Source: Bacteroidota bacterium
GTDB taxonomy: Bacteria; Bacteroidota; Bacteroidia; Palsa-948
Reading direction: 5' to 3'
DNA: 40,840 nt
NCBI GenBank assembly: GCA_023251625.1
Contig: JAHEYK010000008.1
Location: forward strand, 6,237-47,076
Below are positions 1 through 40,840 of this stretch, piece by piece (position 1 is the stretch's first letter; every line of letters starts with the position of its first letter). Made by a program: the position numbers and the translations under genes. The notes below the pieces were generated by a model. That model was not told the origin of the DNA and made no database searches. It was given only the letters and a program-made list of their open reading frames with translations.

Positions 1-84
1 TATTACCTATTACCTATTACCTATTGCTTACTGCCTTCCTGCTGCTTTCCTACCACTTACTAAATAAATCCTACCACTTACTAA
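1..84. repeat. degenerate heptanucleotide tandem repeat (TATTACC x3, TATTGCT, TACTGCC ...), ending in a 17-bp direct repeat TCCTACCACTTACTAAA (48-64 and 69-85)
   Basis: Read directly: units stay in 7-nt register from 1 to 84; the 17-bp direct repeat has a 21-nt (3x7) period. Confidence 0.85.
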
Positions 85-395
85 AAACCACGAACAACCC
101 CTTGGGATGGGCGTATATTTGTCCTAGAGAACCACAATAATGAGCCGGATGCAAAAAGCAGATAAAAAATACTCAAAAAAATATTTGGATATGGGATTTA
201 AATATTTATACATTTGCCCGCTCTTTTTAAAAACGCTCTTCTCTTTTCCAACGCTCTTTGGGGAGAAGGCACAACCTGTTTTGAAATTGATATTGAATCG
301 TCAGATACACAATTCGTGCATTTTCCGCATTGGAACTTCTTCCTTTTGCGTTTCTAAAATAAATTTAAGAACTCAAACTTTAAACAATTAAGAAT

Positions 396-3300
396 ATGTT
401 AAAGAAAATCTACACTACTCTCTTAGTAGCCGTTGCAGCCGGAACAGTAGCCCTCGCACAGGTAGGAACCCTAAAAGGAACCGTGACCGATGGTAAATCG
501 GGCGAGGCCCTTTCGTTTGCAAATGTGCAGGTAGAAGCAGGCGGAGGCGCTGTAGCAAAAACAATTGCCGATATTGACGGTAATTTTACCATCAAGGCCA
601 TTCAGCCGGGTACTTATGACCTGAAGGTAGTGGCCGTGGGATATAAAACCATCATGGTAAAAGGGATTGTTGTAGGAGCTGATAAAACAACATACCAGAA
701 CGACCTGAAAGCAGAAACTACTGCTGAAATTAAAGATGAAGTGGTGATCACTGAATATGTTGTTCCTCTTGTTGACCCGGATACTAAATCAGGAGGTAAT
801 ATTACACGCGATCAGTTTGTGGCCATGCCATCCAAAAATATCAATTCGGTAGCATCTACTACTGCAGGTGTGTTTCAGTCGGATGAAGGAAGCGGATTAA
901 GTGTACGCGGAGGACGCCAAAATACAGACGGACCTGACGGAGGTAGTACAAAATATATAATTGACGGAGTGCCTGTAGGAGGATCTGCAGGGGTGCCTCA
1001 AAGTGCGATCGAACAGGTTTCGGTTATTACAGGAGGTGTACCCGCACAATATGGCGATGCAACAGGAGGTTTTGTGAACATCACTACACGCGGAGGTATT
1101 CGTCCTGAGTATTACGGTGGTGTTGAATTTGTTTCTTCTCAGCTTACCGATGACTACGGATATAACTACGGTAACTTTAGTGTAGGTGGTCCGCTGATGT
1201 CTAAAAAAGACAGCGCAGGCAACAAAACAGCCAAAGTAGGATTCTTTGTTTCGGGTGAACTTACTTCAGACAAAGACCCAAGCCCTTCTTCAGTAGGTGT
1301 ATACAAAGTAAAAGATGCAAAACTGGCTGAGCTCGAAGCACACCCGCTGAGCCTTGCAGATAATGGTTCAGGATTGACCCTGAATTCCAACTTTGTTACG
1401 AAAGACGATATGGAGCATCTCAATGCAAGACAGAATGTGGGAAGTAATTCTGCAAAACTGGATGCAAAGATCGACTTCCAGATGACAAAAGATATCAAAC
1501 TGACAGTGGGTGGGTCATACGATTATAATAACTACCGCGATTTCACTTTTGCCTATTCATTATTTAACTCCCGGAATAATGCTCAGTATATAAAGAATAC
1601 AGCACGTGTGTATGGAAAGATAACACACAAACTAGGAAAAGCACATGCGCAGGGAGAAAAAAGCACTTCCATTATTCAAAACGCTTACTATACATTATTG
1701 GTTAGCTACAACCGCAGCACTGACGTATTGCAGTCGGCTGACCACAAAGACAATTATTTTGATTATGGATATATAGGTCACTTCCAGACTTTCAAAGCAC
1801 CTACCTATGCTGCTGTAAGAGACAGTGCAACCGGTCCCGTTAAATATTACACCCAGGTTGGTTGGGCAGATACTGCAGTGAATTTTACTGCCGGCGATCT
1901 GAACCCTCTTGGTGCCAACTATACAAAGGACTACTATGACCTGATGGGAACACCCAGTACACTGACCGACATTGCGCCTTGGGGGCTCCGTAACGGTGAC
2001 CGTCCGTCCAGCCCATATAGCCTCTTTAACAATACCGGAAGACAGGTTAATGGTTATCACAATCGTGTTGCGACACAGTTTCGTATAACAGGAACTTTTT
2101 CTGCCGATATAAAGAATCACAACCTTCAGTTGGGAGTTGATTATGAGCAAAGAAGCAGCGCTGCATGGGATGTTTCTCCTACCGGATTATGGAGCCTTGG
2201 CCGTTTGCTTGTGAACAAACACCTTACTTCGTTGAGCTCAACAGATTCTACATTGGATCATACTACAAATTCAGTGAATTACTACACGCATCCATATACA
2301 AATGATGCTGCTACCCTTGCTCAGGAGAGCACTTTCGGAAAATCAGTAAGAGGTGCTGTGGGAGTTGCCGATAACAAATGGGTAGATCTGGATAATTTAG
2401 ATCCAAGCCAGCTTTCCATCAGCATGTTCAGCCCCGATGAATTGCTTAACAACGGAAACTCGTATGTTACTTCTTATTATGGATATTCATACGATAATCA
2501 AAAGCTCAACGGCACTTCATTTGACATGAAAGCGCTGGAATCCTTTTACAAGGATAAAGACGCAGTAGGAAACTATACTAGGGTGACCCCTGCTTTCCAG
2601 CCCATCTATTATTCAGGATATATTCAGGATAAGTTCGATGTAAAGGATATGAAGTTCAATATCGGGCTGCGCATGGATGGATTTAATGCAAATCAGCCTG
2701 TTCTGCAGGATAAATATTTGTTATACGAAACATATAAAGTTTCTGAGGATACAAAATTCACTCACCCATCCAACATGGCTTCAAACTATGTGGTGTATGT
2801 GGACGATGCAAAAAACCCTACAAAAATTGTAGGATATAGAGACGGGGATAATTGGTATAACAAAGATGGTATACAGGTGGCTGATCCCAAGGTTATTGCA
2901 CAAGCTACCAACAGCGGCTCTATTCAGCCGTATCTGAAATATCCTCACGAAAACTTTTTGGATTCTTCCAAGGTGTCTAACGTATTTAAAATGTATGAGA
3001 CCCAGATCAATTTCATGCCTCGTATCGCGTTCTCTTTCCCTATTTCCAAAGAGGCAAACTTTTTTGCGCACTACGATGTACTTACACAACGCCCTCCCTC
3101 AAGTACCCGTATTGACCCAACAAACTACCTCTTCATTCAAAGCGGATATTTCGCGGCCGTCAGCAATCCTGCGCTTAAACCCGAAAAAACTATCGATTAT
3201 GAACTTGGATTTACCCAGGTGTTGAACGAGCGCAAGAATGCAGCACTCACTATCACTGCTTTTTACCGCCAGATGAAAGATATGTTGCAGCAGAGAAGTA

Positions 3301-4106
3301 TAACAGACGCATATCCTGTTACCTATACCACTTATGATAACGTAGATTTTGGAAACGTAAAAGGATTATCGGTAGCATATGATCTGCGTAGAACGGGAAA
3401 TTCATCTCTGAATGCAAGCTATACATTGCAGTTTGCTGAAGGTACCGGCTCTACTTCTACTTCAGCTAGCTCCGTAATTGCTTCCGGGCAACCCAACTTG
3501 AAAAGCACAAACCCACTTGACTTTGACCAGCGTCATTCTTTTGTATTGAGCTATGATTATCGTTTTGGAAGCGGAAAAGATTACAATGGTCCTCAGGCAA
3601 AATGGGCAAAGGCCATCTTTGAAAACTTCGGGGGTAACATCGTGGGTAGGGCCGGAAGCGGGCTTCCATACAGCCGCATACGCAATGTAGTGAGCGGTAA
3701 CGGTAATGGAGACACACAGGTTATTATGGGACTCAACCAGTCCAGCACACTTGATGGAAACGTGAATGGTTCAAATTTGCCATGGCAATACCGTATTGAT
3801 CTTCGCCTGGATAAACACTTCCCACTCACCTGGGGCAAAGGCACAGGGGATAAGGCTAAAAAATCAAACCTGACCGTTTTCTTGCAAGTGTTGAATCTTT
3901 TCGATACACAAAATATTCTGAATATATATCGTCATACAGGAGATCCGAAGGATGATGGCTATCTTTCTGATCCAAGCACTCAAGGCTTCATCAGCGGCCA
4001 GCCAAGCCCACAGGCATTCAGAGACCAGTATGATGCCAAACTGGGAGTTCCTACAAATTACAGCATACCAAGAAGAATGAGAATAGGTATAACACTTGAC
4101 TTTTAA
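396..4106 (+). CDS. TonB-dependent receptor with N-terminal carboxypeptidase-regulatory-like domain
   Basis: Signal peptide, GTLKGTVTDGKSGEALSFANVQV domain, plug motifs (VRGGRQNTDG..YIIDGVPV, GGVPAQYGDATGGFVNITTRGG), C-terminal beta-barrel ending in F. Confidence 0.93.
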   Translation: MLKKIYTTLLVAVAAGTVALAQVGTLKGTVTDGKSGEALSFANVQVEAGGGAVAKTIADIDGNFTIKAIQPGTYDLKVVAVGYKTIMVKGIVVGADKTTYQNDLKAETTAEIKDEVVITEYVVPLVDPDTKSGGNITRDQFVAMPSKNINSVASTTAGVFQSDEGSGLSVRGGRQNTDGPDGGSTKYIIDGVPVGGSAGVPQSAIEQVSVITGGVPAQYGDATGGFVNITTRGGIRPEYYGGVEFVSSQLTDDYGYNYGNFSVGGPLMSKKDSAGNKTAKVGFFVSGELTSDKDPSPSSVGVYKVKDAKLAELEAHPLSLADNGSGLTLNSNFVTKDDMEHLNARQNVGSNSAKLDAKIDFQMTKDIKLTVGGSYDYNNYRDFTFAYSLFNSRNNAQYIKNTARVYGKITHKLGKAHAQGEKSTSIIQNAYYTLLVSYNRSTDVLQSADHKDNYFDYGYIGHFQTFKAPTYAAVRDSATGPVKYYTQVGWADTAVNFTAGDLNPLGANYTKDYYDLMGTPSTLTDIAPWGLRNGDRPSSPYSLFNNTGRQVNGYHNRVATQFRITGTFSADIKNHNLQLGVDYEQRSSAAWDVSPTGLWSLGRLLVNKHLTSLSSTDSTLDHTTNSVNYYTHPYTNDAATLAQESTFGKSVRGAVGVADNKWVDLDNLDPSQLSISMFSPDELLNNGNSYVTSYYGYSYDNQKLNGTSFDMKALESFYKDKDAVGNYTRVTPAFQPIYYSGYIQDKFDVKDMKFNIGLRMDGFNANQPVLQDKYLLYETYKVSEDTKFTHPSNMASNYVVYVDDAKNPTKIVGYRDGDNWYNKDGIQVADPKVIAQATNSGSIQPYLKYPHENFLDSSKVSNVFKMYETQINFMPRIAFSFPISKEANFFAHYDVLTQRPPSSTRIDPTNYLFIQSGYFAAVSNPALKPEKTIDYELGFTQVLNERKNAALTITAFYRQMKDMLQQRSITDAYPVTYTTYDNVDFGNVKGLSVAYDLRRTGNSSLNASYTLQFAEGTGSTSTSASSVIASGQPNLKSTNPLDFDQRHSFVLSYDYRFGSGKDYNGPQAKWAKAIFENFGGNIVGRAGSGLPYSRIRNVVSGNGNGDTQVIMGLNQSSTLDGNVNGSNLPWQYRIDLRLDKHFPLTWGKGTGDKAKKSNLTVFLQVLNLFDTQNILNIYRHTGDPKDDGYLSDPSTQGFISGQPSPQAFRDQYDAKLGVPTNYSIPRRMRIGITLDF

Positions 4107-4163
4107 TTAAACAGAATAACAAGAAAAATAATTTTTGAACTCAGAACTTTAAACTTTGTTAAT

Positions 4164-7100
4164 ATGAAAAATCTTACACAACAACTCACCCCGCGCTATT
4201 TCATGGCGTCCGTTATCTACTCTTTAGTAACGATGGGTATTGTAACAGCAGGTCCTCCGGCACATCAGAAGCCACAACCGGCTCCGCCATCGTTGCTTAC
4301 CGGATGTACTCCGGGTGCTGCTCAAACAGATCTGGATGTTAACAACGTGCGTGCTCGTATGCTTACCGGGGGAGACTTCTGGTGGGATTACTCAAACAGT
4401 TCACGTGGACAATACGAAGTTCCTAAAGGCGGCGGCATCATGCCGATCTATGCAGGAGCATTGTGGATCGGTGGTTATGATGGAGCTAATTTACTTTTAG
4501 CAGGACAAGAATATCGCAGCACCGGTAACGACTGGTGGCCGGGCCCTTTAAATAATATAGGTGTGAACCCGGGCATTGCTGCAGAGGTATGTCAGGCGTA
4601 TGATAAACATTACAAGATCACCGCATCAGAGGTGGCTAATTTTATAGGAGGAGCAGCAGCTACTCCGGCAATTACCGGCTGGCCCGCACATGGAAATACT
4701 TCTATAGGTGAGGATCAATACCTGGCTCCATTCTACGATAAAAATGGAGATGGAGTTTATAATCCCGGAGATGGTGATTATCCCGGTTTTGATATGGTAG
4801 GTGCAGGATGTACTGAATCCCAATGTGTTCCGGTTGACCATCTTTTCGGAGATGAAACTCTTTGGTGGGTGATCAACGATAGAGGAAATATTCATACAGC
4901 AACTAACGGAGCGTCTATGGGCCTTGAGGTTCATTGCCAGGCGTTTGGTTTCTTTACCGATGATGAGATCAATAACATGACCTTTAACAGCTATCGGATC
5001 TATAACCGTTCCCCCTTTGCTATTGACAGCACCTTCATTGGTATTTGGTCAGATGTGGAAATTGGTTGTGCTACCGATGACTATGTGGGTTGCGATGTAG
5101 CAAGAGGTTTAGGCTATTGCTATAATGGAACGAACAATGACGTAGCTTGTTCCGGTGAACTTGGATACGGACTCAACCCTCCTGCAGTGGGTATCGACTT
5201 TTTCAGAGGCCCGGTTGCGACTCCTAATGATGGTGTTGATAACGACCGCGACTGTAAAATTGATAACCTAGATCCTTGCGAACAGGCCATCATGAGTCAC
5301 TTCGTATATTTTACAAATGGAGCTCCCCCTGGATATGGAGATCCTAAAGATGCTAAAGAATATTATAATTATCTGAGCGGTTCATGGGCGAATGGCAACC
5401 ATTTGCTCTACGGAGGATCGGGTTTTGGAACACTGACAGGGGCTACCAATATTCCTTGTGATTATTGTTTCCCGGGCAAAACAGACCATACTTACGAATG
5501 GGGCACAGGCGGAAATTGTTCTACTCCTGCAACAGCTCAGGCTGACTGGAGCGAGGTTACTGCAGGCCAAACACCGAATGACAGAAGATTAGTAGAATCA
5601 GCAGGTCCGTTTAAAATGCTGCCAGGTGCTGTTAACGTGGTAACAGCCGGTGTGGTTTGGGCAAGAGCTGCCGGAGGAAACATTGCTTCTCTTAATCTGC
5701 TTCAATCAGTAGACGATAAAGCGCAAAAACTTTTTGACAACTGCTTTCAGGTATTGAATGGCCCTGATGCACCGGATCTTACCATCCAGGAGTTGGATAA
5801 AAAACTGATCATTTATCTTACTAACAAATCTACTTCCAATAACTACAATGAAACCTATCAGGAGTACGATCCTTCAATTTCATTGTTTGATTCTGCCGGC
5901 ATTGCGGTACCATGTATAGATACCACTTACAATTTTGAAGGGTATAAAGTGTTCCAGGTAAAAGATGCTACTGTTTCTGCAAACGATCTGGCCGATGTAT
6001 CCAAAGCACGTTTAGTAGCACAGTGCGATGTGAAGAACGGGGTGTCAAATATCATCAACTATATATTTGACCAAACACTGGGCTCCAGTATTCCTGCACT
6101 TCAGGTAACAGGTACTGATAAAGGTATTTTCCATTCTCTCGAGATCACAAATGACCTCTTTGCTCAGGGAGATCCTAAGATCGTCAATCACAGAACCTAT
6201 TTTTTCATGGCTGTCACGTATGGCTATAATAACTACAAGCCTTACAAACAGGATGGAGTGATCAACTGGGCGGATAACAAATGTTCTCCTAACACAGCAA
6301 CCGGAAGTATGCCTGCAGGAATTACAGCAGCTATGGACGGCCAGAAGAAATCCTACAAGCAAGGACGCAGAAATATTAAGAACTATTCTGCCATCCCGCA
6401 CATTTCGACTCCGTATGCTAATGGAACAGAAATGCATGGATCATACGGAGCAGGACCTATGGTTACCCGTATTGAAGGAAACGGAAATGGAGGCATGGAG
6501 CTTGAACTTACTCCGGCTTCTACTTCAGCCATACTTTCTGCATCAGACTCGAGGATGAAAACACCTCAATACACATTGGACCACGGACCTATCAACGTAT
6601 CAGTTGTTGATCCGCTCAATGTTCCGGATGGTAACAACTTTACCCTCAAACTTGATACAATGCCTGTTATCCAATATAACTCGTTGTTAGGAGGATTCCT
6701 GGCAGGCGATACCGTTACAGGTTCTGGCTCAGGTGCAAAAGGAATAGTAATTAATAGTTATGTGGCTACTCCTGTGACCACAGGGGCGATCTATATTAGA
6801 CCACTTTCGGGCACATTTGCAGTGAACGACACTGTTACGGGAACTAAAAATGGAGATCTGCATGCAACGGCTAAAAAAATTCCTACTACGATCGATTACG
6901 CTGCCTGGACTTTGACAAACAATACCCAGGTTGAAACGATCAATTCGGCTAATATGATCAAAGGCCTTAACGAGCAGTTGATCCTGAAATGGGGATTAGC
7001 CATCTCTATCTTCCAGACGGGTGACCCCGGGTCTGCAATTGTTGCCTCCAATAATGGACTTATAAGCTCCAGCATCACCTTTGCAGATGCATCTAAGAAA

Positions 7101-8579
7101 TGGCTCACCGGACTTAAGAACGTGGATGCTAAATCATATTCACACTGGATACGTTCAGGAAAAACATCCAGCACGGATGATTTCTTGAACTGCTATGTGG
7201 GAATTGATGATAACCAGTACTACGAAGGAGTGGTAGACGGAACATGGGCGCCTTACAGATTAGTTGCTCCTACCGCAACTACATTTGATCATACTTTATA
7301 TTACACAGGCCCCGGATTTCAAAAATTAATCATGCCTAAAACACAGATTAAAGATCTTTCCAGTGTGGATGTGGTCTTTACAAGTGATAAGAGCAAATGG
7401 ACACGCTGCCCTGTAATTGAAATGTGCGAAGATTCCCTGTATGCAGATTCCAGCTATTTACATACAAACGGCATCACATCAAGAGCAAGAAAATTTGACA
7501 TCAGGCGCGCTCCTTCGGTGGATAAGAATGGAAATCCCGATGGTACGACTAATACTTGGGGGCCTCCGGGGGTTCCTTCTACAGGTATGAGCTGGTTCCC
7601 CGGCTATGCCATCAATCTTGAAACAGGCGAGCGTCTTAACATGGCATTCGGAGAGAATTCTGCCCTTGTTAAGCAGCATGGAAATGATATGAAATGGAAT
7701 CCTACTGCAAATACAACAAGTACTGATTCTTTACCTTGGGATTCACAGGGTCAAACGGGAAGTCCTGTTTTTGGTGGACAGCATTATATCTATGTGTTTG
7801 GTCATATCAAAGACAATGATTCAGTGGGGTCACCAACGCCTAATGATTTCATCAACATGCCGCGTTATGATGCCGGTAAATTTATGGATTCAATTTTACA
7901 CTCAAGCAGTGGCTTGCCTTCAAACACCAATAAAGGTGAGATATACCGCGATGCACTGTGGGTGAACATTCCGCTTCTCACTGCAGGCCATAGCTTGCTT
8001 GAAACAGATGTTACGGTGCGTTTGAGAGTATCAAAATCCTATAAGTTCGGATATTCTCCTGCAACTATTCAGGATGGTACCAAGATCATCTATACAGATA
8101 CAGCATCTGTAGCATGGGGACAGAACAAAAATCTGCCTATGTATACATTCACTACAGATGGCATAGCAACGCATACAAGCCAGTCCGATAGAGCTGCGAG
8201 TGCAATGGATCTGATCAACATTGTTCCGAATCCATACTACGCATATTCTAAGTATGAGACTAACTCGTTGGATAACCGCGTTAAGATCACGAACCTTCCG
8301 GAGGTGTGTACCATCTCTATTTACAATCTGGGAGGAACGCTTATCCGCAGAATGACCCAGGGCATGACACAATACGAAACAACTTACCAGGCCGGCCCCA
8401 AGAGTGAGGATGCTACTATAGCATGGCACGATGGGTCTATGGATTGGGATCTTAAGAATACCATTGGAACTCCTATTGCCAGCGGTGTTTATATCATCCA
8501 TGTTGAAGTACCGGGAGTCGGAGAGAAAACACTTAAGTGGTTTGGCGTATTGCGTCCTATTGACCTTCAATCTTATTAA
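4164..8579 (+). CDS. very large secreted/cell-surface protein with C-terminal sorting/FlgD-like Ig region
   Basis: 1471 aa; N-terminal hydrophobic segment; Ca-binding-like DKNGDGVYNPGDGDYPGFD and NDGVDNDRDCKIDNLD; C-terminus VKITNLPEVCTISIYNLGGTLIRR...ASGVYIIHVEVPGVGEKTLKWFGV resembles T9SS/FlgD-like C-terminal modules. Confidence 0.7.
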   Translation: MKNLTQQLTPRYFMASVIYSLVTMGIVTAGPPAHQKPQPAPPSLLTGCTPGAAQTDLDVNNVRARMLTGGDFWWDYSNSSRGQYEVPKGGGIMPIYAGALWIGGYDGANLLLAGQEYRSTGNDWWPGPLNNIGVNPGIAAEVCQAYDKHYKITASEVANFIGGAAATPAITGWPAHGNTSIGEDQYLAPFYDKNGDGVYNPGDGDYPGFDMVGAGCTESQCVPVDHLFGDETLWWVINDRGNIHTATNGASMGLEVHCQAFGFFTDDEINNMTFNSYRIYNRSPFAIDSTFIGIWSDVEIGCATDDYVGCDVARGLGYCYNGTNNDVACSGELGYGLNPPAVGIDFFRGPVATPNDGVDNDRDCKIDNLDPCEQAIMSHFVYFTNGAPPGYGDPKDAKEYYNYLSGSWANGNHLLYGGSGFGTLTGATNIPCDYCFPGKTDHTYEWGTGGNCSTPATAQADWSEVTAGQTPNDRRLVESAGPFKMLPGAVNVVTAGVVWARAAGGNIASLNLLQSVDDKAQKLFDNCFQVLNGPDAPDLTIQELDKKLIIYLTNKSTSNNYNETYQEYDPSISLFDSAGIAVPCIDTTYNFEGYKVFQVKDATVSANDLADVSKARLVAQCDVKNGVSNIINYIFDQTLGSSIPALQVTGTDKGIFHSLEITNDLFAQGDPKIVNHRTYFFMAVTYGYNNYKPYKQDGVINWADNKCSPNTATGSMPAGITAAMDGQKKSYKQGRRNIKNYSAIPHISTPYANGTEMHGSYGAGPMVTRIEGNGNGGMELELTPASTSAILSASDSRMKTPQYTLDHGPINVSVVDPLNVPDGNNFTLKLDTMPVIQYNSLLGGFLAGDTVTGSGSGAKGIVINSYVATPVTTGAIYIRPLSGTFAVNDTVTGTKNGDLHATAKKIPTTIDYAAWTLTNNTQVETINSANMIKGLNEQLILKWGLAISIFQTGDPGSAIVASNNGLISSSITFADASKKWLTGLKNVDAKSYSHWIRSGKTSSTDDFLNCYVGIDDNQYYEGVVDGTWAPYRLVAPTATTFDHTLYYTGPGFQKLIMPKTQIKDLSSVDVVFTSDKSKWTRCPVIEMCEDSLYADSSYLHTNGITSRARKFDIRRAPSVDKNGNPDGTTNTWGPPGVPSTGMSWFPGYAINLETGERLNMAFGENSALVKQHGNDMKWNPTANTTSTDSLPWDSQGQTGSPVFGGQHYIYVFGHIKDNDSVGSPTPNDFINMPRYDAGKFMDSILHSSSGLPSNTNKGEIYRDALWVNIPLLTAGHSLLETDVTVRLRVSKSYKFGYSPATIQDGTKIIYTDTASVAWGQNKNLPMYTFTTDGIATHTSQSDRAASAMDLINIVPNPYYAYSKYETNSLDNRVKITNLPEVCTISIYNLGGTLIRRMTQGMTQYETTYQAGPKSEDATIAWHDGSMDWDLKNTIGTPIASGVYIIHVEVPGVGEKTLKWFGVLRPIDLQSY

Positions 8580-8613
8580 GCAAAAAAATAAAAAGATTAA
8601 TCAGCTATAAATA

Positions 8614-9714
8614 ATGAACAATATGAAGCACACAATAAAAATTCTGACAGCATCGGTACTTGCAGCAACGATCTTCGCAGGTAACACCTATGCAGGAAAC
8701 CAGGACCGTGCAGGCCAGGCAGGGGCATCTGAATTGCTCATCAACCCTTGGGCAAGAAGCTCAGGATGGGGCGATGCAAACTATGCAGGCTGCCGCGGGT
8801 TGGAGGCGCAGTACCTCAATGTGGCAGGTACAGCCTTCACCACAAAAACCGAATTGTTGTTTGCTCATTCAAATTACCTGAGTGGCAGTGGCATCGGAAT
8901 TAATTCTTTTGGCTTTACTCAAAAGGCCGGCGCATCCGGGGTGATAGGATTTGGTATCATGTCCATGGATTTTGGAAATATCCCTATTACTACCAATGAC
9001 CTTCCTGAAGGAGGTTTGGGTAATTATACCATTCAGATGATCAACATTGGCATTTCGTATGCAAAAGGTTTTACAGATCATATTTTTGGGGGTATAAATT
9101 TAAAGATCATTGACGAGGCCATTCCCAATGCTCAGGCAGCCGGTGTAGCACTGGATGCAGGTATTCAGTATGTGGCAGGAAAGAACAACAGCACAAGATT
9201 CGGAATATCTCTGAAGAACATCGGTCCTAAATTACAATTTACAGGGGATGGACTTTCTTTCCGTGCTGTCTATGACAACGGAACCTCTTCTTATCCGATC
9301 ACAGTTGAGCAGCGTTCAGCGGCTTATGAATTACCTTCACTTCTTAACATCGGAGCTGCTCATGATTTCTATTTAGGCGGTAGCGATTCAGCTTCTAAAG
9401 ATAACAGGATCACAGTGGCTCTGGCATTTACATCCAATTCTTTTGGAAAAGACCAGGGCAAGATCGGCCTTGAGTATGGCTTCAAATCATTCCTTATGCT
9501 GCGCGCAGGGTATTGCTATGAAAGCGGCATTATGAATGACGATTATACTCAAACGGTTAACCGCACTTCTGCTCAAACAGGCCCCAGTGCTGGTTTTACC
9601 ATAGAGCTTCCCATGAACAAGGAAAAAGGTTCAACATTTGGCTTTGATTATTCGTATCGTTTTACCACTCCTTACGCGGGCATTCATACCTTTGGACTTC
9701 GCATGAAGTTGTAA
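8614..9714 (+). CDS. PorV/PorQ family outer-membrane beta-barrel protein
   Basis: Signal peptide then AGASELLINPWARSSGWGDANYAGCRGLEAQYLNVAG, typical of PorV/PorQ/UPF0164 N-termini; C-terminal barrel strand. Confidence 0.8.
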   Translation: MNNMKHTIKILTASVLAATIFAGNTYAGNQDRAGQAGASELLINPWARSSGWGDANYAGCRGLEAQYLNVAGTAFTTKTELLFAHSNYLSGSGIGINSFGFTQKAGASGVIGFGIMSMDFGNIPITTNDLPEGGLGNYTIQMINIGISYAKGFTDHIFGGINLKIIDEAIPNAQAAGVALDAGIQYVAGKNNSTRFGISLKNIGPKLQFTGDGLSFRAVYDNGTSSYPITVEQRSAAYELPSLLNIGAAHDFYLGGSDSASKDNRITVALAFTSNSFGKDQGKIGLEYGFKSFLMLRAGYCYESGIMNDDYTQTVNRTSAQTGPSAGFTIELPMNKEKGSTFGFDYSYRFTTPYAGIHTFGLRMKL

Positions 9715-9741
9715 GTTCAACAGATTTTCTTACCTTTGTTC

Positions 9742-9789
9742 AACCCCCCGATTCTCCCGATAGCTATCGGGATATCGGGGGGTTTTTAC
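9742..9789 (+). terminator. GC-rich hairpin plus T-run with an embedded 16-bp palindrome
   Basis: AACCCCCCGAT (9742-9752) pairs with ATCGGGGGGTT (9774-9784), then TTT; loop contains perfect palindrome CCCGATAGCTATCGGG (9756-9771). Confidence 0.8.
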
Positions 9790-9816
9790 TCCTAAATCAC
9801 TGTAAATACGCATACC

Positions 9817-10287
9817 ATGTCTCAGACTTACGTTACGAAAGAGGGGCTTAAAAAATTGGAAGAAGAGCTCCATCAGCTCAAAACGAAGGAGCGCCCCAGT
9901 ATTTCAAAGCAAATAGCCGAGGCACGTGATAAGGGCGACCTGTCGGAGAACGCTGAATACGATGCAGCTAAAGACGCGCAGGGGCATTTAGAACTGAAGA
10001 TCAGAAAGCTGGAAGCGGTGATCAGCAATTCCAAAGTAGTAGACCGTTCTACCATTGATACATCCAAAGTATCCATACTTTCCAAAGTGAAGATTAAAAA
10101 TACAGCCAATAGCAAAATGATGACTTATTGGATAGTACCTGAAACAGAAGCAAACTTCAAAGAAGGAAAGATATCGGTAGATTCTCCTATAGCCAAAGGG
10201 CTGTTGGGCAAAAAGGTGAAGGACAAGGCCGATGTGATGGTGCCCGCCGGAAAGATCACTTTTGAGATCATTGAAATAAGCGTGTAA
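9817..10287 (+). CDS. greA: transcription elongation factor GreA
   Basis: YVTKEGLKKLEEELHQLKTKERPSISKQIAEARDKGDLSENAEYDAAKDAQ and C-terminal FKEGKISVDSPIAKGLLGKKVKD. Confidence 0.97.
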   Translation: MSQTYVTKEGLKKLEEELHQLKTKERPSISKQIAEARDKGDLSENAEYDAAKDAQGHLELKIRKLEAVISNSKVVDRSTIDTSKVSILSKVKIKNTANSKMMTYWIVPETEANFKEGKISVDSPIAKGLLGKKVKDKADVMVPAGKITFEIIEISV

Positions 10288-10682
10288 TGGCCACTCTATT
10301 TTCCCGGATCGTTACAGGCGAAATCCCTTGTTACAAAATTTCCGAGTCAGATAAGTATCTTGCATTCCTGGATGTATTTCCCCTTGCAAAAGGACACGTA
10401 CTCGTTATCCCTAAAAAGGAGACCGATTATATTTTTGATATTGCAGAGGAAGAATTCGCAGGCCTGCATCTGTTCTCCCAAAAGGTAGCAAGAGCAATTA
10501 AAAAGGCAATTCCGTGCAAACGTGTTGGAGTGGCGGTGATCGGACTTGAAGTGCCTCATGCCCACATACACCTGATCCCGCTCAATAGCGTAAGTGATAT
10601 AAATTTCTCTCTTCCCAAGCTCACCTTGTCAAAAGAAGAACTGGAAGAGACGGCAAAAAAAATACGGGAACAGCTAACGTGA
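10287..10682 (+). CDS. HIT (histidine triad) family protein
   Basis: LFSRIVTGEIPCYKISESDKYLAFLDVFPLAKGHVLVIPK and HAHIHLIPL triad; start overlaps greA stop (TAATG). Confidence 0.95.
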   Translation: MATLFSRIVTGEIPCYKISESDKYLAFLDVFPLAKGHVLVIPKKETDYIFDIAEEEFAGLHLFSQKVARAIKKAIPCKRVGVAVIGLEVPHAHIHLIPLNSVSDINFSLPKLTLSKEELEETAKKIREQLT

Positions 10683-11303
10683 TCTTTTTGCTGCGCTGAG
10701 ATTGCGCTGAGGATTTTCTGCCAAAAAGGCTTTCCATCCTCCTGATTTTTTTTTCTTTGCTTTTCCTGAATTACTTTCAATCGCCCGCAGGCTGCCTTTT
10801 AAAAAATGACATACTGCTGCACCCAGCGCATCAGTTGAATCTAAGTATCTAAGGGCTGAAAAATCAAAAGTCCCACCTGAAGGGGGGGATTTAGGGGGGG
10901 CCAAAAGCTTTTGAAGCATGGAGGCTACCTGCTCTTTAGTGGCATTTCCATTTCCTGTAACCGATTGTTTGATTGATTTTGGAGAGTATTCAAAGATGGG
11001 AATATTGCGGACCAACGCCGCGGCAATGGCAATGCCCTGGGCCCTTCCCAGTTTCAGCATAGACTGTACATTTTTTCCGAAGAAGGGAGCTTCTATCGAA
11101 AGTTCATCCGGCTTGAATTGTTCCAGTAGTTCGCTGGTGCCTTCAAAGATCCTTTTCATTTTCAAAGGGTGATCTTTTATTTTCTGCATCGATATAATTC
11201 CGGCCCCCAGTAACTTTATTTCCTTGCCCACAATATGAATAGCTCCATAACCCATGATGTTGGTTCCGGGGTCAATTCCTAATATTATTTTGTCGTTCTT
11301 CAT
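10674..11303 (-). CDS. ruvC: Holliday junction resolvase RuvC
   Basis: ILGIDPGTNIMGYGAI, LSIEAPFFGKNVQSMLKLGRAQGIA, VTGNGNATKEQVASMLQ, LDSTDALGAAVCH; contains an in-frame insert before LDSTDALGAA. Confidence 0.95.
   Translation of the reverse strand: MKNDKIILGIDPGTNIMGYGAIHIVGKEIKLLGAGIISMQKIKDHPLKMKRIFEGTSELLEQFKPDELSIEAPFFGKNVQSMLKLGRAQGIAIAAALVRNIPIFEYSPKSIKQSVTGNGNATKEQVASMLQKLLAPPKSPPSGGTFDFSALRYLDSTDALGAAVCHFLKGSLRAIESNSGKAKKKKSGGWKAFLAENPQRNLSAAKRSR
10867..10902. repeat. GC-rich imperfect palindromic element inside ruvC
   Basis: AAAGTCCCACCTGAAGGGGGGGATTTAGGGGGGGCC; encodes (minus strand) APPKSPPSGGTF between conserved RuvC blocks. Confidence 0.6.
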
Positions 11304-11383
11304 TTGAATATCTTTGTCAGGTAATAGGCTGACCTCTGACCTTGGTCAGGGCAAAGCTAAGATTGAATAAAACGAAATAATAA

Positions 11384-12508
11384 GTGATCTTATTTTACTT
11401 ACTAACAGTTATTATTTGCGGAGGGTATGTACTTCTGCTTATTTCGTATCGCATCGGCTGGATAAAAACAACCACCCGACTGTACACCCCCTCGCCCTCC
11501 GGCCCTCGACCCTCGACCCTTGTCAGCATCATTCTCCCCGTACGTAATGAAGAAAAAAATATCCTTGCCATCCTGCACTGCCTTGACAAACAAACATACC
11601 CCAAAGACAAATTCGAGATCATAGTGGTAGATGATTTTTCGGAGGACAAAACACTCGAACGTCTTCAGCAGGCTAACATGGGTAACCTCAGGCTGGTACA
11701 ACTCTCAGCAGGGGCAGGTAAGAAGAGGGCCTTGACCGAAGGAATTTCAAAAGCAAGAGGGTCCCTGATCGTGACCACCGATGCCGATTGTGAGATGGGG
11801 GAGAACTGGCTTTTAAGCATTGTAACATGCTATGAAGAAAAAAAATCGAAGATGATCGTTGCACCCGTTTTGCTCAAAGGCGAAAATAAACTGCAACAGA
11901 TCATGCAGGCCCAGGAGATGACCGTACTTACTGCATGTGCCTGCGCTTCGATCTATTATAAAGCCCCCATTCTTTGCAGCGGAGCCAACCTGGCCTATGA
12001 AAAAGAAGTTTTCCTTTCGGTCAATGGTTTTGAGGGAGTAGACCAAACGGCAACAGGCGATGATGTTTTTCTGATGATGAAAGTGCACAAAAAATTCCCA
12101 CAAGGAATTGACTATCTTAAATCCAATGAAGCGGTTGTATTTACCCACCCCGAAAGATCATCGGCCGGTGCGCTCAGGCAGCGCAAACGATGGGCATCCA
12201 AGGGTTTGTCCTATGGATTTGGCCATATTACAGCGATCGCTGCACTCATTTTTTTCACCAATTTTTTAATCCTTATTTCGGGAATTTTATCCGTCATAAA
12301 TCTTAAATTTGTAATCATCCTGATAGCTGGTCTTTCAGCAAAAGGGGTAGTTGATTATATGCTTCTATACTCTGCTTCATCATTTTTTGGCAAAAGAACT
12401 TATACGCCCACGTTTATACTGGCAACGCTCATTTATCCTGTTTATGTGACTTTGATGGGTTTAATTTCTCCATTTACCAATTATTCCTGGAAGGGAAGAA
12501 AATCCTGA
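11384..12508 (+). CDS. membrane-anchored family 2 glycosyltransferase
   Basis: N-terminal TM; VSIILPVRNEEKNI, VDDFSEDKT, TTDADCEM, QRKRWASKG motif, C-terminal TM helices; GTG start. Confidence 0.9.
   Translation: MILFYLLTVIICGGYVLLLISYRIGWIKTTTRLYTPSPSGPRPSTLVSIILPVRNEEKNILAILHCLDKQTYPKDKFEIIVVDDFSEDKTLERLQQANMGNLRLVQLSAGAGKKRALTEGISKARGSLIVTTDADCEMGENWLLSIVTCYEEKKSKMIVAPVLLKGENKLQQIMQAQEMTVLTACACASIYYKAPILCSGANLAYEKEVFLSVNGFEGVDQTATGDDVFLMMKVHKKFPQGIDYLKSNEAVVFTHPERSSAGALRQRKRWASKGLSYGFGHITAIAALIFFTNFLILISGILSVINLKFVIILIAGLSAKGVVDYMLLYSASSFFGKRTYTPTFILATLIYPVYVTLMGLISPFTNYSWKGRKS
11489..11523. repeat. in-gene heptanucleotide tandem CCCTCGC CCTCCGG CCCTCGA CCCTCGA CCCTTGT
   Basis: Five 7-nt units in register encoding PSPSGPRPSTL between TM1 and the GT-A domain. 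Confidence 0.75.
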
Positions 12509-12511
12509 TCG

Positions 12512-13771
12512 ATGGCCACCCGCTTGAAAAAAAGTAATAAGTCTTCTTATTCATTCTCAGCGATGATGTGGCATCGCCTGCGCAGAAATAATTCGGCCAT
12601 GTTCGGAATTGGGATCATTGGCTTTTCGATCATCATTGCATCATTGGGATATCTCATAACCCCTGATTCTACTCCCAATGGCAACCTGCAATTCCCGGAG
12701 CTCAACATTCGCAAACCCGGATTCAACATGCGGTTTCTGAAGGTGCGAAAAAATGAACTGACCCACGAGGCAGGTTTCCTGGCACGTATGCAGGATGGTG
12801 AAACGAACGACAACACGTTGATCCCGATGTATGATTATTTTTTTGAAGGCAATGATATAGTGGTGGAGCAATACACGGGGGCAGAACCCAATAACGGTCC
12901 TGCTGTTCGTTTTAATGTGGCGGATGTAGTATATCCCATGGATTTTAATAAACCGTTCAGAAGCTATCCTAACAGAGGGATCATGGAATTTTACGAAGTG
13001 GGCAATCCGGTTATCCAAAGCAAACCCATAGAAGAACTGCGCAAGGAAGTGGTAGAAAGCAATATTGTTGAACGGAAATATTGGCTGGGTACCGATAGAT
13101 TGGGAAGAGATATGCTCAGCCGTTTGATGCTCGGCACAAGGGTTTCTCTTACGGTAGGATTGGTATCCGTTCTTATTTCACTCATCATTGGCGTTGCCAT
13201 AGGGGCTACAGGAGGTTTTTTCAGGGGCTGGGTTGATAACGTCATCATGTGGCTCATCAATGTAGTTTGGTCTATTCCTACATTACTTCTTGTCATTGCG
13301 ATCACCCTTATTCTTGGAAAAGGATTGGTACAGGTTTTTATTGCAGTGGGCCTCACTATGTGGGTAGATGTGGCCCGTGTGGTACGCGGACAAACCCTGA
13401 GCCTTCGCGAGCAGGAATTCATTGAAGCAGGAAGAGCGCTGGGTTTCACAAATACCAGGCTGATATTCCGTCATGTGCTTCCAAACATTTTAGGGCCCGT
13501 AATTGTGATCTGTGCCGATAATTTTGCAAACGCCATTCTAATCGAAGCCGGTCTCAGTTTCTTAGGACTTGGAGCACAGCCTCCAACACCTTCTTGGGGT
13601 GCTATGATCAGCGAGCACAGGCCGTATATAACCACCGATGCTGCTTACCTGGCAATCCTTCCCGGCCTTGCTATCATGCTCATGGTGCTTGCGTTCGTGA
13701 TCCTCGGAAACGGTCTGCGCGATGCTATTGATGTAAAAGCTGTGGGAAAAGATCAGGTGCTGGGGTATTAG
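12512..13771 (+). CDS. ABC transporter permease, OppC/DppC type
   Basis: WLGTDRLGRDMLSRLMLGTRVSLTVG, EAGRALGFTNTRLIFRHVLPNILGPVIV, GLSFLGLGAQPPTPSWGAMI; unusually long TM1-TM2 periplasmic segment. Confidence 0.93.
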   Translation: MATRLKKSNKSSYSFSAMMWHRLRRNNSAMFGIGIIGFSIIIASLGYLITPDSTPNGNLQFPELNIRKPGFNMRFLKVRKNELTHEAGFLARMQDGETNDNTLIPMYDYFFEGNDIVVEQYTGAEPNNGPAVRFNVADVVYPMDFNKPFRSYPNRGIMEFYEVGNPVIQSKPIEELRKEVVESNIVERKYWLGTDRLGRDMLSRLMLGTRVSLTVGLVSVLISLIIGVAIGATGGFFRGWVDNVIMWLINVVWSIPTLLLVIAITLILGKGLVQVFIAVGLTMWVDVARVVRGQTLSLREQEFIEAGRALGFTNTRLIFRHVLPNILGPVIVICADNFANAILIEAGLSFLGLGAQPPTPSWGAMISEHRPYITTDAAYLAILPGLAIMLMVLAFVILGNGLRDAIDVKAVGKDQVLGY

Positions 13772-13795
13772 AATTTATCAAAGTGTAAGACATAT

Positions 13796-13830
13796 TTCCA
13801 TCTTCCATCTTCCATCTTATCTGTTCCATC
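13796..13830. repeat. heptanucleotide tandem TTCCATC x3, TTATCTG, TTCCATC
   Basis: Five units in exact 7-nt register directly upstream of the flavin reductase gene. Confidence 0.85.
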
Positions 13831-13837
13831 TTCTTAT

Positions 13838-13845
13838 TATCTTTG
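13838..13845 (+). promoter_or_regulatory. Bacteroidota-type -7 element TATCTTTG
   Basis: Matches TAnnTTTG, 6 nt before ATG at 13852; no clear -33 TTTG seen. Confidence 0.45.
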
Positions 13846-13851
13846 TGTGTA

Positions 13852-14718
13852 ATGTTAACCATCGATCCAAAAGAACTTCCTATACCGGCTTTACAAGCAT
13901 ATTTATCGCATGCGGTAGCACCAAGGCCGGTAGCGTTTGTAAGTACTATTGATAAGAAGGGTAATCCTAATTTAAGTCCTTTCAGTTTTTTCAACCTATT
14001 CAGCACAAGCCCTCCTGTTGCAGTTTTTTCGCCGGCACGAAGTGGCAGAACAGGTGCTGTTAAACATACCCATGAAAATATTTTGGAAGTTCCTGAAGCG
14101 GTTATCAATGTGGTGACATACGATATGGTTCAGCAAACCTCCCTTTCAAGCACCGAATATGCCAAAGGAGTGAATGAATTTGAAAAGGCAGGGTTTACTA
14201 TGCTGGCTTCGGAGGCAATAAAACCTCCCAGAGTAAAGGAATCTCCTATCCAGATGGAATGCAAGGTTAAACAAGTGATCGAACTCGGACAAAACCCGGG
14301 GGCGGGCAACCTGGTTATTTGTGAGATCGTTTTGATCCATATCAGCGAAGCAGTGATGAACGAGAAGAAATTCATTGACCAGAACAAGCTTGATCTGGTG
14401 GGCCGTTTAGGGGCAAACTGGTACGTACGCGCCTCCGGCAATGCTCTTTTTGAGGTTACAAAACCCTCATTTCCTCACGGAATAGGTGTGAATTCGATCC
14501 CTGAAAAGATCCGTAACAGCACTGTGCTTACAGGCAATAACCTCGGACAGCTTGGCAATGTGCATCAATTGCCTGCACGGGAGGATGTGCTTGCGTATAA
14601 GACCCAACATTTGAAGAATGTATCAGGAGAAAAGGAACTTCATACGATCGCTAAAAAGCTATTGGATGAAGGCAGGGTAGAGGAGGGCTGGAAAACATTA
14701 TTATCAAATGAAGAGTGA
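13852..14718 (+). CDS. flavin reductase family protein (FMN-binding split barrel)
   Basis: AVAPRPVAFVSTIDKKGNPNLSPFSFFNLFSTSPPVAVFSP typical; ATG at 13852 preferred over the upstream TTG at 13843. Confidence 0.92.
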   Translation: MLTIDPKELPIPALQAYLSHAVAPRPVAFVSTIDKKGNPNLSPFSFFNLFSTSPPVAVFSPARSGRTGAVKHTHENILEVPEAVINVVTYDMVQQTSLSSTEYAKGVNEFEKAGFTMLASEAIKPPRVKESPIQMECKVKQVIELGQNPGAGNLVICEIVLIHISEAVMNEKKFIDQNKLDLVGRLGANWYVRASGNALFEVTKPSFPHGIGVNSIPEKIRNSTVLTGNNLGQLGNVHQLPAREDVLAYKTQHLKNVSGEKELHTIAKKLLDEGRVEEGWKTLLSNEE

Positions 14719-14772
14719 GGAATTTTATTTAACTTTATACCATCAAATCGTAACCTATAAACTTTACATACA

Positions 14773-15138
14773 ATGTTAACTTACACAGGGATCCTCAAAG
14801 TAAAAAATGCCGAAGTAAAAGTTTCGGAGAAATTCAAAAAACGTGAATTTGTTCTGACTGATAATGCTCAGTCCTATCCTCAAACCATTCTATTTCAGTT
14901 AACGCAAGACCGTTGCTCGCTGATAGAAAATGCCAAAGTAGGCGATGAGGTAACAGTTCATTTTTTATTAAAAGGGCGCGAGTGGAAAAATCCTCAGGGC
15001 GAGATCAAATTTTTCAACTCGCTGGATGTTTTCAGAGTGGAAGCAGCCAGATCCGGTAGCAATACCGCCAAGGCTCAAGAACCGAGCTTCAACAACGAAT
15101 CACTCGTTCCCACTCCCGATGATGATCTTCCATTTTAA
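14773..15138 (+). CDS. DUF3127 domain-containing protein
   Basis: GILKVKNAEVKVSEKFKKREFVLTDNAQSYPQTILFQLTQDRC...VGDEVTVHFLLKGREW matches remembered DUF3127 pattern. Confidence 0.85.
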   Translation: MLTYTGILKVKNAEVKVSEKFKKREFVLTDNAQSYPQTILFQLTQDRCSLIENAKVGDEVTVHFLLKGREWKNPQGEIKFFNSLDVFRVEAARSGSNTAKAQEPSFNNESLVPTPDDDLPF

Positions 15139-15154
15139 TTTTTAATACACAAAC

Positions 15155-15805
15155 ATGAAATTGTTGGCCGGCTGCTTTTTGTCTACCCGCCTTTGGCGAG
15201 GCTCGCCCTTTTGGGCGGCTGTCTACTGTCTACTTTCCGTTGTAGCATTTGCACAGACGGATTCAACCGCTTCTCTCAAAAAGGGAATAGCTTTGTTCAA
15301 CGAAGGTAATTTTGAAGGGGCGCAGGTTGAGCTGAATAAGGCAACAGAACAGAATGCTAAAAATCCCGATACATTTTTTTATTTGGCGGAAGTTTCTTTC
15401 ATGCAAAATGATAATAAGAAGGCCATGGAGAACTATAACAAGGCCATTATTCTTAACCCATCCCATCCGAAAGCCTATAAGGGCCGGGGTAGGGTGAAAG
15501 CCAGGATGGAAGATTATTATGGCTCGATCGAAGATTTTACAAAAGCAGCCGAAGCCGATAAAAATTATGCCGATGCATTTTTTAACAGGGGCTTGTCCTA
15601 TCTTAATCTCAAAGATTATTCAGCAGCCATCACTGACTTTTCAAAAGCGATAGAGTTGAACGCCAAGGATTATCAGGCCTATGCTGAACGGGGCGAAGCA
15701 AAGTTTCACCAGGCAGACAAGAAAGGTGCATGCTCTGACTGGAGCAAAGCAGGCGAACTGGGGTACTTCAAAATTTACGATACCATCAAAAAAAATTGCA
15801 AATAA
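15155..15805 (+). CDS. secreted/periplasmic TPR protein
   Basis: Signal peptide then repeated TPR units (FFYLAEVSFMQNDNKKAMENYNKAIILNPSHPKAYKGRG; AFFNRGLSYLNLKDYSAAITDFSKAIELNAKDYQAYAERG). Confidence 0.88.
   Translation: MKLLAGCFLSTRLWRGSPFWAAVYCLLSVVAFAQTDSTASLKKGIALFNEGNFEGAQVELNKATEQNAKNPDTFFYLAEVSFMQNDNKKAMENYNKAIILNPSHPKAYKGRGRVKARMEDYYGSIEDFTKAAEADKNYADAFFNRGLSYLNLKDYSAAITDFSKAIELNAKDYQAYAERGEAKFHQADKKGACSDWSKAGELGYFKIYDTIKKNCK
15180..15233. repeat. TGTCTAC heptamers interrupted by a 33-bp double-hairpin palindrome, inside a signal-peptide coding region
   Basis: TGTCTAC (15180-15186), 33 bp CCGCCTTTGGCGAGGCTCGCCCTTTTGGGCGGC (15187-15219), then TGTCTAC x2 (15220-15233). Confidence 0.8.
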
Positions 15806-15806
15806 C

Positions 15807-16181
15807 ATGAACTCTCTATTTATAGAAGCGAACGACAACACGACCCCTGCTATAACCTTGGATAAATCAAAAGGAAATTTTGAGATCTCAGGCTGGTCAC
15901 ACCCCGAGGATGCTATCCAGTTCTACGCTCCCATTTTTGAATGGCTTAACAAGTATGTGGGAGAACCTAATGTTGAAACAGTTTTCAAATTTCATTTTCA
16001 GTATTACAATACAGCATCGGCAAAACAGATATTCAGGGTCATCTCTTTGTTGGAGGAAGTGGCCAAGAAAAGTAAAACAAAGATCGTATGGAAATACGAA
16101 AGCGATGATTCTGACATGCTCGCATCCGGAGAGCGCTTCTCTAAAATGAGTACAGTGCCGTTTGAATTTGTTTCCTGCTGA
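15807..16181 (+). CDS. DUF1987 / SiaC-family regulatory phosphoprotein
   Basis: TPAITLDKSKGNFEISGWSHPEDAIQFYAPIFEWLNKYV...FQYYNTASAKQIFRVISLLEE; starts 1 nt after the TPR gene stop. Confidence 0.85.
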   Translation: MNSLFIEANDNTTPAITLDKSKGNFEISGWSHPEDAIQFYAPIFEWLNKYVGEPNVETVFKFHFQYYNTASAKQIFRVISLLEEVAKKSKTKIVWKYESDDSDMLASGERFSKMSTVPFEFVSC

Positions 16182-16183
16182 GC

Positions 16184-18238
16184 CTACACCTTTATTCCTG
16201 CAACTAGTATATCGTCCAACTGAGGGCGTTTCCCTTTCCACTCTTCAAAAGCCTTTTGAACAGCATATTCCTGTTCTTGTGCGCCTAAAGGAGAGACGGC
16301 AAGAAAAAGTTTTTCCAGTTTCCGTACTAAGAATTTCTTTCCCACTTCCCCTCCTACCTGATCAGCAAATCCGTCCGTAGTGAAAAAAAGACTTGTATCC
16401 CTTTGCAGAACAAGCTCATGTTGTGTGAATGAAACGCTTTTTTGGCCAAACATACTTCCAATGGAATGGATATCCCCTTTGATCTCCCGCATCGAATTTT
16501 CATGTGCTACATACAGGGAATGATTGGCGCCTGCAAACGTTATTTTATTTTTTCCCTTCTCAAAAAGACAGACCGAAACATCCATTCCGTCATCCTGCGA
16601 ACGCGACTCCTGATGCAGGGCTTTTACGATCCCCTCGTTGAGCTGGTTCAATATATCGGCCGGTTGAAAAACATGCTGTTCATTCACGATCTCATTCAAT
16701 AATGTATTCCCGATCATGCTCATGAAAGCCCCCGGTACTCCATGCCCGGTGCAGTCAGCAATGACCAGAATAGCTTTTCCGTTGTCTTTACCCCCCTCTC
16801 CTTTGGGAGAAAGGTTGGGGGCTAGGTTGGAATACCAGTAAAAATCACCGCTTACAATATCGCGCGGCCGGAAGAAAATGAAATAATCTGAAAAATATTT
16901 TGAAAGGTCTTCTTTTGAAGGAAGAATGGAATCCTGTATTCGTTTTGCGTAATTGATGCTGTCTGTAATATGCTTGTTTTTTATGTCAACGGTCCTTTTC
17001 TGTTCTTCGATGACCAGCTTTTGCTCGCGAGTTACCTTCAGCCTGTTGAATATAAGGAAGGCGAATGCGATGACAAAAAGCAACCCTATCACCACAGCTC
17101 CTATGATGATACGCTGTATCCGTACCTGGGATTTCTGTATCTCTCCGTCTTTGGTAAGTAGCTTGATCTCGCCTTCTTTCTTTTCTGTGTCGTATTTCGT
17201 TTGCATTTCCTGCTGGCTTTTTTCACTCTCTTCGTTCTTCAAGCTGTCTTGTATGTCAGAGTAGAGCTTATGATATTCGTAAGCTTCACGGTAATTCCCT
17301 ATGGCCGAATCACATTTTGACAGGGAGAGATATGAATATATAATATATGTTTTAGATCCGATATCTTTTGCTGCTGCCAGCGATAGGAGCTGCATCTTTT
17401 TTGCATCCTCATACTTCTTTTGCAGCAGGTAAATATCCCCCAGGTTGTTGTAGGCAACAGATAAGCCCCTTTTGTCGTGGTTTTTATTCATGATATCTAT
17501 CGCTTTCATGAAATATTCCCCCGCCTTTTGATAATCTTTTTTGAAATTATAATAGATGCCAATATTCACATAGGATTCCGCTACATGCGTTACATCCTTT
17601 ATCTCTTCACGCAGCTTTAGGGAGCTTATCAGATATGAGAAACAACTGTCAAACTCGTTTTTGTCCTGGTAAATAAGTCCTATGTTATTGTAAGTCATCG
17701 ACAGCATCAGTTTATTGCCGATCTCTTCCGAGATCTTCAGGGATTTTTTATACCATGGTAATGCTTTGTCAAATTCCCCCTTTTGCAGGTATACATTGCC
17801 AATGTTGTTTAATGAGGCCGCGATGCCCTGTTTATCTTCCAGCTTTTCCCTGATCGACAATGCTTTGAGGTGGTGCTCGATCGACTTGTCAAAATCACCT
17901 TTATAAATGCTGGCGATCCCGATCCAATTGTACGCCATGGCCAGCATTTTTTGGATAGCGGCATTTTGTGTGACTGAAGCTGACCCATGACTATTGGATT
18001 CTGTAATGCTATTAATTACCATTTTACCTATATAGATCGCAGTATCATATTGTCCTATTAGCAGGTATTGTCGTGCCAATGCGGTCCGTGCACGGTATAT
18101 TGAAGTGTCGTTCTTGCCGGTTCTAATGACTACATTCAGCGAATCGATAGTACTGTTTTGCGAAAATGAAATGTCCAGTAAGAATTGGCCCATGAACAGA
18201 AAAAGAGCCCTTAGCAAGGTTTGATTGAAAACATTCAT
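16184..18238 (-). CDS. TPR repeats - TM - SpoIIE/PP2C-type serine phosphatase
   Basis: Signal peptide, multiple TPR, TM (IIIGAVVIGLLFVIAFAFLIFNRL), NKHITDSINYAKRIQDSILPS, VSGDFYW, ADCTGHGVPGAFMSMIGN, QDDGMDVSVCLF, TTDGFADQ. Confidence 0.93.
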   Translation of the reverse strand: MNVFNQTLLRALFLFMGQFLLDISFSQNSTIDSLNVVIRTGKNDTSIYRARTALARQYLLIGQYDTAIYIGKMVINSITESNSHGSASVTQNAAIQKMLAMAYNWIGIASIYKGDFDKSIEHHLKALSIREKLEDKQGIAASLNNIGNVYLQKGEFDKALPWYKKSLKISEEIGNKLMLSMTYNNIGLIYQDKNEFDSCFSYLISSLKLREEIKDVTHVAESYVNIGIYYNFKKDYQKAGEYFMKAIDIMNKNHDKRGLSVAYNNLGDIYLLQKKYEDAKKMQLLSLAAAKDIGSKTYIIYSYLSLSKCDSAIGNYREAYEYHKLYSDIQDSLKNEESEKSQQEMQTKYDTEKKEGEIKLLTKDGEIQKSQVRIQRIIIGAVVIGLLFVIAFAFLIFNRLKVTREQKLVIEEQKRTVDIKNKHITDSINYAKRIQDSILPSKEDLSKYFSDYFIFFRPRDIVSGDFYWYSNLAPNLSPKGEGGKDNGKAILVIADCTGHGVPGAFMSMIGNTLLNEIVNEQHVFQPADILNQLNEGIVKALHQESRSQDDGMDVSVCLFEKGKNKITFAGANHSLYVAHENSMREIKGDIHSIGSMFGQKSVSFTQHELVLQRDTSLFFTTDGFADQVGGEVGKKFLVRKLEKLFLAVSPLGAQEQEYAVQKAFEEWKGKRPQLDDILVAGIKV
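16790..16826. repeat. palindromic element inside the phosphatase domain (CCTAGCCCCCAACCTTTCTCCCAAAGGAGAGGGGGG on coding strand)
   Basis: CTCTCC-TTT-GGGAGA core flanked by C-run/G-run; encodes NLAPNLSPKGEGG absent from all five paralogues in the window. Confidence 0.7.
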
Positions 18239-18248
18239 TTGTTGTGGA

Positions 18249-20351
18249 TCATATTTTTATACCAATTAGGAGTACATCATCTACCTGTTGTTTTTTGCCT
18301 TTCCAGTCTTCAAATGTCTTTCTCAGTATCTGGCCCTGCTCGGTTGCGGTATGCGAGGATACAGATGATAAAAGTTCTTGAAAACGTTTGGTCATGAATT
18401 TTTTTCCTTTATCCCCTCCCGGCTGGTCCGCATAACCATCTGATGACAGAAAGAGGGTGGTGTTCTTCTGTAATGTGATCTCCTTTTGTGTGAAGGAATC
18501 TTTCTTTTTCCCAAACACGCTGCCGATGGAGAAGTAATCGCCTTCGAGTATGGAGAGTATTCCTTCATGAGCCACAAAGAGCGAGTGATTAGCCCCGGCA
18601 AAAGATAACTTGTTTGTATGGTGGTCGAACAGGCATAATGTTATATCCATTCCATCATCTTGTGATCGGGACTCCTGGTGAAGCGCATGAACGATCCCTT
18701 CATGGAGATGATTCAGGATCTCGGCCGGCTGTACTATTTTCTGCTCATTTACAATTTCGTTGAGCAACGTGTTGCCTATCATGCTCATGAATGCGCCAGG
18801 TACACCATGGCCGGTACAATCTGCAACGGCAAGCACAGTTTTGTTATTTTGTCTCGACAGCCAATAAAAATCCCCGCTTACGATCTCACGGGGTTGAAAG
18901 AGCACAAAATTTTCAGGGAAACATTTTTTCATGTCTTCGACTGAAGGAAGAATAGCATCTTGAATGCGTTTAGCATAGTTTATACTGTCAGTGATGTGTT
19001 TGTTTTTTTGTTCAACAATGAGTTTTTGATCTTCGATCACCAGTTTTTGTTTACGCGTTATCCTCCAGGACCGGAAGATGATCAATGCGATAGCAGCAAT
19101 GGCGGCTGCCACAGCACCCACAAGCCATAGGAACAATTGCTGCCTTCGTTTTTCTTCTTTGGCTATGGCGTCACGTTTTTCCTGTTCTAATTTTTCGGCA
19201 GCTTGTTTCTTGTCAAATTCATAGTTCATCTGTGCCTGCACGGTCTTTTTAGTATTGCCTTCATTGAAAAGACTGTCACGCGCAAGAACCGATTGCCTGT
19301 AATGTTCCATGGATTTTTTCCATTCATTTTCTATTTTGTAAAGGTCACTTAGCCCTTGATGCCATTGTTGTTGCCCTGCCAGGTCATGTATATCTATAGA
19401 GAGAGAAAGAGCTTTTTGTAAATACTCTTCTGCGATCGTAAGATCATGGTGTTTCAAATAAAGGGCTCCGATATTACCCAATGCCAGGGCAGTACCTGTT
19501 TTATCTCCCATTTCCTGCATGATCTTCAGTTCTTTTGAATGATGATCCAGGGCTTTTGGAAAATCACCTTGTGAGTCATACACGGTTCCTATGTTCCCGA
19601 GCAGCGTTGCAATGGCCTGTTTGTATCCTGATTCCTCCGCCATTTTCAAGGCCTTGAAGTCGTATTCAAGAGCTTGGGAATAATTTTTTTGATCGCTGTA
19701 CACGATCCCAATGTTAGTGATGTTCCGTGCAATGCCTATCTTATCACCCATTTCTTCGGCCATGTGCAGTGCCTTGAAGTTATATTTCAAAGAGTTTTCA
19801 AAATCCTTTTGATTATAATAGGTAATACCAATATTCCCACATGTGTTTGCGATCAATAATTTGAAATTTAATTCCTCTCCTATTTTCAACCCCTTTAAAT
19901 GATATTCTAAGGCTTTGGGATAATCTCCAAGCAACTGGTAAACAATTCCAATATTGGCGAATGCTTTTCCAATTCCGGTTTTATATCCTATCTCTTCATA
20001 TAATTTCTGGGCTTTAAAATAGTTTTCAAGTGCTTTCAGATGATCTCCTTGCAGGTCTACTACATTTCCGGTCCTTAAATAAGCCTCGGCAATGCCCTTT
20101 TTGTAATCGACCTTATTTGCAAGCGACCATGCATGGTTCGCATGTTCTTTAGCCTTGTCGTATTCTCCCATGTTCTTGAATTGCAGGCAAAGCAGGATAT
20201 GGGTGTTCACCTGATCGGTATCGGAAGAGAAGGTCTCAGTTTGTTTGCTAAGGAATTCTACCCTGTGCAGCAAAGAGTCGATCATCGGATTTTGCCCGAA
20301 AAGCCGAAGTGAAAGAATAAAACACGAAAAGAAGGTAGCAGCCCTTTTCAT
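18249..20351 (-). CDS. TPR repeats - TM - SpoIIE/PP2C-type serine phosphatase
   Basis: Seven or so TPR units, TM, NKHITDSINYAKRIQDAILPS, VSGDFYW, ADCTGHGVPGAF, QDDGMDITLCLF, SSDGYADQ. Confidence 0.94.
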   Translation of the reverse strand: MKRAATFFSCFILSLRLFGQNPMIDSLLHRVEFLSKQTETFSSDTDQVNTHILLCLQFKNMGEYDKAKEHANHAWSLANKVDYKKGIAEAYLRTGNVVDLQGDHLKALENYFKAQKLYEEIGYKTGIGKAFANIGIVYQLLGDYPKALEYHLKGLKIGEELNFKLLIANTCGNIGITYYNQKDFENSLKYNFKALHMAEEMGDKIGIARNITNIGIVYSDQKNYSQALEYDFKALKMAEESGYKQAIATLLGNIGTVYDSQGDFPKALDHHSKELKIMQEMGDKTGTALALGNIGALYLKHHDLTIAEEYLQKALSLSIDIHDLAGQQQWHQGLSDLYKIENEWKKSMEHYRQSVLARDSLFNEGNTKKTVQAQMNYEFDKKQAAEKLEQEKRDAIAKEEKRRQQLFLWLVGAVAAAIAAIALIIFRSWRITRKQKLVIEDQKLIVEQKNKHITDSINYAKRIQDAILPSVEDMKKCFPENFVLFQPREIVSGDFYWLSRQNNKTVLAVADCTGHGVPGAFMSMIGNTLLNEIVNEQKIVQPAEILNHLHEGIVHALHQESRSQDDGMDITLCLFDHHTNKLSFAGANHSLFVAHEGILSILEGDYFSIGSVFGKKKDSFTQKEITLQKNTTLFLSSDGYADQPGGDKGKKFMTKRFQELLSSVSSHTATEQGQILRKTFEDWKGKKQQVDDVLLIGIKI

Positions 20352-20378
20352 CTAACAAACTTAAGAAATTACTGCCAA

Positions 20379-22577
20379 TTATACTTTTATTCCCAGGACC
20401 AACACATCATCGACCTGCTGCCTGGTATTTTTCCAGCTTTCAAATGTCTTTTTCAATACATCTTCCTGCTCGTTGATGGGGTACCCCGATATACTAAGCA
20501 AAAGCTCTTCAAATTTTTTGGTCATGAATTTTTTCCCTTTTTCACCGCCCGGCTGATCGGGATATCCGTCCGATGATAGGAATATAGATGTATTTTTTTG
20601 CAACCTGATCTCCTTCTGGGTAAATAAAGTTTGCTTTTTACCGAACATGCTGCCAATAGAAAAATAATCCCCTTCAATTTTTGAAAGAGATCTTTCATTT
20701 ATGATATAAAGAGAGTGATTAGCGCCGGCAAAATAAAGAATATTTGTTGTGTGATCGAACAGGCACAGCGTGATATCCATTCCATCATCTTGTGAACGTG
20801 ATTCCTGGTGAAGCGCGTGAACAATGCCCTCATTCAAATGATTTAGTATCTCAGCCGGCTGAATTATTTTTTGCTCATTAACGACCTCGTTCAATAATGT
20901 ATTGCCGATCATACTCATGAACGCTCCGGGTACCCCATGTCCGGTGCAATCGGCAAGGGCCAGGATCGTCTTGTTACCTTGTTTTGACATCCAGTAAAAA
21001 TCTCCGCTTACGATATCTTTTGGCTGAAAAAATACAAAGTGATCCGGAAAACATTTTGTTAATTCTTCCTCCGATGGCAAAATGGAATCCTGGATACGTT
21101 TTGCATAGTTGATGCTATCGGTGATGTGCTTGTTCTTCTGATCAACGATCTTTTTTTGTTCTTCAATGAGCATTTTTTGTTTGCGTGTGGCCCTTAACCG
21201 GTTGAAAATAAAAACAGCAAAGAGTGCTACCATGAGCAATCCGACCCCGATGGCATATGAAATTATCTGCTGTCGTTTTTTGCCTTCTTCGGCAACGGCC
21301 AGTTCTTTTTGATGTTCAACCGTTTTAAGAGCCTCCTGTTTTTCGTAGTCATATTTCATTTGCTGCTTGAACGTAGACTTATGGGTCTCTTCGCTGAAAA
21401 TGCTGTCACGCATTTGTACAAATAATTCATGCATGGCAAGTGCATCCTGCCATTTTTTTTCTTTACTGTAGATCTTATATAAAACCTCTGAGGCGCTTTG
21501 TATAGTAGATGGAAATTTAATTTCCTGCCCTATTTTCAAGGCGCGTTTTCCTGTCTCTTCCGCCAGTGCCATCTTGTTTTCATGAAAATATACCCGGCTC
21601 ATCCCCTGTAATGTATTAGAAAGGCCTTCCCAGTCCTTTATTTCTTCGAAAACGTCCCGGGCCTTTGTGAGATTTTGCATGGCCAGGGAATAGGATGTAT
21701 CCTCCATGGCGGGAATATCATTTGCTCTTCTCAGGTAAGTGATCCCTACATTTAGTAACGTGGTTGCATACCCATGCTTATCGCCCAGTTTGCTCCAGTG
21801 GAAGAAGCTTTTTTGAAAATATTCGAGAGCGAGCGGATAATTTTTTTCGTTTCGGTAGGTAACGGCAATATTGGTGAAGGAATAGGCAAGTCCAAGATCA
21901 TATTTCAATTTTTCCAGTATGGCAACTCCTTTTTTGAGGTAGAGCAGTGCCTTTACAGTATCATCCTGATCAATGAACATCCTGCCTATGTTGTTAAGGG
22001 CATTGGCAGTCATTACTTTGTCACCCATCTCCTCATCCAGTTTTAAACTCTGGAACTCGTAATCAAGTGCTTTTTGAATGTTCCCTTCCTGGTTAAAAAC
22101 AACCGACATATTGTTGAGCGTGCCGGATATGCCTAACTTGTTCCCTGTTTCGCGCAACACTTTCAGGCTTTTTTCATAGCAATCGAGTGCCTTATTTTTA
22201 TCTCCATGGAGCGTATAATACAGGCCGATATTCTGAAGAGAGTTTCCAAAATAATTTTTTACTAGGTCAAGGTCTGAGTGCGAAAAGGAAGCGGAATCAG
22301 ACAGCATGGAGCGTGTCTTATCGTATACCAAGAGAGAATACTGGTGCCATGTTTTCGAATCTCCCAGGCTTGATGAAAGCACATCCAAAACGCGGAGTTT
22401 AGCAGTATCGGTTTTGGCGTTATGATACAACGGAAGGAGGGAATCAAGCACCGCTTTGTCGTTCGGAGCCATCGCTTCATAGTCTATCGAGTCTATAAGA
22501 AAATATTCTTTTCCTTTTTGGCCAAAAGAAAAAATCGGACCCAGCAAACAAATCAGTATAACAAGATATATTCTCAT
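20379..22577 (-). CDS. TPR repeats - TM - SpoIIE/PP2C-type serine phosphatase
   Basis: Same architecture; N-terminal KGKEYFLIDSIDYEAMAPNDKAVLDSLLPLYHNAKTDTAKL shared with the next paralogue. Confidence 0.94.
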   Translation of the reverse strand: MRIYLVILICLLGPIFSFGQKGKEYFLIDSIDYEAMAPNDKAVLDSLLPLYHNAKTDTAKLRVLDVLSSSLGDSKTWHQYSLLVYDKTRSMLSDSASFSHSDLDLVKNYFGNSLQNIGLYYTLHGDKNKALDCYEKSLKVLRETGNKLGISGTLNNMSVVFNQEGNIQKALDYEFQSLKLDEEMGDKVMTANALNNIGRMFIDQDDTVKALLYLKKGVAILEKLKYDLGLAYSFTNIAVTYRNEKNYPLALEYFQKSFFHWSKLGDKHGYATTLLNVGITYLRRANDIPAMEDTSYSLAMQNLTKARDVFEEIKDWEGLSNTLQGMSRVYFHENKMALAEETGKRALKIGQEIKFPSTIQSASEVLYKIYSKEKKWQDALAMHELFVQMRDSIFSEETHKSTFKQQMKYDYEKQEALKTVEHQKELAVAEEGKKRQQIISYAIGVGLLMVALFAVFIFNRLRATRKQKMLIEEQKKIVDQKNKHITDSINYAKRIQDSILPSEEELTKCFPDHFVFFQPKDIVSGDFYWMSKQGNKTILALADCTGHGVPGAFMSMIGNTLLNEVVNEQKIIQPAEILNHLNEGIVHALHQESRSQDDGMDITLCLFDHTTNILYFAGANHSLYIINERSLSKIEGDYFSIGSMFGKKQTLFTQKEIRLQKNTSIFLSSDGYPDQPGGEKGKKFMTKKFEELLLSISGYPINEQEDVLKKTFESWKNTRQQVDDVLVLGIKV

Positions 22578-24785
22578 TTATAGTTTTATTCCGGCAACCA
22601 GCACATCGTCTGTTTGTCCGTAGGCTCCGGCCCATGAATTGAGTTTTGTGTGTATTATCCGTTGTTGTTCTTCAGCACCCACTCCTGCTATGGACGCAAA
22701 CAGTTCTTCCAGGCGTTTTGTGCCAAATAGCTTTCCCGCTTCGCCCCCGCGCTGCCCGGCAAACCCATCTGAGCTCAGATAAACATACGTAGCTCCTTCC
22801 ATGTTGATCTCATGCTGTGAAAACGAAACATTTTTTCCCCCAAACACTCCTCCTATGGAGAACACATCCCCACTGATCATGCGCAATGCCCCTTCCTCGG
22901 CTATATACAATGAATGGTTTGCTCCGGCAAAAGTGACCTTATTTTCCTCGAACAGACAGATAGAAATATCCATTCCGTCATCTTGTGAGCGCGATTCGTG
23001 GTGAAGAGCGTGTACAATACCTTCGTTCAGGTGATTCAGGATCTCGGACGGCTGAAATATTTTTTGCTCATTTACAATTTCGTTCAACAAAGTATTCCCG
23101 ATCATGCTCATGAATGCGCCAGGCACTCCGTGCCCGGTACAATCGGCCACCGCAAGGATAGTTTTGTCATTGTGCCGGGATAACCAGTAAAAATCTCCAC
23201 TCACGATGTCTTTAGGCTGAAAGAAGACGAAGTAATCGGAAAAACATTTTGACAATTCCTCTTTCGATGGAAGAATTGCATCCTGTATTCGTTTCGCGTA
23301 GTTGATGCTGTCGGTGATGTGCTTATTTTTTTGTTCAACGGTCTTTTTTTGCTCTTCGATGATGAGTTTTTGCTTGCGCGTTATTTGCAGGCGGTTGAAA
23401 ATGAAGATTGCGAACAGGGTCATCATGAGCAGGCCAAGCCCCACACCATATGAAATGATACGCTGCCTCTTTTTTCCTTCTTCGGCCACAGCCAGTTCTT
23501 TCTGATGTTCCCCATTTTTTATAGCCTCTTGCTTTTCATATTCATACGCTAATTGCTTTTTTATAGTTGATTTTTTGGTATCTATATTGAAAATGCTGTC
23601 TCTCATGTGTATGGTCAGTTCGTGCATATGAAGCGCCTCTTCCCAGTTTTCCTGTTGTTTATATACAGAATACAGCAGGCGGGATGCGCTTCGAATATTT
23701 ACAGGGTGTCCGATCTCCTTGCTGATCTTTAACGAACGCAGGCCGTATTTCAAAGCCTCCAGGTCATTGTTTTCAAATAAAAAATGATTGCCTATCATGG
23801 TAAGCACTATGGTCATGCTCCGTTTGTCTCCAAGGTCTTCACTTATTTTCAGGCTTTTGAGCATAAATTCCAGAGCCTTTGGAAAAAGTGTATCCGGAAT
23901 CGGTTTGCCTTCACGTTTTAATTTTTCCCCCTCCTGCTGATAAATTCTGCCAAGATATTGCATGCAAAATGAAAGCCCCTGCCTTTCTCCAAGTTCTTCC
24001 CACAGTTTTACGCTACGCCTGAAGTAAATAAGGGCCTTCTCATCTTCATGATGGAGGCTAAGGAAATTTGCCAGCTGGCTCAGGGAAATACCCAGCCCGT
24101 GCTTATCACCTCCGCCTTCGCGGAGTTTCAGGGATCTTAACTGGTATTCAATTGCTTTTGCAGTATCTCCCTGTTCAAGATAAGTAGAAGCCAGATTACC
24201 GAGGGTGTAGGCCAACCCTAAACCATCCTTGATATCCTCCTGGATTTTTACACTTGTCATATAATATTCAATGGCTTTGCTGATATTACCTTGCTGGTAA
24301 TGCGAGATACCAATGTTATTCAGGGTATTTGCGAGCCCCTTTTTATCCCCGATCTCTTCCTGGATCTTCCGGCAACTGTTATAATATACAAGGGAAACCG
24401 GGATATTGGCATTGAAGTTCTGTTCATAGTATCCTTTATCCTGAAGCGACATCGCGTATGATTTTTTTACCGATAGGATCTCCTCCCGAGACAAAGACCG
24501 TGAATTTTTAAGAAGCTGTTCTGCTTTTTTATTCAGCAGGTCATTGTACCGGGGCCAAAGTGTTTCGTCACTGAGGCCCTCGGCAAACGAAACGAGTATC
24601 TTCAGTTTTGTTGTATCATTTTTAGCAGCATGATAAACAGGTAGCAAAGAATCCAGCAGGGCTCTATCGCCAGCAGGAAGGGAATCATAATTTACAGAAT
24701 CAACCAGGAAGTACTCTTTTCCTCTCTGGGAAAGGGATGAGATTGAGATCAGCAACGCGAGGAGCGAAACAAAAGCATACTTCAT
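22578..24785 (-). CDS. TPR repeats - TM - SpoIIE/PP2C-type serine phosphatase
   Basis: Same architecture; stop codon immediately abuts the downstream paralogue start (TAA at 22580-22578, ATG at 22577). Confidence 0.94.
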   Translation of the reverse strand: MKYAFVSLLALLISISSLSQRGKEYFLVDSVNYDSLPAGDRALLDSLLPVYHAAKNDTTKLKILVSFAEGLSDETLWPRYNDLLNKKAEQLLKNSRSLSREEILSVKKSYAMSLQDKGYYEQNFNANIPVSLVYYNSCRKIQEEIGDKKGLANTLNNIGISHYQQGNISKAIEYYMTSVKIQEDIKDGLGLAYTLGNLASTYLEQGDTAKAIEYQLRSLKLREGGGDKHGLGISLSQLANFLSLHHEDEKALIYFRRSVKLWEELGERQGLSFCMQYLGRIYQQEGEKLKREGKPIPDTLFPKALEFMLKSLKISEDLGDKRSMTIVLTMIGNHFLFENNDLEALKYGLRSLKISKEIGHPVNIRSASRLLYSVYKQQENWEEALHMHELTIHMRDSIFNIDTKKSTIKKQLAYEYEKQEAIKNGEHQKELAVAEEGKKRQRIISYGVGLGLLMMTLFAIFIFNRLQITRKQKLIIEEQKKTVEQKNKHITDSINYAKRIQDAILPSKEELSKCFSDYFVFFQPKDIVSGDFYWLSRHNDKTILAVADCTGHGVPGAFMSMIGNTLLNEIVNEQKIFQPSEILNHLNEGIVHALHHESRSQDDGMDISICLFEENKVTFAGANHSLYIAEEGALRMISGDVFSIGGVFGGKNVSFSQHEINMEGATYVYLSSDGFAGQRGGEAGKLFGTKRLEELFASIAGVGAEEQQRIIHTKLNSWAGAYGQTDDVLVAGIKL

Positions 24786-24794
24786 TAAGGGATA

Positions 24795-25976
24795 TTATTC
24801 AAATGCGCTGATGCCGGTTACATCATAACCGGTAATGAGTAAGTGAATATCATGTGTGCCTTCGTACGTGATCACTGATTCTAAATTCATCATGTGGCGC
24901 ATGATGGGATATTCACCTGTAATACCCATCGCTCCGTGGATCTGTCTTGCCTCGCGGGCAATTTGCAGAGCCATATTTACATTGTTTCTTTTTGCCATTG
25001 AAATTTGCTGAGGAGTGGCGCGATTCTCATTTTTTAAAACACCTAATCTCCAGCAGAGCAATTGTGCCTTTGTAATTTCAGTGATCATCTCAGCCAGTTT
25101 TTTCTGAGTAAGCTGAAATCCTCCAATAGGTTTTCCAAACTGGATCCTTTCTTTTGAATATCTCAGCGCAGAATCATAACAATCCAGCGCAGCACCAATG
25201 GTCCCCCAGGAGATCCCATAGCGTGCAGAATTCAAACACCCCAGCGGGCCTTTCAGTCCTTTTACTTTCGGAAAGATATTTTCTTTGGGAACTTTTACGT
25301 TATCAAAAACCAACTCTCCGGTTGCGCTGGCGCGCAGGCTCCATTTGCCATGTGTTTCAGGGGTTGTAAATCCTTTCATGCCCCGTTCCACGATCAGGCC
25401 TTGAATTTCTCCTTGCTCATTTTTTGCCCACACCACCGCAATATCTGCAAAAGGAGAATTTGAGATCCACATTTTAGCCCCGTTCAGAATAACATGGTCT
25501 CCTTTATCTTTAAAGTTGGTGAGCATGCCGTTCGGATTTGAACCGTGATCGGGTTCCGTTAAACCAAAACAGCCCATCATTTCTCCTTTGGCAAGTTTGG
25601 GTAAATATTTTTTCTTTTGTTCTTCGCTGCCGTAAGTAAATATCGGGTACATCACCAAGGAGCTCTGAACAGAAGCGGTTGAGCGTAATCCTGAATCTCC
25701 TCTTTCAAGTTCCATCATGATAAGTCCGTAAGAGATCTGGTCAAGTCCGGCACCACCGTATTCTACCGGAATGTATGGGCCAAAAGCCCCGATCTCGGCC
25801 AGCCCTTTGATCCATTGTTTTGGGAATTCAGCTTTTTGACAAGCTTCTTCCACGATAGGCGACACTGCTTTTTTTACCCATGCACGAGCCGTATCACGAA
25901 CCAACTTATGTTCTTCTGTCAACAGGTCGTCAACCTGATAATAGTCGTGATACTGGAAATTATCTGCTTTTGCCAT
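24795..25976 (-). CDS. acyl-CoA dehydrogenase, glutaryl-CoA dehydrogenase-like
   Basis: VEYGGAGLDQISYGLIMMELERGDSGLRSTASVQSSLVMYPIFTYGSEEQKKKYLPKLAKGEMMGCFGLTEPDHGSNP; YEGTHDIH; ATG at 25976 preferred over 26003. Confidence 0.9.
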   Translation of the reverse strand: MAKADNFQYHDYYQVDDLLTEEHKLVRDTARAWVKKAVSPIVEEACQKAEFPKQWIKGLAEIGAFGPYIPVEYGGAGLDQISYGLIMMELERGDSGLRSTASVQSSLVMYPIFTYGSEEQKKKYLPKLAKGEMMGCFGLTEPDHGSNPNGMLTNFKDKGDHVILNGAKMWISNSPFADIAVVWAKNEQGEIQGLIVERGMKGFTTPETHGKWSLRASATGELVFDNVKVPKENIFPKVKGLKGPLGCLNSARYGISWGTIGAALDCYDSALRYSKERIQFGKPIGGFQLTQKKLAEMITEITKAQLLCWRLGVLKNENRATPQQISMAKRNNVNMALQIAREARQIHGAMGITGEYPIMRHMMNLESVITYEGTHDIHLLITGYDVTGISAFE

Positions 25977-26094
25977 ATTATTTTGCCTTTTGTTGTGGAA
26001 CACGACAAAAATAGATAAATTGCCCTACCTTTATTATAATGGAACGGATTTTGTATCGATAAGCTGTTGTATCCGATCCTAAAGGTTAAATTTT

Positions 26095-26102
26095 TACATT
26101 TG
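26095..26102 (+). promoter_or_regulatory. -7 element TACATTTG
   Basis: Matches TAnnTTTG 36 nt before the 26138 ATG; the -33 element is not well placed. Confidence 0.35.
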
Positions 26103-26137
26103 TGCGGCTAAGCCGGAACTATTAAACAGGTATTCCG

Positions 26138-26518
26138 ATGAGTAAAAAACAATTGTTTTTGGCGGTATTTAGTATGATGGCCTTACTGGTCTCACACTAT
26201 TCATGTGTAAAGGATCAAGGCAAATTGCCCGGTGCTGTAAGTCAGTCATTATGCGATAGCATGAATGTAAAATACTCAACCGTGATCCAGCCCATGATGG
26301 TAACTTACTGTGCTATGTCTAACTGTCATGATGCGATCGGATCAGCTCCCGGAAATCTTAATATGTATGCCGACCTGAAAGCCATGATAGATAACCAGCA
26401 GTTTAAATCGAGAGTATTTACTATAAAAGATATGCCCCAGGCACCGAATCTACCATTAGCGGATTCGTTACTTCAAAAAATACAGTGCTGGCTGGCTGCC
26501 GGGGCACTTAATGATTAA
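26138..26518 (+). CDS. small lipoprotein, possible c-type-cytochrome-like domain
   Basis: Lipobox-like LLVSHYSC; TYCAMSNCHD (C-x4-C-H) and DMPQAPNLPLADSLLQKIQCWLAAGA. Confidence 0.6.
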   Translation: MSKKQLFLAVFSMMALLVSHYSCVKDQGKLPGAVSQSLCDSMNVKYSTVIQPMMVTYCAMSNCHDAIGSAPGNLNMYADLKAMIDNQQFKSRVFTIKDMPQAPNLPLADSLLQKIQCWLAAGALND

Positions 26519-26534
26519 AAAAGAAAATTAAAAG

Positions 26535-27086
26535 ATGAAAACAAAATATTTCTTCCTGGTTGCCGCCATACTTATCGCAAGCATGGCCCTGCATGCTCAG
26601 ATATATCTTGGAAAAACCTGTGCGATCAGTTTTTTCTCTAAGGGCCCGATTGAAGATATTGCAGCGGTCAACAAATCATCAAAGCCTATATTCAACTCTG
26701 CAACAGGCGAAGTAGCTATTAAGATTACGATCAAAGGATTTGAGTTCGATAAGAAGCTGATGGAAGAGCATTTTAACGAGAAATACATGGAAAGTGATAA
26801 GTATCCGTATGCAACTTTTGGCGGAAAGGTCAATGAAAAAATCGATTATACAAAAGAGGGTACCAATAAGGTGACAGTGACCGGAAAATTAAACATGCAT
26901 GGTGTTGAGAAGGAAAGAACCATCGATGGAACTGTCACTGTAAAGGGCGGAGAAATTATGTTTGATTCAAAATTCATGGTAGCGCTGAAAGACCATAAAG
27001 TTGAAATTCCAACACTGGTTGCGCAAAATATCGCTGAAACAGTAGAGGTTACTGTAAAGTCAACCCTCACCGAATACAAAAAATAA
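26535..27086 (+). CDS. YceI family protein
   Basis: FNSATGEVAIKITIKGFEFDKKLMEEHFNEKYMESDKYPYATFGGKV...VTGKLNMHGVEKERTIDGTV. Confidence 0.88.
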   Translation: MKTKYFFLVAAILIASMALHAQIYLGKTCAISFFSKGPIEDIAAVNKSSKPIFNSATGEVAIKITIKGFEFDKKLMEEHFNEKYMESDKYPYATFGGKVNEKIDYTKEGTNKVTVTGKLNMHGVEKERTIDGTVTVKGGEIMFDSKFMVALKDHKVEIPTLVAQNIAETVEVTVKSTLTEYKK

Positions 27087-27092
27087 TTTATT

Positions 27093-28067
27093 ATGAAAGT
27101 TTTTTTTATCGCCCTGTTTTCTTTTGTCACCATTACTCTTTTTGCGCAGACTGACCTCATGAAGATGCTCGATACTATGGGGACAAAGGATAAGCCGCAT
27201 GATAAAGTAACGGCAACTTTTAAGACCACCAAGATCATCAGTTTGCAAACTCCACAAACGATGGGAAGGGGCGAACTGGATTTCCGGATCACCCACCGTT
27301 TTGGAAATATAGGTGAAGAAAGCAATGGAGGAGTTCACACGCTTTACGGATGGGATGCAATTTCGGATGTACGGTTTTCATTTGACTATGGTATTACACG
27401 GAAATTAATGGTAGGAGTAGCCCGAAACAAAAAAGGGGAATACATTGATGGTTCTGTCAAATGGAGATTTCTGGAGCAGACATTGGATAATAAGGTTCCG
27501 CTTACGATCTGTGCCTATGCCATCGCTTCGCTTACTCCGGAAAGCGAAGACAAGCTCTATGCAGGAGCCGATACGGCCTGGGTTAACACAAATAAAAAAT
27601 TTGCTCACAGAATGGTTTATACCACACAGTTGATCTTTGCCCGTAAGTTTGGCGATTGGCTTTCCATTGCGGTTGCACCCTCCTACACGCATCGAAACTA
27701 TGTGCTTGCGAATATCAATACCAATAACAACAATGCGGTTGACGAGAATGATCTGTTTTCTGTAGGGGCCGGCATTCGTATTAAGGTTACGCGCAGCATG
27801 TCTATTTTGGCAGATTATTTTTATGTGATCTCTGATTACCGAAAAGATAATCTTGCAAATCCATACTATAACCCGCTGGCCATAGGATTTGAACTGGAAA
27901 CCGGCGGGCATGTATTTCACATGAACTTTACAAACGCTGCCGGCATTACAGAAAACTACCTGATCCCGAATTCGCCCGACTCATGGCTGAAGGGTGGATA
28001 TAAGTGGGGATTTAATATTTCTAGAGTGTTTCAAATTGGTGGAACAGGAAAAAAGAGCCACGGATAA
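27093..28067 (+). CDS. DUF5777-type beta-barrel protein
   Basis: Signal peptide; GRGELDFRITHRFGNIGEESNGGVHTLYGWDAISDVRFSFDYGIT; next to cytochrome-like/YceI genes. Confidence 0.75.
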   Translation: MKVFFIALFSFVTITLFAQTDLMKMLDTMGTKDKPHDKVTATFKTTKIISLQTPQTMGRGELDFRITHRFGNIGEESNGGVHTLYGWDAISDVRFSFDYGITRKLMVGVARNKKGEYIDGSVKWRFLEQTLDNKVPLTICAYAIASLTPESEDKLYAGADTAWVNTNKKFAHRMVYTTQLIFARKFGDWLSIAVAPSYTHRNYVLANINTNNNNAVDENDLFSVGAGIRIKVTRSMSILADYFYVISDYRKDNLANPYYNPLAIGFELETGGHVFHMNFTNAAGITENYLIPNSPDSWLKGGYKWGFNISRVFQIGGTGKKSHG

Positions 28068-28096
28068 CAAGAGTGTAACCTCTAGAAATCATTCCT

Positions 28097-29290
28097 ATGA
28101 AAAAAATGCTTTACTTATTTCTGTTCTCTCCTTTGTGCTTGTTTGGACAGACCCTTCAAACAGAAAAAGGGATCAATTTTGACCACGCCAGCAACTTTGC
28201 ACAGCTTCTTGAAAGATCCGGAAAGGAGAACAAGATGATCATGGTGGATGCATACACCACCTGGTGCGGACCCTGTAAGTGGATGGCAAATAATATTTTT
28301 CCGAATGATACGGTAGCTGCTTATTACAATTCGAACTTCATCAATGCAAAAATCGATATGGAAAAGGGAGAGGGAGTTGATCTGGCAAAAAAATACCTGG
28401 TGACAGCGTATCCAACATTTCTTTTCATAGATAATAACGGAGAGCTATTGCACAGGATGAGTGGCTCCATGCAGGCCAAAGATTTTGTTGAACTCGGTTC
28501 CGATGCAATGAATCCGGCTAAGCAATTTGCTTCGGCTCAGAGGAAATATGATTCCGGAAACATGAACCCTGATGAAATGGGCGAATATCTTTTGATGAGG
28601 GCAAAAACGAATATGGATGTTAAAGAAGTGATGGCCAAGTACTTTTCGACTCAAAAAGATTCTGACCTCATTAACTTACGAAATTGGAGTATTCTCAGTC
28701 ATTGTGCATGGTACCTACGAGCTGATTGCAGAGAATTCCGATATCTGGTAGATCACCATGCGGAGTTCGATAAATTATATTCAGAAAAGGAAGTAAGTAA
28801 AATTATTAGTAATGGCTATGTTTCAGCTTTGGAAAATTATCTAAAGGATAAGAATGCGGAAGGATATCTAAAATTGAAAGAGGAGATAAAGAAAAAAAAT
28901 ATTGTAATGCATGAGGATCGGGTCATGTTGTATGACCTGGAATATTATAAACAAAAGAGTGACTGGGCTGAATATACGCAAACGGGTGAAAAATTTATTG
29001 AGGAGTTTGGCAAAGAAAAGCAATATTATCTCAACCTGATGGCATGGAATTTTTATGAGAATGTTTCCGATAAAGTAATGCTTGCAAAGGCTGAAGCGTG
29101 GGCAAAGCGTTCGGTCGAGTTAGATACGAACTATGAAAATACTGACACATACGCTTGTCTGCAATATAAATTAGGTAAGAAGATGGAAGCCCAAGCCACA
29201 GCGGAACGCGCAATAGAATTGGCAAAAAAGGATGGGAAAGATTTTAAAGAAACGCAGGCACTGCTGGATAAAATAAAGGCAATGAAGTAA
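28097..29290 (+). CDS. thioredoxin-fold protein with helical C-terminal region
   Basis: Signal peptide; MIMVDAYTTWCGPCKWMANNIF; TAYPTFLFIDNNGELLHRMSG. Confidence 0.88.
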   Translation: MKKMLYLFLFSPLCLFGQTLQTEKGINFDHASNFAQLLERSGKENKMIMVDAYTTWCGPCKWMANNIFPNDTVAAYYNSNFINAKIDMEKGEGVDLAKKYLVTAYPTFLFIDNNGELLHRMSGSMQAKDFVELGSDAMNPAKQFASAQRKYDSGNMNPDEMGEYLLMRAKTNMDVKEVMAKYFSTQKDSDLINLRNWSILSHCAWYLRADCREFRYLVDHHAEFDKLYSEKEVSKIISNGYVSALENYLKDKNAEGYLKLKEEIKKKNIVMHEDRVMLYDLEYYKQKSDWAEYTQTGEKFIEEFGKEKQYYLNLMAWNFYENVSDKVMLAKAEAWAKRSVELDTNYENTDTYACLQYKLGKKMEAQATAERAIELAKKDGKDFKETQALLDKIKAMK

Positions 29291-29312
29291 ATATTGTTTG
29301 CAGAAAATAATA

Positions 29313-29585
29313 ATGGCAAAGTGGTTCGTCTATTTGCTGGAATGTTCGGATCGGTCCATCTACACGGGTATTACGAATGATCTGAAGGCAAGAATTAAAA
29401 CGCATAATTCAGGGAAGGGCGCAAAATACACCAGAGGCAGAGTACCTGTAAAGCTCAAAGCGTTTTATCCGCACGCCAGCCGTTCTGCGGCTTCAAAAGT
29501 TGAATACGCCCTTAAGAAATTACCTGCTGCGAAAAAAAAGGAGTTTATTAAAAGGTTCCCCCAAAAACAACTTCTTAAGTTATAG
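29313..29585 (+). CDS. GIY-YIG nuclease superfamily protein
   Basis: WFVYLLECSDRSIYTGITNDLKARIKTHNSGKGAKYTRGRVPVKL; ATG at 29313. Confidence 0.93.
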   Translation: MAKWFVYLLECSDRSIYTGITNDLKARIKTHNSGKGAKYTRGRVPVKLKAFYPHASRSAASKVEYALKKLPAAKKKEFIKRFPQKQLLKL

Positions 29586-29683
29586 CCAATTCGAAAGGCT
29601 GTAGTTTTCTATAAAAAGCTCTACTTTATTAGTCATTCAGGATTATGCATAATTGACTTAAAAACATAATTTTATTATTATAG

Positions 29684-29767
29684 TATATGCAAATACATAT
29701 AACTATACAATATATTTTAATTTTATATGTAATTAGATATAATTTAGTATATTTGTACTAAATTATA
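29684..29767. promoter_or_regulatory. hipBST candidate operator/promoter: AT-rich inverted repeats with an embedded -7 element
   Basis: TATAATTTAGTA-tatttg-TACTAAATTATA (29738-29767, 12-bp perfect arms), TATATG-n6-CATATA (29684-29701), TTATAT-n8-ATATAA (29723-29742); TATATTTG (29748-29755) in the main repeat. Confidence 0.6.
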
Positions 29768-29781
29768 CGTAAAAGCATATA

Positions 29782-29997
29782 ATGAAATCGCTAGCTACCT
29801 TTGTCAAAGAGAAAAGAAAAGAAGCCAATCTCTCCCAGGAAGAATTCGCTGCACGTGCAGGCGTTGCCCTTACAGTAGTCAGAAAGATCGAACAATACAA
29901 GGGCAATCTGAATCTCGAAAAGGTAAATCAGGTGTTGAAAATGTTCGGACATGAGCTGGCTCCGGTAGAGATAAAAAAAATAACTCCGGATCTTTAG
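29782..29997 (+). CDS. XRE/HipB-like antitoxin
   Basis: FVKEKRKEANLSQEEFAARAGVALTVVRKIEQYKGNLNLEKVNQVLKMFGHELAPVE; precedes two HipA-derived genes. Confidence 0.88.
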   Translation: MKSLATFVKEKRKEANLSQEEFAARAGVALTVVRKIEQYKGNLNLEKVNQVLKMFGHELAPVEIKKITPDL

Positions 29998-30019
29998 GTG
30001 TTCAGTAAAAAAATAAATC

Positions 30020-30352
30020 ATGAGAAGTGCAGAAATATACTACAAGGATGTGTTGGCCGGCATTCTTACAGAAACAAATGAAGGGCAATATATCTTTCAG
30101 TACGAAAAGAAATATGTTGCAAAATATCCGGATCAACTTATCACTTTTAGCATGCCTGTAAGCGAAACAAAATATGTGGACAATAGATTGTTCCCGTTTT
30201 TTGAAGGGCTGATACCGGAAGGATGGTTATTGGATATTGCATCAAAGAACTGGAAAATAAATTCAAATGATCGTATGGGATTGTTGATGGCTTGCTGTCA
30301 GAATTGTATCGGGGCAGTAAGTGTAAAACCAATTCAAGAAGAAAATGAGTAA
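30020..30352 (+). CDS. HipS-like protein (HipA N-terminal subdomain)
   Basis: YKDVLAGILTETNEGQYIFQYEKKYVAKYPDQLITFSMPVSETKYVDNRLFPFFEGLIPEGWLLDIASKNWKINSNDRMGLLMACCQNCIGAVSV. Confidence 0.85.
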   Translation: MRSAEIYYKDVLAGILTETNEGQYIFQYEKKYVAKYPDQLITFSMPVSETKYVDNRLFPFFEGLIPEGWLLDIASKNWKINSNDRMGLLMACCQNCIGAVSVKPIQEENE

Positions 30353-31298
30353 GAAATGTTTATACTGCTATCAAGCATTGGAAGAATCTGATGAAGGGGA
30401 TTTCCATGAGCCCTGCAGCCTGGAATTCTTTGGAACAAAAAGGGCGCCTCTACTGGAGTACTCATTTAATCAGATGGCAGAGTTAGCAAAAAATGTTGTG
30501 GAACGAAGTGTGGCTGTGCCGGGAGTACAGCCAAAATTATCTTTATCACTAGTTAAGGGAACAATGCAGAATGGGTATTCAGGAAGGTTAACCGTTGTCG
30601 GAGCATTGGGCGGCAATTATATTTTCAAACCACCCTCAGAGCATTTTCCGGAGATGCCGCAGAATGAGCATGTAACCATGCGAATAGCAGAGGCTTTTGG
30701 AATAAGGACTGTTCCATCAAGCCTGATACGATTACAATCAGGGGAATTGTCCTATATAACCAGGCGGATTGATCGCACAGATGGAGGAGAGAAGATTCAC
30801 ATGATAGACATGTTTCAGATACTGGAAGCATTTGATAAATATAAAAGTTCAATGGAGCGTGCTGGAAAAGCAGTAGGAGAATATTCAAGTAACACGTTGC
30901 TGGATAAATTATATTTTTTTGAATTAAGTGTTTTTAGCTTTCTTACCGGGAATAACGACATGCATTTGAAAAATTTCTCAATGATTAATACAGGCGAAAC
31001 GCAATGGACTTTGTCTCCCGCATACGATTTATTAAATGTAGCTATTGCGAATCCGAACGATACAGAGGAGCTCGCCTTAACTCTTGAAGGGAAAAAGAAA
31101 AAATTGAAACGTGAAAATTTCGAGCGACTAGGAAAGGATTTAGGCTTGAATGAAAAACAAGCAGAAGGTGTATTCGCTCGCTTTATTAAAAGGAAGTCCG
31201 TATCTATGCAATGGATTGATAATTCTTTTTTGTCCGATGAATACAAAAAACAATATAAGGAAGTACTTGAAGAAAGGTACTCGAGATTGATAAAATAA
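30345..31298 (+). CDS. HipT-like serine/threonine kinase toxin (HipA C-terminal)
   Basis: VAVPGVQPKLSL, FKPPSEHFPEMPQNEHVTMRIAEAFGI, TGNNDMHLKNFSMI, LSPAYDLLNVAIAN; 8-bp overlap with the hipS-like gene. Confidence 0.88.
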   Translation: MSKKCLYCYQALEESDEGDFHEPCSLEFFGTKRAPLLEYSFNQMAELAKNVVERSVAVPGVQPKLSLSLVKGTMQNGYSGRLTVVGALGGNYIFKPPSEHFPEMPQNEHVTMRIAEAFGIRTVPSSLIRLQSGELSYITRRIDRTDGGEKIHMIDMFQILEAFDKYKSSMERAGKAVGEYSSNTLLDKLYFFELSVFSFLTGNNDMHLKNFSMINTGETQWTLSPAYDLLNVAIANPNDTEELALTLEGKKKKLKRENFERLGKDLGLNEKQAEGVFARFIKRKSVSMQWIDNSFLSDEYKKQYKEVLEERYSRLIK

Positions 31299-31407
31299 AA
31301 TGCCGAACTTCAGTGAAACGTGGCGCAAATTGGTAAAGCACTGGAAAAGGTTGAGAAGTTTATTGGATGATAGGAAGTATTATATTCGCAACTGCAAAAG
31401 TCTCTTT

Positions 31408-31465
31408 GCCCCGATGGCGCCCGCCCGTACCGAAACGGTACGTTTCGGGCGGGGAACTGGTAGAC
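31408..31465 (+). pseudogene. partial tRNA-Leu 5' half interrupted by a 34-bp palindrome
   Basis: GCCCCGATGGCG (31408-31419) plus GAACTGGTAGAC (31454-31465) matches the first 24 nt of the downstream tRNA-Leu at 23/24; intervening CCCGCCCGTACCGAAACGGTACGTTTCGGGCGGG. Confidence 0.75.
31420..31453. repeat. 34-bp multi-palindromic element
   Basis: CCCGCCCG / CGGGCGGG 8-bp outer arms; alternative inner hairpins CGTACCG-AAA-CGGTACG and CGAAACG-GTA-CGTTTCG. Confidence 0.75.
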
Positions 31466-31497
31466 ACTAATAGCGTTTAAATTAATGCAATGACAAT

Positions 31498-31581
31498 GCC
31501 CTGATGGCGGAACTGGTAGACGCGTTGGTCTCAAACACCAATGTCCTCACGGACTTGTCGGTTCGATTCCGACTCAGGGTA
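31498..31581 (+). tRNA. tRNA-Leu (anticodon CAA)
   Basis: GCCCTGA acceptor, D-arm, anticodon stem TTGGT-CTCAAAC-ACCAA, variable arm GTCCTCACGGAC, T-arm TCGGTTCGATTCCGA, TCAGGGT+A; CCA not encoded. Confidence 0.95.
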
Positions 31582-31583
31582 CG

Positions 31584-31621
31584 ATGGGAGTCTTAGGTAA
31601 AACCTAAGCTCCCATTTTTTA
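31584..31621 (+). terminator. intrinsic terminator of tRNA-Leu
   Basis: ATGGGAG-t-CTTAGGT-AAA-ACCTAAG-CTCCCAT followed by TTTTTTA. Confidence 0.85.
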
Positions 31622-31632
31622 TTTATTCAATT

Positions 31633-32400
31633 TTAGCGAGAACTGTTCAGTGCTCTGATATTTTTCTTGTACCCGGGTTTTTTAATTAGGTAGAACTTTG
31701 TATCTCTTAGGATCTGCCGAAGATCGATCCAGACTCCATAGGAGTAATACCACCCGTTAAAATTAAACGCAGGTTTAAAATCAAAAACATACCGATAGCC
31801 CACCATAGATGTGAAGCCGATCCATTTCAAAGGTTTAAGAACAATATTTACTGCAGCCCCTAAGGGCACCATGCTATAATGCCTGTCAAAAAGAACTTTT
31901 TTCATGAGGGAATCCATGGCTTTGACCTCGTATTTACCGTAACCGATCTCTAGAGGAATATCCAATTCAAAATATCGTTTATCGATCAAGGTATATTGAT
32001 AGAACAGAGTGAGGTAATTCAGGGTTAAAAATTGATTCGTCATTACCTTTTGATCTATGTCCTTGATCTTCGAGGGCCTTTTGGTCGCTTCTGAAATGGT
32101 ACTTGCTCCCAAACACAAGGTATGCCTTTCTTTTAAGATCACCCCAAGATGAAGGCCATACACCTCTACCGGGGCGCTGCGTATGAATGAGCTTCTGTTA
32201 TCAGCAGCAATATAAGTCCTGATCTTTTGAAATTTGTAGATCTTGAGAGAATCGGCCTTTAAATTTTGTTTCAGCGAGTCAGCTAAAAATAATTTTCTCG
32301 TAACTGTTTTTGCCGTATCGGCTTGAGCCATCAGAAGGCTTCCGTAAATAGTATAAATAAAATGCACAACGAGAAGTACTTCTAAATGCCGGGGCCTCAT
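31633..32400 (-). CDS. hypothetical protein with N-terminal hydrophobic/signal segment
   Basis: Intact 255-aa ORF with signal-like N-terminus, upstream of and codirectional with ybeY; family not recognised. Confidence 0.6.
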   Translation of the reverse strand: MRPRHLEVLLVVHFIYTIYGSLLMAQADTAKTVTRKLFLADSLKQNLKADSLKIYKFQKIRTYIAADNRSSFIRSAPVEVYGLHLGVILKERHTLCLGASTISEATKRPSKIKDIDQKVMTNQFLTLNYLTLFYQYTLIDKRYFELDIPLEIGYGKYEVKAMDSLMKKVLFDRHYSMVPLGAAVNIVLKPLKWIGFTSMVGYRYVFDFKPAFNFNGWYYSYGVWIDLRQILRDTKFYLIKKPGYKKNIRALNSSR

Positions 32401-32411
32401 TTTCTGAAATA

Positions 32412-32828
32412 TTATTTTCTGATCACAGAAAGATAATGATCTTCCCTTTTTCTCATTTCCTTTTTCTTTCCGGTGGTTTTATCAGTGTATCCGCAGAGGT
32501 GCAGTATGCCATGTATCATTACCCTGTGTAATTCATTTTCAAACGAAACATTAAATTTTTTCGCATTCTCTTTTACGCGAGGAATACTGATGAAGATCTC
32601 GCTGGAAAGTTCTTTGGTGGGATATTGAAAGGTGATTATATCCGTCAATGTATTATGCTTGAGGAATTTTTTGTTCAGAGCGAGAAGAAAAGCATCGCTG
32701 CAGAAGGTGAAACTTATATTTCCTGCTTTCTTTCCTTCTTTTTTAATTACAGAAAGGATCAATTTTTTGACAGTACTTTGTTTGCTAAGGGAGAAGCCTT
32801 TATGCTGTGATAAAAATTGAACAGGCAT
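32412..32828 (-). CDS. ybeY: endoribonuclease YbeY / rRNA maturation factor
   Basis: LNKKFLKHNTLTDIITFQYP and HRVMIHGILHLCGYTDKT. Confidence 0.93.
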   Translation of the reverse strand: MPVQFLSQHKGFSLSKQSTVKKLILSVIKKEGKKAGNISFTFCSDAFLLALNKKFLKHNTLTDIITFQYPTKELSSEIFISIPRVKENAKKFNVSFENELHRVMIHGILHLCGYTDKTTGKKKEMRKREDHYLSVIRK

Positions 32829-32839
32829 TCAGAAGAATA

Positions 32840-34177
32840 TCACAGAAGTTTGTGTGTCTCCAGGAATTTGGTCGTGTAATTCCCTTTCCGGAAGTCTTCG
32901 TTCTCCATCAGTTTTACATGGAAAGGAATGGTAGTCTTCACTCCTTCAATGATGAATTCACCCAATGCACGTTGCATTTTGGTGATGCATTCTTCACGTG
33001 TTCTGGCAACGGTAATGAGCTTAGCGATCATGGAATCATAATAGGGAGGGATCGAATAGCCTGCATAGATATGCGTATCCACACGCACACCGTGTCCGCC
33101 CGGTTTATGCAGCGAGGTGATCTTGCCCGGACTGGGGCGAAAATCATTGTAGGGGTCTTCAGCATTCACACGGCATTCGATGGCGTGCATCTGGGGAGTA
33201 TAATTTTTTCCGGAGATAGGGACACCCGAAGCGATCAGGATCTGTTCGCGTATCAGATCATAATCGATCACTTCTTCCGTGATGGGATGCTCTACCTGGA
33301 TACGGGTGTTCATCTCCATGAAATAAAAATTGCGGTGTTTATCAACCAAAAATTCGATGGTACCAACACCTTCATACTTAATTGCATTGGCCAGTTTGAT
33401 GGCTGCTTCACCCATGGCATTTCGCAGTTCATCGGTCATGAACGGGGAAGGAGTTTCTTCTACCAATTTCTGATGCCTTCTTTGAATGGAGCAGTCACGT
33501 TCAGAAAGGTGACAGGCTTTTCCATATTGATCTCCCGCAATTTGTATCTCGATATGGCGAGGCTCTTCAATAAATTTTTCCATGTACATGCCATCGTTCC
33601 CGAAAGAGGCCATGGCTTCTTTGCGTGCAGATTCCCAGGCATGTTCAATTTCTTTTTCTTCCCATACTATGCGCATTCCTTTTCCGCCACCGCCGGCAGT
33701 GGCTTTCATGAGAACAGGATAGCCGATCTTTTTGGCATTCTTTTTTGCGTCTTCCACATCTTCCAACAATCCTTCTGAGCCGGGCACGCAGGGCACACCG
33801 GCTTTTTTAGCGGTAACCTTTGCAGAAATTTTATCACCCATAGCATCCATCATTTCGGGAGTGGGGCCGATGAATTTAATTTCATGCTCACCGCATATCT
33901 GTGCGAACTTGGAACGTTCGGATAAAAATCCATAGCCGGGGTGGATCCCGTCTGAATTAGTGATCTCAGCAGCGGCAATGATATTAGGGATATTCAGGTA
34001 TGAATCTTTGCTGGCTGGAGGGCCAATGCAAACGGCCTCATCCGCAAAACGTACATGCAGTGATTCTTTATCGGCAGTAGAGTATACGGCAACCGTTTTG
34101 ATACCCATTTCCTTGCAGGAACGGATGATACGGAGGGCAATTTCTCCTCTGTTAGCTATTAGTATTTTCTTAAACAT
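32840..34177 (-). CDS. accC: acetyl-CoA carboxylase biotin carboxylase subunit
   Basis: [78 protein letters not shown]. Confidence 0.95.
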
Positions 34178-34186
34178 ATATGAGCA

Positions 34187-34609
34187 TCAATTTTTTAGTG
34201 AAACATCAACTACAAATTTGTTCCTGAGCGATTTTCTTCCTATCAAAACCGGGTAACGCATAGTGCCCCTGTCTGAGAGCGAAATTATCGATTTTATCAG
34301 TCTGCCCGCGATCTTTATATTGGTTTTTATCAGGTATCTTTTCTCCACTTCTCCGAAAGAATTTTTTATCTTTTTCTGCTTAAAATCTGCGAAGCAATGT
34401 TCCTTTTGGCTGAATATGGGGTGCCCGGGGTCAAGCACTTTGAAGTAAAGTTTATTTTCTTTGACCTGAATATCACGGCAATGCAGCGTATTGGAATAGG
34501 CGCCCGTATCTATTTTGGCATAAATATCTTTTATACCGAGTTCCGGAAAATCAACACGCTCTATCCGCCCGATGATCTGTTTGGGCTTATTTATTTTTTT
34601 CTTTTGCAT
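34187..34609 (-). CDS. RimK/LysX-associated retropepsin-like zinc protease family protein
   Basis: IGRIERVDFPELGIKDIYAKIDTGAYSNTLHC...RYPVLIGRKSLRNKFVVDVS. Confidence 0.85.
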   Translation of the reverse strand: MQKKKINKPKQIIGRIERVDFPELGIKDIYAKIDTGAYSNTLHCRDIQVKENKLYFKVLDPGHPIFSQKEHCFADFKQKKIKNSFGEVEKRYLIKTNIKIAGRLIKSIISLSDRGTMRYPVLIGRKSLRNKFVVDVSLKN

Positions 34610-34610
34610 T

Positions 34611-37600
34611 TTATACTTTTATTCCCATTACCAGTATGTCATCAATCTGCTCAAGGTTGCCTCTCCATGCTTCGATCGTATTGTTCAGGGTCTTTTTCTG
34701 TTCTTTCATAGTGTCATTCTGAACCGATAAGATCAATTCTTTCAATTTACTGCGTTTGAATTTTTTTCCGTCTTTGCCGCCAAACTGATCGGCATAACCG
34801 TCTGAAAAAAGGTAGATGGCATCGCCTTTTTGAAGGGCCATTTCGTGATTGGTAAAATTTTTACGGGAGATATACTGGCCTATGGGCTGTTTATCGCCTT
34901 TTATTTCCTGCAGTATTCCGTTGCGAAGTAAGAGCATGGGGTGGTTAGCTCCGCTGAATTCCAGTTTCATGTTTTTCCGGTCCAATGCACAGAGTGAAAT
35001 ATCCATGCCATCTTTTATATCCTGAGTTTCTCCTCCCCGGCTTAATACATCGGTGACACCCTCATTCAGCCTGTCGAGGATGCTTGCAGGGGTGCGCTCT
35101 TTGAACATGATCAGCGCACGCTGGATATTTCCGTGTGCCACCAAACTTACGAAAGCGCCCGGCACCCCGTGGCCGGTGCAGTCAATGGCGGCAAAAAATA
35201 ATTTATCGTCTTTTTTATTTACCCAGTAAAAATCGCCCGATACAATATCTTTTTGCTTAAAGAGCACAAAATATTCGCCCATGTGCTCATCCATATATTT
35301 TTTGGCAGGAAGAAGCGCATCCTGTATTCTTTTTGCATACCGGATACTGCTCGTGATGTCGTTATTTTTTTCTTCAATTATTTTTTTCTGCTCAACCACT
35401 TCGCGCGTACGCATCTCTACCTTATCCTCGAGCAGCTGATTTTGTTTCTGCAGGTTCTTCACCTTCCATTTCATAAACCCGTAAAAGCCGGTGACAATAC
35501 AAACGATACACACTGTAAAGAACCATATTGTTTTCCAGAAGGGAGGCTTGATGATGAACTGATATGAAACAGGTTGCCCCCAAATTCCTTCGGCATTGGC
35601 GGCACATACCTTGAACGTATATTCTCCGTTGGGCAGGCTGGGGTAGGAGGCTCTTCGGTTTTCGGTGGGCAGAGACCAGTCTTTATCATATCCTTCCAGC
35701 ATGAACTTGTATTTCACTTTATCAGGGGCTTTGAGATAAACGCCCATGAACTCAAAAACAAATTGATTATGCTTGTAGTCAAATTCCGATCTTGCATTCA
35801 GGGGATAGAGTTCAAACATGACCTGCAAGCCGGTAAATTCAACCTTGGGGGTGAGATAGTCGAGCGAATCAAGTGATGAACGGAATTTTACAACGCCATG
35901 ATCGGTTCCGATCAAAACATTTCCGGTTTTATCGCGGAAGCATACATTCTGGTTGGGAGAAAAATCAAGGCCCGATTCATTTAGATTATAGTGCCTTACG
36001 TGCGTGGGATCTGTAGTGTTGATCACATCAATACCGCTGTTATGAGCAACCACAAGATCGGTACCGGCACCCATTGAAAGGATGTCGGGAGAGAGGTCAC
36101 GGATCCCATTTTCTGTTCCATAGTTGGTAAATGTTCTGCCGTTGTAGGAATAAATACCACCTTCTTGTGTACTGAACCAGATGATCCCATTTTTATCTTC
36201 CAGGATGGAATACACGATGTCGCTTTTAAGCCCACCTGCTTTTGTATTGAAGGTGGTGAAATGGGATCCGTCATACCGGGTGATGCCGCCACCATCGGTA
36301 CCGAACCATAAAGCATTACGGCTGTCGCGGAACGCGTAGTAGGCATAAATACTTCCTATGCCGTCATCTTCCGAATAATTTTTTACCGTCATCTTGCCTT
36401 TGTAATTATCCTCCGAGAAAGATATTTTTGAAACACCACCGCCCAGTGTTGCCATCCATATGTTTCCGGCTTTATCATCGCAGATCGACATGATATTGCT
36501 ATTGGCAAGCCCCTGCGCTTCGGAATAGGAAGTGATAGAACCGGTGCGGGGATCCAGTAAAAAGACCCCGTATCCATACGTTCCAATCCAGATGTTTCCA
36601 TTCCTGCCTTCAAAGAGAGATACGATGCGGAAGTCCGAGGATCTTTTTTCGGCGAAATATGTTTTCCGCTGAGGCATGCCGGACTCATCAAAATGAAAGC
36701 TGAACAAGCCTGACGGAGAGCTAAGCCAGATATTTCCTTTTGAGTCGACCATAATGGCACGTGCCGAGTCGGATGGGATGCCATCGCGGGATGTGAAAAT
36801 TTCAAAGCGGCTGCGGCAATACTGGCTGAGCCCTTTTTCAGTCCCTACCCAAATATTTTTTTCTGCGTCTTCAAAAAGAGATAACACTTTTACGTTCGCG
36901 TGCTCATTGTGGCCGGCAACGGGGAAACGGAGATATTTGTTATCGTGAACAACAAATGCGATTAATCCATCGGTGGTCTCGGCACCGATCCAGAGGGCGC
37001 CTTTGTGGTCAATGATCATGGAGTAGATGGGGCCAAACTTCCAGCCGCCTGTTAAAGAGGGGCGTATGATTTTTTTAGCGGACAGGTCGTAATTGCAGAA
37101 CCCGGAATCACGCATAGTGATCCATATCTTTCCGGTTGCATCTTTGGTGATGAGCTGAACAATGTTATCAGGCAGGCCATCTTTTGTAGTGATACGGGGA
37201 TATTTTTGCTTATCACTTTTTTCCTCATTGTTCAGTATGGTGATGCCGGCATCAGAGCCCATCCAGATGTTTCCGGGAGATATTTCGGACAATGTATAAA
37301 TGTAATCATCGCCCAGCCCGTTCTTCGTGTTATAATGTGATAGTGATTTCCCATTGTATTTGTAAACCCCTGAACCATACGTGGCGATCCATATATTTTT
37401 ATTTATATCGCTAATGAAGCAAGTAATATGTTCTTTATTGGCTGTATCCTGCAGTGTAAAAGCAGAAAATATTCCGTTCTTCTGAAGCGTGATCTTTCCG
37501 TTCGAGTGGCCGATCCACAAGGTGCTGTCGGGAGCTTCGAACAAGGCGGTAACGGAATTATCAGCCAGGCCGTCTTTTTGCTGAAAGTGTTTGTATGCAA

Positions 37601-37820
37601 TGCCGTTGTAGCTTACCAGGCCGCTTTCTGTTCCTACCCAAATAGTCCGGCTGTGATCTTGCGCAATGATTTGAACTTTAATTTCTTTTTTCCCGGAAAT
37701 AAGCTGATGGTTTCGTATGTTTTGCTGAGAGAACGCAATACCAGTAGACAGTAAGCAGTAGACAGTAGGCAACAATACAGCCAAATAGAAAGACAATGAT
37801 TTAATATTTCGGGAATGCAT
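34611..37820 (-). CDS. Reg_prop beta-propeller - Y_Y_Y - TM - SpoIIE/PP2C-type phosphatase
   Basis: Repeated WIG(T/S)..G(L/V) propeller motifs, YKFMLEGYDKDWSLPTENRRASYPSLPNGEYTFKVCAANAEGIWG, TM, DITSSIRYAKRIQDALLPA, VSGDFYW, IDCTGHGVPGAF, FSDGYADQ; ATG at 37820 preferred over TTG at 37844. Confidence 0.92.
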   Translation of the reverse strand: MHSRNIKSLSFYLAVLLPTVYCLLSTGIAFSQQNIRNHQLISGKKEIKVQIIAQDHSRTIWVGTESGLVSYNGIAYKHFQQKDGLADNSVTALFEAPDSTLWIGHSNGKITLQKNGIFSAFTLQDTANKEHITCFISDINKNIWIATYGSGVYKYNGKSLSHYNTKNGLGDDYIYTLSEISPGNIWMGSDAGITILNNEEKSDKQKYPRITTKDGLPDNIVQLITKDATGKIWITMRDSGFCNYDLSAKKIIRPSLTGGWKFGPIYSMIIDHKGALWIGAETTDGLIAFVVHDNKYLRFPVAGHNEHANVKVLSLFEDAEKNIWVGTEKGLSQYCRSRFEIFTSRDGIPSDSARAIMVDSKGNIWLSSPSGLFSFHFDESGMPQRKTYFAEKRSSDFRIVSLFEGRNGNIWIGTYGYGVFLLDPRTGSITSYSEAQGLANSNIMSICDDKAGNIWMATLGGGVSKISFSEDNYKGKMTVKNYSEDDGIGSIYAYYAFRDSRNALWFGTDGGGITRYDGSHFTTFNTKAGGLKSDIVYSILEDKNGIIWFSTQEGGIYSYNGRTFTNYGTENGIRDLSPDILSMGAGTDLVVAHNSGIDVINTTDPTHVRHYNLNESGLDFSPNQNVCFRDKTGNVLIGTDHGVVKFRSSLDSLDYLTPKVEFTGLQVMFELYPLNARSEFDYKHNQFVFEFMGVYLKAPDKVKYKFMLEGYDKDWSLPTENRRASYPSLPNGEYTFKVCAANAEGIWGQPVSYQFIIKPPFWKTIWFFTVCIVCIVTGFYGFMKWKVKNLQKQNQLLEDKVEMRTREVVEQKKIIEEKNNDITSSIRYAKRIQDALLPAKKYMDEHMGEYFVLFKQKDIVSGDFYWVNKKDDKLFFAAIDCTGHGVPGAFVSLVAHGNIQRALIMFKERTPASILDRLNEGVTDVLSRGGETQDIKDGMDISLCALDRKNMKLEFSGANHPMLLLRNGILQEIKGDKQPIGQYISRKNFTNHEMALQKGDAIYLFSDGYADQFGGKDGKKFKRSKLKELILSVQNDTMKEQKKTLNNTIEAWRGNLEQIDDILVMGIKV
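37742..37769. repeat. heptanucleotide tandem CAGTAGA CAGTAAG CAGTAGA CAGTAGG in signal-peptide coding region
   Basis: Four 7-nt units in register; encode PTVYCLLST on the minus strand. Confidence 0.8.
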
Positions 37821-37840
37821 CAAAAAGATATAAAACAAAA

Positions 37841-38395
37841 TCAACTGGGTTTCAATACAACTTTGACAATCACTTCAATTATCCTTGCCATAGAAAGAGA
37901 ATTCATTTTAGACACTTTTATGCCATGTTCTTCTACCGGAAGCTTAAATTTTGATTCAACAATGATCTGGCCTGCGGAGACAATAATTTTTGTATCGATG
38001 ATGCGTTCTTTTTCTACTCCGTGAAGCAAGAACATACCTTTTCCCCGTATGGAATAGGTTCCGGGCACTGACAGATCTACCTCTTCAATAATCTTTCCTT
38101 TAAAGCCGGTGTCAGGATATTTGGGGCCCTCAACAAATTTTTCGCAGTAATGCTTTTTCTGTGTGGCATTATAAAATCCCTCGAAGGAACAAATAGGTAA
38201 TGTAAAAGAAAAGGTATGATTTTGTATGTCGAGACTGCCGGTCATTTTTTCCGAAACTCCCCGTATCTTTCCAAAACTGGCTTCGGAGAGAAATGATACA
38301 GATGAAGATTGAATGGAATAAACATCGGTATTCCGTGGTGAGAAAGAGGAGCATATAACAGCCAACAGAATGCTAAGTAAGCAGATCCTATTCAT
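37841..38395 (-). CDS. YceI-like secreted protein
   Basis: SSSVSFLSEASFGKIRGVSEKMTGSLDI...GPKYPDTGFKGKI...IRGKGMFLLHGVEKERIIDTKI; ATG at 38395 (alternative GTG at 38404). Confidence 0.78.
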   Translation of the reverse strand: MNRICLLSILLAVICSSFSPRNTDVYSIQSSSVSFLSEASFGKIRGVSEKMTGSLDIQNHTFSFTLPICSFEGFYNATQKKHYCEKFVEGPKYPDTGFKGKIIEEVDLSVPGTYSIRGKGMFLLHGVEKERIIDTKIIVSAGQIIVESKFKLPVEEHGIKVSKMNSLSMARIIEVIVKVVLKPS

Positions 38396-38516
38396 AGAAA
38401 TCACTCTTTTATATGCGCTAAAGTAAAAAAAAAGACCGAGAGTTTAGACGGTAAATAAAAATAACTAAAGGACAATAATAGGGGAAAAACAGGCTTTGTT
38501 TTTGAAGGGCAGCACG

Positions 38517-40811
38517 CTATATTCTGACACCTATTACTAATACATCATCAATTTGTTCCAATTCACCCTGCCAGGATACGAATGACTTTTCGAAAATATT
38601 TCTTTGCTCCAGCATGGGGAGATGTGCATTAGCGAGTATCAGTTCTTCGAGCTGTTTATATTTGAATTTTTTTCCTTTCGGGCCTCCAAACTGATCGGCA
38701 AATCCGTCTGTAAACGAATAAACAATATCTCCTTTTTCCAGCGGAACCGTTTGCAGCGTGAAAGGTTTATATACGCTGTGAAACCCAACCGGCTGTTTGT
38801 CGGGTTTATATTCTTCGATCTCCGTGGTGCCATTCTTTAATATCCAAAGCGGGTTGTTGGCTGCAGCAAATTCCACCTGTTTATTTTTGATGTCAAAGGA
38901 ACAGAGCATGCAATCCATTCCATCCTTACTTTCTGTTTCGGTGCCTTCCGGATTCAGGATGGCTATAATCTGTTCGCGCACATTGTTCAGGATGAGATCA
39001 GGGCTTGTGATTTTGCGCTGCAGGGTGATCTCGTTCAGCAGGGAAATGTTGAGCAGGCTCATGAATGCCCCCGGAACACCGTGGCCGGTACAATCGGCAG
39101 TTATAATGAGGAACTTCCCGTTCACGAAATTTGCCCAGTAAAAATCCCCGCTCACAATATCCTTTGGTTTATAAAGCACAAAAAATTCGGGAAGATTTTT
39201 CTTGAGCAGGGTATCGCTGGCCAGTAGCGCCCGCTGAATGCGTTTTGCGTACTGTATGCTGTCGGTAATGTCTTTGTTCTTTTGAGCGATCTCGGTGTTT
39301 GCTGTTTCGAGGGCAGAATTCTTTTCTTCCATCAAACTATTTTGGTGTTCAATGATCTTCTTTTGTTTGTTGGTAACGCGAAAGCGGTTGTAAATAAACC
39401 CTGAGAAGGCAATGAATAATAGGAGTCCAATGCCTGCTGACCAAATTATTACACGCTGCCTGCGGCTTTCGGATTCAGCGATGGCATTTTGCTTGTCCTG
39501 TTCGGCCTTGAGAAGCTGTTCTTTCTTTTCAAATTCCAGACGGGATTCTTCCTGCACTAATTTTTTTGCTCCATCTACGTTGGTGAGCTTATCTTTTTGC
39601 TCAACATAACGTTTATAATAAAAAAGAGACTTTTCAAATTGTTTCAGATCATAATAACTGCTGCTTAAATATTCGCAGGCGTATTGGGTTTGTTCCGCAT
39701 CGCTGATACTGTCGGCCAACGCAAGTGCTTTTGAAGCATAATGAATGGATTGGGTAGCTTTGTTCTGAAGGCGATAATGTTTGGCAAAATTGTTGAGGGA
39801 GCGGGCAATGCCGCTTTTGCTATCGAGATCCACATATACATCGAATGATTTATTCAGGAATTTCAGCGCCATCGTGAAATCCTGCAGGAACCAATAAACA
39901 TTTCCAATATTGCTATAAACAGTAGCCATGAGATCTTTTTCATCACTGCCTTCCAATATGTCAAGGGTGCGGGTGTAGTTGTCCAAGGCAACCATAAATT
40001 TGGATTTTCGCTCCTCCGGATTTTTAGACAGTTCCCCCTCTGACACATATACATCTGAAATATTATTGAGTAGCTGAGCGATCTCATTTCGATTGCCCAA
40101 TTCTTTTTGTATGCTCAGCGCTTTTTGATAGTAGTTCATAGCCTTCTCAAATTCTTTCAGGCGCTCGTAGGCAATTCCAATGTTGTTCAGCGCAGAGGCC
40201 AGAAAGCTGGATCTTTCCCCTATGGCTTCATAAAGTTGAACGGATTTGAAACCAAAATCAATCACCTTGTAGTAATCAGGAATATCAATATAGGCGCTAG
40301 CTATGTTCAGGTACGAGCGTGCCATGCCGGAGGTGTCATTGATCTGCTGTCTGAGCTGAAACGATCGGGTGTGATTTTCGATAGCGCGCTTTTTGTCACC
40401 GATGAGATCGTGGGCATTTCCGATGTTATTGTAAGAGGAGGCAATGTCTTTTTTGTCGCCTAAAGCGATGCGTATCATTAAAGCTTTTTGGTTATACTCT
40501 AGTGCTTTCAGCCCGTTTCCAAGATTATAATAGGCAACCCCAATATTATTTAATGCTTGTGCCGTGCCTTTTTTATAGCTCAATTTTTTGCTCAGCTCCA
40601 TTACCCGCAATTCGAGAGTAATCAATTTCTCGTTGTCATCAAGCTTCCTGCACAGTTTATTCAGGGAATCTATCTTGCCAGGACTGTCTTTGAGAGAAGA
40701 GAAGGCATTTTCAAAATCAGTAGTGCTAACCTGTGAAAAAGACGTATTCATGTACGCAAAGAGCACGTATAAAAAAAGCAAAATGGTATGGTGAAAATGG
40801 ACTCGTTTCAT
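38517..40811 (-). CDS. TPR repeats - TM - SpoIIE/PP2C-type serine phosphatase
   Basis: Many TPR units (ALNNIGVAYYNLGNGLKALEYNQKAL), TM, NKDITDSIQYAKRIQRALLAS, VSGDFYWANF, ADCTGHGVPGAFMSL, SKDGMDCMLCSF, FTDGFADQ. Confidence 0.94.
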   Translation of the reverse strand: MKRVHFHHTILLFLYVLFAYMNTSFSQVSTTDFENAFSSLKDSPGKIDSLNKLCRKLDDNEKLITLELRVMELSKKLSYKKGTAQALNNIGVAYYNLGNGLKALEYNQKALMIRIALGDKKDIASSYNNIGNAHDLIGDKKRAIENHTRSFQLRQQINDTSGMARSYLNIASAYIDIPDYYKVIDFGFKSVQLYEAIGERSSFLASALNNIGIAYERLKEFEKAMNYYQKALSIQKELGNRNEIAQLLNNISDVYVSEGELSKNPEERKSKFMVALDNYTRTLDILEGSDEKDLMATVYSNIGNVYWFLQDFTMALKFLNKSFDVYVDLDSKSGIARSLNNFAKHYRLQNKATQSIHYASKALALADSISDAEQTQYACEYLSSSYYDLKQFEKSLFYYKRYVEQKDKLTNVDGAKKLVQEESRLEFEKKEQLLKAEQDKQNAIAESESRRQRVIIWSAGIGLLLFIAFSGFIYNRFRVTNKQKKIIEHQNSLMEEKNSALETANTEIAQKNKDITDSIQYAKRIQRALLASDTLLKKNLPEFFVLYKPKDIVSGDFYWANFVNGKFLIITADCTGHGVPGAFMSLLNISLLNEITLQRKITSPDLILNNVREQIIAILNPEGTETESKDGMDCMLCSFDIKNKQVEFAAANNPLWILKNGTTEIEEYKPDKQPVGFHSVYKPFTLQTVPLEKGDIVYSFTDGFADQFGGPKGKKFKYKQLEELILANAHLPMLEQRNIFEKSFVSWQGELEQIDDVLVIGVRI

Positions 40812-40840
40812 TTGCTCCGATAAGCAGAGGCAAATCTAAT

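Follow-up and report, generated by a model that had tools for sequence, protein, structure and literature searches.

Bacteroidota genomes encode dozens of SpoIIE-type sensor phosphatases to which no substrate has been assigned. In the stretch of DNA analyzed here (40,840 nucleotides from a Bacteroidota bacterium; assembly GCA_023251625.1, contig JAHEYK010000008.1; hereafter, the window), four such genes stand in tandem and run convergently into a gene for a SiaC-like phosphoprotein. The question raised by this arrangement is whether the neighboring protein is the substrate of the four enzymes and, if so, which kinase opposes them and what the resulting switch controls. The initial annotation, made from the sequence alone, proposed that the phosphatases converge on this single SiaC-like substrate, with their TPR domains as different sensory inputs, and placed the kinase and the output elsewhere or considered them new.

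Genes of the locus and their conservation

Judging by its sequence and predicted fold, siaC (Table 1) encodes a genuine SiaC-family protein that keeps the phospho-threonine position. The Pfam profile search scored 113.2 bits against a curated cut-off of 24.5 (E 7.6e-33), bearing out the proposed DUF1987/SiaC identity at the family level, while the score for true SiaC stays under the equivalog cut-off (70.8 versus 150 bits). A sequence search of the PDB matched SiaC at 5e-10 with T69 aligned to T68 of the Pseudomonas aeruginosa protein, and in the AlphaFold model (pLDDT 86.6) this threonine, lying in the NTxS loop, opens helix 2 (residues 69-86). The eight best PDB fold matches of the model are all Pseudomonas SiaC crystal chains (TM 0.82-0.88), the top match being 7e6g_D (TM 0.88). 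Re-examination found the original coordinates and gene calls correct, including the convergence of four TPR-TM-SpoIIE genes with siaC across a gap of 2 nt. A scan for promoters and terminators returned about equal numbers of matches in the real sequence and in shuffles.

Table 1. Coordinates of the features discussed, in window numbering or, for relatives, by locus
Feature	Position	Strand	Basis
TPR protein with signal peptide, 1 nt 5' of siaC	15155..15805	+	Pfam; order conserved in genus
siaC, SiaC-family (PF09345/DUF1987) phosphoprotein, 124 aa	15807..16181	+	Pfam, PDB sequence match, fold match
T69 codon, predicted phosphorylation site in FQYYNTASAKQ	16011..16013	+	Alignment to P. aeruginosa SiaC T68
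TPR-TM-SpoIIE phosphatase 1 (SiaA-type PP2C), stop 2 nt from siaC stop	16184..18238	-	Pfam, typing, motifs
TPR-TM-SpoIIE phosphatase 2 (SiaA-type)	18249..20351	-	Pfam, typing, motifs
TPR-TM-SpoIIE phosphatase 3 (SiaA-type)	20379..22577	-	Pfam, typing, motifs
TPR-TM-SpoIIE phosphatase 4 (SiaA-type)	22578..24785	-	Pfam, typing, motifs
Fifth SiaA-type phosphatase, Reg_prop beta-propeller and Y_Y_Y sensor, outside SiaC-linked clade	34611..37844	-	
Sixth SiaA-type phosphatase, TPR sensor, outside SiaC-linked clade	38517..40811	-	
Coiled-coil and TM proteins after siaC (relatives)	L140:5495-6049, L120:5396-5947, L088:9524-10288, L227:3934-4494, L228:6741-7325, L232:6508-6972, L121:5512-5976		

In the product of each of the four tandem genes, all matched by Pfam for both TPR and SpoIIE, a single strong transmembrane segment separates the TPR region at the N terminus from a C-terminal SpoIIE domain in which the catalytic motifs GDFY, DCTGHGVPGA, [ST]DG[FY], and DD[IV] are intact (4/4). 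The PP2C domains are 63-76% identical in pairwise comparisons, and the regions preceding them only 31-43%. Similar catalytic domains behind diverged sensor regions fit a system of different inputs acting on one substrate, so that the suggested role of the TPR domains as distinct inputs is compatible with the sequences. The two other phosphatases of the window, which did not figure in the original finding, are 43-46% identical to the PP2C domains of the array.

The likeness of these enzymes to SiaA is supported by two approaches. A search of all PDB chains with the SpoIIE domain from phosphatase 1 returned SiaA (6k4e) as the sole match (2e-34), and in bit-score typing the SiaA-type domains scored 114-129 bits to SiaA versus 0-29 to RsbU-type enzymes; the metal-binding residues are conserved, and the assignment is to the SiaA type rather than to SiaA itself, since the equivalog cut-off is not reached (174 versus 700 bits). 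In the genome as a whole, 20 of the 21 SpoIIE domains are SiaA-type, six of them in the window. The sole RsbU-type enzyme is a GAF-SpoIIE-like protein on contig C91, which matched Rv1364c and response-regulator phosphatases in the PDB and SiaA merely at 0.0045.

Conservation of the neighborhood, a check suggested at the outset, was found in the genus: five of six genus-mates share the order flavin reductase, DUF3127, TPR, SiaC, convergent TPR-SpoIIE, acyl-CoA dehydrogenase, which indicates that the pairing of SiaC with a phosphatase is more than chance. Those five genomes have one SiaA-type phosphatase at the locus, versus four here, and the array is thus particular to its own genome in this sample. 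Genus-mate G004 has a second SiaC, 59-61% identical, that is likewise convergent with its own phosphatase of the SiaC-linked clade. This clade unites the ten SiaC-linked phosphatases (four here and six from the genus) with support 100/100, and all 18 remaining phosphatases of the tree fall outside it. Within the tree, phosphatases 2-4 branch outside the group formed by phosphatase 1 and the genus-mates, and three genus-mates carry TPR regions resembling phosphatases 3-4 together with PP2C domains resembling phosphatase 1. Given this branching and mixed resemblance, an array of old origin, later altered by losses and gene conversion, appears as likely as a recent duplication of the four genes, which the tree does not return as an exclusive group. 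In genus-mate G006, a second tandem gene that had been considered a broken phosphatase is actually a TPR-class III cyclase; it retains the TPR-TM plan, and its C-terminal end is a class III nucleotide cyclase.

Dispersed short repeats were observed in signal-peptide coding DNA, both in the window (15155-15260 and about 37740-37844) and elsewhere (L029:4651-4780, L046:3230-3345, L040:5660-5775, L038:4655-4780). They comprise runs with a period of 7, such as CTACTGTCTACTGT, and a palindromic element rich in G+C, TACCCGCCTTTGGCGAGGCTCGCC..TTTGGG..GGCTG, and they translate as 'YCLLSTAYC' or 'PPLARLALLGGCLL'.

The kinase and the class-wide association

A genome search located a SiaB-family kinase outside the window, at C161:24376-24900 (172.7 bits versus a cut-off of 85), which matched SiaB of the SiaB-SiaC complex in the PDB (4e-15). 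On that contig, a beta-propeller SiaA-type phosphatase is followed by SiaB and directly thereafter by another SiaC. The earlier expectation of a kinase that is elsewhere or new therefore holds in its first part, the kinase being encoded in a canonical SiaB-SiaC operon, and fails in its second. In total, the genome (79% complete) contains six SiaC, one SiaB, and 20 SiaA-type phosphatases; the single-SiaB count drawn from this incomplete assembly agrees with that of G004 (95% complete), where seven SiaC, one SiaB, and 20 SpoIIE domains were found. With one SiaB for many SiaC proteins in both genomes, the window locus most likely depends on a kinase supplied in trans and common to several SiaC proteins. 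The genome also contains two near-copies of a cluster of SiaC, a MarR regulator, and a YceI-like gene (L032:428-1336 and L033:3897-4805), with neither SiaB nor a phosphatase nearby. In other families, SiaB occurs as two-domain fusions and also as three tandem genes (L085:10981-12096, L084:10430-11725, L087:10046-11736).

Among 60 relatives, SiaC and SiaB are present in the identical 44 genomes, which together contain 799 SpoIIE domains (mean 18), versus 0-3 per genome (mean 0.6) in the other 16. The 20 SpoIIE domains sampled from those 16 genomes are all RsbU-type. A larger set of 247 genomes of the class gave a similar picture, with both SiaB and SiaC in 136 genomes, one only in three (two of them marginal), and neither in 108; four or more SpoIIE domains were counted in 120 of the 136 double-positive genomes and in none of the 108 lacking both genes, with counts in part of the set capped at about 12. 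These co-occurrence statistics treat genomes as independent and only four families (f3, f15, f19, and f22) are mixed, but the contrast persists within all four. SpoIIE counts track SiaC copy number (rho 0.61), and among genomes positive for SiaB/C, STAS counts are unrelated to SpoIIE counts (rho -0.03; a weak 0.42 over all 60), a result by which STAS proteins were rejected as the substrates. Taken together, the association with SiaB and SiaC, the RsbU-type enzymes of the negative genomes, and the lack of tracking by STAS suggest that, in these bacteria, the expanded set of sensor phosphatases very probably acts on SiaC.

The neighborhoods of SiaC genes agree with this association. A census of 129 SiaC genes from 41 genomes and 31 families, biased to relatives of the window SiaC, found SiaB adjoining 76 (30 families) and a SpoIIE gene no more than three genes away from 42 (19 families), compared with an estimated 4-5 expected by chance given how densely SpoIIE genes occur genome-wide. 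Of the 129 proteins, 127 have T or S at the phosphosite. Orphan SiaC genes without SiaB are frequent (51/129), and the window locus is thus one among many in-trans modules.

Candidate outputs

The output of the window system is not a SiaD-type diguanylate cyclase, as far as a 79%-complete assembly allows this to be excluded, since no GGDEF domain was found in this genome or in any of the 60 genomes searched. Of the initial view that the output lies elsewhere or is new, the possibility of SiaD encoded elsewhere, and with it a c-di-GMP output, is thereby ruled out within the same limit of completeness. Three leads come from relatives, none of them at the window locus. In six families, small proteins with a coiled coil and a transmembrane segment are encoded directly after siaC (Table 1) and carry a box, e.g., LTSVSDRLQ, reminiscent of the SiaD stalk, in which residues S82, D83, R84, and Q86 contact SiaC (PMC8457831). 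This docking-like box was found three times in the 520,000 residues of the loci examined, always directly after siaC, with approximately one occurrence expected by chance, and two more occurrences were found in a later sample. The box-bearing proteins are homologous to one another, the box being more degenerate in the f43, f64, and f70 members, and had no convincing Pfam match; neither the box nor a coiled-coil partner was found in the window or in the loci examined from the same genome.

A TerB-ABC-2 transporter gene lies no more than two genes from 21 SiaC genes in 13 families, and in G046 a gene located between siaC and the transporter gene joins the N-terminal TerB-ABC module to a SiaC domain (L198:6425-7549; 28% identity over 218 residues, 1e-14). 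The remaining lead is the TPR-TM-class III adenylate/guanylate cyclases of G006 (L081:5619-7385 and L113:4045-5979), which are encoded beside SiaC at two loci, one of them a SiaB-SiaC-cyclase operon. There may be an even chance that these observations reflect an arrangement general to a class of Bacteroidota, in which dozens of TPR and beta-propeller phosphatases per genome act on a few SiaC proteins and are opposed by one or a few SiaB kinases, with coiled-coil proteins, TerB-ABC transporters, or TPR-class III cyclases as new partners in place of a c-di-GMP cyclase.

Proposed switch and comparison with known systems

The locus probably encodes a threonine-phosphorylation switch of the SiaABC type that receives input from several phosphatases and lacks SiaD. 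By analogy with the Pseudomonas system, each of the four proteins would expose its TPR sensor on the outer side of the cytoplasmic membrane and keep its SiaA-type PP2C domain on the inner side, and external signals would switch on one or more of them. In the presence of a signal, the PP2C domain would strip the phosphate from T69 of SiaC, and the unphosphorylated protein would use its T69-bearing face to bind a helical partner. SiaB, encoded elsewhere and apparently common to several SiaC proteins, would reset the switch by adding the phosphate back. That all four sensors act on the window SiaC is the best reading, against which stand five other SiaC proteins in the genome; the phosphatases could act on several of these or on another. 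Of the convergence originally proposed, the pairing of SiaC with a phosphatase is conserved, whereas the window SiaC is not the one possible substrate, because the genome has six.

These numbers bear on two alternatives. The SiaC proteins may form a pooled, cross-talking set in which every member is a substrate for the single SiaB and for each of the SiaA-type phosphatases, the members differing solely in output partner. The ratio of one SiaB to six or seven SiaC proteins in this genome and in G004 would fit such a pool, as would the correlated copy numbers of SiaC and SpoIIE; however, SiaC of the window type keeps its own clade of phosphatases, suggesting at least a preference, and a fully shared set is conceivable but unlikely. 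Unlikely as well is that phosphatase 1 or another single member of the array serves the window SiaC while the rest have moved to other SiaC proteins, the tandem arrangement recording descent. Such a division of labor is consistent with the 20 SiaA-type phosphatases and six SiaC proteins of the genome, with the single phosphatase by which the genus-mates manage at this locus, and with the branching of phosphatases 2-4 apart from phosphatase 1 and the genus-mates. Few residues can also suffice to change specificity within this family of enzymes, and a few loop residues can strongly shift substrate preference among related phosphatases (PMC11418112). Nevertheless, the PP2C domains of the array are more alike than those of the other two window enzymes are to them, and they group with the orthologues of the genus in a single clade.

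It is highly improbable that the phosphatases serve a STAS/anti-sigma partner switch (RsbU-RsbV-RsbW-like) and adjoin SiaC by chance. STAS proteins are the classical substrates of SpoIIE domains, and the genome has three STAS domains; yet the window domains are SiaA-type, the sole RsbU-type enzyme is encoded elsewhere, the number of STAS domains does not track that of SpoIIE domains in genomes with SiaB and SiaC, and the adjacency of SiaC is conserved.

The near-exclusive link to SiaB and SiaC names a substrate family for the SpoIIE phosphatases of Bacteroidota and turns the question of their substrate into a simple assay. The data also suggest a SiaABC switch that works without c-di-GMP across a whole class, and they point to concrete output proteins. 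A search of the open-access literature found no paper on SiaC/DUF1987 outside Pseudomonas, which is not proof of absence.

Compared with known systems, the window proteins belong at the family level to the SiaB-family kinase/SiaC families (NCBIfam NF038262, Pfam PF09345), with scores that exceed the curated cut-offs without reaching the equivalog thresholds set for true SiaC and SiaA. The resemblance to the Bacillus subtilis RsbU/SpoIIE-RsbV/SpoIIAA partner switch is one of logic only: a PP2C/SpoIIE-fold phosphatase acts on a STAS-like phosphoprotein and is opposed by a dedicated kinase. The families here are SiaA and SiaC, the gene adjacent to the SiaA-type phosphatases encodes SiaC and not a STAS protein, and no anti-sigma factor was recognized at the locus. 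With P. aeruginosa SiaABCD, the system shares the SiaA-type PP2C sensor phosphatase, the SiaB kinase family, and the NTxS phosphothreonine loop of SiaC. It differs in having four phosphatases, TPR sensors, six SiaC proteins in the genome, a kinase encoded away from the locus, and no GGDEF protein where P. aeruginosa has SiaD; because the operon is without the kinase and the genome without SiaD, the locus is better described as a relative of SiaABCD than as a member of that system.
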